Assembly: GCA_902604305.1 (NCBI GenBank)
Contig: CACKXS010000005.1
Coordinates: forward strand, 1 to 58,380
Origin: an uncultured Pelagibacteraceae bacterium
GTDB lineage: Bacteria > Pseudomonadota > Alphaproteobacteria > Pelagibacterales > Pelagibacteraceae
Direction of reading: 5' to 3'
Length of the DNA: 58,380 nucleotides
Shown: piece after piece, positions 1-58,380 of the stretch
Position numbering within the stretch: the stretch's first letter is position 1
Layout: each line of letters opens with the position of its first letter
Made by a program: the position numbers and the translations under genes
The notes under the pieces: model-generated
What the model was told of the DNA's origin: nothing
Databases searched by the model: none
The model's input: only the letters and a program-made list of their open reading frames with translations

Positions 1-28
1 CAAAACTATTAAGATGAAGATAAAATTA

Positions 29-1138
29 TTATTGTTTAGGAAAATAATCTTGTAAACTTCCTTCTCTATAAACATCGGTTGTACTACAATGTAAACTTCC
101 ACCAAACCCATAAGCCTCTCTAAAATCTATAGGCAAAACTTCCATACCTAATTTATCAAGTTGCTCAGCTTGATAAACCTCACTTTTTTCTACACATACT
201 GTTTTTGGATCTAAAACTAAAATATTCATTGATAACCATATTGAATAATAAGTAAGAGGAGGAGGAGAGTTATGTGCTGGTTGTGCTGCTTCAATAATTT
301 CCCAACCGTTATTCTCAAAAAGTTTTCTTTGCTCTTTAGGAAGTTTTCTCACAGGGTTGTTTAATATTAGGCCAGGTCTGATAGGGGTAAAAGTTGCATC
401 AATATGTATAGGGTAAGGATCTCCTGGAAAATTTACAGTATGAACACGATGGTCAGGAAAATGCCTTTTTAACCAATCTATACCTTTTAAATTTGTAGTA
501 AAACCATGTTGAACAATTAAGTCTTTACCAAACCTTAAAATATCTGCAGCGTCAAAAAGAGGTTCCTCTTCAGTTGTCACAAAATATTTTTTTTCAGCCC
601 ATTCCAATCGTTGTTCAATACTTACTTCATCTGACAAATAATTTTTATGGTAATCTTTATCTGTCAACCTAGGTTTAGGAGCTGATTCATGTTTCATATT
701 TGGGTCTTCCATGAAGTATTTTTGTATCAATGGTCTATAAGCTAAATACTCAAACCATCTACATCGAAAACTCATAGTTGCTTCTAACATTTCTTTACCA
801 ACGGTAATAATTACATCTCTCGACGGCATACATCCAAACATGTGCTCTGCTTTCCAGTCAGGTGTTGCAATTTTTTCATCAAATTTTAAAGGAGTTGGTC
901 TATCAACTCTTATTCCACGACTTTCTAAAGTTTTTACAAATTTATCTAAAAGTTCATTTGATTTATCAATAGAATCTTGAGTTCTCCTGCCGTGCTTCCC
1001 TTTCATAACCGAATCGGGGGGAATTTTTACATCTACTGCGGGCTCAGGAGCTGGAATACAGCAATTATCTGCTCTACCAACAATTACATGTTTTAATGGA
1101 TCCCATTCGTTCCAGCTACTTACAATAGTCTTTTTCAT
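29..1138 (-). CDS. Glycine amidinotransferase (AGAT family)
   Basis: This enzyme transfers the amidino group of arginine to glycine or a related amine, giving guanidinoacetate and ornithine. The 369 aa match the length of family members without a mitochondrial presequence. The amidinotransferase triad is visible: Asp196 in FDAADI, His245 in HIDATF and Cys351 in GGSLHC, with spacings that fit the human enzyme (Asp254, His303, Cys407). There is no signal peptide, so it is cytoplasmic. It stands alone, divergent from the amt gene. The acceptor amine cannot be read from sequence. A ureohydrolase at 31471 could act on a guanidino product, which is inference. The family is certain and the substrate is not. 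Confidence 0.9.
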   Translation of the reverse strand: MKKTIVSSWNEWDPLKHVIVGRADNCCIPAPEPAVDVKIPPDSVMKGKHGRRTQDSIDKSNELLDKFVKTLESRGIRVDRPTPLKFDEKIATPDWKAEHMFGCMPSRDVIITVGKEMLEATMSFRCRWFEYLAYRPLIQKYFMEDPNMKHESAPKPRLTDKDYHKNYLSDEVSIEQRLEWAEKKYFVTTEEEPLFDAADILRFGKDLIVQHGFTTNLKGIDWLKRHFPDHRVHTVNFPGDPYPIHIDATFTPIRPGLILNNPVRKLPKEQRKLFENNGWEIIEAAQPAHNSPPPLTYYSIWLSMNILVLDPKTVCVEKSEVYQAEQLDKLGMEVLPIDFREAYGFGGSLHCSTTDVYREGSLQDYFPKQ

Positions 1139-1203
1139 ATAGTTAAAGTATATGCCTTATATATATTAATTTAAATAAAAAGAAATAAGCCAATCACTTA
1201 ATT

Positions 1204-1265
1204 GCATACCTGTATTTCCTAATAAACATAAATTAAACTGCATACCTGTATTTCTTAATAAGCAT
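1204..1265. repeat. Two near-identical 26-nt direct repeats upstream of amt
   Basis: Two copies of a 26-nt unit lie at 1204-1229 and 1240-1265. Both start gcatacctgtattt and differ at only two positions (c/t and a/g). The start-to-start distance is 36 nt. They sit 39-100 nt upstream of the ammonium transporter start, inside the 165-nt divergent spacer with the amidinotransferase gene. Position and spacing suggest a tandem regulator-binding site or a recent duplication of a promoter segment. No binding protein can be named from the sequence. Confidence 0.7.
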
Positions 1266-1303
1266 TTCAATTCAAATAATTAGTCATTTATTAACAAAAC
1301 ATT

Positions 1304-2590
1304 ATGAAACTATTATTATTTATAAAAACAATTTTATTGTTTATTTTTTTGGCTCTACCAGCTCATGCTGAAACGACTGTTTCAGCAGAAGTTGGTTTTA
1401 TTTTTAACACATTTCTTTTTTTAGTCTGTGGTTTTCTAGTTATGTTCATGGCAGCCGGTTTTGCAATGCTTGAAGCAGGTAGTGTAACATCAAAAAGTGT
1501 ATCTGTAATTTGCGCAAAAAATATAGGTTTATTTTCAATTGCCGGAATAATGTTTTGGATGTTTGGCTATAACCTAGCTTATGGAATACCTGAGGGAGGC
1601 TATATTGGAAGCTTTATTCCATGGTCAGATGCAAGTAAAATAGATACTGGATATTCAGATGGATCAGATTGGTATTTCCAAATGGTATTCTGCGCAACAA
1701 CAGTATCAATTGTATCAGGAACATTGGCAGAAAGAATTAAATTATGGCCGTTCTTCCTGTTTGCAGCAATTTTATCAGGAATTATATATCCAATTGTAAT
1801 GGGTTGGCAGTGGGGCGGTGGCTGGTTAGCTGCTGCAGGGTTCTCAGATTTTGCTGGATCTACACTTGTTCACTCAACTGGTGGTGCAGCAGCATTAGCA
1901 GGAGCAATTATTTTAGGACCTAGATTAGGAAGATTTACAAAATCAGGTTCTCCAGCTCCATTAAAGCCTTTTGCAGCTTCATCAATTCCATTAGTAACTA
2001 TAGGTATATTTATTTTATGGTTAGGTTGGTTTGGTTTTAATGGTGGTTCGCAACTTGCAATGGGAACAGCTGTTGATGCAATTGCAGTATCAACGATATT
2101 TATGAATACATTCTTAGCTGGAGCTGGCGGAGTAATGGCTGCTGCTTTTACAACTAGATTAGGATTTGGTAAAACTGATGTTATCCAAATGCTTAATGGA
2201 TGTATTGGTGGATTAGTAGCTATAACAGCTGAACCTTTAATGCCATCACCGATTGCAGCAATATTAATTGGTGCTGTTGGAGGTGTAATTGTGGTTTTTG
2301 GTACTAAGCTTTTATTCTCAATGAAAATCGATGATGTTGTAGGTGCAGTACCAGCACACTTGTTCGCTGGAATTTGGGGAACACTAGCTGTTCCAATAAC
2401 AAATCCTGATGTTTCATTTGGTGCACAGCTACTTGGCGTGATTTCAATAAACGCATTTGTGTTTATTGTCTCGTACATTTTATGGTCAATAATGAAAGCT
2501 ACGATTGGTATTAGATTAAGTAAGGAAGGTGAACTTAAAGGTACTGACGTTACTGAAACAGGTGTAATCGCGTATGCGATAAGAGATTAA
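1304..2590 (+). CDS. amt: Ammonium transporter, Amt family (canonical type)
   Basis: This is an inner-membrane ammonium channel of 428 aa. An N-terminal cleavable signal ends near PAHA (residues 19-22), followed by about 11 hydrophobic helices. Family residues are visible: the Asp of the SDFAG segment, the first pore His in STLVHSTGG, the second pore His in VPAHLFAG, and the AERI motif after the conserved Phe pair FQ..F. No glnK-type PII gene is adjacent. A second, divergent Amt lies at 48496-49896. The direct repeat just upstream and the hairpin just downstream suggest a single-gene unit with its own control. Confidence 0.95.
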   Translation: MKLLLFIKTILLFIFLALPAHAETTVSAEVGFIFNTFLFLVCGFLVMFMAAGFAMLEAGSVTSKSVSVICAKNIGLFSIAGIMFWMFGYNLAYGIPEGGYIGSFIPWSDASKIDTGYSDGSDWYFQMVFCATTVSIVSGTLAERIKLWPFFLFAAILSGIIYPIVMGWQWGGGWLAAAGFSDFAGSTLVHSTGGAAALAGAIILGPRLGRFTKSGSPAPLKPFAASSIPLVTIGIFILWLGWFGFNGGSQLAMGTAVDAIAVSTIFMNTFLAGAGGVMAAAFTTRLGFGKTDVIQMLNGCIGGLVAITAEPLMPSPIAAILIGAVGGVIVVFGTKLLFSMKIDDVVGAVPAHLFAGIWGTLAVPITNPDVSFGAQLLGVISINAFVFIVSYILWSIMKATIGIRLSKEGELKGTDVTETGVIAYAIRD

Positions 2591-2621
2591 TGAATCAATT
2601 AATCAATTGATCAATTGATAT

Positions 2622-2663
2622 AGGGGCTTTCTTCTCCATGTTTTCTACTCAAAGAAAGCCCCT
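2622..2663 (+). terminator. Long perfect hairpin downstream of amt
   Basis: A 12-bp perfect stem (2622-2633 paired with 2652-2663, core ggggctttctt) closes an 18-nt loop 31 nt after the amt stop. On the plus strand it is followed by ttaaaaaatt rather than a T run, so it is not a textbook intrinsic terminator. It may serve as an mRNA 3'-end stabiliser or a weak terminator for amt. Confidence 0.55.
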
Positions 2664-2713
2664 TAAAAAATTAAGTAAATATTATTCAAATTTAATATAT
2701 AAGCCTCACTAAA

Positions 2714-3277
2714 ATGAAAGAAATTAACTCAAATAAAATAAAAAATAGGATCAAAGTACATTTTAGAAAAAATAGGCAAATTATAAATAGACAGATAAAT
2801 GATTTTTTTGATTGGGTAAAAGGAGCAGAATTAGTAAGTCTAAAAGAATGTAATACTATTGAAGATCCGGTAAGACCAGAATTGGATAATGAATTTAGAA
2901 CAAGTTTTGGAAGAAAAATTTATGGAGTTAAATATAAAAATGAAATTCATGCAATAATGTGTTTTGCTTTTACAAATAAAATTCCAAAAACAGTCAAAGA
3001 ATTAGACAACTTAAGCAAAGATGCTTTTTTACAAAGTGCGCTTAGAGATCAAAAAGTTGGACAAATTGCTATTGCATACACTGTTTGGTCTAAAAAAAAA
3101 GGAGGGGGAAAGTTAATTGTAAAAGAGGTATTTAAAATGATTAAAAAATCAAATCATTTAAATAGATTGATAACCCTATCTCCATTAACAGAAATGGCAA
3201 CAAAGTTTCACTTAAGAAATAAAGCAAAACTTATTAGTGTAAATGAAACAACCCAAAATTTCGAATATACAAAATAA
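2714..3277 (+). CDS. Hypothetical protein, probable GNAT-like fold
   Basis: This 187-aa soluble protein has no signal peptide or membrane segment. The N-terminal 30 residues are very basic. The C-terminal half (about residues 105-187) runs IAIAYTVWS, a glycine-rich KKGGGK loop, a helix, then LITLSPL and an FHLRNKAKL stretch. That order resembles the acetyl-CoA-binding and C-terminal strands of GNAT-type acyltransferases and of malonyl-CoA-decarboxylase-like folds. The assignment rests on motif order only. It lies downstream of amt behind the hairpin and converges on the GMC oxidoreductase gene, so context gives no role. Confidence 0.55.
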   Translation: MKEINSNKIKNRIKVHFRKNRQIINRQINDFFDWVKGAELVSLKECNTIEDPVRPELDNEFRTSFGRKIYGVKYKNEIHAIMCFAFTNKIPKTVKELDNLSKDAFLQSALRDQKVGQIAIAYTVWSKKKGGGKLIVKEVFKMIKKSNHLNRLITLSPLTEMATKFHLRNKAKLISVNETTQNFEYTK

Positions 3278-3285
3278 ATTTAAAA

Positions 3286-4866
3286 TTAGTTCAATATAAG
3301 ATCTGAAGCTTTTTCAGCTATCATTAAAGTTGGAGCATTTAAGTTTGCACTTGGAATTTCTGGCATAACAGAAGCATCTACAACTCTTAGGTTCTGTATT
3401 CCTTTAACTTTTAAATTTTCATCAACTACCGCCATATCATCAACGCCCATTTTGCAAGTACCACATGGATGATAAGCAGTTTCCGCCTTTGATCTAATAT
3501 ATTCATCCAATTCATCATCGTTTTGTTTATCGGAACCTGGACCAACTTCTTTACCTGAATGTTTTGCCAAAGAAGGTTGAGATAAGATTTTTCTTGCAAC
3601 ATGAATGCATTCTCTAGTTTGTTTTAAATCATCTTCATCTTCTAAATAATTAAATAATATTTTTGGATAATCATAAGGATTAGAAGAATTTAGAGTTATT
3701 TGTCCTCTGCTTTTTGGATGATTTGGACTTGCATGAAGTTGATATCCATGTGAATTAGGATTAACTAAACCGTGATCAATAACAAATGATGGAAAAAAAT
3801 GAAATTGTATATTTGCTATTTTTCTTTCAGGGGAAGATTTTGCGAATCCTCCAGCTTCTAAAAAAGATTTTGAACAAGGACCTGATTTAGATAAAAACCA
3901 CTGAATACCAGCTAAAACTTTTGGAATTAGTTTTGTATAAGTATAAAGAGTGTCGGGGGTTTTGCATTCTTGCATAATATATGTTTCCAAATGATCTTGA
4001 AGGTTTTTACCAACTCCTTTTATATCACTAACCACATCAATTCCTTTTTCCCTCAAATGATCTGAATTCCCAACTCCCGAAAGCATTAATAGTTGTGGTG
4101 AATTAATTGAACCACCACTTAGTATTACTTCTTTTTCGGCATAAACTTTTTCAACTTTATTTTTTATTTTTACTTCGATGCCTATTGCTTTTTTTCCATC
4201 AAAAATGATTTTTTCAACAAATGAGTTAGAAAAAATATTTAAATTTTTTCTTTTTTTTGCAGGATTTAAATAATATTTTGTAGCACTTGCTCTCTGCCCT
4301 TCATGAATTGTTGTATCAAACATACCAAATCCTTCTTGTTCTTCTCCATTCATATCTGGATTAACTACATGTCCAGCCTCTGAGGCTGAATTTATAAAAG
4401 CCTTAAATAAAGGATTTTCATTCTTTGATTGATTGACTGGGAGTGGACCCAATGAACCTCGATATTGATTTTCTCCGCCAGACCATGTTTCAATTTTTTT
4501 AAAATAAGGTAAAACTTTTTCATAAGACCAAGACTTTAATCCAAAGTTTTCCCATCTTTCATAATCATTTCGGTTTCCTCTTACAAAAACCATTCCGTTA
4601 TGAGCCGAACAACCTCCAATCATTTTACCTCTTGGACAAAATAATCTTCTATTATTTAAATGTGGTTCTGGTTCAGAATAATATTTCCAATTATATTTTG
4701 GATCATGCATTGTATATAATAATGCTAGAGGCATTTTTACTTTCCAAATATCACTCGATCCTCCTGCTTCAAATACAGCAACTTTGTTGTTTTGATTTTC
4801 TGACAATCTATTTGAAAGAACACAGCCAGCAGAACCAGCGCCAATAATTATATAATCAAATTTCAT
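3286..4866 (-). CDS. GMC-family FAD oxidoreductase (choline dehydrogenase-like)
   Basis: This FAD-dependent alcohol dehydrogenase or oxidase has 526 aa. The Rossmann motif GAGSAGC lies at residues 9-15, the GMC signature GGCSAHNG follows near residue 85, and the catalytic His is His466 in YHPCGTCKMG with Asn510 in NLNAP. The family includes choline dehydrogenase BetA (about 550 aa), but substrate cannot be fixed by motif. It is the last gene of the five-gene minus operon and overlaps the HD oxygenase gene by 4 nt. An alcohol made or used in the same pathway, such as a choline-like or hydroxylated amine, is a reasonable guess. Confidence 0.88.
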   Translation of the reverse strand: MKFDYIIIGAGSAGCVLSNRLSENQNNKVAVFEAGGSSDIWKVKMPLALLYTMHDPKYNWKYYSEPEPHLNNRRLFCPRGKMIGGCSAHNGMVFVRGNRNDYERWENFGLKSWSYEKVLPYFKKIETWSGGENQYRGSLGPLPVNQSKNENPLFKAFINSASEAGHVVNPDMNGEEQEGFGMFDTTIHEGQRASATKYYLNPAKKRKNLNIFSNSFVEKIIFDGKKAIGIEVKIKNKVEKVYAEKEVILSGGSINSPQLLMLSGVGNSDHLREKGIDVVSDIKGVGKNLQDHLETYIMQECKTPDTLYTYTKLIPKVLAGIQWFLSKSGPCSKSFLEAGGFAKSSPERKIANIQFHFFPSFVIDHGLVNPNSHGYQLHASPNHPKSRGQITLNSSNPYDYPKILFNYLEDEDDLKQTRECIHVARKILSQPSLAKHSGKEVGPGSDKQNDDELDEYIRSKAETAYHPCGTCKMGVDDMAVVDENLKVKGIQNLRVVDASVMPEIPSANLNAPTLMIAEKASDLILN

Positions 4867-5399
4867 AAAAGTTGAGAAATTAGTAATTTTTTATATTCAT
4901 CAATATTTTTTATTTTTATATTATTTTTTTTTGCTAATTCATCAAATTTTCTTAGTTTTATTGCATTTTTAAAATAAGGCATTTTTTCGAATTCATTACT
5001 TTGTTTCTTGTTTAATACACCACCTTGTAATTTTAAACTTATCTTTGACGCATTTGAAAGATGATTATAGTAACTTTTGTTTCTAGCCAAGTATCTTTTA
5101 GCCAATACGTGATATTTTATTGGTTCAACTACTTCTTTTTTAAAAAAATTTTTAAGGTATTCATAACCTATTCTTTCATGATTACCATCTTTATTGTTTT
5201 TTACTAACTCATCAGGATCTTCAATAATAAAATGTCCATAATCATGAAGCAAACAAGAGCAAACTAAAAGATCTTTAGATTTAGCTTTTTCAGCCAACAT
5301 AGCAGATTGAATCATATGTTCTGAAATTGTAATTTTTTCACCGATGTAGAGGGATTTGTTATTTTTAAAATTAGAAATAATTTTATCTAATATATGCAT
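4863..5399 (-). CDS. PhnZ/TmpB-like HD-domain mixed-valence diiron oxygenase
   Basis: The 178-aa protein carries the full set of residues I recall for the phosphonate oxygenase PhnZ, at almost identical spacing: Tyr18, Glu21, His28, His52-Asp53, His74, His97, Lys101 in HVLAKRYL, and Asp153. PhnZ oxidatively cleaves the C-P bond of 1-hydroxy-2-aminoethylphosphonate, and TmpB acts on the trimethylated analogue to release glycine betaine and phosphate. Hydrolytic HD phosphatases lack the Tyr/Glu pair and the AKRYL motif. The gene sits between a TauD-family 2-oxoglutarate dioxygenase gene and a GMC oxidoreductase gene, so a two-step hydroxylase/oxygenase pair is likely. The substrate (2-AEP, trimethyl-AEP or another) is inference. 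Confidence 0.75.
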   Translation of the reverse strand: MHILDKIISNFKNNKSLYIGEKITISEHMIQSAMLAEKAKSKDLLVCSCLLHDYGHFIIEDPDELVKNNKDGNHERIGYEYLKNFFKKEVVEPIKYHVLAKRYLARNKSYYNHLSNASKISLKLQGGVLNKKQSNEFEKMPYFKNAIKLRKFDELAKKNNIKIKNIDEYKKLLISQLL

Positions 5400-5402
5400 T
5401 TC

Positions 5403-6235
5403 TTATTGAGGATTGTCTCCTTCAATAGCAATTCTATCCATTACTCTTTCATAGCCAAGACCTTTTCCTGGATAAAAATCTGCTATTGCATAATGAATAA
5501 CACTTCTATTATCCCAAATACAAACTGCATTTTCTGTCCAGTTAAATCTACAAGTTAAATCAAGTCTTGCCTGATGTTCAAAAATTTGTTTTAAAATTTC
5601 ATCACTTTCTTCTTTACCCATACCGATTATTTCTTTGGTATATGTCCAATTAACATACAAAATTTTTTTCCCAGTTTCTGGATGAGTTCTTACAATTGGA
5701 TGTTCGTTAGAATATTCATCATAATTTTTTTTATTATTACCTTCCATTTTTTATAATTTTTTATAAAAAATTCAGCACCTAGAGAACTATGAATTGCTTT
5801 TTTATCTTTAATTTTGTCTTTTATTTTTTCATCCAAAGTTTCCCATGCAAGCTCCATATTAGAGAAACAAGTATCTCCACCAACTGGAGGAATTTTGATA
5901 GATTTAAGTATTACCGCTTTAGTTGGCTTAAAATTATAACTCACATCGCTGTGCCAATTCTCACCCCACTGATTTTTTTCATCTTCAGCTTTTATAATTC
6001 TTACGATTTCTGGATAGTCTTTTATACCCTTAACATAAGCATGAGTTTCTAGTGGCCCAAACTTTTCAGCAAGTGCAATATGTTGATCAGTTGTTAAAGG
6101 CTGATCTCTAAAAAAAATAACTTTATGTTCCAACAATAAATTGTTTATTTTACCAAAATTTTTGTCAGAAGTATCTGTAAGGTCTATACCTTTTATTTCT
6201 GCACCTAATGCCCCTGAGAGTAATTTTACGTCCAT
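5403..6235 (-). pseudogene. TauD/TfdA-family 2-oxoglutarate dioxygenase, split by a frameshift
   Basis: Two overlapping frames together encode one normal-length TauD-type enzyme (about 277 aa). The upstream frame (5690-6235) carries the iron motif His95-x-Asp97 in NWHSDVSY. The downstream frame (ending at 5403) carries EHPIVRTHPETG and the distal His and Arg in WDNRSVIHY...YERVMDR. Neither part has all the iron and 2-oxoglutarate ligands. One extra A in the coding strand restores the frame, either in the A8 run (plus-strand T8 at 5725-5732) or in the A6 run at 5747-5752. This could be a real inactivation, an assembly error, or slippage. Start and stop fit tightly between the thioesterase and HD oxygenase genes, so the locus was built as an operon gene. 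Confidence 0.8.
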
Positions 6236-6236
6236 A

Positions 6237-6704
6237 TTATTTTTTTAGTTTTCCAGTTATAACTAAATTATCTTCTTTAAATTTTGATTTATTTAAATTA
6301 ATAAATTTATCCATAATTTTATATTTTTCATCTTCAAATTCACACACTCTTCTTTTATTTAAATCTATATATAAAGCGAGCATTTCAATAGTTGCTGATA
6401 ATTTTTTTGATGATTTTTCAATCATTTCTAATCGAAAATGCAATCTTTTTTTATCATGATTAAAATAGTTTAATAGTATTTCTACTTCATCTCCTTCTTT
6501 AACTTCATTATTATATGTTGTGTGAGTTTCAACTACCATGGTACTTCTCATTGTTGTTTTTGCAGCAGTTTCTCCCATCTTAAATTTTTCAAGCATAACT
6601 TCCCACGATTTATCAAAGATTAAAACATAGTAAGCCATGTTTAGGTGATTATTGTAATCAGTCCATTCTTTTTTAATTATTTCATTTGCTACATGTATAG
6701 TCAT
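6237..6704 (-). CDS. Hotdog-fold acyl-CoA thioesterase (betainyl-CoA thioesterase-like)
   Basis: This 155-aa 4-hydroxybenzoyl-CoA-thioesterase-type protein has the active-site pattern WTDYNNHLNMAYY at residues 14-26 (Asp16 as the likely catalytic residue), then the strand segments VVETHTTY and MLALYIDL typical of the single hotdog domain. It closely recalls the thioesterase of carnitine catabolism (CdhB) that releases glycine betaine from betainyl-CoA. The BKACE gene that would make betainyl-CoA lies divergently at 7472, which strengthens this reading. Gaps to the neighbours are 3 nt and 1 nt, so it is co-transcribed. Family confidence is high and substrate moderate. Confidence 0.8.
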   Translation of the reverse strand: MTIHVANEIIKKEWTDYNNHLNMAYYVLIFDKSWEVMLEKFKMGETAAKTTMRSTMVVETHTTYNNEVKEGDEVEILLNYFNHDKKRLHFRLEMIEKSSKKLSATIEMLALYIDLNKRRVCEFEDEKYKIMDKFINLNKSKFKEDNLVITGKLKK

Positions 6705-6707
6705 ATT

Positions 6708-7436
6708 TTAATTTTTATAACTTGGATCCTCTTTGTCTAGAATTGATCTTATGGCTTTTAAATGAAGGCTTCCCATATCTGTAGAATAATTTTCCCATTC
6801 TTGGGCAGTTTTTTCAGCAATTTCATGATTTACTATTTTTAATTCTTTTTGAGTTGATAAAGCTGTAATGTATGTTTCGCAGGCTTTCTCAAAATAATAT
6901 AATTCATCAAATGCATCTGCTATCGTTTGGCCAGTAGTTAATATCCCATGATTTGCTAATAACATTACTTTATTGTTACCAATACAAGCGGCCATTTTGT
7001 TTGATTCTTCTTCAAAGCCCAAACCTCCAAAATCATTTAATACAGCTATACGATTATAAAAACGCATTGTATTTTGATCAATTGGTGGAAGCGTTGGATC
7101 TTTCAGTGTTGATAATGCAGTAGCATATTTTGAATGAATATGAAGAATACATCTAGCATGTGGCGCTTTTTTATGGATAGCGCTATGAATATTAATTGCT
7201 GTAGGATCTACAATATCTGGGTTTTTTTTTATTTCTTCAATATTTTTTTGTTTCACAAGCACCAGATCACTCACTTTTATATTACTAAAATGTGATCCAG
7301 TTCCATTTATATAAAAATCTTCATTTGAATCTGGAACACAAACACTAAAATGGTTAGCTATACCTTCGTGCATATTAAGCTTCGCTGTCCATCTGAAAAC
7401 TGCAGCTAAATCGTTTAAAATTTCTGATCTTTCCAT
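6708..7436 (-). CDS. Class II aldolase/adducin-family protein
   Basis: The 242-aa zinc-dependent family member shows GTGSHFS near residue 46, the metal motif HIHSKYATALS and a third histidine in LLANHGILTTG. Family members are retro-aldolases, epimerases or decarboxylases acting on small sugar phosphates or hydroxy-acids. It is the first gene of the minus operon, reading away from the BKACE gene with a 35-nt divergent spacer. No substrate can be assigned. If the operon handles phosphonates or betaines, it may process a hydroxylated intermediate, which is inference. Confidence 0.85.
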   Translation of the reverse strand: MERSEILNDLAAVFRWTAKLNMHEGIANHFSVCVPDSNEDFYINGTGSHFSNIKVSDLVLVKQKNIEEIKKNPDIVDPTAINIHSAIHKKAPHARCILHIHSKYATALSTLKDPTLPPIDQNTMRFYNRIAVLNDFGGLGFEEESNKMAACIGNNKVMLLANHGILTTGQTIADAFDELYYFEKACETYITALSTQKELKIVNHEIAEKTAQEWENYSTDMGSLHLKAIRSILDKEDPSYKN

Positions 7437-7471
7437 AAATGATATGATAGTATACTTTCTTATAAATAAAA

Positions 7472-8359
7472 ATGAACAATAAAGTATTTATATCTTGCGC
7501 AGTTACAGGTTCAGGCGATACTGCATCGAAGCATCCTGATTTGCCAAAAACACCAGAACAAATTGCTAATGCTTCGATTGAGGCTGCAAAAGCTGGAGCA
7601 GCAATAGCTCATATTCATGTTAGAGAAGAAGATGGAACACCAAGCAGAAGATTAGAATTATATAAAGAAGTTGTAGATAGAGTTAGATCTAGTGAGACAG
7701 ATGTTGTTCTTAATTTAACCACAGGAATGGGTGGAGATCTAGACATTGGACAAGGAAAGAATCCTCTCGATTTTGGTCCAATGACTGATATGGCAAATGT
7801 AATGGAAAGAATCGCAAACGCAGAACAATTTTTACCAGAAATATGTACATTAGATTGTGGAACTTTAAATTTTGGAGACAGTTCGGTGATTACAGTAAAT
7901 ACACCAAATGATTTAAGAAAAGCTGCAAAAAGATTACAAGAGATAAATGTTAAACCTGAAATTGAAGCTTTTGATTTAGGTAACATGTGGTTTGGAGCTC
8001 AACTATACAAAGAAGGATTGTTAAGTGATCCGCCAATGTTTCAAATGTGTTTAGGTATACCTTGGGGTGCACCCGCAACTCCTTTAGCAATGCAAGCCAT
8101 GAAAGATATTATGCCAAAAGAAGGAATCTGGTCAGGATTTGCAATTTCAAAAAATGAAATGCCTTTTGTCGCACAAACTGTAATTATGGGAGGTAACCCA
8201 AGAGTAGGGTTAGAAGATAATTTATATTTAGAAAAAGGCAAATTAGCAACGAATGCTCAATTAGTAGAAAAAGCAATTAGAATTGTTACCGATCTTGGTG
8301 TATCAATAATGACACCTGCTGAAACCAGAGAAAAACTAAAATTAAAAAACTATAAATAA
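7472..8359 (+). CDS. BKACE-family beta-keto acid cleavage enzyme, probable dehydrocarnitine cleavage enzyme
   Basis: The 295-aa DUF849/BKACE protein has the zinc-binding HIHVRE motif (His47, His49), the loop TTGMGGDLDIG, the TLDCGTLNFGD stretch and the late metal/active-site segment RVGLEDNLYL. BKACE enzymes condense a beta-keto acid with acetyl-CoA to give acetoacetate and a new CoA ester. The ITCAVTG-like start and the GMGGDL and TLDCGTLNFG stretches match the dehydrocarnitine-specific branch as I know it, whose product is betainyl-CoA. The betainyl-CoA-type thioesterase gene next door supports this. It is a single gene converging on the SDR gene. Confidence 0.82.
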   Translation: MNNKVFISCAVTGSGDTASKHPDLPKTPEQIANASIEAAKAGAAIAHIHVREEDGTPSRRLELYKEVVDRVRSSETDVVLNLTTGMGGDLDIGQGKNPLDFGPMTDMANVMERIANAEQFLPEICTLDCGTLNFGDSSVITVNTPNDLRKAAKRLQEINVKPEIEAFDLGNMWFGAQLYKEGLLSDPPMFQMCLGIPWGAPATPLAMQAMKDIMPKEGIWSGFAISKNEMPFVAQTVIMGGNPRVGLEDNLYLEKGKLATNAQLVEKAIRIVTDLGVSIMTPAETREKLKLKNYK

Positions 8360-8370
8360 TTCAAGATTAT

Positions 8371-9156
8371 TTAGTCCACTCTTATAGTATTTCCATCTAC
8401 TGGAAAGATTTGACCAGATATTTTTTCACTGTCCTTTGAAATTAAAAATGAACACATATTTGCTATATCGTCTTGAGAAATCCATGAATTTATTGAGGCC
8501 ATAGACAAAAAATCTTTTTCAATTATTTTTTTTGAAACTTTAAGAAATTTTGCTTTATCTCTTATTACTCTATCCATTCTATCCCCTTTAATTGTTCCTG
8601 GACAAACAGCATTTACTCTTATTTTAAACTTGCCCAGCTCTATTGCTAAAGTCTTTGTTACTCCTATAATTGCCCACTTGCTAGCTGCGTATGGAGATCG
8701 TAATGCAAAACCCATAATTCCTGCAGTAGAAGAAATATTTATTATAGAACCACCTTTATTATTTTTAAGCATTGGTATTGCAAGTTTTGTAAAGTAAAAA
8801 TGACTTATAACATTCGTTTTTAAAGTTTGTTCCCAGTCATCAGAACTTAACTTTTCTATATTTCCAGTTGGACCTGCAACTCCTACATTATTAATTAATG
8901 CATCAATTTTTTTTGTTTTTTTTCTAACTTTGCTGAAAAAATTTGAAACCTCATATTCATCAGAAGCATCACATTCATACGTAAATAATTTTTTTTTATT
9001 TAGTGGATGTTTTTGTGCTTTTTTTAGCAAATTGCTATCAATATCACAAATATAAACGATAGCACCTCTTGAAAGACATATTTTAGCAGTAGACCAACCA
9101 ATTCCTGAAGCTCCAGCTGAAATAATAATTTTTTTGTTAATTAGACTTAGCGGCAT
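8371..9156 (-). CDS. Short-chain dehydrogenase/reductase (SDR)
   Basis: This 261-aa classical SDR has a cofactor motif in SAGASGIG, Asp37-type selectivity for NAD (ICDID), NNVG, the catalytic Ser in NISSTAG and YAASK. The C-terminal tail PVDGNT is usual for the family. Its start overlaps the end of proV by 20 nt, so it is translationally tied to a betaine importer. Carnitine 3-dehydrogenase is otherwise missing from this window, and an SDR in this place is a candidate to oxidise carnitine or a related hydroxylated amine. That role is inference only. Confidence 0.88.
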   Translation of the reverse strand: MPLSLINKKIIISAGASGIGWSTAKICLSRGAIVYICDIDSNLLKKAQKHPLNKKKLFTYECDASDEYEVSNFFSKVRKKTKKIDALINNVGVAGPTGNIEKLSSDDWEQTLKTNVISHFYFTKLAIPMLKNNKGGSIINISSTAGIMGFALRSPYAASKWAIIGVTKTLAIELGKFKIRVNAVCPGTIKGDRMDRVIRDKAKFLKVSKKIIEKDFLSMASINSWISQDDIANMCSFLISKDSEKISGQIFPVDGNTIRVD

Positions 9157-10189
9157 CAGCCATATGTTCTTTTGTTAAGGCTTTTGAAAGTTCTTTTTGA
9201 GTTAAGTATCCCTTTACATTTCCACTCTTATCAACAACCTCACAATTTGAATTTGAGCAAACAACTTTTGGTAAAAACTCATCTAAAAATTGATCTTCTT
9301 GAACCTTTATAAGGTTAGATTTATCAATATCATTAGATGAATTTGCAGGAGTCATAATAATTTTAGCTTTTATTACTTTTGCTCTATTTACATCTTTAAC
9401 GAAAGCTTCAACATAGTCATCAGCAGGATTCATAATAATATCTATTGGAGTTCCTACTTGCACTAATCTTCCTCCATTTAATATACCTATATGATCTCCT
9501 AACCTTAATGATTCATCTAAATCATGAGTTATAAATACTATTGTTTTTTTTAGTTCGCTTTGTAAATCTATTAACTGTTTTTGCATATCGCTTCTTATTA
9601 AAGGATCTAAAGCAGAAAAAGCTTCATCCATTAACATTATATCTGTATTGGTTGCAAGTGCTCTTGCTAAACCTACTCTTTGTTGCATACCACCAGACAA
9701 CTGGTTAGGGTATTGATGCTCAAAACCAGTTAAACCGACTGCTTCTATTTTTTCCATTGCAGTTTTGTTTCTTTCTTCTGGTTTTTGACCTTGAACCTCA
9801 AGTCCATATCCAACATTTTCTAATACTGTTTTATGTGGGAACAAACCAAATCTTTGGAACACCATACTCATTTTATGTCTTCTAAATTCAATTAATCCTT
9901 TTGGATCTAAATCCATAACATTTGTACCTTCAACAGATACCACTCCTGAAGTTGGATCTATTAATCTGTTGATATGTCTAATCAGAGTAGATTTACCTGA
10001 ACCAGATAAACCCATACATACAAAAGTTTCACCTTCCTCAATACTTAAAGAAACATCATCTAAGCCAACTGTATGACCAGTTTTTTCTAATATTTCTTCT
10101 TTTGTAGCTCCGTCTTGAACCATAGGAAGAACCTTAGAAGGCTGGTCTCCAAAAATTTTGTAAACGTTTTTAATTTCAATTTTGCTCAT
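9137..10189 (-). CDS. proV: Glycine betaine/proline ABC importer, ATP-binding protein (ProV/OpuAA type)
   Basis: This 350-aa ATPase energises quaternary-amine uptake. Walker A is GLSGSGKST near residue 68, the signature is LSGGMQQRV, Walker B is IMLMDEAFSALDP, and the switch His is in ITHDLDES. The N-terminal extension (about 50 residues before the core) is typical of OpuAA/ProV. The C-terminal 80 residues form a short CBS-like regulatory region. The gene follows proW by 4 nt and overlaps the SDR. Substrate range (betaine, carnitine, proline betaine, choline) is not visible. Confidence 0.93.
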   Translation of the reverse strand: MSKIEIKNVYKIFGDQPSKVLPMVQDGATKEEILEKTGHTVGLDDVSLSIEEGETFVCMGLSGSGKSTLIRHINRLIDPTSGVVSVEGTNVMDLDPKGLIEFRRHKMSMVFQRFGLFPHKTVLENVGYGLEVQGQKPEERNKTAMEKIEAVGLTGFEHQYPNQLSGGMQQRVGLARALATNTDIMLMDEAFSALDPLIRSDMQKQLIDLQSELKKTIVFITHDLDESLRLGDHIGILNGGRLVQVGTPIDIIMNPADDYVEAFVKDVNRAKVIKAKIIMTPANSSNDIDKSNLIKVQEDQFLDEFLPKVVCSNSNCEVVDKSGNVKGYLTQKELSKALTKEHMADAAKSN

Positions 10190-10193
10190 ATTT

Positions 10194-11210
10194 TTATAAC
10201 TTTATTTTTTTTGTTTTGGTTCTTTCTTGAATTTTCTCTCCGTAAGATTGTGTAATTCGATCGAATATAATAGCTAGCAAAACAATTGCAATACCTGCTT
10301 CAGTAGCCATACCCACATTCAGTTGTTGTAGTCCTAATAAAACTTCATCTCCAATTCCTCTAGTTCCTATCATAGACGCAATAACTACCATTGCCAATGC
10401 CATCATAGTGCATTGGTTTATTCCTTGCATTATATTTGGAAGGGCTAAAGGCAATTGCACTCCCCATAACTTTTGTTTTTTACTTGCTCCAAAAGCTTCT
10501 GCTGCTTCTACAACTTCTGTATCAACCAATCTAATTCCAAGATCAGTTAATCTTATTAAAGGAGGAACGGCATATACAAATATTGCAAAAATAGCAGGAA
10601 CTGCACCTAAACCAAACAATAAAATTCCTGGAATTAAATAGCAAAAACTTGGAATAGTTTGCATTAAATCAAGTATTGGCAATATGGCATTTCTTACTTT
10701 TTTATTTCTTGCCATCATTATTCCAACAGGAATACCAATGACCAAACAAAGCAACATTCCAATAACAACTATACAAGTCGTCATAATACATTTATCCCAA
10801 TATCTAGGACTTAAAAAGCCTAGAAAGAAAACACAGAAAGCGACCATAATTGTTGTTCCCATATTTCTTCCACTAGCAAAATATGCAAGAGCAATTACTG
10901 AAATCATTAGTAATGGCCAAGGCAACCCAACCATAAAATTTTTCATATCTGTGTAAAGACCTAGTAAGAAATTATTAATTCCTTCAAAAAACATTCCATA
11001 TTCTCTAATAAGTTTATCAAAACCCTCGTTTAAATAAGGCATCAAAGGAAGATCTAGCCACTTAGGCCAGTTACCTAACCAAGAAAGATCTGTAAATAAA
11101 ATTGAAACACTTTCGGGTCTATATTTTGAACTTGTATAAGCAATATAAACCATTGCACAAAAAGCCACTAAATATAGTGAATATAAAATATGTTTTTTAT
11201 ATTTTCCCAT
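10194..11210 (-). CDS. proW: Glycine betaine/proline ABC importer, permease (ProW/OpuAB type)
   Basis: The 338-aa inner-membrane subunit has about seven or eight hydrophobic helices and the EAA loop EVVEAAEAFGASKKQKLWGVQLPLA, which contacts the ATPase. An N-terminal helix (about residues 9-27) and a long polar stretch precede the core, as in ProW. It lies between proX and proV and is separated from proX by an intrinsic terminator, so it is probably expressed at a lower level than proX by read-through. Confidence 0.93.
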   Translation of the reverse strand: MGKYKKHILYSLYLVAFCAMVYIAYTSSKYRPESVSILFTDLSWLGNWPKWLDLPLMPYLNEGFDKLIREYGMFFEGINNFLLGLYTDMKNFMVGLPWPLLMISVIALAYFASGRNMGTTIMVAFCVFFLGFLSPRYWDKCIMTTCIVVIGMLLCLVIGIPVGIMMARNKKVRNAILPILDLMQTIPSFCYLIPGILLFGLGAVPAIFAIFVYAVPPLIRLTDLGIRLVDTEVVEAAEAFGASKKQKLWGVQLPLALPNIMQGINQCTMMALAMVVIASMIGTRGIGDEVLLGLQQLNVGMATEAGIAIVLLAIIFDRITQSYGEKIQERTKTKKIKL

Positions 11211-11228
11211 TTATTCTTTCTCTAAAAA

Positions 11229-11252
11229 CTAAGAGCCCTTTCGGGCTCTTAG
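11229..11252 (-). terminator. Intrinsic terminator between proX and proW
   Basis: On the minus strand the RNA forms a perfect 10-bp stem, CUAAGAGCCC with GGGCUCUUAG, capped by a GAAA tetraloop and followed at once by UUUUU. It lies 22 nt after the proX stop and upstream of proW. Most transcripts should end here, leaving partial read-through to proW, proV and the SDR. Confidence 0.9.
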
Positions 11253-11273
11253 AATTAATATTTATTTTAAAAA

Positions 11274-12299
11274 TTAAAGAGTATCTTTAACTTTCGCAGC
11301 AACATCAGCTGGTACCCATTTTGTCCACATACCAGTGTTTGATAAGAAATGTTTAGCTGTTGCTTCCATATCTCCACCTGATTCATCCATATAGAATGCA
11401 AGTGATCTGTTTACATCTGGTGTTGGTACAGAATAAGCTCTAATAAAGTCTACAATTTTTTTATTAGATTTTTTATTTGCAAATGTTGTTGATGCAGATT
11501 TTGTTAAAGCCATGTTAACATAAGCGCTTGCACATGTATCTGTATATGCGTCAGGTCCATCGGCTTTAATTTTTTCTACAACTGCCATCATTTTAGTCCA
11601 GCATGCGTTATCATAAGCAGGCTCTTCAAGTTGCACTAAGTCAACTTTTCCCATTAAACCAGTTGGTGTCCAGTAGTAAGAAAATACTGGTTTACCTTTT
11701 TTAAATGCTCCAGCAATTGCAGCATCTAAAGCTCCACCTGAACCTGGGTCAAAGTTTGTATAGTATTCATCTAAGCCATAAACTTTATGTTTAACCATAT
11801 TAATAGTGTAACAAGTCCATCCTGATATACAGCTTGTCATTCTACCTTTTCCTGGTGCTTCAGGATCAGCAAATAATTTTGCAATATCCGGATTCTTCAT
11901 ATCATCAACAGATTTTAAACCGTACTTATCTGCAGTTGGTTTATCTACGTAGAAACCTTGAGTTGACGAAGGAGTGTTAATACCTAGCTCAATAATTTTA
12001 CCTGCTGCTACAGCTTCTTCATGCATTTGAACAATATTATCTCTCCAAACTTCAGTGATAATATCAAGCTGTTGATCATAATGTGCAGCCATAATTGGAC
12101 TAGTACTTCCTTTCGTCACTTCAACTTGGCAGCCATATCCGTGTTCAAGAATATAACCAACAATTGCCGTGTGAACGTTTGCACTATCCCAGTCGAAATC
12201 TCCCAAATGCACTTTGCAAGCAGCATTAGCACTTGTCGTGCCAATCGATGTTACAGCAATAAATGCAATCGAAAGAAATATTTTTTTAAGAAACTTCAT
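11274..12299 (-). CDS. proX: Glycine betaine/proline-type substrate-binding protein (ProX/OpuAC)
   Basis: This 341-aa periplasmic binding protein starts with a signal peptide ending near ANA (residues 25-27). Ligand-pocket aromatics typical of type II quaternary-amine binders are present, such as the Trp of GDFDWDSANVH, SGWTCYTINM, FSYYWTPTGLMG and the late MWTKWVP. A strong Shine-Dalgarno (ggaggga, complement of 12304-12310) precedes the ATG. The strong ribosome site and the following terminator both favour high expression of this subunit over the membrane parts. Confidence 0.93.
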   Translation of the reverse strand: MKFLKKIFLSIAFIAVTSIGTTSANAACKVHLGDFDWDSANVHTAIVGYILEHGYGCQVEVTKGSTSPIMAAHYDQQLDIITEVWRDNIVQMHEEAVAAGKIIELGINTPSSTQGFYVDKPTADKYGLKSVDDMKNPDIAKLFADPEAPGKGRMTSCISGWTCYTINMVKHKVYGLDEYYTNFDPGSGGALDAAIAGAFKKGKPVFSYYWTPTGLMGKVDLVQLEEPAYDNACWTKMMAVVEKIKADGPDAYTDTCASAYVNMALTKSASTTFANKKSNKKIVDFIRAYSVPTPDVNRSLAFYMDESGGDMEATAKHFLSNTGMWTKWVPADVAAKVKDTL

Positions 12300-12404
12300 G
12301 AATTCCCTCCATATTATTAGTTTAAACTGGTCGTATTAAAACTTGATACGCAATAAAATACAACCTTTAATGAGATTAATAGATGTTAATAAAATCAAGA
12401 AAAA

Positions 12405-12442
12405 ACAATATATATTGTACAAATTCAATTATAAATTGAATT
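12405..12442. promoter_or_regulatory. Palindromes in the proX / oxygenase divergent spacer
   Basis: The 176-nt spacer between the divergent proX and gamma-butyrobetaine-hydroxylase-like genes holds a perfect 14-nt palindrome acaatatatattgt (12405-12418). Close by is an inverted repeat aattcaat/attgaatt with a 5-nt gap (12422-12442). Their place between two probably co-regulated genes makes them candidate operators. In such AT-rich DNA some short palindromes arise by chance. Confidence 0.4.
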
Positions 12443-12475
12443 GAAAACAAATTTAAATAAAATAACAATTAATTT

Positions 12476-13609
12476 ATGGGAATAGAAATTTCTAAAGTTT
12501 CAAAAAATGGATCAGCGTTAAATGTTGAGTGGAGTGATGGCGAAAAAAGCAATTTTCACTTTATGTGGTTAAGGGATAACTGCCCAACAGCTCATGACAA
12601 AGACTCAAGACATAGGATGTTTAATATACTTGAAGTTTCAACAAAAATAGAACCAAAAACATGTAAAATTAATAATCAAGGTAAGTTAGAAATCGAGTGG
12701 AGTGAAGGAAACCACGTAAGTTATTATGATCAAGAATGGTTAAGAAAAAATTGTTATACAATAAATAATAATAAAAAATATAACTCTCCTTATAAATTAT
12801 GGGACTGTTCTTTACAAAAAAATTTAGAAACTATCAAAATAGATCATGATGAAATTATTAATTCTGAAGAAGGTTTAATAAAGTGGTTAGAACTTTTACA
12901 TTATAAGGGAATTGCAATTGTTAAAAATGCTCCAACAGAGAAAGAATCTGCTTTTAAAGTTTTAAACAGAATAAGTCATACAAGAGAAACTTTTTTTAAA
13001 ACTCCTTTTGAAGTTGTAAATATTCCAAAACCTAATAACTCAGCTTACACAGCGCATGCTTTAAGGAATCATATGGACTTACCTTGGTTTGAAAATCCTC
13101 CGGGTTATCAATTTCTTCATTGTTTAATTAATTCGGCAAAAGGAGGAGATTCTTCAGCAATAGATGCTTTTGCGGTAGCAGATTATTTAAGAAATAATGA
13201 AAAAAAAATATTTGAAACACTGGTTAATATACCTCTTAAATTTAAAGATAAAGATTACACACAAGAAGCCCATAGAAGTTTTTATGCTCCAGCAATTTCT
13301 TTAACTAAAGATGGTGATTATAACGATATAAGATTTAGTGTAGCAACCATGGACGCCTTAGATTGTCATCCGGATGTTATGGATAAAGTTTACAAAGCTC
13401 ACCATAGATTTGGAAATCTTTTGCATGATGATAAGTTTCAAATAAATTTTAGGCTTGAGCCAGGTGATATTTTTTCATTTAATAATAGAAGAGTTTTACA
13501 CGGTAGAACTGAATTTGATCCAAATTCAGGTCATAGGCATCTTCAAGGCTATTATATGGATCGTGATGAAATTATAGGAAGATTAAGTTATTTAAAAAAT
13601 AATTTATAA
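12476..13609 (+). CDS. Gamma-butyrobetaine hydroxylase-family 2-oxoglutarate oxygenase (BBOX/TmpA-like)
   Basis: The 377-aa protein has the two-part layout of gamma-butyrobetaine hydroxylase: an N-terminal DUF971-like domain (WLRDNCP at residues 31-37) and a TauD-like catalytic domain. Iron ligands are His199-x-Asp201 in HMDLPW and His342 in VLHGRTEF. The segment ENPPGYQFLHCL matches the substrate-binding stretch of BBOX. The N-terminal zinc site looks degenerate: of the human CxCxxC only Cys36 remains, with His80 in the place of the fourth ligand. The likely reaction is gamma-butyrobetaine to carnitine. The phosphonate enzyme TmpA belongs to the same family and cannot be excluded. It is divergent from proX. 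Confidence 0.82.
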   Translation: MGIEISKVSKNGSALNVEWSDGEKSNFHFMWLRDNCPTAHDKDSRHRMFNILEVSTKIEPKTCKINNQGKLEIEWSEGNHVSYYDQEWLRKNCYTINNNKKYNSPYKLWDCSLQKNLETIKIDHDEIINSEEGLIKWLELLHYKGIAIVKNAPTEKESAFKVLNRISHTRETFFKTPFEVVNIPKPNNSAYTAHALRNHMDLPWFENPPGYQFLHCLINSAKGGDSSAIDAFAVADYLRNNEKKIFETLVNIPLKFKDKDYTQEAHRSFYAPAISLTKDGDYNDIRFSVATMDALDCHPDVMDKVYKAHHRFGNLLHDDKFQINFRLEPGDIFSFNNRRVLHGRTEFDPNSGHRHLQGYYMDRDEIIGRLSYLKNNL

Positions 13610-14251
13610 ATTTTCAAATATTAAATTATTCTTTTTATTATATTTATTAAATTCTGATTTAGTTTTGATCGTATAGTAGTATTTTTTAATTTTTAAATTT
13701 TGTATATTTTTATTTTTTAAAAAGGACTTATCTAAAATTAAATATTGAATTTTTTTGTTGCTTGATTTTTTAACGACCATTTTAGCACTAGTAGAATTTG
13801 AAAAAGACAAACCTACCTTTGTGGTACTTTTTATTTTAAGCAAATTATAAATATTTTTATGTTTGAAAGAAATAAATACGCATTTTGTATAATTTGATGT
13901 TTCTTTCAATAATTTTTCTAAAAGTTTTTTTGAGAAAGTTGGTTTTAATTCAATAAATAAAAGGTGCTTATTTTTTGAAGTTTTTAGCAAATCTTTTAAT
14001 AGTGGAATTGTCTTTTTATTTTTAGAACTTATTTCTTTAATTTTAGAATAATTTAAATTCTTTACACTAATATTTTTTCTAAAAATTCTATTTAAGGTAA
14101 AGTCATGAAAGCAAATAAATTTATTATCTTTTGTTGCATGAATGTCAGTTTCAATTCCATATCCTTTTTTAAATGATTGCTTAAATGATTTAAGAAGGTT
14201 TTCTTTATAATTTTTATTTATTATACCTCTGTGAATTAACAGATCTCTCAT
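13604..14251 (-). CDS. Glycerophosphodiester phosphodiesterase (UgpQ-like)
   Basis: The 215-aa GDPD TIM barrel shows HRG at residues 7-9, the metal site ETDIHATKD starting at 34, CFHDFTLNR around 48-56, and LFIELKP in the middle. It would hydrolyse glycerophosphodiesters, such as glycerophosphocholine, to glycerol-3-phosphate and an alcohol. The size is slightly short for the family (about 240 aa) but all motifs are present. Its 3' end overlaps the convergent oxygenase gene by 6 nt. It follows the aldehyde dehydrogenase by 7 nt, so it is the last gene of a three-gene minus operon. Confidence 0.88.
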   Translation of the reverse strand: MRDLLIHRGIINKNYKENLLKSFKQSFKKGYGIETDIHATKDNKFICFHDFTLNRIFRKNISVKNLNYSKIKEISSKNKKTIPLLKDLLKTSKNKHLLFIELKPTFSKKLLEKLLKETSNYTKCVFISFKHKNIYNLLKIKSTTKVGLSFSNSTSAKMVVKKSSNKKIQYLILDKSFLKNKNIQNLKIKKYYYTIKTKSEFNKYNKKNNLIFENL

Positions 14252-14258
14252 TAAAATT

Positions 14259-15689
14259 TTATTTCCAGCCAGTAATTGTTTTTACCTCTAGATATTCTTC
14301 TAATCCCCAAGAACCACCTTCGCGTCCATTTCCAGATTGTTTGTATCCACCAAATGGAGTTCCAGAGTCTGGTGAATTTCCGTTAATATAAACGATCCCG
14401 GACCTAAGTTTTTTAGATACTCTTTTTGCTTTTTCTTTATCTTCAGTTTGTAAGTAATTTCCAAGGCCATACTCCGTATCATTAGTAACACTAATTGCTT
14501 CTTCTTCTGTTTCAAAAGGTATTATAGAGAGAACTGGTCCAAAAATTTCTTTTTTTGCTATTTGCATATGATTTGTTACATCAGTGAAAATTGTTGGTTT
14601 AATAAAATAGCCTTTATTTAAACCATTAGGCATTTCAGGGCCTCCAGCAGCTAATGTTGCACCTTCATTTATTCCATCTTTTATTAAGTTAATGATTTTA
14701 TCGTATTGAACTTTTGAAACTACCGGTCCTATATGATCTCCTTTTTTTGATGCGACATCTACTTTAATTTTGTTTGCTTCATCTACTGCTTCCTCAACAG
14801 CTCTTTTATAAATAGATTTTTCAACAAGCATTCTTGTTGGAGCGTCACAAGACTGTCCAGAATTACTCATTACATTTCTTATTCCATCTCTAACAGCATT
14901 AGGATAAGAGTCTGCAAATACTATATTTCCACCTTTTCCACCTAGTTCTAAACAAACTCTTTTAATTGTATCAGCTGCATTTTTTGTAATTAGTTTCCCT
15001 GCTCTTGTTGATCCAGTAAAAGACACCATATCAATATCAGGATGACCAGATATAAATGTTCCAACTCCTTCTCCATCTCCATTTACTAGATTAAAAACTC
15101 CAGGTGGAAAACCAGCTTCATGAATCATTTCAGCAAATAACATTGCTGATACAGGAGCTATTTCTGAAGGCTTAAGTATCATTGTACAGCCAGTTGCTAA
15201 AGCAGGTATTACTTTAAGTGCAATTTGATTTATTGGCCAGTTCCAAGGAGTAATTAATCCACAAACTCCAATAGGTTCATAAAATATTTGATTATTTGAT
15301 TTTGACTCAAATTGTTTATCAAATTTAAAATTTTTAAGTCTTATAATAAAGTCTTCCAAGTGTGATTGACCGGATGCATTTTGAACATTAGAAGACCAAT
15401 CCATCGGAGCTCCCATTTCTTTAGAAATTGCTTCAGTCATTTCATTAAATCTTTTTTTATAAACTGATAATAAATTTTCTAATAATTTAATTCTTTCTTC
15501 CTTAGTAGTTTCTTTCCAAGATTCAAAAGCATCTTTTGAGACTTTGACAGCTAAGTCAACATCAGCTTTAGACCCCAAAGATATTATGGCAAATGTTTCT
15601 TCATTGGATGGATTAATTACTTCAAAATCATTTTTTTTTGAAGGTTCTATCCATTCACCGTTAATATAGAATTTTCTTTTATCTAACAT
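14259..15689 (-). CDS. NAD(P)-dependent aldehyde dehydrogenase
   Basis: The 476-aa ALDH has the PWNWPINQ cofactor motif, FTGSTRAGK, the general base Glu in LELGGKGG and the catalytic Cys in SGQSCDAPTR. It is a close paralog of the ALDH at 32445: both begin MLD and share the same start pattern and motif wording. It is co-transcribed with the beta-hydroxyacid dehydrogenase (2-nt gap). Possible substrates include amino-aldehydes from polyamine or ectoine breakdown, given the divergent EutA/DoeA genes. The exact aldehyde is unknown. Confidence 0.92.
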   Translation of the reverse strand: MLDKRKFYINGEWIEPSKKNDFEVINPSNEETFAIISLGSKADVDLAVKVSKDAFESWKETTKEERIKLLENLLSVYKKRFNEMTEAISKEMGAPMDWSSNVQNASGQSHLEDFIIRLKNFKFDKQFESKSNNQIFYEPIGVCGLITPWNWPINQIALKVIPALATGCTMILKPSEIAPVSAMLFAEMIHEAGFPPGVFNLVNGDGEGVGTFISGHPDIDMVSFTGSTRAGKLITKNAADTIKRVCLELGGKGGNIVFADSYPNAVRDGIRNVMSNSGQSCDAPTRMLVEKSIYKRAVEEAVDEANKIKVDVASKKGDHIGPVVSKVQYDKIINLIKDGINEGATLAAGGPEMPNGLNKGYFIKPTIFTDVTNHMQIAKKEIFGPVLSIIPFETEEEAISVTNDTEYGLGNYLQTEDKEKAKRVSKKLRSGIVYINGNSPDSGTPFGGYKQSGNGREGGSWGLEEYLEVKTITGWK

Positions 15690-15691
15690 TT

Positions 15692-16633
15692 TTATATCTC
15701 ATATCCTTTTTCTTCAGGCTCATTATCAATTAATTCTTCTGGAAAACCTAAAGCTCTAAAGTTTATATTATACTTTTCTTCAAGTCTTTTTACCACCATA
15801 GAGGACCATGCTCTTGATCCAAACTTTTTTTCAGCTTCTTGAAATATATTTAATATAAATGGTGATATTTCTAATTCAGTGTTTAATTTTTTTGAAAGTT
15901 GATCAAAAAGATTCATGTCTTTTTTTACCAAGTCCATAGTAAAATTAATATTATATGAACCATTTAAAATTACCTGGCTTTCAGTTTCATGTACAAAAGA
16001 ATTTCCAGATGAAGCAGCTATTCCTTTATATGTTTTGTTAAGATCCAAATTAGATTTTTTTGCAACAGTCCACGCTTCTCCTAGTGCAGCTAAATGAACA
16101 GAAGCTAAATAATTAGTAATAACTTTTAAGATAGATGCCGTTCCCAGTTCTCCTGTATGTAAAATTTTTCTACCCATAACGGTTAAAATTGGCAATATTT
16201 TTTCAAAACTATTTCTTTCACCTCCAACAAAAATAGCAATATTTCCTGTTGCAGCCCTATGACAACCACCACTAACTGGTCCATCCATAGGTATAGCTTT
16301 TTTATCCATAACCATTTTACCAAGCCTTTTAACTTCAGACTCGTCTGTTGTGCTCATTTCTAACCATATTTTATTTTTTGAAAGTCCATTTATAATTCCA
16401 TCTTGAGACTCCATAACTTCTGCACATATTTCAGGAGAAGGAAGGCATGTAATAATTAAATCTGTTTGTTCAGTTAGTTCTTTTGCACTGTTAGAAACTT
16501 TTGCTCCTCTGTTTTTAAAATCATTTGTTAGGTTTTTTTCTACATCTCTTACTGTTAAATCGAATTTATTTCTTAACAAGCTGTTAGCCAATTTACCCCC
16601 AACATTTCCAAGTCCTACAAATCCTATTTTCAT
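15692..16633 (-). CDS. 3-hydroxyisobutyrate dehydrogenase-family (beta-hydroxyacid) dehydrogenase
   Basis: The 313-aa NAD(P)-dependent protein has the Rossmann motif GLGNVGG at residues 7-13, the substrate motif DGPVSGGCHRA, the GxxG helix GELGTASILK and the catalytic Lys in LKVITNYL. The family covers 3-hydroxyisobutyrate, tartronate semialdehyde and related reductases. It opens the minus operon with the ALDH and GDPD, divergent from the EutA-like gene. Tartronate semialdehyde or malonate-semialdehyde chemistry is possible; substrate is not assigned. Confidence 0.88.
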   Translation of the reverse strand: MKIGFVGLGNVGGKLANSLLRNKFDLTVRDVEKNLTNDFKNRGAKVSNSAKELTEQTDLIITCLPSPEICAEVMESQDGIINGLSKNKIWLEMSTTDESEVKRLGKMVMDKKAIPMDGPVSGGCHRAATGNIAIFVGGERNSFEKILPILTVMGRKILHTGELGTASILKVITNYLASVHLAALGEAWTVAKKSNLDLNKTYKGIAASSGNSFVHETESQVILNGSYNINFTMDLVKKDMNLFDQLSKKLNTELEISPFILNIFQEAEKKFGSRAWSSMVVKRLEEKYNINFRALGFPEELIDNEPEEKGYEI

Positions 16634-16690
16634 AACAACCTTTTAATTATAGTGAATATTAAATGCTTTATGATATATTTTTTTTTGAAA

Positions 16691-17437
16691 ATGTATTCAA
16701 TAAAAATAGATCCAAAATATAACAAGTATCAAAATCCAAAAATTGGGTTAATTGCACTTGCAAGTGATTACATGATTGAAAAAGACTTTATTAATGTGAT
16801 TAAAGATAAAAAAATAGACTTTTTTGTTAACAGAATTGAATGTTTTAATCCTCTAACCAGTGAAAATTTAATAAAAATGTCTGAAAAAATTACAGAAGTT
16901 ACAAAAGATATTTTGCCAAATGAAAAAATTGATTGTGTAGTTTATGGATGTACTTCAGGAACCATTGCCGCTGGTTACCAGTCTATAGAGAAAAAAATAA
17001 AGAAAGCAAAACCTGAAGCTGAAGTTACAACTCCAAGCACAGCATCTGTTAAAGCTCTTAAAAAGTTAAAACTAAATAAAATTGCAATTTTTACTCCCTA
17101 TCCTAAAAAACTAAATGATGAAGTAATAGATTTTTTTGAAAAAGAAAATTTTCAAATTACATCAAATTCTTATTTTGATATAGCTTCTGACATTGATATT
17201 GGAAAAGTTGATGCTAATTACTTATATGATGTTTTGTCAAAAATGGATTTAAAAGGAGCAGATGCATTATTTATCTCATGTACAGCCTTGCCTGCTTTGT
17301 CTATAATAGATAAACTTGAAAAAAAATTAGGCAAAATTGTTTTGTCAAGTAATCAAGCATTAATATGGGATACTTTAGAAAAGATTGGTGAAAATAATTC
17401 AATAAATGGCTTCGGAAAATTATTTTCAAGTAATTAG
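16691..17437 (+). CDS. eutA: EutA-like Asp/Glu racemase-superfamily protein (ectoine utilisation type)
   Basis: This belongs to the maleate isomerase/arylmalonate decarboxylase branch of the Asp/Glu racemase fold, with the two active-site cysteines in YGCTSGT and ISCTALP. I take the Met at 16691 (248 aa) rather than the upstream in-frame Met at 16652, because EutA-type proteins have only a short leader before the first strand (KIGLIALASDY). It precedes the ectoine hydrolase gene by 2 nt, the arrangement of eutA and doeA/eutD in ectoine catabolic operons. Its biochemical role in those operons is thought to be in hydroxyectoine conversion. Confidence 0.78.
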   Translation: MYSIKIDPKYNKYQNPKIGLIALASDYMIEKDFINVIKDKKIDFFVNRIECFNPLTSENLIKMSEKITEVTKDILPNEKIDCVVYGCTSGTIAAGYQSIEKKIKKAKPEAEVTTPSTASVKALKKLKLNKIAIFTPYPKKLNDEVIDFFEKENFQITSNSYFDIASDIDIGKVDANYLYDVLSKMDLKGADALFISCTALPALSIIDKLEKKLGKIVLSSNQALIWDTLEKIGENNSINGFGKLFSSN

Positions 17438-17439
17438 AA

Positions 17440-18609
17440 ATGTTATTTACAAAACAGGAATATAAAGAAAGACTTAAAAAAGTTCAAAAATCAATGCAAG
17501 AAAAAGGCATTGAACTATTAATTTCTCAAGATACTAACAATATGAATTACCTTACAGGTTATGACGCTTGGTCATTTTATTATGCTCAGTGTGTAATAGT
17601 ACATGTTAATGCAGAGGAACCTTTATGTTTTGTAAGAGCACAGGATGCAGGTGGAGCCTATATAAAAACTTATTTAAAAGATGAAAATATTATTGTTTAC
17701 GACGAAAAATATATACATGTTTGGCCAATACATCCTTACGATAGATTAATTGAAATTATTAAAGAAAGAAAATGGGATAAACTAAGTATAGGTGTGGAGA
17801 TGGATAGCCACTATTTTACTGCTTACTCACATGAAAAATTAAAAGATGGTTTGCCTAACGCTAAAATTAGAGATTGTGAGAGATTAGTTAACTGGGTGAG
17901 GCTGGTTAAATCTGATGAAGAGATTAAGTATATGAAAATAGCATCTCAAATTACTCAGCTAGGAATGAAAACTGCATTCGAAGCAATTAATCCTGGAGTA
18001 AGACAATGCGATGCGGTTGCAAAAATATATTCTACATTAATAAGTGGAACTAAAGAGCATGGTGGAGATTATTCTTCAATTGTACCTCTGATACCAACAG
18101 GCAAAGGAACATCTGCCTCACATTTATCTTGGACAGATGATAAATTTGTCGAAGGAGAAGCATCAATAATTGAAATATCAGGAGTATATAAAAAATATCA
18201 TTGCCCTATGGCTAGAACAGTATTGTTAGGAAAACCTGATCAAAAAAAAATAGACACAATGAAAAGAACAAGAGAAGCACTACAAGCAGGTATCAATGTA
18301 ACAAAACCTGGAAATACCGCGGATGATGTAGCTCAAGCATTTTGGAAAGTCTTAGACAAATATGGAATAGAAAAAAAATCTAGAACGGGATATTCAATAG
18401 GCATAGGTTATCCACCAGACTGGGGCGAACATACACTTAATATTCAAAAAGGAGACAAAACTATTTTACAAAAAAATGTTTGTTTTCATATGATTGCAGT
18501 AATGCAGTTCGGAGATTGGGGAGTTGAAAGCAGTGAATCAATTAGAGTTTCAGAAAATGGAGCAGAGAATTTTTATAAATTTCCTGATGAATTACATATC
18601 AAAGAGTAA
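17440..18609 (+). CDS. doeA: Ectoine hydrolase, M24 family (DoeA/EutD)
   Basis: The 389-aa creatinase/prolidase-fold enzyme opens the ectoine ring to N-acetyl-diaminobutyrate. Diagnostic stretches I recognise are NYLTGYDAWSFY near residue 40, GVEMDSHYF, GGDYSSIVPLIPTG, KYHCPMARTVLLG and YPPDWGEHTL. Length matches DoeA (about 390-400 aa). It sits directly after the EutA-like gene and before two small exported proteins and a PotABCD importer. The deacetylase EutE/DoeB and the EutB/EutC pair are not in this window. Creatinase is the main alternative but fits less well. Confidence 0.85.
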   Translation: MLFTKQEYKERLKKVQKSMQEKGIELLISQDTNNMNYLTGYDAWSFYYAQCVIVHVNAEEPLCFVRAQDAGGAYIKTYLKDENIIVYDEKYIHVWPIHPYDRLIEIIKERKWDKLSIGVEMDSHYFTAYSHEKLKDGLPNAKIRDCERLVNWVRLVKSDEEIKYMKIASQITQLGMKTAFEAINPGVRQCDAVAKIYSTLISGTKEHGGDYSSIVPLIPTGKGTSASHLSWTDDKFVEGEASIIEISGVYKKYHCPMARTVLLGKPDQKKIDTMKRTREALQAGINVTKPGNTADDVAQAFWKVLDKYGIEKKSRTGYSIGIGYPPDWGEHTLNIQKGDKTILQKNVCFHMIAVMQFGDWGVESSESIRVSENGAENFYKFPDELHIKE

Positions 18610-19235
18610 TGAAAAAACTTTTAGGGATTGTTTTTCTAGGTTTGTTATTAAGTACAAGCGCTCATTCAGATAATATTAAAGATTTTATGATTGAAAACAT
18701 AAGCATTGGAGATAGTGCTTTAGATTATTTTAATCAGTCACAAATAGAAAATAGCGAACTTGATTGGCATAATTATAGTTATAAAGAGTATTCAACTTCA
18801 CTTTTATCGGGAAAAGGAATTTATGATTGGTTTAAAATTAGTTATAAAAGTGATGATGATAATTTTATAATCGAAGGAATAGTTGGAATAGTTGTAAAAA
18901 AAAAATATGATAATGATAAATGTAACAAGGAACTAGATGCTGTAGCCTTAGATCTATCGAAATTATTTAAAAATACCAATCAAAAAAAAAAGAAATTATT
19001 CAGAGTTGATTATAATCCAAGAAAAATTTTCCAAGAACCAAGTCAATCAGGAAAAAGTATAGCAACTAGTATTTCCTTTGATTTTAAAGATGGAGGAAAA
19101 ATAATTTTGTCATGTTATGATATGGATAAAGTAACAAATCAAATTGACTCACCAATAAAAGATATTAATCAATTTGACACATTCAGAATTGATATTAGAA
19201 GCAAAATTCTTATAAATTATTTAGAAAAAGTTTGA
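18609..19235 (+). CDS. Exported hypothetical protein
   Basis: The 208-aa protein has a signal peptide (KKLLGIVFLGLLLSTSAHS, cleavage near residue 21) and a soluble, Lys/Asp-rich mature part with no motif I recognise. Two cysteines in the mature chain (in DKCNKE and ILSCYD) could form a disulfide in the periplasm. Its ATG overlaps the doeA stop by one base, so it is translationally coupled. Function unknown; a small periplasmic protein linked to the neighbouring exported TPR protein is plausible. Confidence 0.8.
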   Translation: MKKLLGIVFLGLLLSTSAHSDNIKDFMIENISIGDSALDYFNQSQIENSELDWHNYSYKEYSTSLLSGKGIYDWFKISYKSDDDNFIIEGIVGIVVKKKYDNDKCNKELDAVALDLSKLFKNTNQKKKKLFRVDYNPRKIFQEPSQSGKSIATSISFDFKDGGKIILSCYDMDKVTNQIDSPIKDINQFDTFRIDIRSKILINYLEKV

Positions 19236-19243
19236 AAAAAATT

Positions 19244-19804
19244 ATGAAAAAGTTATTACAATTCATCATTTTAAGCCTGTTAGTCTTTAGCAATGTGGGC
19301 GCTGAAAAAAAAGATAATGAATTAAACAAACTATTTAAACTTCTCAAAAATAGTGAAAATACAAAGGCTATAGAAATAGAAAATAAAATATGGAAAATTT
19401 GGTCAACACACCCATCTGAGGATAGACGAGGTTATAGATTAACAGAATTGTTAGCTCAAGGGTCGTTATTAATCAATCAAAGAAAATTAAATAAAGCCTA
19501 TGGACTTTTTTCTCAGATAATTTTAGAGGATCCTAAATGGGCTGAAGCTTGGAATAAACGCGCAACAGTTCTTTATATGATGGGCAACTATGAACAGTCT
19601 CAAAACGATATAAACGAAGTACTTAAGATTGAAAAAAGACACTTCGGAGCATTATCCGGGCAGGGCTTGGTTCAAATTGAATTAAAAAATTATGATAAAG
19701 CTATTGAAAGTTATAAAGAAGTACAAAAATTATATCCATCTATGGAAGCACCAAAGGTAATGATTCCACGTATAAAAAAATTAATTAAAGAACAATCAAT
19801 ATAA
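19244..19804 (+). CDS. Exported TPR-repeat protein
   Basis: A signal peptide (residues 1 to about 20, ending FSNVGAE) is followed by two or three tetratricopeptide units, clearest in AEAWNKRATVLYMMGNY and HFGALSGQGLVQIELKNY. I use the ATG at 19244 (186 aa), since the longer frame would need a TTG at 19232 inside the previous gene's stop region. TPRs bind partner proteins, so it may scaffold a periplasmic complex. The preceding exported protein is co-transcribed. No enzymatic motif is visible. Confidence 0.85.
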   Translation: MKKLLQFIILSLLVFSNVGAEKKDNELNKLFKLLKNSENTKAIEIENKIWKIWSTHPSEDRRGYRLTELLAQGSLLINQRKLNKAYGLFSQIILEDPKWAEAWNKRATVLYMMGNYEQSQNDINEVLKIEKRHFGALSGQGLVQIELKNYDKAIESYKEVQKLYPSMEAPKVMIPRIKKLIKEQSI

Positions 19805-19877
19805 AAAATATAGTAAAAACAACTATAAGAAGTAATTATTAATTAATCCTTGAATTAATCTTTATCTAATGTTTTAA

Positions 19878-20972
19878 ATGCGCATGTCTCAAAAAGATAG
19901 TTTCGTAAAATTCGAGAAGGTAGATAAAAGTTACGATGGTGAAATATTAGTCGTTAAAGATTTAAATCTTGATGTTCCAAAAGGTGAGTTTTTAACCATG
20001 CTAGGACCTTCTGGATCAGGTAAGACAACAGTATTAATGATGTTAGCTGGATTTGAAACTCCAACAAGCGGAGAAATTTATTTAGATGGAAATCCAATAA
20101 GTAGTATTCCTCCAAATAAAAGAGGAATAGGCATGGTCTTTCAAAATTACGCTTTATTTCCTCACATGACTGTAAAAGAAAATTTAGCATTTCCACTTGA
20201 AGTTAGAAAGATGCAAAAATCCGAAATCGATGAAAAAGTTGGAAACGCACTTGCAATGGTTGAATTACAAGATTTTGGAAATCGAATGCCTTTACAATTA
20301 TCTGGAGGACAACAACAACGTGTTGCATTAGCAAGATCATTGGTGTTTGAACCAAGATTAGTTTTAATGGATGAGCCACTTGGAGCGCTTGATAAAAATT
20401 TAAGAGAGCAAATGCAGTATGAAATTAAACACATTCATGAAAAAATTGGAATAACAGTAGTTTATGTAACTCATGATCAAAGTGAAGCGTTAACGATGTC
20501 AAATCGAATTGCAGTATTTAACGATGGAAAAATACAACAAATTTCTTCACCAGATGTTTTATATGAAAAACCAAATAGTTCTTTTGTTGCTCAATTTATT
20601 GGAGAGAACAATCAGCTAAAAGGAAAAGTGAAATCAATTAATGGAGAAAATTGTATTGTTACTACTGAATCAGGAGACGACATTCATGCTTTAAAAGTAA
20701 ATGTAAATAACAATGGTGATGGTTCATTAGTTTCATTAAGACCCGAAAGAGTAGCTATTAATTCATCAGAAAATTTTGAAAATAATTTTGACGCAAAAGT
20801 AAAAGAATTAATATATTTAGGTGATCATATAAGATCTCGTGTTGAAATTTGTGGAAATGATCAATTTATAGTTAAAATTCCAAACTCTTATAAGGGAGCA
20901 AATCTAAAAGAAGGCGCTACAGTAAAACTATCTTGGAAAGCTTCAGATTCTAGAGCTTTAGACCTTAATTAA
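19878..20972 (+). CDS. Spermidine/putrescine-type ABC importer, ATP-binding protein (PotA-like)
   Basis: The 364-aa ATPase shows Walker [10 protein letters not shown], signature LSGGQQQRV, Walker B LVLMDEPLGALDK and switch HDQSEAL. A C-terminal TOBE-like domain of about 100 residues is typical of PotA and FbpC-type transporters. The start may be the ATG at 19878 or the second ATG at 19884; the protein differs by two residues. It is followed by binding-protein and two permease genes. The cargo is a polyamine or similar cation, not fixed by sequence. Confidence 0.92.
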   Translation: MRMSQKDSFVKFEKVDKSYDGEILVVKDLNLDVPKGEFLTMLGPSGSGKTTVLMMLAGFETPTSGEIYLDGNPISSIPPNKRGIGMVFQNYALFPHMTVKENLAFPLEVRKMQKSEIDEKVGNALAMVELQDFGNRMPLQLSGGQQQRVALARSLVFEPRLVLMDEPLGALDKNLREQMQYEIKHIHEKIGITVVYVTHDQSEALTMSNRIAVFNDGKIQQISSPDVLYEKPNSSFVAQFIGENNQLKGKVKSINGENCIVTTESGDDIHALKVNVNNNGDGSLVSLRPERVAINSSENFENNFDAKVKELIYLGDHIRSRVEICGNDQFIVKIPNSYKGANLKEGATVKLSWKASDSRALDLN

Positions 20973-21084
20973 GCTAGTTAATTAAAGCAAAATCTATCAA
21001 AAAAACTTTTTGCAGTCTTTAAGTAATTATGTTTTACTTTCTCCGTTAAAACTTAAATTAAATTTAATTTAAAGGGGAAAATAA

Positions 21085-22146
21085 ATGAGAAAAGCAATCA
21101 AAGCAGCTTTTTTTGGCTTAATCTCAATGGCGTTTGTAGGATCTGCAATTGCAGATATTACTTTCGTTTCTTGGGGTGGTGCTTATACAGCCAGTCAACA
21201 AAAAGCTTATATAGATACTTGGAGCAAAGGTTCAGGGGTTACTGTTGAAAGTTACAATGGTGGTCTTGGAGAAATCAAAGCACAAGTGGAAGCAGGAAAT
21301 GTAACTTGGGATGTAGTAGACGTACTTCCAGACCAAGCTATTACAGGATGTGATGAAGGTTTATTTGCAAAAGTAGACCAAAGCGAGTTTATAAATGATA
21401 TGGTTGTACCACCAGTATCAGAGTGTGTAGTTCCACAAATTTTTTGGGCTTACACTGCATTTTATGACAAAGCAGCATTCCCTGGAAAAAAACCAAAAAA
21501 CATTAAAGATTTCTTTGATGTTAAAAAATTTCCTGGAAAAAGAGGAATACATACTTGGGCAAACGCTTTAATCGAAATGGCACTAGTTGCTGACGGAGTT
21601 AAAGCAAGCAAAGTATACGAAGTAATGGGAACTCCTGAAGGAATAGACAGAGCATTTGCAAAACTAGATACAATTAAAGATCATGTTGTATTTTGGTCAG
21701 CAGGTTCTAAACCACTTGAGCTAGTATCAAGCGGTGAAGTTGTTATGTCATTAGCATACAATGGTAGAATTGGTGCTGCTATCCTTTCAGAAGGTAAAAA
21801 CTTCGAATACATTTGGGATGCTACGGTTCTTGAACAAGAATATCTTGTGGCAATCAAAGGTGGAAATGAAGCTGAAGCACTTGAGTTTATGGCTCATGCT
21901 TCATCAGCAGAATCAAATGCTGAACAAGCTAAATACATTCCATATGGCCCTATGAGAAAATCTAGTATTGATATTATCAAAAAAGGTGAACCTTGGTTCA
22001 TAAAAGAAGGTGGTAATATTGATATCTTACCTCACATGCCAACAACTCCAAAAGTTCTAAAAAGAGCTGTTATAGCTGACCCAGAGTGGTGGGCTGACAA
22101 TGGAGCTGAAATTCACGAAAGATTTGGTGCTTGGAAAGGTAGCTAA
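21085..22146 (+). CDS. Polyamine-type ABC substrate-binding protein (PotD-like)
   Basis: The 353-aa periplasmic protein has a signal peptide ending near AIA (residues 22-24). The mature N-terminus DITFVSWGGAYT is typical of the PotD/iron-type class. It lies between the ATPase and permease genes and is followed by a strong intrinsic terminator. A purine-rich ribosome site aaagggg precedes the ATG. Spermidine/putrescine is the default family ligand, but this clade includes binders of other amines and organic acids. Confidence 0.9.
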   Translation: MRKAIKAAFFGLISMAFVGSAIADITFVSWGGAYTASQQKAYIDTWSKGSGVTVESYNGGLGEIKAQVEAGNVTWDVVDVLPDQAITGCDEGLFAKVDQSEFINDMVVPPVSECVVPQIFWAYTAFYDKAAFPGKKPKNIKDFFDVKKFPGKRGIHTWANALIEMALVADGVKASKVYEVMGTPEGIDRAFAKLDTIKDHVVFWSAGSKPLELVSSGEVVMSLAYNGRIGAAILSEGKNFEYIWDATVLEQEYLVAIKGGNEAEALEFMAHASSAESNAEQAKYIPYGPMRKSSIDIIKKGEPWFIKEGGNIDILPHMPTTPKVLKRAVIADPEWWADNGAEIHERFGAWKGS

Positions 22147-22170
22147 TAATTCGTAGTATAATTTAAAAAA

Positions 22171-22195
22171 GGCGAGATTTTTATCTCGCCTTTTT
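22171..22195 (+). terminator. Intrinsic terminator after the PotD-like gene
   Basis: An 8-bp stem ggcgagat/atctcgcc (22171-22178 with 22183-22190) and a tttt loop are flanked by A6 and a run of nine T's. It stands 24 nt after the binding-protein stop and before the permease genes. It should stop most transcripts and allow limited read-through to 22234 and beyond. Confidence 0.92.
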
Positions 22196-22233
22196 TTTTA
22201 TTGTATAATAATTTTATTGAATAAAATAACTTT

Positions 22234-23493
22234 ATGAGTCAAACACAATCGTCAACAGGTCCAATATTAACAACTGATGGAATTCCATTAAAAGTCAGTC
22301 TTAAAAAAGCTGAACGTATAAATAAAATTAGAGCATTTCTTTTAGTATCTCCTCTTTTGATATTTATATTAGTTACATTTTTAGTTCCAATAGGTGATAT
22401 GCTAGCTCGTAGCATAGACGACAGACAAATTAATACAGTTTTCCCAAAAACTTTTGAAGTTTATAAAAAATGGGACAGAAAAGGGTTACCTTCTGAAGAA
22501 GTTTATAAAACAATGTTTTTTGAACTAAAAAATAGTGAAGGTTATAGCGTTGGTAAAGCAAGCACTAGAATGAATTATTCTAAATCTGGTTGGAAAAGTT
22601 TATTAAAAAAATCTAAAAGGAAATTTAAAAAAATTGAAGAAGGTCCTTACAAAGAGCAGATGATTGCAATTGATAAAAAATGGGCTGACCCTGAATATTG
22701 GCTAGCTCTTGGACAAATGGTTGACCCTACAACCATGGGATATTATTTGAATGCTGTTGATTTAAAATACGATTCAAGCAAAAATATAGTTCAACAAAAA
22801 GAAAATAGACGAATTTATAACAAAACGTGGATTAAAACGTTTAAAGTAAGTATTTTAGTTACATTATTTTGCTTGCTCCTAGGATACCCAATTTCATATT
22901 TACTTGCAACGCTCCCTATGAAATATAGCAATCTTTTAATGATATGCGTATTGTTGCCTTTTTGGACATCTTTGCTAGTTCGAACTGTTGCTTGGATGGT
23001 AATGTTGCAACAGAAAGGTGTTCTAAATAATCTATTGGTCATGTCAAATTTGATAGCAGATGAGAATCGCTTCCAATTAATGTACAATCAAACAGCAGTC
23101 GTTATAGTGATGACACAAATTCTACTGCCTTTTATGGTCTTACCTCTATATAGCGTAATGAAAACTATTTCACCAACATATATGAGAGCAGCTTTAAACC
23201 TTGGAGCTTCTCCGATGCATGCATTTTATAAAATTTATATGCCAAATTCAGTTCCAGGAGTAAGCGCAGGGTGTTTACTCGTATTTATAATTGCGATTGG
23301 ATACTACATCACCCCTGAACTTGTAGGTGGTAAGGATGGACAAATGGTAGGAAACTGGATTGCTTATCATTTAAAAACAACATTGAATTGGGGACTTTGT
23401 GCTGCATTAGGAGCTATACTTTTAGCAATGATGACTGTTTTGTATTGGGCTTATAATAAAATAGTAGGAATAGAAAATATTAAATTAGGATAA
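22234..23493 (+). CDS. Polyamine-type ABC importer permease (PotB-like) with a large periplasmic insert
   Basis: The 419-aa permease has one helix at about residues 35-57, then a roughly 150-residue polar insert (about 58-207), then the usual five-helix BPD core with the EAA loop AALNLGASPMHAFYKIYMPNS. Normal PotB proteins are near 280 aa, so the extra loop between the first and second helix is notable. By the positive-inside rule it would lie in the periplasm, facing the binding protein. It pairs with the permease gene that follows after 2 nt. Confidence 0.9.
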   Translation: MSQTQSSTGPILTTDGIPLKVSLKKAERINKIRAFLLVSPLLIFILVTFLVPIGDMLARSIDDRQINTVFPKTFEVYKKWDRKGLPSEEVYKTMFFELKNSEGYSVGKASTRMNYSKSGWKSLLKKSKRKFKKIEEGPYKEQMIAIDKKWADPEYWLALGQMVDPTTMGYYLNAVDLKYDSSKNIVQQKENRRIYNKTWIKTFKVSILVTLFCLLLGYPISYLLATLPMKYSNLLMICVLLPFWTSLLVRTVAWMVMLQQKGVLNNLLVMSNLIADENRFQLMYNQTAVVIVMTQILLPFMVLPLYSVMKTISPTYMRAALNLGASPMHAFYKIYMPNSVPGVSAGCLLVFIIAIGYYITPELVGGKDGQMVGNWIAYHLKTTLNWGLCAALGAILLAMMTVLYWAYNKIVGIENIKLG

Positions 23494-23495
23494 TT

Positions 23496-24377
23496 ATGGC
23501 TTTACCTGCATACGCAACAACTGGACAAAGAATAGGGTACTATTCTTTTTTAACTTATTGTGCATTAGTTTTTTTCTTTTTAATTGCACCAATTTTTATA
23601 ATTCTTCCACTTTCATTTAGCGCATCACCATTTTTTGAGTTTACTAGAGAATTTATGAACTTTGAACCCGAAGCTTGGTCTCTTAGATGGTATAGGCAAA
23701 TGGTTGGTATTAGTAGCATAGGAGACACAACTGTAGTGTCTAATAAATGGATGCTCGGAACTAGAAATAGTTTTTTTATTGGAATTATAGCTACACTTCT
23801 TGCAACTGCATTAGGTACAGTTGCCGCCTTAGGCTTGAGTAGACCACACATGCCATTTAAAGCTGTTCTTATGGCAATATTAATTTCGCCGATGATTGTT
23901 CCATTAATCATAACTGCAGCAGGAATGTTTTTCTTTTATTCGAAAATTGGATTAACTCATACATATCTAGGATTAATTCTTGCACACACTGCTCTTGGAA
24001 CACCATTTGTTGTAATCACAGTTACAGCTACTTTAACTGGTTTTGATACCAATTTAATTAGAGCTTCGCAAAGTTTAGGAGCTGATACAATGCGAACATT
24101 TTTTAAAGTTATTATGCCTTTGATACTTCCTGGAGTAATTTCTGGTGGATTATTTGCATTTATTACTTCTTTTGATGAAGTTGTAATAGTTATGTTTGTT
24201 GGTAGCGTTGAACAAATAACTATACCAAAACAAATGTGGGCTGGACTGCGTCAAGAAACCAGTCCTGTTATCTTATGTATGGCAACATGTTTAGTAGCAC
24301 TATCAATAGCCTTATTAACAACTGTTGAGATGCTCAGAAGAAGATCTGAAAGATTAAGAGGAATCAAACAAAGATAA
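23496..24377 (+). CDS. Polyamine-type ABC importer permease (PotC-like)
   Basis: The 293-aa second permease has six hydrophobic helices and the EAA loop ASQSLGADTMRTFFKVIMPLILPG. It partners the preceding PotB-like protein in the heterodimeric channel. A short extra loop after the first helix (around VGISSIGDTTVVS) is present. It ends the transporter genes; the following FadN-like gene is 49 nt away in the same direction. Confidence 0.92.
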   Translation: MALPAYATTGQRIGYYSFLTYCALVFFFLIAPIFIILPLSFSASPFFEFTREFMNFEPEAWSLRWYRQMVGISSIGDTTVVSNKWMLGTRNSFFIGIIATLLATALGTVAALGLSRPHMPFKAVLMAILISPMIVPLIITAAGMFFFYSKIGLTHTYLGLILAHTALGTPFVVITVTATLTGFDTNLIRASQSLGADTMRTFFKVIMPLILPGVISGGLFAFITSFDEVVIVMFVGSVEQITIPKQMWAGLRQETSPVILCMATCLVALSIALLTTVEMLRRRSERLRGIKQR

Positions 24378-24426
24378 ATTTTATCATTTTCAGACAGACT
24401 ATTATAAGTTAAAAACCATTTCATTT

Positions 24427-26649
24427 ATGGAAATAAAAAAAGTTGTAATTATAGGATCAGGAACAATGGGAAGCGGCATAGCAGCTCATTTATGTAATGC
24501 AAACATTCCTGTGACACTGCTAGATTTGAAAACGGAAATTTCAAAAAATGCTAGAGAGAAAATATATAAATCAAGGCCTCCACTGTTAATAGATAAGTCA
24601 AAAATAAATAATATTAATGTAGGCAATATAAATGATGATTTTGATGTAGTAAAAGATGCTGATTGGATAGTTGAAGCCGTTGTAGAAAGAATCGACATCA
24701 AACATAATATTTATGAAAAAATTTTCAAATCAAGAAAAACAGGTGCAATTGTTTCATCTAATACGTCATCGATACCTATAAAAATTTTATCTGAAAAATT
24801 AACAGAAGAAGAAAAAAAAGATTTTTGTATTACGCACTTCTTTAATCCAGTTCGATATATGGGGCTATTAGAAATCGTAAAAAATGAAAATAATGATCTT
24901 GATAAAATTAATTCTTTAAAAAAATTTTGTGAGCAAGAACTAGGAAAAGGAGCAATAGTTTGTAATGATACTCCAGGCTTTTTAGGAAATAGAGTAGGAG
25001 TTTTCGCAATGCAAGTAGCAATGACAGAAGCTTTTAAAATGAAATTATCTATCGAGGAGGCGGATGCAGTATTTGGTCGCCCTATGGGAATACCAAAAAC
25101 AGGTGTATTTGGTTTATATGATTTGATTGGTATAGATTTAATGGCTGATGTTTTAAAAAGTTTTATAAAAGAACTTTCAAAAAATGATCCGTTTCAATTA
25201 GTTGCTAAAGAAATCCCATTAATTACAAAATTAATTCAAACAGGCTATACTGGAAGAAAAGGCAAAGGTGGCTTCTATAGAATGAATAAACAAAATAATC
25301 AAAAAATATTAGAAGCAATTAATCTTGAAACAGGCGAGTATTCTTCTTCAAAAAAAATTGATCTGGGTATTGATACTGTAAATTTAAATTTACTAATTAA
25401 TAGAAAAGATAAGTATGGCGAGTATGCATGGTCAGTGATTTCACAAATAATAAAATATGCATCATCATTAGTTCCTGGCATAACAAATAAATTTAATGAC
25501 ATTGATGAAGCTATGCGTCTTGGTTTTAATTGGGCTATGGGACCATTTGAAATGTTAAAATCAATTGGAGTTAAAAATTTCTTCGATCGTATTGATAGTT
25601 TTGAAAAAAATAAATTCTTAGAAAATTTATCAAAATCAAAAGATGAAAATTTTTATGGTGAAAGACAACAGTATACAAATATTGAAACTTTAGGAAAAAT
25701 TAAACCAAAAGCAATTAAAGTAGATAAAAATAAATCTGCAGAAATTTATAGATTTAAAGACTTCAATATTGTTGAGTTTACTACAAAAGCTTGCGCTTTA
25801 GACTACGATTCTATGGATTCGCTGAAAAATGCAACTGACAAACCTCTAATAATTATAAATGAAAGTATGCAATTTTCTGCAGGCGTAAATTTAACTTATA
25901 CTATGAATTTTGCAGATAAAGGTGATTTTAAATCTATAGAAAAATTTATTAAATATTTTCAAGAAACTTGTAAGCACTTAAAATATTCAGAACATCCAGT
26001 TATTTCAGCTCCATCTGGTCTGGTTTTAGGAGGGGGAGAAGAGGTAGCTATTCAATCAAATTTTGTAGTATCGCATACAAATATTGTAATGGGTTTGGTT
26101 GAAACAGGAGTAGGTCTTGTGCCAGCTGGAGGAGGATGCAAAGAAGTTTTATGGAGATGGTCTCAAACACCAGAGGCAAAAGAAGATCCTGATTTTGCTC
26201 CATTAAAAGTATTTAATATTATTGGTTATGGGACTACAGCAACCTCAACTGTTGAAGCTGAGCCACTAAAATTTTTAAGACCTGAAGATAAAAAAGTTAT
26301 GAATAGAAATAGTTTATTTGAAGTTTCAAAAAAATTAATATTAGAAAATAAAGATTTTACACCTCCAAAAGAATGTTCTTTCAATTTATCTGGAAAACCT
26401 CTTAAGGAAAAAATGATAAAAGTATTAGAAAAATTATATAATGAGAAGATTATACTAGATCATGGTATGGACGTTGGTTCAGAATTAGCAAATGTTTTAA
26501 GTGGAGGAGACACAACCATAAACAAAACTCTTTCTGAAGATGAATTGTATAAATTAGAATTAGAGTCTTTCATGAGACTAATAGAAACAAAAAAAACTCA
26601 AGAAAGAATTAAACATACTTTAAATACAGGTAAACTTTTAGTAAATTAG
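24427..26649 (+). CDS. 3-hydroxyacyl-CoA dehydrogenase / enoyl-CoA hydratase fusion (FadN type)
   Basis: The 740-aa bifunctional beta-oxidation protein has the dehydrogenase first (GSGTMGSGIAAH at residues 10-21, then THFFNPVRYM with the catalytic His) and the crotonase-like domain last (about 440-690, with SGLVLGGGEEVA and the acidic residues of MGLVETGVGLVPAGGG). This order matches FadN rather than FadB/FadJ, where the hydratase comes first. No thiolase or acyl-CoA dehydrogenase gene accompanies it. It is followed after 1 nt by a PhyH dioxygenase gene, so the pair may act on one substrate. Confidence 0.88.
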   Translation: MEIKKVVIIGSGTMGSGIAAHLCNANIPVTLLDLKTEISKNAREKIYKSRPPLLIDKSKINNINVGNINDDFDVVKDADWIVEAVVERIDIKHNIYEKIFKSRKTGAIVSSNTSSIPIKILSEKLTEEEKKDFCITHFFNPVRYMGLLEIVKNENNDLDKINSLKKFCEQELGKGAIVCNDTPGFLGNRVGVFAMQVAMTEAFKMKLSIEEADAVFGRPMGIPKTGVFGLYDLIGIDLMADVLKSFIKELSKNDPFQLVAKEIPLITKLIQTGYTGRKGKGGFYRMNKQNNQKILEAINLETGEYSSSKKIDLGIDTVNLNLLINRKDKYGEYAWSVISQIIKYASSLVPGITNKFNDIDEAMRLGFNWAMGPFEMLKSIGVKNFFDRIDSFEKNKFLENLSKSKDENFYGERQQYTNIETLGKIKPKAIKVDKNKSAEIYRFKDFNIVEFTTKACALDYDSMDSLKNATDKPLIIINESMQFSAGVNLTYTMNFADKGDFKSIEKFIKYFQETCKHLKYSEHPVISAPSGLVLGGGEEVAIQSNFVVSHTNIVMGLVETGVGLVPAGGGCKEVLWRWSQTPEAKEDPDFAPLKVFNIIGYGTTATSTVEAEPLKFLRPEDKKVMNRNSLFEVSKKLILENKDFTPPKECSFNLSGKPLKEKMIKVLEKLYNEKIILDHGMDVGSELANVLSGGDTTINKTLSEDELYKLELESFMRLIETKKTQERIKHTLNTGKLLVN

Positions 26650-26650
26650 A

Positions 26651-27478
26651 ATGGCCAACTTGTCTGATCAGCAGATAAAATTCTATAACGAAAAAGGTTA
26701 TGTTGCCCCAATTGATGTGTTGTCAATTCAAGAAGCTAATGAAATTAGAATAGAAATAGAAACTATTGAAAAACAATGGCCAAATGCTCTTGAGGGGTTA
26801 GGACGTAATTACGTACATATGATCTCTCCTGTATTTAATAATGTATGTCTTAATAATAAAATTCTAGATGCTGTCGAAAGTATTATTGGTAAAAATATTC
26901 TTATTTGTGGAACAACACTTTTTATTAAAAATGCTAATGAAAAAGGGTTTGTAAGTTTTCATCAGGATGCCAAATATATAGGCCTTGAACCTCACAACTG
27001 GGTGACAGCTTGGATAGCAGTAACAAATTCGAATGAAGAAAATGGATGTATGCGAATGTGGCCAGGATCTCATAAGGAAGATTTAAAAAATCATGAACAA
27101 AAATTTGATGAGAATAATTTGCTTACTAGAGGACAAACAATTGCAAATGTTCCAATAGAAGAAACAGAACCTATAGTTTTAAAAGCAGGTCAAATGTCAT
27201 TACATCATCCAACTGTAATTCATGGCTCAGGTTTAAATAGAAGCAATGATAGAAGAATAGGATTTGTAGTTCAAAGTTATATTGGAAGTAATGTAGATCA
27301 AGTACTTGGAAAAATATATGTTCAAAAAGCGAGAGGAGAAGATACTCACAAATTTCACGAATATTCTAATGTTCCCAAAGGACTTATGGCAAAAGATGAC
27401 ATAATATCTTGGAATAAGGCAAAGGACGAACTATCAAAAATATTTTATAGTGGAGCAATCAAAAAAGGAAAGTATTAA
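26651..27478 (+). CDS. Phytanoyl-CoA dioxygenase (PhyH)-family protein
   Basis: The 275-aa Fe(II)/2-oxoglutarate oxygenase has its iron ligands at His104-x-Asp106 in FHQDAKYI and His191 in VIHGSG, with Arg201 for 2-oxoglutarate. The stretch GCMRMWPGSH is typical of small-molecule PhyH oxygenases. The family includes the 2-aminoethylphosphonate hydroxylase PhnY, ectoine hydroxylase EctD and halogenases; the iron-binding Asp argues against a halogenase. It sits between FadN-like and MOSC genes. Substrate unknown. PhnY remains possible, because a PhnZ-like gene lies 21 kb away. Confidence 0.87.
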   Translation: MANLSDQQIKFYNEKGYVAPIDVLSIQEANEIRIEIETIEKQWPNALEGLGRNYVHMISPVFNNVCLNNKILDAVESIIGKNILICGTTLFIKNANEKGFVSFHQDAKYIGLEPHNWVTAWIAVTNSNEENGCMRMWPGSHKEDLKNHEQKFDENNLLTRGQTIANVPIEETEPIVLKAGQMSLHHPTVIHGSGLNRSNDRRIGFVVQSYIGSNVDQVLGKIYVQKARGEDTHKFHEYSNVPKGLMAKDDIISWNKAKDELSKIFYSGAIKKGKY

Positions 27479-27482
27479 TATT

Positions 27483-28262
27483 ATGAATTGCTCAATTTCA
27501 TCTATTTATTATTGTCCAGTTAAAACTTTATCATTTCAAAATATTGAAAGTTGTAATGTGAAAAAAGAACTAGGAATGATCAACGATAGGATATTTGCAT
27601 TTTCTAGAGGGGTAGATTTAGAAAAAGCAAACTCTATGGAAACCAATCCCAATGATAGAAAATTAAATAATTTATTAACTTTAAAAAATTCTCCAGCATT
27701 AAACAAATATAATTTTACTTATAAAGAAGGAAAGCTTAGTTTAAATCTTAAAGAAAAGGAAATAATTTCAATATCACCAGATAATAATAAAGAAAGAATT
27801 AAGCTTTCAGAAAAATTAATTGAATTAGAAACGTCTCTAGCAAAACCTATCTTTCTTTTAAAAAATACTGAATTTCCATTTTTTGACACTACTCATTCTA
27901 ATAATATTTTTAATTCAATATCATTAATAAACTTAAACACTGTTAGAGATTTTGAAAAAAAAATTAATGAAAAAGTTGAGTTTGAAAGATTTAGGGGTAA
28001 TTTTTATTTTGAGGGACTGGATGCAGGAGAAGAAAGAAATTGGATAGGCAAAGTTATAAAAATTAACAATATTTCATTTAAAGTTGAAAAAAATATTCCA
28101 AGATGTGTAGCTATAAATTTAAAACCGAAAACTGATGATAATTCTTTAAATTTACTTCAATCTCTAAAAAAAACTTACAATCACTTTGATATGGGAATTT
28201 ATTTAAATGCTTTAGAGGATGGAAGCATAAATGTTGGTGATAAAATTCAATTATCCCAATAA
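27483..28262 (+). CDS. MOSC-domain protein
   Basis: I place the start at 27483, 4 nt after the PhyH stop, because an upstream in-frame ATG at 27450 lies inside the PhyH gene. The 259-aa protein has a MOSC N-terminal beta-barrel (about 1-120, with SIYYCPVKTLS) and a MOSC domain whose conserved cysteine lies in IPRCVAINL, followed by ...DNSLNLLQSLKK. Such proteins carry or transfer sulfur to molybdenum cofactor or reduce N-hydroxylated substrates. No molybdoenzyme gene is nearby, so the partner is unknown. Confidence 0.85.
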   Translation: MNCSISSIYYCPVKTLSFQNIESCNVKKELGMINDRIFAFSRGVDLEKANSMETNPNDRKLNNLLTLKNSPALNKYNFTYKEGKLSLNLKEKEIISISPDNNKERIKLSEKLIELETSLAKPIFLLKNTEFPFFDTTHSNNIFNSISLINLNTVRDFEKKINEKVEFERFRGNFYFEGLDAGEERNWIGKVIKINNISFKVEKNIPRCVAINLKPKTDDNSLNLLQSLKKTYNHFDMGIYLNALEDGSINVGDKIQLSQ

Positions 28263-28377
28263 TTTTTTTAAACTTTCCTTAGTCAACCTCTGATTGAAAA
28301 AATAATTTTGTGTATACAAATAACCATTTTTTTAGTTAAATTATTTAAAATAAATTAAATAGAGAGGGAAATAAACT

Positions 28378-29223
28378 ATGAGTAGATTGTTTAAATCTTT
28401 TACTGTTCTTTTTGTTATTCTTTTTAGCGTTTCTTCAGTGAGTGCTGCAACACTAACTCAAAGATTAGCAGATGGACATAAATTAAGACTAGGATTTGGT
28501 ACAGCTGTGCCGTGGGCGTATGCTGGGGATAATGGTGAGGCACTAGGATTTGTTAATATGATCGCTTTAACAGTGCTAGAAGAAATGGGAATTACAGAGC
28601 ATGAAACTAAGGTTTTTGAATGGTCTGGATTAATTCCAGGTATTAATGCCAATAGATCAGACATGATAACAGGTGGTATGTATATTTTAAAAAGTAGATG
28701 TGCAAACATCAATTTTTCTGATCCTATAGGAGTTTTTGGTGACGCAATGCTAGTACCTAAAGGTAACCCTAAAAATATTAATAATTACCAAGATGTTATT
28801 GATACGGGTGCTACACTAGTAACAGGTGCTGGTTTCAATACTGTTGAGGCAGCTAAAAAATTTGGTGTTCCAGATAGCCAGATGTTACTAGTTGAAGGTG
28901 AAGTTGGTATATTAGCTGCAATGAAAGCAGGGAGAGCTGATGCTGCTGTTCAAACTTTCTTTGGTGCAAAAGAGCATGAGGAAAAAACAGGTGGTGCATT
29001 TGAAGTTACTGATCCTAAGTTAATGCCTAAAGAAACTGTAAACGTAGTAGGTATTGGTTTTAGAAAAAGTGACGAGGAGTTCAGACAAGCTTTTAATGCT
29101 GCTTTAGCAAAAGTTATGGCTAACCCAGCTAAAATGTTAGAGAGAGCTGGTAAGTATGGGTATGACAAAGCTCAATTACCTCCTCCTGATATGACTACTG
29201 AGTGGGCTTGCTCAACTAAATAG
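28378..29223 (+). CDS. Polar amino acid/ectoine-type ABC substrate-binding protein (EhuB-like)
   Basis: The 281-aa periplasmic family 3 binding protein has a signal peptide ending near SAA (residues 22-24). Stretches such as ITGGMYI, SRCANINFSDP, VPKGNP and a C-terminal DMTTEWAC resemble EhuB, the ectoine/hydroxyectoine binder, more than general amino acid binders. An agaggga ribosome site precedes the ATG. It is followed by a strong terminator and then the permease and ATPase genes. Ectoine as ligand fits the DoeA/EutA genes 10 kb upstream but is inference; guanidino compounds are an alternative given the ureohydrolase gene. Confidence 0.8.
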   Translation: MSRLFKSFTVLFVILFSVSSVSAATLTQRLADGHKLRLGFGTAVPWAYAGDNGEALGFVNMIALTVLEEMGITEHETKVFEWSGLIPGINANRSDMITGGMYILKSRCANINFSDPIGVFGDAMLVPKGNPKNINNYQDVIDTGATLVTGAGFNTVEAAKKFGVPDSQMLLVEGEVGILAAMKAGRADAAVQTFFGAKEHEEKTGGAFEVTDPKLMPKETVNVVGIGFRKSDEEFRQAFNAALAKVMANPAKMLERAGKYGYDKAQLPPPDMTTEWACSTK

Positions 29224-29242
29224 TATTAAAATACATTTATTT

Positions 29243-29277
29243 AATCAGGCGGCCAAAAAAGGTCGCCTGATTTTTTT
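29243..29277 (+). terminator. Intrinsic terminator after the EhuB-like gene
   Basis: A stem of about 12 bp, aatcaggcggcc paired with ggtcgcctgatt, has an A6 loop, one G-U pair and a run of seven T's. It lies 19 nt after the binding-protein stop and upstream of the two permease genes, the third such arrangement in this window. Confidence 0.92.
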
Positions 29278-29298
29278 CAATTTAATTAAAGGTTTTTA

Positions 29299-29961
29299 GT
29301 GAGTTATTTTGCATTTTTAGCCGAACACGGACCTACACTTTTACTAGGTACAGTTACTACAATTAAAGTTTTAGTTTGCTCAGCTATTCTTTATGTAATT
29401 ATATCGATGATATTTGGTTTAATGCGTTTATCAAAAAATCCTGCAATCCAAGGAATAGCTACTGTATATATTGAATTTTTTAGAGGAACATCTTTGTTAG
29501 TTCAATTGTTTTGGGTTTATTATGTATTACCTTTTTTTGGTCTTTCCTTAGAAGCTTTTGTTGCAGGCGTAGTTGCTCTGGGGATGAATTTTGGAGCATA
29601 TGGTGCAGAAATAGTAAGAGCAGGAATACTTGCAGTACCGAAAGGTCAATGGGAAGCAGCTCACGCACTTAATTTTAGTCCCGCAAAAAGAATTAAAAGA
29701 ATTATTATTCCACAAATATTTCCAATTATTTTGCCTCCTGCTGCAAACTTAACAGTAGAACTTTTAAAAGCTACTGCTCTTGTAGCTCTTGTTACTGTTG
29801 TAGATTTAACTTTTGAAGCAAAACAAATTAATTCTATTACTTGGCTTTCTGCACAATGTTTTGGTACCGCCTTACTAATTTATTATATTATGGCAAGGTT
29901 TGCACTTGTTCCTTTTTTAAGATGGTTAGAAGTAGTAGCAGCAAGAAAGGTTGGAAGGTAA
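29299..29961 (+). CDS. Amino acid/ectoine-type ABC importer permease (EhuC-like)
   Basis: The 220-aa HisM/EhuC-type permease starts with GTG (29299). It has about five helices, the conserved VYIEFFRGTSLLVQLFWVY segment and the EAA-like loop AAHALNFSPAKRIKRIIIPQ. The distance to the next permease gene is 12 nt. It is the first gene after the terminator. Confidence 0.9.
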   Translation: MSYFAFLAEHGPTLLLGTVTTIKVLVCSAILYVIISMIFGLMRLSKNPAIQGIATVYIEFFRGTSLLVQLFWVYYVLPFFGLSLEAFVAGVVALGMNFGAYGAEIVRAGILAVPKGQWEAAHALNFSPAKRIKRIIIPQIFPIILPPAANLTVELLKATALVALVTVVDLTFEAKQINSITWLSAQCFGTALLIYYIMARFALVPFLRWLEVVAARKVGR

Positions 29962-29973
29962 AAGGTATAATAT

Positions 29974-30651
29974 ATGGAAATGGGATTTAGATGGGATTTT
30001 GCTTATGAAATTTTACCACAAATGTTATGGGCAACTTTAAACACTATAATCGCAGCAGGAGTAGGGTATGCAATAGCTTTAATTGTTGGATTATTTTTTT
30101 TACTTGGCCAAAGAACTCCTTTTAAGATTGTAAATGTAATTAATAGAGAATTAGTAGAATTTATCCGTTCAACACCACTTTTAATACAATTATTTTTTGT
30201 TTACTTTGTATTACCTCAATTTGGCATAAAATTATCAGCATGGTTATGTGGAATGATTACAATTGGATTACATTTTGGAACTTATCTATCAGAAGTTTAT
30301 CGTGGCGCACTAGAGGGTGTATCCAAAACTCAATGGGAAGCATGTAGAGCTTTAAATTTCTCAACAATTTACACATATAGAAGGATTGTTTTGCCTCAGG
30401 CTTTTCCAATCGCAATACCAGGAATGGGAAATTATTTAGTGGGCATTTTTAAAGATACTCCTCTTTTATCAACAATAGGTGTTGCAGAGTTATTTCATGC
30501 AGCAACAGCTGTAGGAGGCTATAATTATAGATATTTGGAACCTTATACAATGGTTGGTATAATATTTTTAACACTTTCTATTCCAGCCGCTATGTGGGTT
30601 AGAAATTTAGAAAAAAGAGTTAATGTAGCTCAAGGAAAAGTGAAACAATAA
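29974..30651 (+). CDS. Amino acid/ectoine-type ABC importer permease (EhuD-like)
   Basis: The 225-aa second permease of the heterodimer has the motif [20 protein letters not shown] and the loop [20 protein letters not shown]. Its stop overlaps the start of the ATPase gene by one base. The family residues point to polar amino acids or ectoine; cargo is not fixed. Confidence 0.9.
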
Positions 30652-31439
30652 TGGACAAAAATTCTGAAGAAATAATAGTTAAATTTGATGAAGTTACAAA
30701 ACAATATGGAGACCTTGTAGTTTTAGATAAGCTAAATTTAAATATTAAAAAAAATGAAATGGTTTCAATCATTGGTCCTTCCGGTTCAGGAAAAACTACT
30801 GTTCTAAGAGTATTGATGACTTTAGAAAAAATTAACGGTGGAGTTATTCATTTAGATGGAGAGCCACTTACTCATATGGATACAAATGGCAAGTTAGTAG
30901 AAGCTAATGAAAAATATTTAAGAGATAGACGTTCAAAAATTGGCATGGTATTTCAACAATTCAATTTATTTCCACACATGACAGCACTTCAAAACTGTAT
31001 AGAGGCTCCCGTAGAGGTTTTGGGAATGAAAAAAGAAGAAGCAGAAGAAAGAGCTCTTGAGCTTTTAGAATTAGTGGGATTAACTGATAAAAAAGATCAA
31101 CATCCATCAAGATTATCTGGGGGTCAGCAACAACGTGTTGCTATTGCAAGGGCATTAGCAATGAGACCAAAAGTAATGTTACTAGATGAAATAACTTCAG
31201 CTTTAGACCCAGAAGTCGTTGGAGAAGTTTTAAATGTTATAAGATCATTAAATAAAGAACATAGCTTGACTATGATTATGGTTACTCACCAAATGGGATT
31301 TGCAAGAGAAATTTCTGACAGAGTGTGTTTTTTCAATGAAGGAAAAATTTTTGAACAAGGTCCACCAGAACAATTATTTGGAGACCCTAAAAACGAAAGA
31401 ACAAAACAATTTCTTCATGCTGTACTTGATGCGAATTAA
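30651..31439 (+). CDS. Amino acid/ectoine-type ABC importer, ATP-binding protein (EhuA-like)
   Basis: The 262-aa ATPase has Walker [11 protein letters not shown]-loop [11 protein letters not shown], signature LSGGQQQRV, Walker [14 protein letters not shown] and switch HQMGFA, the usual set for the polar amino acid class. There is no C-terminal extension. It completes the Ehu-like importer; the ureohydrolase gene follows after 31 nt. Confidence 0.93.
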
Positions 31440-31470
31440 AAACTATGTATAAATTTTAAATAAATATACT

Positions 31471-32430
31471 TTGAAAAAAAATAAAAAAACAATACAACCA
31501 GTTAGTGGAACAAAGGTTCCTAGATTTGCAGGACCTTCAACTTTTGCAAGATTACCAGAATTAAGAGATGTAGACAAATGTGATATAGCAATAGTGGGAA
31601 TACCATTTGATGCTGGTACTAGCTATAGACCTGGTGCAAGATTTGGTCCACAAAGTATAAGACAAGCCTCAAGACATTTAAGAACCAATTATCATCCAAA
31701 CTATGATAGCGAACCTTTTGTTGAACAACAGGTTGCTGATGCTGGTGATATAACTTGTAATCCTTTTAATATTAATGAAGCAATTAAACAAATAGAAGTT
31801 GGAGCAACAAATTTATTAAATAAAGTAGGTGGAATAATTAGCATGGGTGGAGATCATACAATTGCATTTCCACTTCTAAAAGCAGTAAACAAGATTAATA
31901 AAGGCCCAGTGGCATTAGTTCATTTTGATGCGCATTTAGATACCTGGGACACATATTTTGGAGCTCCATTTACTCACGGAACTCCATTTAGAAGAGCAAG
32001 AGAGGAAAATTTATTTTTAGATGATGCTTCGATGCATGTAGGTATAAGAGGTCCTTTATATAGTAGAGATGATCTTAAAAATGATGAAAGTTTTGGATTT
32101 AAAATAATTCACTGTGATGAATTCCAAAGCCAAGGTACTGATAAAATTGCAGAAAGAATAAGAAATAGAGTGGGAAATAACCCATTATATTTGTCAATTG
32201 ACATAGATGTTCTAGATCCTGCTTTTGCCCCTGGAACTGGTACTCCAGAAATTGCAGGAATGACTACAAGAGAAATGGTAAATGTTTTGAGAGGACTTTC
32301 AGGTCTAAATTTAATTTCAGCTGATGTAGTTGAAGTTTCTCCTGCATATGATCATGCTGAAGTAACATCTTTAGCTGCTGCGACTATTGTTTATGAATTA
32401 ACAAATCTATTTGCAAAAAAAAAACAATAG
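31471..32430 (+). CDS. Ureohydrolase (agmatinase/guanidino-acid hydrolase family)
   Basis: The 319-aa binuclear manganese enzyme has metal motifs GGDHTI, HFDAHLDTWD and SIDIDVLDPAFAPGTGTPE, which identify the agmatinase branch rather than arginase. It hydrolyses a guanidino compound to urea and an amine. A TTG start is used, since no upstream in-frame ATG is open. It follows an importer and precedes an aldehyde dehydrogenase by 14 nt, so uptake, hydrolysis and oxidation of one guanidino or polyamine compound is a sensible reading. Candidate substrates include agmatine, guanidinobutyrate and guanidinopropionate. Confidence 0.87.
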   Translation: MKKNKKTIQPVSGTKVPRFAGPSTFARLPELRDVDKCDIAIVGIPFDAGTSYRPGARFGPQSIRQASRHLRTNYHPNYDSEPFVEQQVADAGDITCNPFNINEAIKQIEVGATNLLNKVGGIISMGGDHTIAFPLLKAVNKINKGPVALVHFDAHLDTWDTYFGAPFTHGTPFRRAREENLFLDDASMHVGIRGPLYSRDDLKNDESFGFKIIHCDEFQSQGTDKIAERIRNRVGNNPLYLSIDIDVLDPAFAPGTGTPEIAGMTTREMVNVLRGLSGLNLISADVVEVSPAYDHAEVTSLAAATIVYELTNLFAKKKQ

Positions 32431-32444
32431 GCTAGATTTCCAGA

Positions 32445-33878
32445 ATGTTAGATAGAAAAAATTTTTATATAGATGGAAAATGGGTCTCACCAACCGAACC
32501 AAGAAACCACAAAGTAATTGATCCATCAAATGAAGAAATTTGTGCTGAAATATCTCTTGGAGGAAAAAAAGACGTAAATAAAGCAGTTAGTGCTGCAAAA
32601 AAAGCTTTTGAAACTTGGGCTTTTTCAAAAAAAGAAGAAAGATTAGATTTATTAGAAAAATTATATGTAGTTTATAAAAAACGTTGGGCAGAAATGGCAA
32701 AACTCATATCACTTGAAATGGGAGCACCCATGAAATTTTCAACAGAAATGCAAGCTGCAACAGGAGCTAGCCATATAAAATCTTTTAAGAATATTCTAAA
32801 AGATTTTAAATTTGAAAAAGATTTAGGAGAAGAAAAAAATAATCAAAAATTACTGTATGAACCTAAAGGAGTATGTGCTTTGATCACACCTTGGAATTGG
32901 CCAATAAATCAAGTTAATTTAAAAGTAATTCCGGCACTAGCATCTGCTTGCACTGTAGTATTAAAACCTTCTGAGATAGCACCTCTATCATCTATGTTGC
33001 TTGCAGAAATGATTGATGAGGTAAAATTTCCTTCTGGAGTTTTTAATTTAGTTAATGGAGATGGAGAAACAACTGGAGATGCATTAACAAGTCATCCTGA
33101 TGTAAATATGATATCGTTTACTGGCTCTACTAGAGCTGGAGCGTTAATTTCTCAAAATGCTGCGAAAGACTTTAAAAGAATTAGTTTAGAACTTGGTGGA
33201 AAAGGCGCAAATATAATTTTTAAAGATGCTGACTCTGAAGCTGTGGCAAGAGGAGTTCTAAGATGTTTTAGAAACTCAGGTCAATCATGCAATGCACCGA
33301 CAAGAATGCTTGTTGAAAAATCAATTTACAATGAAACTGTTGAAAAAGTAAAAGAATTAGCAAATAACACTAAAGTAGATGCACCACAAAAGGAAGGCGA
33401 TCATATTGGACCAGTAGTTTCAGAAGTACAATTTAACAAAATTCAAAAATTAATTCAAAAAGGAATAGATGAAGGAGCAAAGTTAATTGCCGGTGGAACA
33501 GGAAAACCTAAAGGTTTTGAAAAAGGATATTATGTAAAGCCTACAGTTTTTGCTGATGTTAATAATCAAATGGAAATTGCGAGAACTGAAATTTTTGGCC
33601 CAGTATTATCTATAATTCCTTTTGAAAATGAAGAGGAAGCTATTTCAATAGCTAACGATACTCCTTATGGCCTTACGAATTATATTCAAACTCAAGATAA
33701 AGAAAAAGTTAAAAGAGTTGCAAGAAAACTTAGATCAGGAATGGTAGATGTAAATGGAGTTGGCATAGCCGTTGCCTCACCTTTTGGTGGTTATAAACAT
33801 TCTGGAATTGGACGAGAAGCTGGAACAGAAGGATTGATAGAGTTTTTAGAAGTAAAAACAGTCGGTGGTTGGAATTAA
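32445..33878 (+). CDS. NAD(P)-dependent aldehyde dehydrogenase (paralog of 14259-15689)
   Basis: The 477-aa ALDH shows the same motifs as its paralog: PWNWPINQ, FTGSTRAGA, the base Glu in LELGGKGA and the catalytic Cys in SGQSCNAPTR. It follows the ureohydrolase gene, so its natural substrate may be an amino-aldehyde or guanidino-aldehyde such as 4-guanidinobutyraldehyde, which is inference. The two ALDHs are similar along their whole length and probably arose by duplication within the lineage. Confidence 0.92.
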   Translation: MLDRKNFYIDGKWVSPTEPRNHKVIDPSNEEICAEISLGGKKDVNKAVSAAKKAFETWAFSKKEERLDLLEKLYVVYKKRWAEMAKLISLEMGAPMKFSTEMQAATGASHIKSFKNILKDFKFEKDLGEEKNNQKLLYEPKGVCALITPWNWPINQVNLKVIPALASACTVVLKPSEIAPLSSMLLAEMIDEVKFPSGVFNLVNGDGETTGDALTSHPDVNMISFTGSTRAGALISQNAAKDFKRISLELGGKGANIIFKDADSEAVARGVLRCFRNSGQSCNAPTRMLVEKSIYNETVEKVKELANNTKVDAPQKEGDHIGPVVSEVQFNKIQKLIQKGIDEGAKLIAGGTGKPKGFEKGYYVKPTVFADVNNQMEIARTEIFGPVLSIIPFENEEEAISIANDTPYGLTNYIQTQDKEKVKRVARKLRSGMVDVNGVGIAVASPFGGYKHSGIGREAGTEGLIEFLEVKTVGGWN

Positions 33879-34006
33879 ATTTCAAATTTAAGTTAATCGA
33901 TCAAATTGGGTTTTATAAATCATAAAATTAGGGGTTTTTAACCTATATGTAATAAAAGCTTGAAATTAGTATCATAAAATTTACCGTATATAAGTAGAAA
34001 ACATGG

Positions 34007-34013
34007 AAGGAGG
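34007..34013 (+). promoter_or_regulatory. Strong Shine-Dalgarno for the NCS1 permease
   Basis: The perfect aaggagg ends 5 nt before the ATG at 34019. Most genes here have poor ribosome sites, so this marks efficient initiation. The rest of the 140-nt spacer 33879-34018 shows no hairpin that I can identify. Confidence 0.8.
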
Positions 34014-34018
34014 AAGAT

Positions 34019-35473
34019 ATGAGTAGATCTTCTAAATTATATAATAAGGATTTAGCTCCAACACCGAGTTCAGAGAAAAAATGGGGATGGTTCGAAATCT
34101 TTAACGTATGGGCTAACGATGTTCAAAGTTTATTTGGATATACTTTGGCGGCTTCATTATTTATTGCTTCAGGTTTAAATGGCTGGGCTGTATTTCTTGC
34201 ATTAATACTTGCAGGATTTTTTATAATGTGGCTTGTTAACCTATCAGGAAAACCAAGTGTTAAGCATGGTATTCCTTATCCTGTATTTGCCCGAGTAAGT
34301 ATGGGAGTTTTTGGTGCCAATTTTCCAGCAATGGCAAGAGGACTTGTTGCAATGTTTTGGTATGGTGCTCAAACTTATGCAGCTTCAACAGCAGTCGCAC
34401 TTTTAATTACAGGTTTAACAGGAATACAGGGCGAACCTGTATTACTTGGAATGTCAGGGGTAATGTGGATATCATTTATTTTTGTTTCACTTTTCCAAGT
34501 TTATCTGTTTTGGCAGGGAATTGATCTTGTTAGAAGATTTTTAAACTTTGCTGGACCAGCAGTTTATATTGTGATGATTGTTTTAATGATAGCTATTTGG
34601 GCTAAAGCTGGTGGCGGATTATTATCAGAAGTTGGAGAAATATTTTCAGGTGGTGAACGTTCAGGTGGATTTGAAGGCTTAGGTTCATTTGGAGCTTTCC
34701 TAGCTGTATTTTCAATTATGGTAGGATATTTTGCTGCAGTAGTTATTAACTTTGGTGACTTTGCTAGATTTGTTAAAAATGAAGATGAAATGAAAAAAGG
34801 TAACCTATGGGGATTAGTAGGAAACGTAGTTTTCTTTTCTTTCATAACTTTAATGATCACTGGTGGTACGATTGCAATATTTGGAGAGTACATTGCACAA
34901 CCAACAGAAATGGTAGCTAAAGTAGATAATTTACTTTTAACATTAATTGCAGCCTTTGCATTCTTTGCAGCTACAGTTGGTATAAATATGGTAGCTAATT
35001 TTATACCTCCAGCATATGACCTTGCAAACTTAATGCCAGACAAAATAAATTTCAGAACTGGTGGTTTAATCACTGCTATTTTTGGATTTGTTATCGGAGG
35101 TATGTGGGTTGCTGTTATAACTCAAATGGGAATGTTTCCGTTTGTAAATACGTTAGGAGCAATTTTAGCACCTGTATTTGGAATAATGATTGTTGATTAT
35201 TATGTAATCAAAAATCAAAAACTTGATGTAGATGATTTATTTTCTGACAAAGCAAGTGGAAAATATCATTACAACGGTGGATTCAATGGAAAAGCAATGT
35301 TAGCTTGGGTAATCTCAGGTTATGTTGCAGTTGGATCTGTTTGGCCAAATATATTATTTGCAGGTTTAGATGATTTCTTCGCTAACTTAGGTGGCGGAGG
35401 AGGATATGCATGGATGATTGGAGCAGCTTTAGGTGCTATCATTCATATGGCAATATCTGGAAGAGGCAAATAA
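34019..35473 (+). CDS. NCS1-family permease (allantoin/nucleobase type)
   Basis: The 484-aa inner-membrane permease has about 12 helices. NCS1 hallmarks are visible: WFEIFNVWANDVQS in the first helix region, GIPYPVFARVSMGVFGAN and QTYAASTAV. The family carries cytosine, uracil, hydantoins or allantoin. The neighbouring minus-strand allantoinase, allantoicase and ureidoglycolate lyase genes make allantoin the likely cargo. It has its own strong ribosome site and ends at a GC-rich convergent hairpin. Confidence 0.88.
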   Translation: MSRSSKLYNKDLAPTPSSEKKWGWFEIFNVWANDVQSLFGYTLAASLFIASGLNGWAVFLALILAGFFIMWLVNLSGKPSVKHGIPYPVFARVSMGVFGANFPAMARGLVAMFWYGAQTYAASTAVALLITGLTGIQGEPVLLGMSGVMWISFIFVSLFQVYLFWQGIDLVRRFLNFAGPAVYIVMIVLMIAIWAKAGGGLLSEVGEIFSGGERSGGFEGLGSFGAFLAVFSIMVGYFAAVVINFGDFARFVKNEDEMKKGNLWGLVGNVVFFSFITLMITGGTIAIFGEYIAQPTEMVAKVDNLLLTLIAAFAFFAATVGINMVANFIPPAYDLANLMPDKINFRTGGLITAIFGFVIGGMWVAVITQMGMFPFVNTLGAILAPVFGIMIVDYYVIKNQKLDVDDLFSDKASGKYHYNGGFNGKAMLAWVISGYVAVGSVWPNILFAGLDDFFANLGGGGGYAWMIGAALGAIIHMAISGRGK

Positions 35474-35487
35474 ACAGTTTAAATTTA

Positions 35488-35519
35488 AAAGCTCGCCGGT
35501 GTTGTGCGCGGCGGGCTTT
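35488..35519. terminator. GC-rich convergent hairpin between the NCS1 and allA genes
   Basis: An 11-bp stem (35488-35498 with 35509-35519, core gctcgccg/cggcgggc, one G-T pair) and a 10-nt loop separate two convergent genes. It is unusually GC-rich for this genome and overlaps the allA stop codon. It probably ends transcription from both sides. Confidence 0.8.
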
Positions 35520-36015
35520 AATATTTCAAGGTAATATTTTCTTTATCTAAGTTTTCAATAACTAAATTATCACCAGATCCTTTTCTATCAACCACTAGAA
35601 AATTCATATCTTCAGTAGATATTAATGGGAAATGCCAAGTTCCAGGATTATAATTTACTCCTATTCCAGGCGGGATAATAAAAGCTTCAATTTTATTTAA
35701 ATCAAGCTTTTCTTCTTTAGGTGCCACAAATACTAAAAAAGTGGTTTCTTTCATCGGTATAAATGCTTGACTTCCTAAAGGATGTTTTTCCATCATGTCA
35801 ATTTTCATTGGAAAATTCCTTTTTAAAGCAGAAAAGATGCTAATTGTAGTTTCACCATTATCGCTAGAGGTATTTAAATTTGCTATACCATCATATCTTT
35901 TTGCATACCCATTATTTATTTCTAAAGGTTTTATATCCTTTGTTGAAATCATATCTCCATATTTAGCAAAATTTTCCTTCGTAATTGGTATTGGTTCTAT
36001 TATTTTTTCTGTCAT
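35518..36015 (-). CDS. allA: Ureidoglycolate lyase
   Basis: The 165-aa cupin-fold enzyme splits ureidoglycolate into glyoxylate and urea. Family features are the N-terminal PITKENFAKYGD, the GSQAFIPM strand and the VNYNPGTWHFPL motif with the metal/active-site His. The start overlaps the allantoicase stop by 4 nt. It is the last gene of the allantoin operon and would supply glyoxylate to the malyl-CoA lyase encoded near the right edge. Confidence 0.9.
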   Translation of the reverse strand: MTEKIIEPIPITKENFAKYGDMISTKDIKPLEINNGYAKRYDGIANLNTSSDNGETTISIFSALKRNFPMKIDMMEKHPLGSQAFIPMKETTFLVFVAPKEEKLDLNKIEAFIIPPGIGVNYNPGTWHFPLISTEDMNFLVVDRKGSGDNLVIENLDKENITLKY

Positions 36016-37004
36016 TCTACTTTCCCAAAGGCTCTTATTCTAGAAATCCCACCGTCAGGGAAAATATTAATTCTAATATAATTTATTTTTTTATTTTTCA
36101 TTATTTTATTATTAAAATTATGTTTTTTATGCGCATAGAGTTTAATTTTATTAAGAAGATAGCCCCATCTTTTTGATTTGTTAACAATGTTTTTTTCTGA
36201 AATTTTATTTGGAATATAAGCAGCTTGTACAGAACATTTATCTGGATAATTTCCTTTAAAATGATGAGTATCTAATTGAATTTTATTAATTTTTCCTGGT
36301 GATGAGCATTTTACTATTATCCAGTCAAAATTTTTTCCTCTACTTCTTCTAGTTTCCCATCCATCACCCATATTTTTTCCAACACCTGGAGCAAGTATAT
36401 TTTCTGCTCTTCCAAAGTGTTCGTTATTGCAAGCAATTGGTACTGCTCCATTAACAACAGATGTTAAATTTTGAATTTTATTATTAATTTTATTATTGGT
36501 TTTCATAGAACCATAAACTCTTAATCTTGCTACTCCTCCATCTGGAAAAATATTTAACTTTATATGTGTAAAATAATTTTTATTCCTTATTTTAAAAAAA
36601 TGATGGCTGTTTGCTTTAGTTTTACTTTTTTTAATAATGTTTATCCATTTAGTTTTTTTATCAGGTATTTTTTTTTTACTAACACAAGCTTGCAATGAAA
36701 TTTGATTAGGATGATTTCCAGAAAAGTAAGATGTATCAACATCTACTTTTTTTATAACGCCTGGTTTTCCAAACTTTAAAATTAAAAAATCGTATCCTTT
36801 TATTCTTTTTCTTCTAGTTTCCCATCCATCCATCCATTTACCATGTTTATCAAACACTCCTTCTTTAAATACAGGAGGCCAAGGGTTAATTATTCTTTTA
36901 GCAGGTGCAAAAAATTCATCAGTTTTATAAACAATTTTAGAACCCAGTCGTGACTGTGCTAAATCAATTAATCCGTTTAAGTAAATAATATTATTTTTTT
37001 TCAT
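36012..37004 (-). CDS. alc: Allantoicase
   Basis: The enzyme hydrolyses allantoate to ureidoglycolate and urea. It is built of two jelly-roll repeats, visible as paired DGWETRR motifs (first near residue 57 in GKWMDGWETRRKR, again in MGDGWETRRSR) and two copies of the NIFPDGG.(A/S)R(L/I)R motif. I use the ATG at 37004 (330 aa), 7 nt after the puuE stop, rather than the ATG at 37046, because allantoicases start close to the LxDLAxxRLG segment. The three-gene order is the whole allantoin route. Confidence 0.9.
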   Translation of the reverse strand: MKKNNIIYLNGLIDLAQSRLGSKIVYKTDEFFAPAKRIINPWPPVFKEGVFDKHGKWMDGWETRRKRIKGYDFLILKFGKPGVIKKVDVDTSYFSGNHPNQISLQACVSKKKIPDKKTKWINIIKKSKTKANSHHFFKIRNKNYFTHIKLNIFPDGGVARLRVYGSMKTNNKINNKIQNLTSVVNGAVPIACNNEHFGRAENILAPGVGKNMGDGWETRRSRGKNFDWIIVKCSSPGKINKIQLDTHHFKGNYPDKCSVQAAYIPNKISEKNIVNKSKRWGYLLNKIKLYAHKKHNFNNKIMKNKKINYIRINIFPDGGISRIRAFGKVE

Positions 37005-37011
37005 TTTTTTG

Positions 37012-37914
37012 TTAGTTTGGATAATTTTTAATCCAGTGGTTTGCAATATCTATTCTTTTACAAATCCATACATCATTAAACTTTAGAACATAATCTAAGA
37101 ATTTTTTGAGTGACTGTATTCTTCCCGGTCTTCCAATTAATCTACAATGCAATCCAACAGACATCATTTTTGGATTAGTTTTGCCCTCTTCATATAGAGC
37201 ATCAAAACTATCTTTTAAATATGTATAAAATTGATCTCCGCTGTTAAAGCCTTGATTTGTAGCAAATCTCATATCGTTGTTATCTAAAGTATAAGGAATA
37301 ATTAATTGTTTTTTATTTTTTTTATATTCCCAATAAGGCAAATCATCACTATAGGAATCGCTGTCGTATAAAAATCCACCATCTTCAAATACTATATCCC
37401 TAGTATTTGGACTACATCTTCCTGTGTACCAACCCAAAGGTCTTTTACCAAAAATTTTTTTTATAGTTTTAATGGCTAATTTCATATCTTTTTTTTCAGT
37501 ACTTTTCCTTACATTTTGATAATCAATCCATCTCCAACCATGGCATGCAACTTCATAATTTCCATTCTTTATTGCTTCACATACTTCTTGATTTCTATCC
37601 AAAGCCATTGCAACTCCAAAAATTGTTATAGGTATTTTTTTTTCTTGAAATAATCTATGAAGTCTCCAAAAACCTCTTCTAGAACCATATTCATACATTG
37701 ACTCCATATTAATATGTCTGTCTTTAAATGCTTGGGCTCCTATAATTTCTGATAAAAAAGTTTCAGAATATTTATCGCCGTGAAGAATATTATTTTCACC
37801 ACCTTCTTCGTAATTAAGAACTATTTGTAAAGCAAGCTTAGCATTATTTGGCCAAACCACTTTTGGTTCTTTTGATCCATAACCTATCATGTCTCTTGGA
37901 TATTTTTTTGGCAT
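37012..37914 (-). CDS. puuE: Allantoinase, polysaccharide-deacetylase-fold type
   Basis: The 300-aa metal-independent allantoinase of the PuuE class starts with MPKKYPRDMIGYGS, typical of the family. It has HGDKYSE, a GVAMALDRN stretch and the conserved VACHGWRWIDYQ and GWYTGRCSPNTR segments. It opens the allantoin ring to allantoate. No uricase, 5-hydroxyisourate hydrolase or OHCU decarboxylase gene is in the window, so the source of allantoin is probably import. Gap to the M20 enzyme gene: 4 nt. Confidence 0.92.
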   Translation of the reverse strand: MPKKYPRDMIGYGSKEPKVVWPNNAKLALQIVLNYEEGGENNILHGDKYSETFLSEIIGAQAFKDRHINMESMYEYGSRRGFWRLHRLFQEKKIPITIFGVAMALDRNQEVCEAIKNGNYEVACHGWRWIDYQNVRKSTEKKDMKLAIKTIKKIFGKRPLGWYTGRCSPNTRDIVFEDGGFLYDSDSYSDDLPYWEYKKNKKQLIIPYTLDNNDMRFATNQGFNSGDQFYTYLKDSFDALYEEGKTNPKMMSVGLHCRLIGRPGRIQSLKKFLDYVLKFNDVWICKRIDIANHWIKNYPN

Positions 37915-37918
37915 TTAT

Positions 37919-39109
37919 TTAATTTTGTATTGATTTATCTTTAACACCATTCAAGAAATTTAAACATTTATTAATTTCTTCTAATTTAATAAATTCATCT
38001 ATTTTATGTGCTTGTTCTATTGATCCAGGACCACATACAGCAGTGCTTATACCTATTTCTTGGAATAGACCAGCTTCTGTTCCAAAAGAAACTACTTCTC
38101 TAGAATTATCACCTGTTATGCTAGAAACAAACTCACACGCTTCTGATTTTTCATCACGATCAAATCCAATTATTTCTCCAATTATTTCTTTTGAAATTTT
38201 TGACTCTGGATAAACTTTTTTCATATCTGGTAAAAGAATTTCATTAACATATCTATCTAGTTCTGCATTTAAATATACTGCATCATCTTTGACTACAGGT
38301 CTTGTTTCCCATTTAACATTACACTTATCAGAGATTACATTGTGTGCAATCCCTCCAAATATTCCTCCAACAGAAAGAGTAGAGTAGGGAGGATTGAATA
38401 TAGAATTTTTTGGAACTCTATCTTTTAGTTTTTCTCTTAGTTCAATAAGTTTATTTACATATCTAGCCGCATACTCTACTGCACTAACACCTTTGTGGGG
38501 TTGAGAACTATGACCAGCCAAACCTTCAAAATATGTTGTATATTCATAAGCGCCTTTATGGGCATCAATGATTTTCATATTTGTAGGCTCACCCACAATA
38601 CATATTCCTTTTTTAAACCCTCTTTTTTTCAGTTCTTTAATTAATAATGGAGCTCCTATACATGCCGTCTCTTCATCAAATGTAAATGAAAAATTAATAT
38701 CCCTATCTAAATTTGATTTTGAAAAAATTGGTGCAAAGGCTAATGCACATGCAATAAAACCTTTCATATCACAAGAACCTCTGCCATATAATTTGTCATC
38801 TTTAATTGTAGCTTTGAAGGGATCTGTAGACCAACCTTTAGACACAGGTACCACATCTGTATGACCTGATAAAATTATTGGAATTTTTCCATTGGGTTTT
38901 TTTGCCTTTAATGTTGCAAAAAGATTTACTCTTTTTTTTTCATCATCAAATGTTTTAAACGAATTTGCACCTAACTTTTTCAAAATATCATCACAATAAT
39001 TGATTAAGGAATTGTTATCTTCTCCAGAAATTGTTTTAAATGATATGAGATCTGATAAAATTTTTATTGAATTATTGTAAAGTTCATTGTTATTATTTTC
39101 TGTACTCAT
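37919..39109 (-). CDS. M20 metallopeptidase, ArgE-like deacetylase
   Basis: The zinc enzyme is of ArgE/acetylornithine-deacetylase type. The metal/active-site motif SGHTDVVPV, the DMKGFIACALAF segment, the GEPTNMKI stretch and EQAHKIDE are present. I take the Met at 39109 (396 aa); an ATG 12 nt upstream is possible. It leads the allantoin operon, so it may act on a ureido or acyl-amino compound, or be a regular N-acetylornithine deacetylase. It is divergent from csaA with a short spacer. Confidence 0.88.
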   Translation of the reverse strand: MSTENNNNELYNNSIKILSDLISFKTISGEDNNSLINYCDDILKKLGANSFKTFDDEKKRVNLFATLKAKKPNGKIPIILSGHTDVVPVSKGWSTDPFKATIKDDKLYGRGSCDMKGFIACALAFAPIFSKSNLDRDINFSFTFDEETACIGAPLLIKELKKRGFKKGICIVGEPTNMKIIDAHKGAYEYTTYFEGLAGHSSQPHKGVSAVEYAARYVNKLIELREKLKDRVPKNSIFNPPYSTLSVGGIFGGIAHNVISDKCNVKWETRPVVKDDAVYLNAELDRYVNEILLPDMKKVYPESKISKEIIGEIIGFDRDEKSEACEFVSSITGDNSREVVSFGTEAGLFQEIGISTAVCGPGSIEQAHKIDEFIKLEEINKCLNFLNGVKDKSIQN

Positions 39110-39136
39110 AAATATAATCAATTATATATTAAAAAA

Positions 39137-39478
39137 ATGAAAGAACAAATAACCTACGATATTTTTAATAAAGTAGATATAAGATTAGGCACCGTTATAT
39201 CTGTAAAGAAAAACGAAAAGGCTCGAAAACCTTCATTAGTTGTGAGAGTGGATTTTGGAAAAGAAATAGGAATTAAACAATCTTCTGCCCAAATTACACA
39301 TTATTATAATGAAGAAAATTTAAAAGGAAAACAAGTTATAGCTGTTTGTAATTTTCCTGAAAAAAATATAGCAGGAGTAGTTTCTCAAGTTTTAATTCTA
39401 GGATCAGTAGATTCAGAAGGTAAGGTTACTTTGGTTCATCCTTCGCAAAAAGCTGATAACGGTCTTCCAATAGCTTAA
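39137..39478 (+). CDS. csaA: tRNA-binding-domain protein CsaA
   Basis: The 113-aa single OB-fold protein matches CsaA in full length. Its DIRLGTVISV opening, IKQSSAQITHYY segment, CNFPEKNIAGVVSQVLILG strand pair and VHPSQKADNGLPIA end are typical. CsaA binds tRNA-like structures and is proposed to have chaperone-like activity. It opens the run csaA-lysE-acnA-yfgM-bamB on the plus strand. Confidence 0.92.
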   Translation: MKEQITYDIFNKVDIRLGTVISVKKNEKARKPSLVVRVDFGKEIGIKQSSAQITHYYNEENLKGKQVIAVCNFPEKNIAGVVSQVLILGSVDSEGKVTLVHPSQKADNGLPIA

Positions 39479-39482
39479 TTAA

Positions 39483-40070
39483 ATGCACCCAGAACTGTTA
39501 TTATTAATTGGTATTTCATTCTCAATGGGTTTCACACCTGGTCCTAATAATGCTGTAGCATCTTATTCCGCATTTAACTTTGGAGTAAGAAAAACACTTC
39601 CAATAATTTTAGGAGTAAGTTTGGGTTATACTGTTTTAGTTGTTTTATTAATATTTGTCTTAATTTCAGTTTTTCAAAAATATCCTTATTTGCAAGAAAT
39701 AATTAGAATTTTAGGATCAATATTTTTAATTTATTTAGCTTATAAAATTTCTTTTTCAAAAAGTAAATCACAATCAAAAAAAGAAAATCCTGTTAAATTT
39801 TATGAAACATTTTTTTTTCAATTTATAAATCCAAAAGGAGTAATGGCAGCAATTACTCTTATTTCAAAATTTGTATCACAAGAAAATTATGTTAGTTCTT
39901 CAATCACAGTAATTGTAGTTTGTTCAGTCACTGCTTTTTTAAGTATAACAAGTTGGGCTTTATTAGGTAAATTTTTAAGAAAATTCGCGACAAATAATGA
40001 ATTCATTAAAAGGTTTAATTATGCTATGTCAATCTTACTTGTTGGGTGTGTAGCAAGTTTTTATATATAA
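39483..40070 (+). CDS. LysE/RhtB-family exporter
   Basis: The 195-aa inner-membrane protein has about five or six helices and the start signature GFTPGPNNAVASYSAFNFG. The second repeat has FFFQFINPKGVMAAITLISKF. The family exports amino acids or homoserine-type compounds. It sits between csaA and acnA with 4-nt and 3-nt gaps. Cargo unknown. Confidence 0.9.
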   Translation: MHPELLLLIGISFSMGFTPGPNNAVASYSAFNFGVRKTLPIILGVSLGYTVLVVLLIFVLISVFQKYPYLQEIIRILGSIFLIYLAYKISFSKSKSQSKKENPVKFYETFFFQFINPKGVMAAITLISKFVSQENYVSSSITVIVVCSVTAFLSITSWALLGKFLRKFATNNEFIKRFNYAMSILLVGCVASFYI

Positions 40071-40073
40071 ATT

Positions 40074-42743
40074 ATGAAACCTGGAAATAAAAATTCATTT
40101 AAATCTCTTAAATCAATAAAAATAAATAACAAAGATTATAAATATTTTTCTTTAGTAGAGGCTGAAAAAAATGGTTTAAAAGGAATTTCAAATTTGCCAA
40201 AATCATTAAAAGTTTTATTAGAAAATTTGCTTAGATATGAAGATGATTTGTCAGTTGCTAAATATCAGATAGAAGCAGTCCAAAAATGGCTAGAAGAAAA
40301 AAAATCAAACACTGAAATAGCTTACAGACCTGCAAGAGTTTTGTTGCAAGATTATACTGGAATACCTGCGGTAGCAGATTTGGCAGCAATGCGAGAAGCT
40401 GTTAAAGAGAAAAATAAAGATCCAAATACTATCAATCCACTTTCTGCCGTTGACTTAGTTATAGACCATTCAGTACAAGTTGATCAGTCTGCAAAACCTG
40501 ATTCATTTGAAAAAAATGTTGATATAGAATTTAAAAGAAATGGTGAAAGATATTCCTTTTTAAAGTGGGGACAGCAAGCTTTTAATAATTTTAGAATTGT
40601 TCCACCAGGTACTGGTATCTGTCATCAAGTAAATTTAGAGTATTTATCAAAAGTTGTTTGGTGCGAAAAATATAAAGAAGATGAATATTTATTTCCTGAT
40701 ACTTTAGTTGGAACAGATAGCCATACCACAATGGTAAATGGATTATCCGTACTTGGTTGGGGAGTTGGTGGAATAGAGGCTGAAGCAGGAATGCTTGGCC
40801 AGCCAATTTCAATGTTAATCCCTGAAGTTATAGGTTTTGAAATAAAAAATAAAATGCCTGAAGGTACTACAGCAACAGATTTAGTTTTAACAGTTGTAAA
40901 AATTCTAAGAGACAAAGGCGTTGTAGGAAAATTTGTAGAATTTTATGGAGATGGATTAAAAAATTTAACACTTGCAGATAGAGCAACTATTGCAAACATG
41001 GCACCAGAATATGGAGCTACTTGTGGATTTTTTCCAATTGATGATGAAACTTTAAAATATCTAAGATTTTCAGGAAGAGACGAAAAAACAGTTAATATTG
41101 TAGAAAAATATGCAAAAGAACAGGGATTGTGGGCAAGTGAAAACATTGAATTTACAGAGAAGGTTTCACTAGACATGTCCTCAGTTGTTCCAACAATATC
41201 TGGACCAAAAAGACCACAAGACAAAGTTTTATTAAATGAAGCATCATCAGAATTTAAAAAAGTATTTAAAAATATTACAGAACGAAAGCAAAAACATATT
41301 TCAAAAATTAATGGAACTGATTTTGAAATTAAAGATGGCTCTATATTAATAGCTGCAATAACATCTTGCACAAATACTTCTAATCCAAATGTTTTAATCG
41401 GAGCAGGTTTGTTGGCAAAAAAAGCTGTAGAATTAGGATTAAAAACAAAACCTTGGGTAAAAACTTCATTAGCACCAGGATCTCAAGTAGTAACTGATTA
41501 TTTGGAAAAAGCAGGTCTTAATAAATACCTAGATGAATTAGGATTTAATTTAGTTGGTTATGGATGTACAACATGTATTGGAAACTCAGGTCCATTACCT
41601 GATAATATCGTAGAAGCAATTGAAAAAGAAAATATATATGCTGTATCAGTTTTATCTGGTAATAGAAATTTTGAAGGTCGTATATCTCCACACATAAAAG
41701 CAAATTATTTGGCATCACCTCCACTTGTTGTTGCTTACGCTTTAGCTGGTCATATGGAAGTAGATTTATACAAAGATCCTTTAGGAAAAGATAAAAATAA
41801 TAAAGATATTTTTTTAAAAGATATTTGGCCTTCAAATAAAGAAATAGAGAAGACTTTAAGAGAAGCATTAAATGCAAAAATGTTTGTTGAAAGATACGCC
41901 AATGTTTCTGAAGGACCGGTTCAATGGCAAAAAATAAAAACTAAAAAAAGTAGCATTTATAATTGGGATGAGGGATCAACTTATGTAAAAAGACCACCAT
42001 TTTTTGATAATATGTCCGATGAACCAGAGGGATTTAAACAGATTAAAGATGCAAGACCATTATTGATTTTAGGAGATATGGTAACTACAGACCATATTTC
42101 GCCAGCAGGATCTATTCAAAAAGAAAGTCCAACCGGTGAATATTTTATGGAACATCAAATTTTACCAAAAGATTATAATTCATATGGATCAAGAAGAGGA
42201 AATCATGAAGTTATGATGAGAGGTACATTTGCTAATATAAGAATAAAAAATGAGATAGCCCCTGGCACCGAAGGTGGTTTTACAAAGTTATTTCCAGAAG
42301 GAAAAGTAATGACAGTTTATGATGCTGTAGTAGAGTACAAAAAAAGAGGAACTGATTTAGTGGTAATAGGCGGAAAAGAATATGGAACTGGTTCATCTAG
42401 AGATTGGGCTGCAAAAGGCACAAAACTATTAGGTATTAAAACTGTTATAGCTGAAAGTTTTGAAAGAATTCATCGGTCTAATCTTATAGGAATGGGAATA
42501 TTACCTTTACAATTCATTGATGGAATGAATAGATCAAATTTAAATCTCAAAGGGTCTGAGTTGATCAGTGTATTAAATATCGAAAAAGGTCTATCTCCTT
42601 CAGATAAAGTAGAATTAGAAATAAAATACATTTCTGGTGATATAAAGAAAATTAAAACATTGTGCAGAATAGATACAAAAAATGAGTTAGAATATTATAA
42701 AAATGGTGGGATTCTACAATATGTTTTAAGAAATATGATTTAA
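40074..42743 (+). CDS. acnA: Aconitate hydratase A
   Basis: The 889-aa TCA-cycle enzyme converts citrate to isocitrate. The three cluster cysteines lie in ITSCTNTSNP and GYGCTTCIGNSGP. HSVQVD-type and GTDSHTTMVNG motifs are in the first half, and DMVTTDHISPAG, YGSRRGNHEVMMRG and YGTGSSRDWAAKG in the last third. Length and motif order fit AcnA exactly. It is the central housekeeping gene of this plus-strand run. Confidence 0.97.
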   Translation: MKPGNKNSFKSLKSIKINNKDYKYFSLVEAEKNGLKGISNLPKSLKVLLENLLRYEDDLSVAKYQIEAVQKWLEEKKSNTEIAYRPARVLLQDYTGIPAVADLAAMREAVKEKNKDPNTINPLSAVDLVIDHSVQVDQSAKPDSFEKNVDIEFKRNGERYSFLKWGQQAFNNFRIVPPGTGICHQVNLEYLSKVVWCEKYKEDEYLFPDTLVGTDSHTTMVNGLSVLGWGVGGIEAEAGMLGQPISMLIPEVIGFEIKNKMPEGTTATDLVLTVVKILRDKGVVGKFVEFYGDGLKNLTLADRATIANMAPEYGATCGFFPIDDETLKYLRFSGRDEKTVNIVEKYAKEQGLWASENIEFTEKVSLDMSSVVPTISGPKRPQDKVLLNEASSEFKKVFKNITERKQKHISKINGTDFEIKDGSILIAAITSCTNTSNPNVLIGAGLLAKKAVELGLKTKPWVKTSLAPGSQVVTDYLEKAGLNKYLDELGFNLVGYGCTTCIGNSGPLPDNIVEAIEKENIYAVSVLSGNRNFEGRISPHIKANYLASPPLVVAYALAGHMEVDLYKDPLGKDKNNKDIFLKDIWPSNKEIEKTLREALNAKMFVERYANVSEGPVQWQKIKTKKSSIYNWDEGSTYVKRPPFFDNMSDEPEGFKQIKDARPLLILGDMVTTDHISPAGSIQKESPTGEYFMEHQILPKDYNSYGSRRGNHEVMMRGTFANIRIKNEIAPGTEGGFTKLFPEGKVMTVYDAVVEYKKRGTDLVVIGGKEYGTGSSRDWAAKGTKLLGIKTVIAESFERIHRSNLIGMGILPLQFIDGMNRSNLNLKGSELISVLNIEKGLSPSDKVELEIKYISGDIKKIKTLCRIDTKNELEYYKNGGILQYVLRNMI

Positions 42744-42744
42744 T

Positions 42745-43389
42745 ATGGATGAAGATATATCAATAATAAACGCTAACACAAAAAAAGAAAAAATTAAAAA
42801 TTTTTTTATTAATAATAAAAAATTATTAATAATACTTTTTTCATTAATTATTTTATTGGTATTCACATATTTTGCTTATGATGAAATCAAATATAGAAAT
42901 AATAAAAAATTGGCAGAAAAGTATAATAATATTACAATTAATTATGATGTAAAAAACCAATTAAAAATAAAAAATGACCTTGTAGAGTTAATAAATAAAA
43001 AAAATTCAACATATTCAGTACTGGCATTATATTTTATTATTGATAAGGGTATACAGTCATCTAATGACGAAATTAATGAGTACTTTGATATCTTAATCAA
43101 CGAAGTCAATCTTGAAAAAGAAATTAAGAACTTAATTATATATAAAAAAGGATTGTTCAATTCTGATTTTGAATCTGAAAATAATTTAATAGAAATTTTA
43201 AAGCCTGTTTTAAACTCTGATAGTGTGTGGAAATCACACGCCTTATATTTAATTGCTGAGTATTTTATGGATAAAAACCAGAAACAAAAAGCTAAAGAAT
43301 TTTATAATCAGATTTTAAATTATAAAAAAAGTAACGACAATATATTAATAGAAGCAAAAAAAAGATTAAATAGAGATTTTAGTGAATAA
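42745..43389 (+). CDS. YfgM-like membrane-anchored TPR protein
   Basis: The 214-aa protein has one N-terminal membrane helix (about residues 26-46, IIILFSLIILLVFTYFAY-like) and a mainly helical periplasmic part ending with a TPR-like unit at YLIAEYFMDKNQKQKAKEFYNQIL. YfgM is a partner of the SecYEG translocon and is commonly encoded upstream of bamB, as here (8-nt overlap). The assignment rests on that topology and synteny. The der GTPase gene that often follows is absent. Confidence 0.8.
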   Translation: MDEDISIINANTKKEKIKNFFINNKKLLIILFSLIILLVFTYFAYDEIKYRNNKKLAEKYNNITINYDVKNQLKIKNDLVELINKKNSTYSVLALYFIIDKGIQSSNDEINEYFDILINEVNLEKEIKNLIIYKKGLFNSDFESENNLIEILKPVLNSDSVWKSHALYLIAEYFMDKNQKQKAKEFYNQILNYKKSNDNILIEAKKRLNRDFSE

Positions 43390-44686
43390 AATATTTCAAA
43401 TTTTTTTAATATTTTTGTTTCTTTCAAATTGCTCACTTGACACCAAAACTGGTTTTTGGACATCTTCGGAAAGACTTGAATCTGAAAGTAAAAGCACTGA
43501 AATTATATTTAAAAAAACTAAAATTTTTGAAAAAGAATTTAATACTGATATTAAAATTAATCTAAAAAATAATTATAAAAAAAATAGTTTCATAAATAAT
43601 TTATCTAATAACAATGGAATTATAGATTACAATGGTAAACTTAAAAAAATTTCAAAATTTAAATTTTCTAAAATTAAACAATTTGATTTTTACCAACCAG
43701 AACTATTAATTTCTAATAAGGGTACATTAATATTTTTTGATGACAAAGGAACCATTTTTCATTTTGACAGAAACAATAAACTTATCTGGAAAAGTAATGT
43801 GTATAAAAAAGCTGAAAAAAAACTTAAACCCATATTGTATTTTGCAGCGAATGATAAAATTTTAGTTATTTCAGATAATCTGGCAAACTTTTATGCTTTA
43901 AATATCATCGATGGAAAGTTAATCTGGTCGAATAGAAATTCTGCTCCTTTTAATTCACAGGTAAAAATTTATCAAGACAAGTTTTATGTTATAGATTTTG
44001 AAAATGTTCTAAGATGTATTTCAGTTAAAAGTGGAAAAGAGTTGTGGAATTATAAAACTGAAAAATCATTTATTAAGTCGCAGCAAAAACTTTCACTTAT
44101 TATCAATGAAAATAAATTAATTTTTATAAATACTTTAGGAGATTTAAGTTCGATTGATATAAATACGGGTACATTGCTTTGGCAAACCCCTACCCAAAGC
44201 AGTGATATATATGAAAATTATTTTTCACTAAAAAATTCAGATTTAATTTTTAACAATGAATCAATCTATTTTTCAAATAATAAAAATGAATTTTTTGCAA
44301 TTGATGCAAATAATGGTGTTATCAAATGGAAACAAACAATTAATTCTAACCTTAGACCTACATTTGTAGATGGTTTGGTTTTAACTATTTCTCTTGAAGG
44401 TTATTTTATAGTTTTAGATTCTAGAAATGGAAATATTTTGAGAATTACGAGTATATTTGACCAAATAAAAAATTATAAAAAAAAAAATATAAAACCAGAG
44501 GGATTCATAATTACAAAGAATAAAATATATTTAAGTTTAAATAATGGAAGATTAGTTGTAATTGATACATCAAATGGCAAACCAATAGATATTATAAAAA
44601 TTGATAATGAAAAGATATCTAGACCCTATGTCATAAACAATGATATGTTTATAGTTAAAGACAATGCTATTATTAAATTAAATTAA
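43382..44686 (+). CDS. bamB: Outer membrane assembly lipoprotein BamB
   Basis: A GTG start is used. The lipobox FLFLSNC places the lipidated cysteine at residue 17. The rest is a PQQ-type beta propeller with repeated motifs such as GKLIWSNR, GKELWNY, GTLLWQTP, GVIKWKQ and a terminal GRLVVIDTSNGKP. As part of the BAM complex it aids beta-barrel insertion into the outer membrane. The 434 aa fit the alphaproteobacterial length. Confidence 0.92.
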   Translation: MNKIFQIFLIFLFLSNCSLDTKTGFWTSSERLESESKSTEIIFKKTKIFEKEFNTDIKINLKNNYKKNSFINNLSNNNGIIDYNGKLKKISKFKFSKIKQFDFYQPELLISNKGTLIFFDDKGTIFHFDRNNKLIWKSNVYKKAEKKLKPILYFAANDKILVISDNLANFYALNIIDGKLIWSNRNSAPFNSQVKIYQDKFYVIDFENVLRCISVKSGKELWNYKTEKSFIKSQQKLSLIINENKLIFINTLGDLSSIDINTGTLLWQTPTQSSDIYENYFSLKNSDLIFNNESIYFSNNKNEFFAIDANNGVIKWKQTINSNLRPTFVDGLVLTISLEGYFIVLDSRNGNILRITSIFDQIKNYKKKNIKPEGFIITKNKIYLSLNNGRLVVIDTSNGKPIDIIKIDNEKISRPYVINNDMFIVKDNAIIKLN

Positions 44687-44688
44687 AA

Positions 44689-45120
44689 ATGTTTCTGAAA
44701 TTCCTTACAAAAATTGGAAGAAAAAAAACTGTGCTAGACAGAGGCCCTTCACATCCAAAATATAATGAAGCAAAACCTTGGTTAAATAGATACTATGTCT
44801 TATTTAGATATAGACCAAAATGGTTTCCATTTAATATTATAATTCATGAAATGCTTGATGATGATCATGGCGATGGTGTTCATAACCATTTATGCCCTTA
44901 TATAACTTTAATTATTAAAGGAGGATATTGGGAAACAACCAAAACAGGTAAGCATTGGAGGGCACCAGGATATATTGGATTTAGGTCTGCAAATAATTTT
45001 CATAGAGTTGATTTAAAACCAGGTACAAAACCAATGACTTTATTTATTCCAGGTCCATTTGGTTTAAGAAAAGGCCCAAGATCAGAATATGGAATTGATT
45101 TTAAAACAAAAATTAAATGA
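44689..45120 (+). CDS. Hypothetical cupin-like protein
   Basis: The 143-aa soluble protein is rich in aromatic residues. A cluster DDDHGDGVHNHLCPY (about 58-72) and a later NNFHRVDL give the two-motif His layout of a cupin, with the GGYWE strand between. No exact family comes to mind. It follows bamB by 2 nt and its end overlaps the convergent 45113-45574 gene by 8 nt. A metal-binding small-molecule role is possible. Confidence 0.72.
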   Translation: MFLKFLTKIGRKKTVLDRGPSHPKYNEAKPWLNRYYVLFRYRPKWFPFNIIIHEMLDDDHGDGVHNHLCPYITLIIKGGYWETTKTGKHWRAPGYIGFRSANNFHRVDLKPGTKPMTLFIPGPFGLRKGPRSEYGIDFKTKIK

Positions 45121-45574
45121 AAGGGTTATAAGCCCACTGCAAAATAGCTTGTCTTTGTCTTCTTCTGCATCCTAAATCAGATTTTTCACAATTTTTTTTA
45201 ATTGCTAAAACATGTCTTCTAAAATTTTTCCATCTTTTTATTTGGATTTCATCTATATATGGAATTTTTCTTCCATTACAAAATCTGCAGTACCATTGAA
45301 ACCAACCTAAAGGATCTTCTTTAAAAATCCAGCCTTTCTCAATCCAGTGTTCTCTAGACAATCCTGACCTAACTTTAAAACGATTTATATTAACATCAAA
45401 ATTCTTACTTAGTTTAGCATTTGCAAACCATGATGATGGATATTCTTTTATTTTAGATCCAAAATACGATCCTCCAAAAACTCCAAGCTCTAACATTTTT
45501 TTAGGAGTTAATTCTGGTTTAAAAATTTTATAAAAATCTAGATTTGTTATTTTTTTTTTATATATTTTTTTCAT
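45113..45574 (-). CDS. Hypothetical conserved protein
   Basis: The 153-aa soluble, basic protein has the motifs GVFGGSYFG, EHWIEKGWIF, GWFQWYCRFCNGRKIP and CRRRQRQAILQWAYNP. The spaced cysteines (in CRFCNG, NCEK and GCRR) might bind metal or form a small zinc site. I recognise the C-terminal motif from uncharacterised marine bacterial and phage proteins but know no function. It is the last gene after the DAPAL gene, 16 nt away. Confidence 0.75.
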   Translation of the reverse strand: MKKIYKKKITNLDFYKIFKPELTPKKMLELGVFGGSYFGSKIKEYPSSWFANAKLSKNFDVNINRFKVRSGLSREHWIEKGWIFKEDPLGWFQWYCRFCNGRKIPYIDEIQIKRWKNFRRHVLAIKKNCEKSDLGCRRRQRQAILQWAYNPFI

Positions 45575-45590
45575 TTATTTTTTGCAATTT

Positions 45591-46718
45591 TTATTCTAGT
45601 AGTAATTTTTGATATAATTCTTCGTCCGCATCTCCCTCACAACCAAAAAGCAGTACGTTTGAGCTTTCGTTTAGATCAATTTTTCTTCTCATTTCATGGT
45701 TATTACTTAATCCAACTAGGCTAGTTATTCCTGGAGTAGAGCATTCTCCCCCTATAATTTTTTCATCACTAAACTCTTTATTTGCAAGGTTTTTAACTGT
45801 TTTTGATATGTAGTCATCAGAAACAGTAACACAAAAATGTACTGAATTTTTTAATATTTTCCAAGGAACTAAAGACACTTCCCCACAAGACATTCCTCCC
45901 ATTATACTTTCTTTCTCAATAGAAATCTTCTCAATCTTGTTTGTTTTAATGCTTTCCAAAACACAAGCTGCACTATTTGGTTCTACTATTATAATTTTGG
46001 GAATATAATCAAAATATCTAGCAATGCCTGCAACCATGGCTGCTGCCATACCACCAACTCCAGCCTGTAAAATAACATGAGAAATTTTTTCATTTTTAAT
46101 TTGTTCTGAAATTTCTTTCATCATTACTGAATATCCAGCCATAGTTAATTTAGGCACCAATTTATAATCTTCCCATGCAACGTCTTGGACTATTTGCCAA
46201 TTATTTTTATTTGATTGCTCAATACATTCATTTAATGAATCTTCATAATTTCCTTTGATTCTAATCACATCAGCACCAAAATTTCTCATAACTTCAGCTC
46301 TAGATTCGCTTACAAATTCACTAATAAAAATTTTACATTCAAGGCCATTTTTTTGCGAACCCCATGCAACTGATCTTCCATGATTTCCTGCTGTAGCCGT
46401 AGATATAACTTTTTTATCATTTCCTTTAATTATTTTTTCAACCGCGTATGCTCCTCCAAGAGCTTTAAATGATTTTAAATGGAATCTTTTTGACTCATCT
46501 TTATAAAAAATTTTATTTAGTTTTAATATCTTATTTAATTTGTTTAATGAAATTAAGGGGGTAGGTGAATAGTTTTTCCAACTTGATATTGTTTTATAAG
46601 CAGCATCAATATCTTCAGGAGAAAGTATTTGTAAAATTTCTTGTTTATTAAAATTATTATTTTTATTTACTAAAAAATTTTCGTATTTCCATTTTAATAC
46701 TTCGGAGCTTAAAGACAT
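45591..46718 (-). CDS. PLP-dependent diaminopropionate ammonia-lyase-like enzyme
   Basis: The 375-aa fold-type II PLP enzyme shows the cofactor Lys in HLKSFKALGG, the phosphate loop TATAGNHGRSVAWG, QAGVGGMAAA and GGMSCGEVS. These sit closer to diaminopropionate ammonia-lyase (YgeX, about 400 aa) than to threonine dehydratase. EutB of hydroxyectoine breakdown is related in fold but less like this sequence. It follows the GlnT-like gene by 3 nt, so it may release ammonia for the neighbouring amine-glutamine enzymes. Confidence 0.83.
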   Translation of the reverse strand: MSLSSEVLKWKYENFLVNKNNNFNKQEILQILSPEDIDAAYKTISSWKNYSPTPLISLNKLNKILKLNKIFYKDESKRFHLKSFKALGGAYAVEKIIKGNDKKVISTATAGNHGRSVAWGSQKNGLECKIFISEFVSESRAEVMRNFGADVIRIKGNYEDSLNECIEQSNKNNWQIVQDVAWEDYKLVPKLTMAGYSVMMKEISEQIKNEKISHVILQAGVGGMAAAMVAGIARYFDYIPKIIIVEPNSAACVLESIKTNKIEKISIEKESIMGGMSCGEVSLVPWKILKNSVHFCVTVSDDYISKTVKNLANKEFSDEKIIGGECSTPGITSLVGLSNNHEMRRKIDLNESSNVLLFGCEGDADEELYQKLLLE

Positions 46719-46721
46719 TGT

Positions 46722-48047
46722 TTAACAATCTAAAGTATTATTTTTTTCCCAATTTGTGACAGGACTTCTTTTGTCAAAGCTATCGTTTTGATCAAAATCT
46801 TCTATTTCTTTTCTTTTCAATTTTAAATAACTATTAACCACATCATCACCAAAAGCTTCTCTTAGGTTTTTACTTTCATCTAACTCATCAAGAGACTCTT
46901 CGATATCATTTGGTAATTTTTCTAAATTAGGATAATTTTTATAATCGGTATACATATTGCAAGTTAACGGTTCTCCTGGGTCAGTTTTATTATTTAATCC
47001 AAATAATCCAGCCGCAATAACCCCTGCTTGTAAAAGATATGGATTAGCTGAACCATCCATTAATCTAAGTTCAAATCTTCCTGGATCAGGTATTCGAATC
47101 ATATGAGTTCTGTTATTGCCAGTATAAGAAATACTACTTGGAGACCATGAAGCTCCAGACTTCGTAGCAGGTGCATTTATTCTTCTGTAACTATTTATTG
47201 TAGGATTAAATAAAGAAGATAAAGATCTTGCATTTTTTAATATTCCTCCAACAAAATGATATGCAGTTTTACTCAAACCATATCTATCTCCTTCATCTAG
47301 AAATTTATTTTTCTTTCCGTTCCAAAGTGAAACATGAGCGTGACAACCATTACCAGTTAAATTTTCAAATGGTTTAGGCATAAATGTTGCTCTTAATCCA
47401 TGTTTTTCTGCTAGACTTTTAACCATAAATTTAAAAAAAACATGTCTATCTGCAGTAACTAAACAATCATCATAATCCCAATTCATTTCAAATTGACCAT
47501 TCGCGTCTTCGTGGTCATTTTGATAAGGATTCCAACCTAATTCAATCATACTGTCACATATTTCTTTAATTAATTCATATCTTCTCATTAGAGCGGATTG
47601 ATCATAACAAGGTTTAGATTGAATATCTCTACTATCTGCAATAGATGAACCATCTTGAGAAATTAAGAAATATTCACATTCAACACCTGACTTCATTTCT
47701 AGATTTATTTTATCTAGTTTTTTGATTTGATTTTTAAGCATTACTCTAGGTGATGCTTTAACTTGTTTGCCATCCATCCATAAATCTGATGCTAACCATC
47801 CCACTTCTTTATTCCATGGTAATTGAATTAAACTATCAGGGTCAGGTATTGCAAACATATCTGTATCAGCTGGCGTCATATCTAACCACGTAGCAAAACC
47901 TGCAAAACCTGCTCCATTTTTTTGCATTTCTCTAATCGCCTGGGCAGGGACTAGTTTTGATCTTAAAACTCCAAATAAATCAACAAAGCTTATTAAAAAA
48001 TATTTAATTTTTTTTTGTTTTGCTAATTTTGAAAGATCTTTTGCCAT
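46722..48047 (-). CDS. Glutamine synthetase-family protein, GlnT/GMAS type
   Basis: The 441-aa protein opens with FLISFVDLFGVLRSKLVPA and AGFAGFATWLDMTPAD, the pattern of rhizobial GlnT and gamma-glutamylmethylamide synthetase. The ATP/metal motifs FEMNWDYDD, KPFENLTGNGCHAHVSLW and RIPDPGRFELRLMDGSANPYL are intact. It would amidate glutamate with ammonia or a methylamine. It follows two tiny membrane-protein genes and a second Amt gene. It is a different GS branch from the enzyme at 53737-55206. Confidence 0.85.
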   Translation of the reverse strand: MAKDLSKLAKQKKIKYFLISFVDLFGVLRSKLVPAQAIREMQKNGAGFAGFATWLDMTPADTDMFAIPDPDSLIQLPWNKEVGWLASDLWMDGKQVKASPRVMLKNQIKKLDKINLEMKSGVECEYFLISQDGSSIADSRDIQSKPCYDQSALMRRYELIKEICDSMIELGWNPYQNDHEDANGQFEMNWDYDDCLVTADRHVFFKFMVKSLAEKHGLRATFMPKPFENLTGNGCHAHVSLWNGKKNKFLDEGDRYGLSKTAYHFVGGILKNARSLSSLFNPTINSYRRINAPATKSGASWSPSSISYTGNNRTHMIRIPDPGRFELRLMDGSANPYLLQAGVIAAGLFGLNNKTDPGEPLTCNMYTDYKNYPNLEKLPNDIEESLDELDESKNLREAFGDDVVNSYLKLKRKEIEDFDQNDSFDKRSPVTNWEKNNTLDC

Positions 48048-48055
48048 AAATAATT

Positions 48056-48214
48056 TTAGTTAAATAAATTTATAATTTCATCTTTGTAGTATATTAGATT
48101 AACTACCACAATTATTATTATTGCTACGATAAGGCCATACTTTGCTTTTGGCCAAGCAATCCTTGACATTTTTTCGGGTGTTTTATTAATGTTTTCTGAT
48201 TTTTTTTCGTCCAT
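48056..48214 (-). CDS. Small single-span membrane protein (52 aa)
   Basis: This frame is too short for ordinary gene callers but has a clean ATG at 48214 and a TAA at 48056. The product has a charged N-terminus (DEKKSENINK), a Pro/Lys stretch, one strongly hydrophobic helix (about residues 27-42, rich in Ile/Val) and a short acidic tail. It sits between the 73-aa membrane protein gene and the GlnT-like gene with the terminator-like hairpin just upstream. Function unknown; coding status needs conservation data. Confidence 0.6.
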   Translation of the reverse strand: MDEKKSENINKTPEKMSRIAWPKAKYGLIVAIIIIVVVNLIYYKDEIINLFN

Positions 48215-48221
48215 GATAAAT

Positions 48222-48247
48222 AAGGGCGCATAATTAAATGCGCCCTT
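48222..48247. terminator. Hairpin between the small-protein genes
   Basis: A perfect 10-bp stem aagggcgcat/atgcgccctt (48222-48231 with 48238-48247) has a 6-nt loop and T-rich sequence on both sides. It lies downstream of the 73-aa gene, 14 nt before the stop, and upstream of the 52-aa gene. It may cut expression of the amt pair from that of the GlnT genes. Confidence 0.75.
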
Positions 48248-48261
48248 TATTTTAATTTTAA

Positions 48262-48483
48262 TTACCCGTCTGTAACATTACTTTTCCAGTCATTTGAACC
48301 AGGTCTTCTTCTAGCAATTGCATCCGACTTACTTTTCTCTTGCATATTCGAAATGAAATGCCAACCTATCCAAAGTACCACTAGAATAAGAACTAAAATT
48401 CCTTCAGTTCCCACACCAGGGTAAACTGGCCCTTGCACTTCAGCAGCGCTAAGGTGATCTATCCAATTTGTAACTGTTGCCAT
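48262..48483 (-). CDS. Small membrane protein paired with the second Amt (73 aa)
   Basis: The 73-aa protein has a polar N-terminus, one hydrophobic helix (about residues 28-46, GILVLILVVLWIGWHFI-like) and a basic, Ser/Asn-rich tail. A perfect aaggagg ribosome site overlaps the amt stop codon, 6 nt before the ATG. The tight coupling suggests it works with the Amt, as an accessory or assembly subunit. I know no family. Confidence 0.8.
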   Translation of the reverse strand: MATVTNWIDHLSAAEVQGPVYPGVGTEGILVLILVVLWIGWHFISNMQEKSKSDAIARRRPGSNDWKSNVTDG

Positions 48484-48495
48484 ATGTTCCCTCCT

Positions 48496-49896
48496 TTACC
48501 TTGAGGATGACGCAACAGCTTTTTCATCGCTCTTTGCATCTTCCATTATTGTATAGTCTAGACCAGCTAATTCTACTTCTTTTGGAATTCTAAGTTTACC
48601 CATTCCTTGAAGTATTTTAGCTAATATCCATCCTGGTAAGAAACCAAGTACACCGAACATAATTATGGCACCAATAAACATTCCCAAAGGATTGATTGGA
48701 GCGTAGTCGGTTCCTACCCACATTGCTCCTACACTATAACCCGATGAAGGATATCCGTTTAGAACGAAACCACAAATTATAAGTCCAGCGACACCGGCAT
48801 AACCATGCACTGCAACAGCACCAACTGCATCATCAATTTTGAACTTACGTTCAACCCAGTAATGCAATCTGTATGCTACCCATACTCCAACCATAGCAAT
48901 TATGAATGATTGAATTGGATGATATAAATCATTTCCAGCAGAAGCACATATTATTCCAGCTAGTCCACTTGAGTATGTCCAGAAAGGATCTCCTTTTGAT
49001 ATTAGATATCCAGCCATCAAACCTCCAGATAACGACATCAAGAAGTTCATTGTGATTGCACCTAACGTTGTTGGTGTTACGTAAATGTTAGTTGCAGTCC
49101 AGAATGTTACTCCTTCCATTCCATATTCAGGTCCTAGATCAAAAATTGGTATATTACACGCTGCATAGAATCCCCAGAAACCAGTATAAATTAAGAACAG
49201 TCCAATGGTTACTAACCACGGATTTCTTGGTCCTATATTTCTAGGTTCTCCGCTAGATGAGAATTTTCCTATTCTTGGTCCTAAAACTGCTAGCACTCCA
49301 AGAGCAAACCCTCCTGCTACTGCGTGAATAACACCTGATGCATAAGCATCATGGTATCCCAATATTTTTAACATCCAACCATCAAAATGCCATCCCCAAG
49401 CAGCATCAATTGTCCAGAAAACTGAACCAATTGCTATTGCTAAGATACCGAATGCAAATGTTGTAATTCTTTCAATTACCGCACCTGAAACGATAGAGGC
49501 AGCAGTCCATGAGAATAATAAGAACGCAGCCCAAAATACACCGCTTATACGGTCATTCAAGTTTGTTCCCATTAAATCACTAGTTGGTACATACCAAGCA
49601 GCACTAAAAGCAGACTCGTCAGTAATTAGAGCCGCGCTTTCATTCATTATAGAAGGTGCTAAACCTGGTCCAGTTGGAAACGCCCAATAAATCCACCAAC
49701 CAAATAAAAACCAAGTAACTGTTACCAAGGGTATCAGCATCGTGTTTTTCATTAATGTATGTTGGTGATGTTTATATCTAGAGGCTCCAACTTCATACAT
49801 ACAGAAACCTACGTGGATCAGGAACATAAGTACCACTGTTATCCAGTAATAGAACTCTGTAAATATGGTAGTCAATGCACTAAGTTGATCAGTCAT
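48496..49896 (-). CDS. Ammonium/methylammonium transporter, divergent Amt paralog
   Basis: The 466-aa protein has about 11 helices and lacks the signal peptide of the canonical Amt. Conserved Amt features are the Asp in HDAYASGVIH (8 residues before the first pore His, as in E. coli AmtB), the second pore His in AVAVHGYAG and ERI after the channel Phe. The outer gate aromatic (FQ..F in the other Amt) appears to be replaced by Ala at the first Phe. A strong aaggagg site lies 6 nt before the ATG. Its place in an amine-glutamine operon suggests amine rather than only ammonium uptake. Confidence 0.9.
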   Translation of the reverse strand: MTDQLSALTTIFTEFYYWITVVLMFLIHVGFCMYEVGASRYKHHQHTLMKNTMLIPLVTVTWFLFGWWIYWAFPTGPGLAPSIMNESAALITDESAFSAAWYVPTSDLMGTNLNDRISGVFWAAFLLFSWTAASIVSGAVIERITTFAFGILAIAIGSVFWTIDAAWGWHFDGWMLKILGYHDAYASGVIHAVAGGFALGVLAVLGPRIGKFSSSGEPRNIGPRNPWLVTIGLFLIYTGFWGFYAACNIPIFDLGPEYGMEGVTFWTATNIYVTPTTLGAITMNFLMSLSGGLMAGYLISKGDPFWTYSSGLAGIICASAGNDLYHPIQSFIIAMVGVWVAYRLHYWVERKFKIDDAVGAVAVHGYAGVAGLIICGFVLNGYPSSGYSVGAMWVGTDYAPINPLGMFIGAIIMFGVLGFLPGWILAKILQGMGKLRIPKEVELAGLDYTIMEDAKSDEKAVASSSR

Positions 49897-50118
49897 TGCC
49901 TTCCTCCTTTTATATTTACACTGTTAGAATAAACAAAAATATTTTCTAACAAGTATACTTTGTTAATTTAAACTAACTGGATTGGATTCTAGATATTAGG
50001 AAAGTTATAACAACAAAAAATTAGATAAAAAAAAGTTGCAATTTTACTGACTGTTTAGTTAAGATTTTACCCAAATTGGACAGTTACACAACCTAGGGTA
50101 GATAGAACTATTTGATTC
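49897..50118. other. Longest gene-free stretch: leader of the second amt
   Basis: The 222-nt spacer holds the strong ribosome site (complement of 49903-49909) and a 7-bp inverted repeat gttagaa/ttctaac (49923-49929 with 49944-49950) near the start. I see no riboswitch pattern, tRNA or open frame. It probably carries an amt promoter and leader. Confidence 0.5.
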
Positions 50119-50532
50119 TTAAAATTTTCTGTATGCTTTTTTAAGGTCAACAAGAGGATGGTTAGGTGACATTTGAAATTTTACAAGAAGTTCTCTTGCT
50201 ATCATATCTCTGTCTTGTTGATTGTTTGGAAGTTTAATTTTTTTTGGAATTGTAACCCATCCATTAGCATTTCTATCAAAAACTGCAGGTCTATCTTCTT
50301 CATAACCCATATGGACATCTTCAAGCCAATTGAGATCATCCCATCCCATATGTTCAATGTATTTTTTTAAAAATGGTGTAAGTCTTTTGTAGTCAGGAAG
50401 TAAGTTTACATCATATCGGTATCCAATAGTCTGTCCGATCATTTTTTCTCTAGCTGACTCTTTCTTTTTTCCTAACTGACCTTTTACTTTTTTAGATTTT
50501 ATTATTTTCTTTTTATTTTTTTTTTTGCCCAT
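50119..50532 (-). CDS. Hypothetical basic protein in the mgs operon
   Basis: The 137-aa soluble protein has a Lys-rich N-terminal tail (residues 1-32) and a folded part with conserved-looking aromatic/acidic stretches DDLNWLEDVHMGYEEDRPAVFDR and a MSPNHPLVDLKK end. It follows the mgsC-like gene by 8 nt and precedes the amt leader. The basic tail could bind nucleic acid or a membrane surface. No family is recognised. Confidence 0.75.
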   Translation of the reverse strand: MGKKKNKKKIIKSKKVKGQLGKKKESAREKMIGQTIGYRYDVNLLPDYKRLTPFLKKYIEHMGWDDLNWLEDVHMGYEEDRPAVFDRNANGWVTIPKKIKLPNNQQDRDMIARELLVKFQMSPNHPLVDLKKAYRKF

Positions 50533-50540
50533 ATTTAACC

Positions 50541-51929
50541 TTAAATTTTATGAAAGTCGTCAACTCCGACAGTATGGTTTGTACCTGATAATGGAACTTT
50601 TGCTAAAGCAGAAGCTTCCATAGTTAACGCTGCCATATCTTCTGGCTCCAATGAATGAATATTTGTTTTACCGCAAGCTCTAGCTAACAATTGTGCTTCT
50701 AAAGTCATTGTATGAAGATAATTGTAAACTCTTAGTGCCGCTTCGTCAGGATTTAATCTTTTTCTTAATTTAGGATCTTGAGTTGCAACACCAACTGGAC
50801 AACGACCTGTATGACAATGATAACAATGACCAGCTGGAACTCCCATTTCTTTTTCAAAATTAGATTCTGGAATTTCTTTATTACAGTTAAGAGCAATCAT
50901 TGCTCCAGTTCCTATTGCAATTGCATCTGCTCCTAAAGCTAAAGCTTTTGCCATATCAGCACCATCTCTAACTCCTCCTGCATAAATAAGTGTTACTTTT
51001 CCAGTTTTACCAACATCATCAATAGCTCTTCTAGCTTCTCTAATAGCTGCAATTCCTGGAATACCTGTGTTTGCTGCAGCAATGTGGGGACCTGCTCCAG
51101 TTGATCCTTCCATTCCATCTAAATAAATTGAATCTGGATCACACTTAGCAGCCATACGAACATCATCATAAACTTTAGCTGCACCTAATTTTAATTGAAT
51201 TGGTACTTTATTTTTAGTTAATTCTCTAAGCTCCTGAACTTTTAAAGCTAAATCATCTGGACCTAACCAATCAGGGTGTCGTGCAGGTGATCTTTGATCA
51301 ATTCCTGCAGGTAAAGATCTCATCTCAGCTACTTGGTCAGTAACCTTTTGACCCATTAAATGTCCACCCATACCAACTTTTTGTCCTTGTCCTATAAAAA
51401 CTTCAATACCATCTGCCAATTGTGCATGGTGAGGATTAAATCCGTATCTAGATTGAATACATTGGTAATACCATTTTTCAGAATATCTTCTTTCATCTGG
51501 TATCATTCCACCTTCACCGGAACATGTAGCGCTTCCAGCCATTGTTGCTCCTCTTGCTAAAGCGGTTTTTGCTTCATAAGAAAGTGCTCCAAAACTCATT
51601 CCTGTGATGTAAACTGGAATATCTAATTCAATTGGATTTTCACATCTTGGACCAATTACAGTTTTTGTTTCACATTTTTCTCTATAACCTTCAATTACAA
51701 ATCTTGTTAAAGTACCTGGTAAAAAAACTAAATCATCGAATGTTGGAATTTTTTTCATTAATGCCATTCCACGCATTCTGTATCTTCCTAACTGAGCCTT
51801 AATGTGAATGTCATCAATTACCTCAGGAGTAAAAATTGAGTTATAACCTAGTAAACTTTTATTTCTTTTAGCAAACTCACTTTTTCCATTTGTATGACCG
51901 TTAACTTTTCCATTCTTTTTTTTTGCCAT
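50541..51929 (-). CDS. mgsC: Glutamate synthase FMN-domain protein (MgsC/GlxD-like)
   Basis: The 462-aa protein corresponds to the FMN/iron-sulfur domain of glutamate synthase large chain. The iron-sulfur motif is CYHCHTGRCPVGVATQ (about residues 371-386), and the FMN barrel segments YLDGMEGSTGAGP and LIYAGGVRDGADMAKALALGADAIAIG are intact. In the N-methylglutamate synthase of methylotrophs this is subunit C. It overlaps the GXGXG-type gene by one base. Confidence 0.88.
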   Translation of the reverse strand: MAKKKNGKVNGHTNGKSEFAKRNKSLLGYNSIFTPEVIDDIHIKAQLGRYRMRGMALMKKIPTFDDLVFLPGTLTRFVIEGYREKCETKTVIGPRCENPIELDIPVYITGMSFGALSYEAKTALARGATMAGSATCSGEGGMIPDERRYSEKWYYQCIQSRYGFNPHHAQLADGIEVFIGQGQKVGMGGHLMGQKVTDQVAEMRSLPAGIDQRSPARHPDWLGPDDLALKVQELRELTKNKVPIQLKLGAAKVYDDVRMAAKCDPDSIYLDGMEGSTGAGPHIAAANTGIPGIAAIREARRAIDDVGKTGKVTLIYAGGVRDGADMAKALALGADAIAIGTGAMIALNCNKEIPESNFEKEMGVPAGHCYHCHTGRCPVGVATQDPKLRKRLNPDEAALRVYNYLHTMTLEAQLLARACGKTNIHSLEPEDMAALTMEASALAKVPLSGTNHTVGVDDFHKI

Positions 51930-52783
51930 TATATAGCTCCTTTTTTCTCAGTTGGCTCTAGAGCATCATAGTTCCAGAGTTTTTTACCGGCTACAACTTT
52001 AGTCATTTTTGAAACATCAAAGTTATCACCAATCTCGGCAACTTTAAGTTTTCTTTTTAACCATTCTATATCATCTTTTGTCATAGGTGATTCTACCGCA
52101 TCACTCCCAAAAGAACCAATTTTTCCGCCAACATATATTGTTCCATCGTACATAGAGTCTCCAAGATTAATACCTACATCACCTAAAATAACAATTCTTC
52201 CTCTTTGCATCATAAATCCTGTAAATGCACCAGCGTCACCACCTATAATTATTGTACCACCTTTTTGGTCAATTCCAGTTCTTGCACCGACACTTCCTTT
52301 ACAAACTAGATCTCCACCTCTAATAGCTGCACCAAAACAAGAACCAGCATTTTTTTCGATTACCACTTTCCCTGCCATCATATTTTCAGCACATGACCAA
52401 CCAACTCTACCATTCACTCTCACTATTGGCCCATCTATTGACCCAACCCCAAAGTATCCTAAACTTCCTTCAAAAATTAAATTAAGTTTATTGAGTATTC
52501 CAACTCCTAAACTATGTTTTCCTTGTGGATTTTTAATTACAATAGTTCCATAACCTTCACTCATTAATTCATCAATTTTCTTATTTGCTTTTATACAATC
52601 TAAATCTTTAACATCTAAGTCAGTTCTTTTATTAAAATCTACATCGTATGTGCCCCAATAGAAAAAGTTTTCCGCTTCGTCTGGGTTAAAAAATTTCTGT
52701 TGAGTTTTACCTGTTAGGGTTTCGGTATGCATACCCATTGATTGGGCTTTTGTTTTTTTTTCAGCTGTTTTTAAGTTTGCCAT
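51929..52783 (-). CDS. mgsB: Glutamate synthase GXGXG-domain protein (MgsB/GlxC-like)
   Basis: The 284-aa beta-helix protein has repeated glycine ladders: SLGYFGVGSIDG, GAAIRGGDLVCKGSVG, GGTIIIGGDAGAFTG and GDSMYDGTIYVGGKIG. It matches the C-terminal structural domain of glutamate synthase as a separate subunit. It overlaps the amidotransferase gene by 13 nt and the mgsC-like gene by 1 nt, so the three are stoichiometrically linked. Confidence 0.88.
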   Translation of the reverse strand: MANLKTAEKKTKAQSMGMHTETLTGKTQQKFFNPDEAENFFYWGTYDVDFNKRTDLDVKDLDCIKANKKIDELMSEGYGTIVIKNPQGKHSLGVGILNKLNLIFEGSLGYFGVGSIDGPIVRVNGRVGWSCAENMMAGKVVIEKNAGSCFGAAIRGGDLVCKGSVGARTGIDQKGGTIIIGGDAGAFTGFMMQRGRIVILGDVGINLGDSMYDGTIYVGGKIGSFGSDAVESPMTKDDIEWLKRKLKVAEIGDNFDVSKMTKVVAGKKLWNYDALEPTEKKGAI

Positions 52784-53712
52784 ACTTTTACCTCTCCATC
52801 AAAAGGATCATAAGTATCTATTTCTTGTGGAAGAATAGATCTAATTGCTATTTCTTCAGAACCCATGGCTACTAAATCGTCAGACTCATACAAAACTAAT
52901 GGTTTAGCTGCCATTGTATCTTTAGCCATTCCTAAAGAATCTTTTGTAGCCACAAAATAAGTAAAAACACCATCCAGTCCCGTTAAACTTTCTTTCATTC
53001 CTTCTTCTAAAGTTGCTCCATTTCTCATTCTTTCTGCAAGGAAAACAGCTATTAATTCTGAGTCGCATTCTGACATAAAACGCATACCTTTGTTCTCAAG
53101 AACTCTTCTATTATTCCAATAATTAGTTAGTTGCCCATTATGTACCACTGAAACATCTGCAAAAGGGTATCCCCAAAAAGGGTGAGCTGATTTAATATCT
53201 ACACCTGACTCAGTTGCCATCCTGGCATGACCTATACCATGCGTTCCTTGAACTTTATTTAATCCATATCTCTCAGATACTACAGTTGCATCTCCCAAAT
53301 CTTTTATAAGTTCTAGAGATTTTCCAATAGATAGTATTTCAACACTTTGAATACTTTCAATTGCTTTAGAAAATTCCATAAGGTCTTTATCAAATTTAAT
53401 TTCATATCTGTATGAGTACGGTGTTAATTTTTCTTCTTTAACAACTAAAGCTCCTAATTCAGAAAGTTTTTTATCAACAGCTTTTTTTCTTTCATTGTAG
53501 ACGCTTTCATCTTCATTTACTGATGTACTGCCTTCTCCAACGTTTTCACCTACTTTAAATCTTAGTATAAAGTTTTGACCATCGTTATCGGCATAAAGAG
53601 CATATCCAGTTGAATCTGGTCCTCTATGTTTTAGAGCTTGAAGCATATGCTGCAACTCTTCGCCAACATTTGAAGATTTACCTCTATGAATTAATCCAGC
53701 TATTCCGCACAT
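52771..53712 (-). CDS. mgsA: Class II glutamine amidotransferase (MgsA/GlxB-like)
   Basis: The 313-aa Ntn hydrolase starts Met-Cys-Gly-Ile-Ala-Gly, so Cys2 is the nucleophile after Met removal. LKHRGPDSTGYALY, GHARMATES, HPFWGYPFADVSVVHNGQLTNYWNNR and SECDSELIAVFL are typical. With subunits B and C it would transfer the glutamine amide (or gamma-glutamylmethylamide) nitrogen to make glutamate or N-methylglutamate. It follows the GS-like gene by 24 nt. Confidence 0.9.
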   Translation of the reverse strand: MCGIAGLIHRGKSSNVGEELQHMLQALKHRGPDSTGYALYADNDGQNFILRFKVGENVGEGSTSVNEDESVYNERKKAVDKKLSELGALVVKEEKLTPYSYRYEIKFDKDLMEFSKAIESIQSVEILSIGKSLELIKDLGDATVVSERYGLNKVQGTHGIGHARMATESGVDIKSAHPFWGYPFADVSVVHNGQLTNYWNNRRVLENKGMRFMSECDSELIAVFLAERMRNGATLEEGMKESLTGLDGVFTYFVATKDSLGMAKDTMAAKPLVLYESDDLVAMGSEEIAIRSILPQEIDTYDPFDGEVKVWQT

Positions 53713-53736
53713 AATTTTCCTTTTTTACTTTTTTTA

Positions 53737-55206
53737 CTATGGAAGACAATCTAAATAAGTATCCAGATCCCATTGAGTTGTCGCACCTAAGAATTTTTCC
53801 CATTCATCATTTTTATACCAATGGAAAACTTTATACATTTCATCTGGCATTGCAGATTTAATAACTTCATCCTCTGCTAATCTATCTAAAGCTTCACCTA
53901 GGCTTAATGGAAGTTTTTTAACATCTTTACCTGCTTTTTTAGCTTCATACATACTTCTAGACTCAGGCTTAGATGGTTTTAGATTTTTTGAAATACCATG
54001 GTCGCAGGCTTTTAATAAAGCTGCACCTAATAAATAAGGATTGTGCATAGAGTCCACTGATCTATACTCAAATCTTCCTGGAGCAGAAACTCTTAAGCCA
54101 CAAGTTCTATTTTGATATCCCCAATCAGCATACACTGGAGCCCAAAAACCTTGGTCCCAAAGTCTTCTATAAGAATTGACAGTTGAAGATCCTAAAGCAG
54201 TTAAAGCAGGCAAGTGTTCCATTATTCCGGCAATGGACTGTAAACCAACTTTACCTGGCATTTGCATATCTTTAGTATCAGGCATAAAAGTATTTGTGCC
54301 TCCCTGTACATAACCAAACACTTCCTCTACCCCAGGTAATTTCTTATTACCTAATTTGTTTGTTACAACTTTTCCACCTTTCCACAAAGACATGTTTGTA
54401 TGACAACCACTTGCAGATACACCCATAAACGGTTTTGTCATAAAGCATGCTATTAAATTATGTTCTCTAGCTACTTGAGCACAAATTTGTCTATATGTAG
54501 AAAGTCTATCAGCGTTTCTTAAAACATTATCGTATGTCCAATTTAATTCTAATTGTCCTGGAGCATCTTCATGGTCACCTTGAATCATATCTAAACCCAT
54601 GGCTGAAGCGTATTCAATTACCTTCATAAAAACAGGTCTTAATGACTCAAATTGATCAATATGATAACAGTATGGTTTAGAAAAACCCTCTCCAGTTGGG
54701 GTTCCGTCAGGATTCTTTGTCAACCACATCATTTCTGGTTCTGTTCCAACTCTTAATTCTAGCCCATGTTTTTTTTGAAATTCATCCATAAAAATCTTCA
54801 AATTACCTCTGCAATCAGAAGTTAAATGACCACCTGGATTTTGTCTTTCTTCTCTATTTCTAAAACATGTAACAAAAACTCTTCCAATTCTTTTATCCCA
54901 AGGTAATTGACAGAAAGTTTCAGGGTCAGGTATACCAACAAGCTCCATAGCTTCAGGGCCATAACCGATATAATTTTTATGTCTGTCTACAAATAAGTTA
55001 GCAGTAGATCCATAAACTAATTGAAAACCTTTTTCTGCAGTTCTTTCCCAATGGTCTGCAGGAATTCCTTTACCAACAACACGCCCTGTTACAGATATAA
55101 ATTGGTAATAAATATATGTAATACCTAATTCGTTAATTTTTTCTCTAACTCTTTTTACTAATTTGGCTCTACCGGGTTGATTTACATGTTTTTCTAGATC
55201 AGTCAT
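53737..55206 (-). CDS. Glutamine synthetase-family protein (GMAS candidate)
   Basis: The 489-aa enzyme has GS motifs WTYDNVLRN, TKPFMGVSASGCHTNMSLW and VSAPGRFEYRSVDSMHNPYLLG; GTEPEMMW and QGDHEDAPGQLELNW carry the metal acids. It is longer than and distinct from the GlnT-like enzyme at 46722. A strong ribosome site (gaggaggg, about 6 nt before ATG) marks the start. Its position between a SoxB-like oxidoreductase and mgsABC fits a gamma-glutamyl-amine ligase feeding the Mgs trio; ammonia remains possible as the amine. Confidence 0.85.
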   Translation of the reverse strand: MTDLEKHVNQPGRAKLVKRVREKINELGITYIYYQFISVTGRVVGKGIPADHWERTAEKGFQLVYGSTANLFVDRHKNYIGYGPEAMELVGIPDPETFCQLPWDKRIGRVFVTCFRNREERQNPGGHLTSDCRGNLKIFMDEFQKKHGLELRVGTEPEMMWLTKNPDGTPTGEGFSKPYCYHIDQFESLRPVFMKVIEYASAMGLDMIQGDHEDAPGQLELNWTYDNVLRNADRLSTYRQICAQVAREHNLIACFMTKPFMGVSASGCHTNMSLWKGGKVVTNKLGNKKLPGVEEVFGYVQGGTNTFMPDTKDMQMPGKVGLQSIAGIMEHLPALTALGSSTVNSYRRLWDQGFWAPVYADWGYQNRTCGLRVSAPGRFEYRSVDSMHNPYLLGAALLKACDHGISKNLKPSKPESRSMYEAKKAGKDVKKLPLSLGEALDRLAEDEVIKSAMPDEMYKVFHWYKNDEWEKFLGATTQWDLDTYLDCLP

Positions 55207-55277
55207 TTTATCCCTCCTCAGAATTTTTTATAAAATAAAAGTTAGCTGATATTTTAATTTGTGTCCACACAGTAAGT

Positions 55278-56606
55278 TTAGCTCCAAGGAAATGGACTGT
55301 TCGAAGTGGGGTGTAGTTCTCCCTTCGCGTATCGGTTGAATCTAAATGGTTTCAACAATTCACTTTCTTGGCCTAAAATTTCTTGAGCAACTAAGTGACC
55401 GACACCTAACATTTTATAACCATGGTTTGCATCAGCTATCATATAAACATTTTCACAAAACCTATCAAAGATAGGAAAAGAGTCTGGCGTTAAACAACCC
55501 AATCCACCTGATGGACCTTTTCTATATAAATTTGATTTACCAACAAAACGTTTTTGGCAATGAGCTAATGCTGAAGTCCACATATCTGAAAATTCATCTG
55601 TTGTCTGAAACTCAGGTGACTCTATTCCGTAAGGATCTACATTAACTTTATCAAAATGTTTTTGAACTATATAAGGCGAAGTTCCACCTTGAACTCCTAA
55701 ACCTTCAATATCTGGTTTATAATATATTCCCCATAATTTATCTGTAATTAATTTTCCGTCTTTGTCTGAATGTAGTGGTGCATCAGTATCTACATGAATT
55801 ACAGGTGGTTGCTTTCCATCATTAGTTCTCAAGTAGTCAGCATCAACACCTAAAACACCTTCTTGTAAAAACCAATATGTCCACATGTCTACAGTATGCA
55901 TTTTTCCATCTTTACTTTTTATATCAGTTGTTTTTGGCAAATCTAACATGTTCCAGAAATCTCTTACCCAAGGACCAGCTCCAATAACTACTTGTTCACA
56001 GTCAATGGTTCCTTTATCAGTTACTACTCCTGTTATAGCGTTACTATTACTTCCTCTTTTAAATTCTGTAACTTTAACTCCTTTATGAACATTTACTCCA
56101 TTAGAGTTTGCTTTTCTTTCTAAAGCCTTAATTGAATCTTTGTTAAAAGCGTATCCACCTTTTTTTTCATGAAGAACAGAAGTTATTCCTTGTGCTTGCC
56201 AATCATCAAACATTCCCTTCATGTATTTCATACAATCTTTTTCACCTTCAATAAAAACTGAATCATAACCAATGGCTTTCTGTTGTTCATATATACTTGA
56301 AACATCTTTATGCATTACTTCAGGTGAAATTTGCATATAGCCAACTGGATTATATTTAAATGCTTTTGGATCACTTTCCCAAACAGAAACTGAGTGAGCC
56401 ATTAACTCTCTCATTGCAGGTTGGAAATAATTATTTCTAACAACTCCACATGCTATTCCACTTGCACCAGCTGCTGTATCTTTTTTTTCTAATACTATAA
56501 TATCGTTTGGATTTTTATATTTTTCTGAAAGTTTCCAGGCAGTACTTAAACCGTGAATGCCACCTCCAATTATTACAACTTTGGCTTTTGTTGGTAAGTT
56601 TGACAT
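55278..56606 (-). CDS. DAO-family FAD oxidoreductase (sarcosine oxidase beta/SoxB-like)
   Basis: The 442-aa flavoprotein has the dinucleotide motif GGGIHGLSTAW at residues 14-24, LEKKDTAAGASG, the NYFQPAMRELM segment and a terminal FAD site PSGGLGCLTPDSFPIFD...GYKMLGVGHL. The pattern matches SoxB-type amine oxidases that demethylate sarcosine or dimethylglycine. No alpha, gamma or delta subunit genes are present. It opens the mgs operon (71 nt before the GS-like gene), suggesting that an N-methyl amine is the operon's substrate. Confidence 0.85.
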   Translation of the reverse strand: MSNLPTKAKVVIIGGGIHGLSTAWKLSEKYKNPNDIIVLEKKDTAAGASGIACGVVRNNYFQPAMRELMAHSVSVWESDPKAFKYNPVGYMQISPEVMHKDVSSIYEQQKAIGYDSVFIEGEKDCMKYMKGMFDDWQAQGITSVLHEKKGGYAFNKDSIKALERKANSNGVNVHKGVKVTEFKRGSNSNAITGVVTDKGTIDCEQVVIGAGPWVRDFWNMLDLPKTTDIKSKDGKMHTVDMWTYWFLQEGVLGVDADYLRTNDGKQPPVIHVDTDAPLHSDKDGKLITDKLWGIYYKPDIEGLGVQGGTSPYIVQKHFDKVNVDPYGIESPEFQTTDEFSDMWTSALAHCQKRFVGKSNLYRKGPSGGLGCLTPDSFPIFDRFCENVYMIADANHGYKMLGVGHLVAQEILGQESELLKPFRFNRYAKGELHPTSNSPFPWS

Positions 56607-56743
56607 ATTTTTCTACTAGGATGAATCAGTAACAAAACCAATAATCCTTTTTAAGCTTATTTTTTACTAATAAAAACTATATATAAAAAGAATACCTTAA
56701 TTATAGTATTTTTAGAGGTTATCTAAAAAACTATAATATTTAT

Positions 56744-57682
56744 ATGAGTCACCAATACTATAAGCCTGCAAAATCTAGGTTGCATAGGAGCGAGTTAGCA
56801 GTTCCTGGCACATCGCCCAAAATGTTTGAAAAAGCATTAAACTCTAATGCAGATTATATTTTTTTAGATCTTGAAGATGCTGTTTCACCAAATGATAAAA
56901 TTCAAGCTAGAGCAAATGTCATCAAAGCTCTTAGAGAAATCAACTGGAGAGAAAAAGGAAAAACAATTTCAGTAAGAATAAATAGTTTAGATACCCACTA
57001 TATGTATAGTGATTTAGTCGAAATAGTAGAGCAGGCAGCAGACAAGGTTGACACTATACTTGTTCCAAAAGCAGGAACAGCAAGTGATGTATATATGGTT
57101 GATTGTTTGTTAACACAAATTGAAACTAATAAAAAAATTAAAAATAAAATTGGTATTGAGTGTTTAATCGAAACTGCATTAGGAATGTCTAATATAAAAG
57201 AAATTGCAAAATCTAGCGAAAGATTAGAAGCACTTCATTTTGGAGTTGCTGATTATGCAGCAAGCCTAAGGGCAAGAACTGTAATTATAGGAGGATTAAA
57301 TCCAGACTATCCTGCTGATCAATGGCATCATGGGCTGTCACAACTAGTTATGACTTGTAGAGCTTACGGGCTTAGAGCAATTGATGGACCATTTGGAGAT
57401 TTTAATGATCCCGATGCTTATATTGCTTCAGCGAAAAGAGCAGCTGCAATAGGCATTGAAGGTAAGTGGGCAATACATCCTTCTCAGATTGATTTAGCAA
57501 ATAAAGTTTTTTCTCCACCAGAAGATGAAGTGATAAAAGCAAAAAGGATACTTGAAGAATTAGAGAAAGCTGCGAAAGAAGGTAAAGGTGCAGCACAACT
57601 AGACGGAAGAATGATAGATGCCGCATCAGCACGTATGGCTGAAAATGTTGTAAATATAAATAAACTTATTCAAGGAAAGTAA
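56744..57682 (+). CDS. mcl: Malyl-CoA lyase (HpcH/citrate lyase beta family)
   Basis: The 312-aa TIM-barrel enzyme cleaves malyl-CoA to acetyl-CoA and glyoxylate or the reverse. The metal and CoA motifs are SELAVPGTSPKM, FLDLEDAV, SVRINSLDT, LVPKAGTASD, IGIECLIETALG and HFGVADYAAS. The last 40 residues (KEGKGAAQLDGRMID) are typical of the malyl-CoA/beta-methylmalyl-CoA branch. The next gene starts 1 nt later and encodes a CoA-ligase subunit that could make malyl-CoA, giving a serine-cycle-like pair. Confidence 0.9.
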   Translation: MSHQYYKPAKSRLHRSELAVPGTSPKMFEKALNSNADYIFLDLEDAVSPNDKIQARANVIKALREINWREKGKTISVRINSLDTHYMYSDLVEIVEQAADKVDTILVPKAGTASDVYMVDCLLTQIETNKKIKNKIGIECLIETALGMSNIKEIAKSSERLEALHFGVADYAASLRARTVIIGGLNPDYPADQWHHGLSQLVMTCRAYGLRAIDGPFGDFNDPDAYIASAKRAAAIGIEGKWAIHPSQIDLANKVFSPPEDEVIKAKRILEELEKAAKEGKGAAQLDGRMIDAASARMAENVVNINKLIQGK

Positions 57683-57683
57683 T

Positions 57684-58380
57684 ATGGATATCCATGAGTA
57701 TCAGGCAAAAAAAATACTTTCAGGCTTTGGTGTTACAATTCCTAGAGGTGGAATTGCTTACAGTCCTGAAAATGCTGAGAATAAAGCTAGAGAGCTGGGA
57801 GGATCTAAGTGGGTAGTAAAAGCACAAGTTCATTCTGGAGCCAGAGGAAAAGCTGGCGGAATAATTATTTGCAATAGCTCTTTAGAAGTTGCACAAGCAG
57901 CTGATAAACTTCTCGGAAAAAAATTAGTTACAAACCAAACTGGTCCTGAAGGTAAAATAACTAATAGAGTTTATATTGAAGAAGCAACAGATATTAAAAA
58001 AGAATTATATTTAGGTTTAGTTTTTGATCGAAGTTCAGAAAGTATAATGGTTGTAGCATCTACAGAAGGAGGAATGAGTGTCGAAGAAATTTCTAAAAAG
58101 AAACCTGAAACTATAATTAGATCTAAAATTGAAGTAGCTGTTGGAATGCAAAAGTTTCAAGCTAGAGAAATAGCATTTGGACTAAAAATTGAATCTAATT
58201 TAATAGCAAGAGCTGCGGATACTATTATTGGATGTTATAGAGCATTTAGTGAGTTAGATGCAACTATGGTTGAAGTAAATCCATTAGTAATATCAAACCA
58301 AGATCAAATATTAGCTTTAGATTGTAAAATGAGCTTTGATAACAATGCATTGTTTAGAAGAAATCAGGTTTCTGAATTAA
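57684..58380 (+). CDS. mtkA: Malate-CoA ligase beta subunit (MtkA) or succinyl-CoA synthetase beta (SucC), partial
   Basis: The ATG at 57684 opens a frame that runs off the window after 232 residues. It shows the ATP-grasp start MDIHEYQAKKILSGFG, the VKAQVHSGARGKAGG loop, TNQTGPEGK, RVYIEEATD, ELYLGLVFDR and EVNPLV. Wording such as FGVTIPRGGIAYSP, FQAREIAF and GARGKAGGI.IC is closer to MtkA than to the usual SucC, and the linkage to mcl supports malate as substrate. SucC is the alternative, because the two are hard to separate without an alignment. Confidence 0.7.
   Translation, partial: MDIHEYQAKKILSGFGVTIPRGGIAYSPENAENKARELGGSKWVVKAQVHSGARGKAGGIIICNSSLEVAQAADKLLGKKLVTNQTGPEGKITNRVYIEEATDIKKELYLGLVFDRSSESIMVVASTEGGMSVEEISKKKPETIIRSKIEVAVGMQKFQAREIAFGLKIESNLIARAADTIIGCYRAFSELDATMVEVNPLVISNQDQILALDCKMSFDNNALFRRNQVSEL

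Follow-up and report, generated by a model that had tools for sequence, protein, structure and literature searches.

A tight row of minus-strand genes from an uncultured Pelagibacteraceae bacterium of the SAR11 group, which is very common in the ocean, encodes an HD-domain protein of the PhnZ/TmpB kind, and raises the questions of which substrate such an enzyme would act on and which hydroxylase would feed it. In the known two-step systems, PhnZ works with PhnY, a partner of the PhyH type, and TmpB works with the BBOX-family TmpA, in a pathway reportedly described from Leisingera caerulea by Rajakovich in 2019. An earlier note on this DNA had proposed that the protein, coupled to a TauD-type dioxygenase and an aldolase, might oxidize a substrate unlike both known ones. 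We examined the locus in the window, by which we mean the whole stretch of 58,380 nucleotides that was analyzed, and in 300 genomes of one SAR11 genus.

The gene row and its genomic context

The row consists of genes for a class II aldolase family protein (6708-7436, assigned by family match), a 4HBT_2 thioesterase (6237-6704), a TauD/TfdA-family 2-oxoglutarate dioxygenase, the HD-domain protein (4863-5399) and a 526-aa GMC oxidoreductase of the choline-dehydrogenase subfamily (3286-4866), all on the minus strand; the ORFs lie where the earlier note had placed them. The TauD gene is broken by a one-base shift, seen as a single gap near 5751 in comparison with relatives at ~95% identity, with its N-terminal half at 5690-6235 and its C-terminal half, in another frame, at 5403-5747. 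The thioesterase resembles the C-terminal part of carnitine 3-dehydrogenase (PRK07531) and, by analogy, is putatively of the betainyl-CoA thioesterase type. The start of the GMC gene overlaps the stop of the HD gene by 4 bases. The GMC protein passed the NF002550 model (743.6 bits; cut-off 605), did not reach the cut-off of the BetA model TIGR01810 (675.8 bits; cut-off 732.1), and has choline dehydrogenase as its closest solved structure; a second GMC scored 588 bits. Since an ortholog also occurs in a different operon, together with FAD_binding_4, SDR, Ldh_2 and GSDH genes (locus L328, with genes of similar length in L323 and L327), its choline role is putative.

Next to the aldolase gene lie a plus-strand ORF (7472-8359), recognized by family match and from a published island, an SDR dehydrogenase (8371-9156, minus strand; family match), and a minus-strand ABC transporter (9137-12299) with ATPase (9137-10189), permease (10194-11210) and binding protein (11274-12299), assigned to the betaine/proline type by sequence reading and comparison with the published island rather than by a family-library scan. 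An oxygenase of the gamma-butyrobetaine hydroxylase/TmpA superfamily follows on the plus strand (12476-13609); it is nearer to GBBH (319.7 bits; cut-off 414.75) than to TmpA (NF049936, 273.3 bits; cut-off 400) and falls under both cut-offs. No TmpA was found in the window or its genome, and no phn genes were present among the 10 ORFs scanned between 29 and 13609, in agreement with the earlier reading of an operon without classical phn genes.

The window shares similar kinds of genes, in like order, with an Arctic SAR11 glycine betaine genomic island reported in 2025, as the available text and legend present it (PMC12421898): HADH, ALDH, GPDP, BBOX, three ABC genes, alcohol dehydrogenase, BKACE, class II aldolase, thioesterase and choline dehydrogenase. 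The SDR gene of the window is an island gene and the aldolase an optional one; unlike the island as described there, the window lacks genes for carnitine dehydrogenase and SMR in the interval from SDR to GMC. No HD gene is among the 17 genes named in the legend of that paper, and the word "phosphonate" is absent from its main text. The order ACOT-SMR-BBOX(2)-CHDH-DMT given for the island resembles the row thioesterase-SMR-TauD-GMC-EamA of another locus (L292), and BBOX(2) is probably the TauD gene, judged by gene order rather than sequence comparison.

Identity and placement of the HD-domain oxygenase

The 178-aa HD protein carries Y18, E21, H28, H52-D53, H74, H97, K101 and D153 exactly where the earlier note had read them. 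In an alignment, these nine residues showed no substitution in PhnZ, in TmpB or across 86 distinct SAR11 HD sequences (after removal of identical sequences and of 30 short duplicate rows, L114-L143), with at most one row of 86 missing per position owing to truncation; the Tyr/Glu pair was not lost. The residues equivalent to PhnZ H62, K108, S126, Q133 and R158 were retained in 85 or 86 of the 86. Both the H...HD...H...H...D ligand set and the YxxE substrate loop (Y18/E21) are held in common with TmpB, and the loop is described as missing from MIOX in the available part of PMC8177086. By sequence, the closest solved structures were TmpB (5e-31) and PhnZ (3e-26). An AlphaFold prediction for the HD protein alone (pLDDT 91.5; the remaining four of five HD structure models had mean pLDDT of 41-58) had a fold nearest to TmpB (Z 25.6) and PhnZ (25.0), far above MIOX (10.3) and other HD proteins (≤9.7), and no grouping with hydrolases was seen. 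By its modeled fold and its residues, the protein is a PhnZ/TmpB-type diiron oxygenase, as first suggested, and not a hydrolase; its mixed-valent cofactor and C-P cleavage are predicted. Membership of the HD superfamily would also suit a phosphohydrolase, or a MIOX-like C-C oxygenase with no phosphonate link, but the retained YxxE loop and phosphonate-site residues and a Z of about 25 versus at most 10.3 make this very improbable, and we rejected it.

Within the PhnZ/TmpB type, the SAR11 proteins form a clade of their own. The window protein scored under the curated cut-offs of the Phn-HD model TIGR03276 (173.3 bits; cut-off 214.6), the TmpB model NF049941 (152.9 bits, about half of the cut-off of 300) and the hydroxymethylphosphonate dioxygenase model NF052439 (128.8 bits; cut-off 300), and average identity to the TmpB group is ~35-36%. 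A joint clade of SAR11 HD and TmpB (support 34/30; AU p = 0.333) was neither demonstrated nor rejected by the tree, whereas a seven-row PhnZ clade (100/99; 92/99 in another tree) left the SAR11 proteins outside. Near-identical rows were thinned in these trees, one of which also omitted L179, L197, L030 and L109; the characterized Gimesia and Prochlorococcus PhnZ were absent, as was any characterized methylphosphonate-type PhnZ, and the Gimesia enzyme was compared through the family model alone. At the six columns that split TmpB from phn-operon HD proteins, the SAR11 proteins agree with TmpB at one, with the other group at one and with neither at four; at the four columns splitting TmpB from the PhnZ clade, they agree with TmpB at none, with PhnZ at one and with neither at three. 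Being few and mostly occupied by residues of SAR11's own, these columns were uninformative for the placement of the SAR11 proteins between the two groups. The TmpB score under the cut-off, the weak tree support and the proteins' own diagnostic residues count against an assignment to TmpB.

Occurrence with TauD and TmpA in SAR11 genomes

The completeness of the 300 genomes lies between ~50 and 100%, which makes any absence provisional, and all co-occurrence p values given here ignore kinship. Another HD type, 44% identical, occurs in 12 of the 300; these genomes were counted as HD-bearing only if they also carried the main type (G633). HD was found in 57 genomes and TauD in 94, with both in 49. 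In 48 of these 49 the two genes are adjacent, 3-21 bases apart except in the broken copy of the window, and HD adjoins GMC in 52 of the 53 genomes with both. The recurrence of TauD-HD-GMC in dozens of Pelagibacteraceae loci argues that the arrangement is not due to chance. Among GMC-bearing genomes, taken as those that bear the island, 46 have HD and TauD, 7 HD only, 42 TauD only and 20 neither (p = 0.026), a modest link. The TauD neighbor proposed in the earlier note is thus borne out as an adjacent gene, but a dedicated pairing is not: 45 of the 94 TauD genomes lack HD, and we rejected TauD as an obligate partner.

The other neighbors differ in constancy. The thioesterase is present in 66 of 80 HD loci and the class II aldolase in 13, other layouts having an HpcH/HpaI protein, both or neither; we accordingly excluded the aldolase from the route. 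Eight genomes carry HD only. In two of them HD lies at a contig end (G568, G779) and in one the hit is partial (G023), so that TauD may be cut off; the other five (L279-L282, L010) have thioesterase-HD-GMC without TauD, and none is among the seven of 300 genomes with TmpA over the cut-off. These five count against the explanation that TauD feeds HD.

True TmpA (>400 bits) occurs in 7 of the 300 genomes, six of which carry HD; among the remaining 293, HD is present in 51 (p = 2.2e-4). When the comparison is restricted to genomes with TauD, TmpA is found in 6 of 49 with HD versus 0 of 45 without (p = 0.017). At one locus (L108), TmpA (531.7 bits) is divergently oriented to an HD gene of the same clade, with 84 bases between them. 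The SAR11 TmpA operon contains DMGDH-like, GcvT, EamA and TmpA genes and no HD. Another row (L106) holds a homocysteine S-methyltransferase family gene, a DMG/sarcosine-dehydrogenase-like fusion, TauD, HD, GMC and EamA.

Intact TauD orthologs of 275-279 aa were present in 81 of the 110 loci examined. They have in common with taurine dioxygenase the Fe triad, the 2-oxoglutarate residues and the presumed acid-group residues, and they retain H70, V102 and R270, whereas the residues that presumably face the taurine amine are replaced in 81 of 81 (Y73V, D94W, N95G). Canonical TauD paralogs in sister-family genomes kept Y73/D94 in 9 of 10. An intact ortholog scored 221.9 bits against taurine dioxygenase PRK09553, short of the cut-off of 313. 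No useful columns distinguished HD-linked from HD-less TauD copies, the best being 0.79 versus 0.21.

Proposed function and significance

We propose, with about even confidence, that the HD protein is a divergent, SAR11-specific TmpB-like enzyme that yields glycine betaine and phosphate and is fed by the adjacent TauD or by TmpA. It would catalyze the TmpB reaction, in which the C-P bond of (R)-1-hydroxy-2-(trimethylammonio)ethylphosphonate is split oxidatively, giving glycine betaine and phosphate. The hydroxylated substrate would be supplied in most genomes by the adjacent TauD-family dioxygenase, and in a few by a true TmpA encoded elsewhere; the thioesterase, GMC (in a putative role), carnitine genes and betaine-type transporter would converge on the same product. 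The computed basis is the fold, residues, gene order, island context and co-occurrence. The carnitine genes, the betainyl-CoA-type thioesterase, the betaine-type ABC transporter and TmpA in six HD-bearing genomes favor the known TmpB substrate over the new one that had been envisaged; of the original interpretation, the diiron oxygenase and its TauD neighbor stand, the aldolase role and an obligate pair do not, and a new substrate is less likely. The HD substrate is probably known already, and what is probably new is the TauD hydroxylase. As in TmpA/TmpB, glycine betaine is the probable product, but the usual neighbor is a short TauD instead of a BBOX-family enzyme. PhnY*/PhnZ, acting on 2-AEP, and Gimesia PhnY/PhnZ, acting on methylphosphonate, have the same logic of a hydroxylase followed by an HD oxygenase with a conserved active site, and PhnY*/PhnZ differs in its PhyH-type partner. 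On a Dietzia plasmid, an HD gene is adjoined by a gene annotated as phytanoyl-CoA dioxygenase family.

TauD and HD may instead be separate cassettes, a somewhat doubtful possibility that keeps the same HD substrate. TauD, with GMC, would then turn a sulfonate or sulfate ester bearing a trimethylammonioethyl group (taurobetaine, choline-O-sulfate) into betaine aldehyde and onward into glycine betaine, and HD would receive its substrate in trans from TmpA or a different BBOX-family enzyme. This would account for the 45 TauD genomes without HD, for the common thioesterase-TauD-GMC rows without HD alongside thioesterase-HD-GMC without TauD, and for a genome (G020) in which TauD-GMC and HD lie on different contigs, the latter close to a TmpA-like gene (~340 bits, under the cut-off). 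The TauD active site, with its acid-binding side kept and its amine side lost on our assumption about residue roles, also fits, as does a sister-family locus scanned (L263) in which TauD lies two genes from an alkylsulfatase-family gene. It sits poorly, however, with the presence of TauD in 49 of 57 HD genomes, nearly always adjacent, and with the fact that just 6 of these 57 encode a TmpA scoring over the cut-off, which would leave most HD proteins without a known hydroxylase. That the pair targets a different phosphonate (2-AEP, methylphosphonate or a hydroxyalkylphosphonate), the original idea, appears unlikely. The separate SAR11 clade, with its own residue at 4/6 and 3/4 diagnostic columns, is in keeping with it, but TmpA co-occurrence, the glycine betaine context and the position outside the PhnZ clade, in trees without a characterized methylphosphonate-type PhnZ, speak against it. 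In 6 of 80 HD loci, a gene family for formate dehydrogenase is found upstream, which would suit formate from methylphosphonate; this sign is weakened by its rarity and, in L052, by an opposite-strand gene separating it from TauD.

It is also conceivable, if improbable, that a single TauD-family dioxygenase, its pocket accommodating a quaternary ammonium group, serves sulfur and phosphorus analogues of choline alike: the sulfonate and sulfate ones would yield betaine aldehyde for GMC, the phosphonate one a stable alpha-hydroxyphosphonate cleaved by the inserted HD, and all would end in glycine betaine.

Estimates of marine phnZ abundance conflict, from <1% to ~20% of expected genomes in the accessible part of one review (PMC10574752). 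Pelagibacterales are given 45% of marine phnZ sequences, with phnZ classed among 2-AEP genes, in the available text of PMC9381506, and a division of phnZ into subclades, of which the original one alone is specific for 2-AEP, appears in that of PMC8316502. Should the substrate be a trimethylated phosphonate, a large part of the "phnZ" signal from SAR11 would represent salvage of phosphate and an osmolyte, not use of 2-AEP, and SAR11 may harvest both from one molecule. If the dual use of TauD is true, it would add a third hydroxylase family to the oxidative C-P route, possibly for a large share of surface-ocean "phnZ".

Organization of the HD locus

The ORFs of the window confirmed the gene positions proposed in the earlier note. 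Five genes follow one another on the minus strand: a class II aldolase (7436-6708), a thioesterase (6704-6237), a TauD/TfdA-family 2-oxoglutarate dioxygenase (TauD, 6235-5403, broken and split over two frames), the HD oxygenase (5399-4863) and a GMC oxidoreductase (4866-3286). Because consecutive genes are separated by only 1-3 bases or overlap by 4 bases, the row looks like a single transcription unit. The window comes from a SAR11 (Pelagibacteraceae) genome; the closest named loci are from uncultured Pelagibacteraceae, with an HD protein 97% identical to that of the window. Comparison with relatives of about 95% identity placed the break in the TauD frame at one gap, a one-base difference near position 5751, which is either an assembly error or a recent mutation. 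Among the 110 loci examined, TauD is a single ORF of 275-279 aa in 81, is split in one further locus (L063) and is represented by its C-terminal part only in another (L050); 18 loci (L013-L030) have a different HD type and lack a TauD of this kind.

The window thioesterase (6237-6704) is 66-69% identical to those of loci L031-L037, whereas their TauD, HD and GMC proteins are 96-99% identical, so that the junction between thioesterase and TauD looks like a recombination boundary. At 29-1138, the window encodes a 369-aa protein that barely passes the arginine deiminase cut-off (23.2 against 22.8 bits); its family occurs in 21/80 HD loci. These context counts refer to 80 Pelagibacteraceae loci picked for HD, including loci cut by contig ends, in which we found GMC in 76, TauD in 73, the thioesterase in 66, BKACE in 42, SDR in 39, BBOX in 26 and members of a carnitine dehydrogenase family in 24; 13 have the aldolase. 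A 2OG-Fe(II) oxygenase of the DIOX_N family (L032:14613-15581) has relatives downstream of GMC in 54 of these loci.

Assignment of the HD protein and the TauD active site

The HD protein matches the TIGR03276, TmpB and hydroxymethylphosphonate dioxygenase models, always under the curated cut-off. In an alignment of 86 distinct SAR11 HD sequences, the ligand and YxxE residues show no substitution, and equivalents of PhnZ H62, K108, S126, Q133 and R158, which have a role in substrate binding, are present in 85 or 86. Of five AlphaFold models built from 13 aligned sequences, one reached a pLDDT of 91.5 and a pTM of 0.88 and the rest scored 41-58, so confidence rests on this one model. Its best structural match is TmpB (Z 25.6, rmsd 1.4 across 166 residues), followed by PhnZ (Z 25.0), compared to 10.3 for MIOX and at most 9.7 for other HD proteins. 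Both trees (81 and 63 rows) unite the SAR11 HD proteins in a single clade on a long branch (support 100/100), which falls outside the PhnZ clade and may or may not group with TmpB. The retained residues and the predicted fold thus bear out the proposed PhnZ/TmpB-like assignment and indicate that HD is a genuine oxygenase of a known kind, its usual neighbor, TauD, being what is new.

By E. coli numbering, the 81 HD-linked TauD proteins keep the Fe triad, H70, V102, R266 and R270, and in all of them Y73, D94 and N95 are replaced by V, W and G. The same pattern occurs in 11 aligned orthologs without an adjoining HD (three beside GMC, two elsewhere in SAR11 and six in the sister family), whereas 9/10 paralogous TauDs of sister-family genomes retain Y73 and D94. 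Since V73 (10) and G95 (21) are frequent among 28 other alphaproteobacterial homologs, and W is outside the four commonest residues at position 94 (F 11, A 3, R 2, K 2), only W94 is distinctive. This pattern would be compatible with a substrate whose acid end is unchanged and whose amine end differs and may be trimethylated.

Co-occurrence and genomic placement of TauD and HD

Among 300 genomes of the genus, HD occurs in 57, TauD in 94 and both in 49, adjacent in 48 (p = 8e-22). The suggested role of TauD as HD partner therefore holds for most HD genomes (49/57), but is not exclusive (94 TauD genomes, 49 with both). Much of the association reflects the island common to both genes, as among the 115 genomes with a GMC ortholog, 46 have HD and TauD, seven HD only, 42 TauD only and 20 neither (p = 0.026). 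Across the loci examined, the thioesterase-GMC interval is either empty or occupied by TauD-HD, TauD, HD or EamA, and HD was gained or lost at least eight times along a quick TauD tree (77 rows, 71 scored). Taken together, TauD and HD are cassettes that as a rule accompany each other but can also occur apart.

TauD orthologs were also observed in very different settings (L259, L262, L263-L268, L305, L308): in the sister family, near EamA and an alkylsulfatase-family gene (L263 scanned), and in SAR11, with an Amt-SpoIIE fusion close by in L259 and L308 and a glycosyltransferase in L308. A GMC ortholog of 82-84% identity belongs to another operon in L323, L327 and L328, which in L328 encodes FAD_binding_4, SDR, Ldh_2 and GSDH proteins; hence, the choline role of GMC is not secure.

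In 49 HD loci beyond SAR11 and the sister family (L111-L113, L146-L179, L186-L197; flanks of 5-8 kb, some contig-cut), none had a SAR11-like TauD near HD and 17 had a BBOX-family gene. Some annotated plasmid loci place HD within clusters for C-P lyase, PhnCDE or PhnX. Of the 300 genomes, 12 contain a second SAR11 HD type (about 44% identity); in L180, the one case inspected, a gene for a PhnD-type binding protein lies close by. The sister family (L181-L184) also has the other HD type, accompanied in L181 by an ABC transporter and a PTP-like phosphatase.

TmpA, glycine betaine and the likely substrate

The earlier note raised the possibility of an HD substrate other than those already known; co-occurrence with TmpA and the glycine betaine island make the known TmpB substrate likelier. 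True TmpA (score >400 bits) is present in 7/300 genomes, six of which have HD, compared to 51 of the 293 without TmpA (p = 2.2e-4); the sole exception, G698, is 59% complete. Among TauD-bearing genomes, TmpA occurs in 6/49 with HD and 0/45 without (p = 0.017). In the eight loci with such a TmpA that were read besides L108 (L299, L300, L335-L340), TmpA follows genes for DMGDH-like, GcvT and EamA proteins and HD is missing, a layout complete in seven, with two genes unlabelled in L340; its HD partner would therefore be the island HD. The DMGDH-like protein of this operon is an FAD-GcvT fusion, encoded beside a separate GcvT and an EamA transporter. TmpA and a same-clade HD are divergently oriented in L108. 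The row in L106, the only locus of its kind among those searched, comprises a homocysteine S-methyltransferase family gene (98.5 bits, below the betaine-homocysteine methyltransferase cut-off of 338), a DMGDH-like fusion, TauD, HD, GMC, a small ORF and EamA.

An Arctic SAR11 glycine betaine island was described in 2025 (PMC12421898), in an arrangement missing from 18 earlier single-contig SAR11 genomes. Judging by gene names, its SMR and BBOX(2) appear to correspond to SMR and TauD in locus L292. The portion of the article considered here mentions no phosphonate and lists no HD gene, whereas the SAR11 island studied here has HD; the island as such had already been published, for other reasons.

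No TmpA above the cut-off was detected in the window's own genome (860,642 bases, 41 contigs, 72% complete), or in five genomes with thioesterase-HD-GMC and without TauD. The BBOX-family gene of the window (12476-13609, plus strand) scores closer to gamma-butyrobetaine hydroxylase than to TmpA. The window TauD appears broken; if the shift is real rather than an assembly artefact, this cell would have to rely on a different hydroxylase. In the proposed route, TauD would convert trimethylaminoethylphosphonate (TMAEP), 2-oxoglutarate and O2 to (R)-1-hydroxy-TMAEP, with TmpA as an alternative producer in genomes having it, and the HD oxygenase would use O2 to cleave this intermediate to glycine betaine and phosphate.
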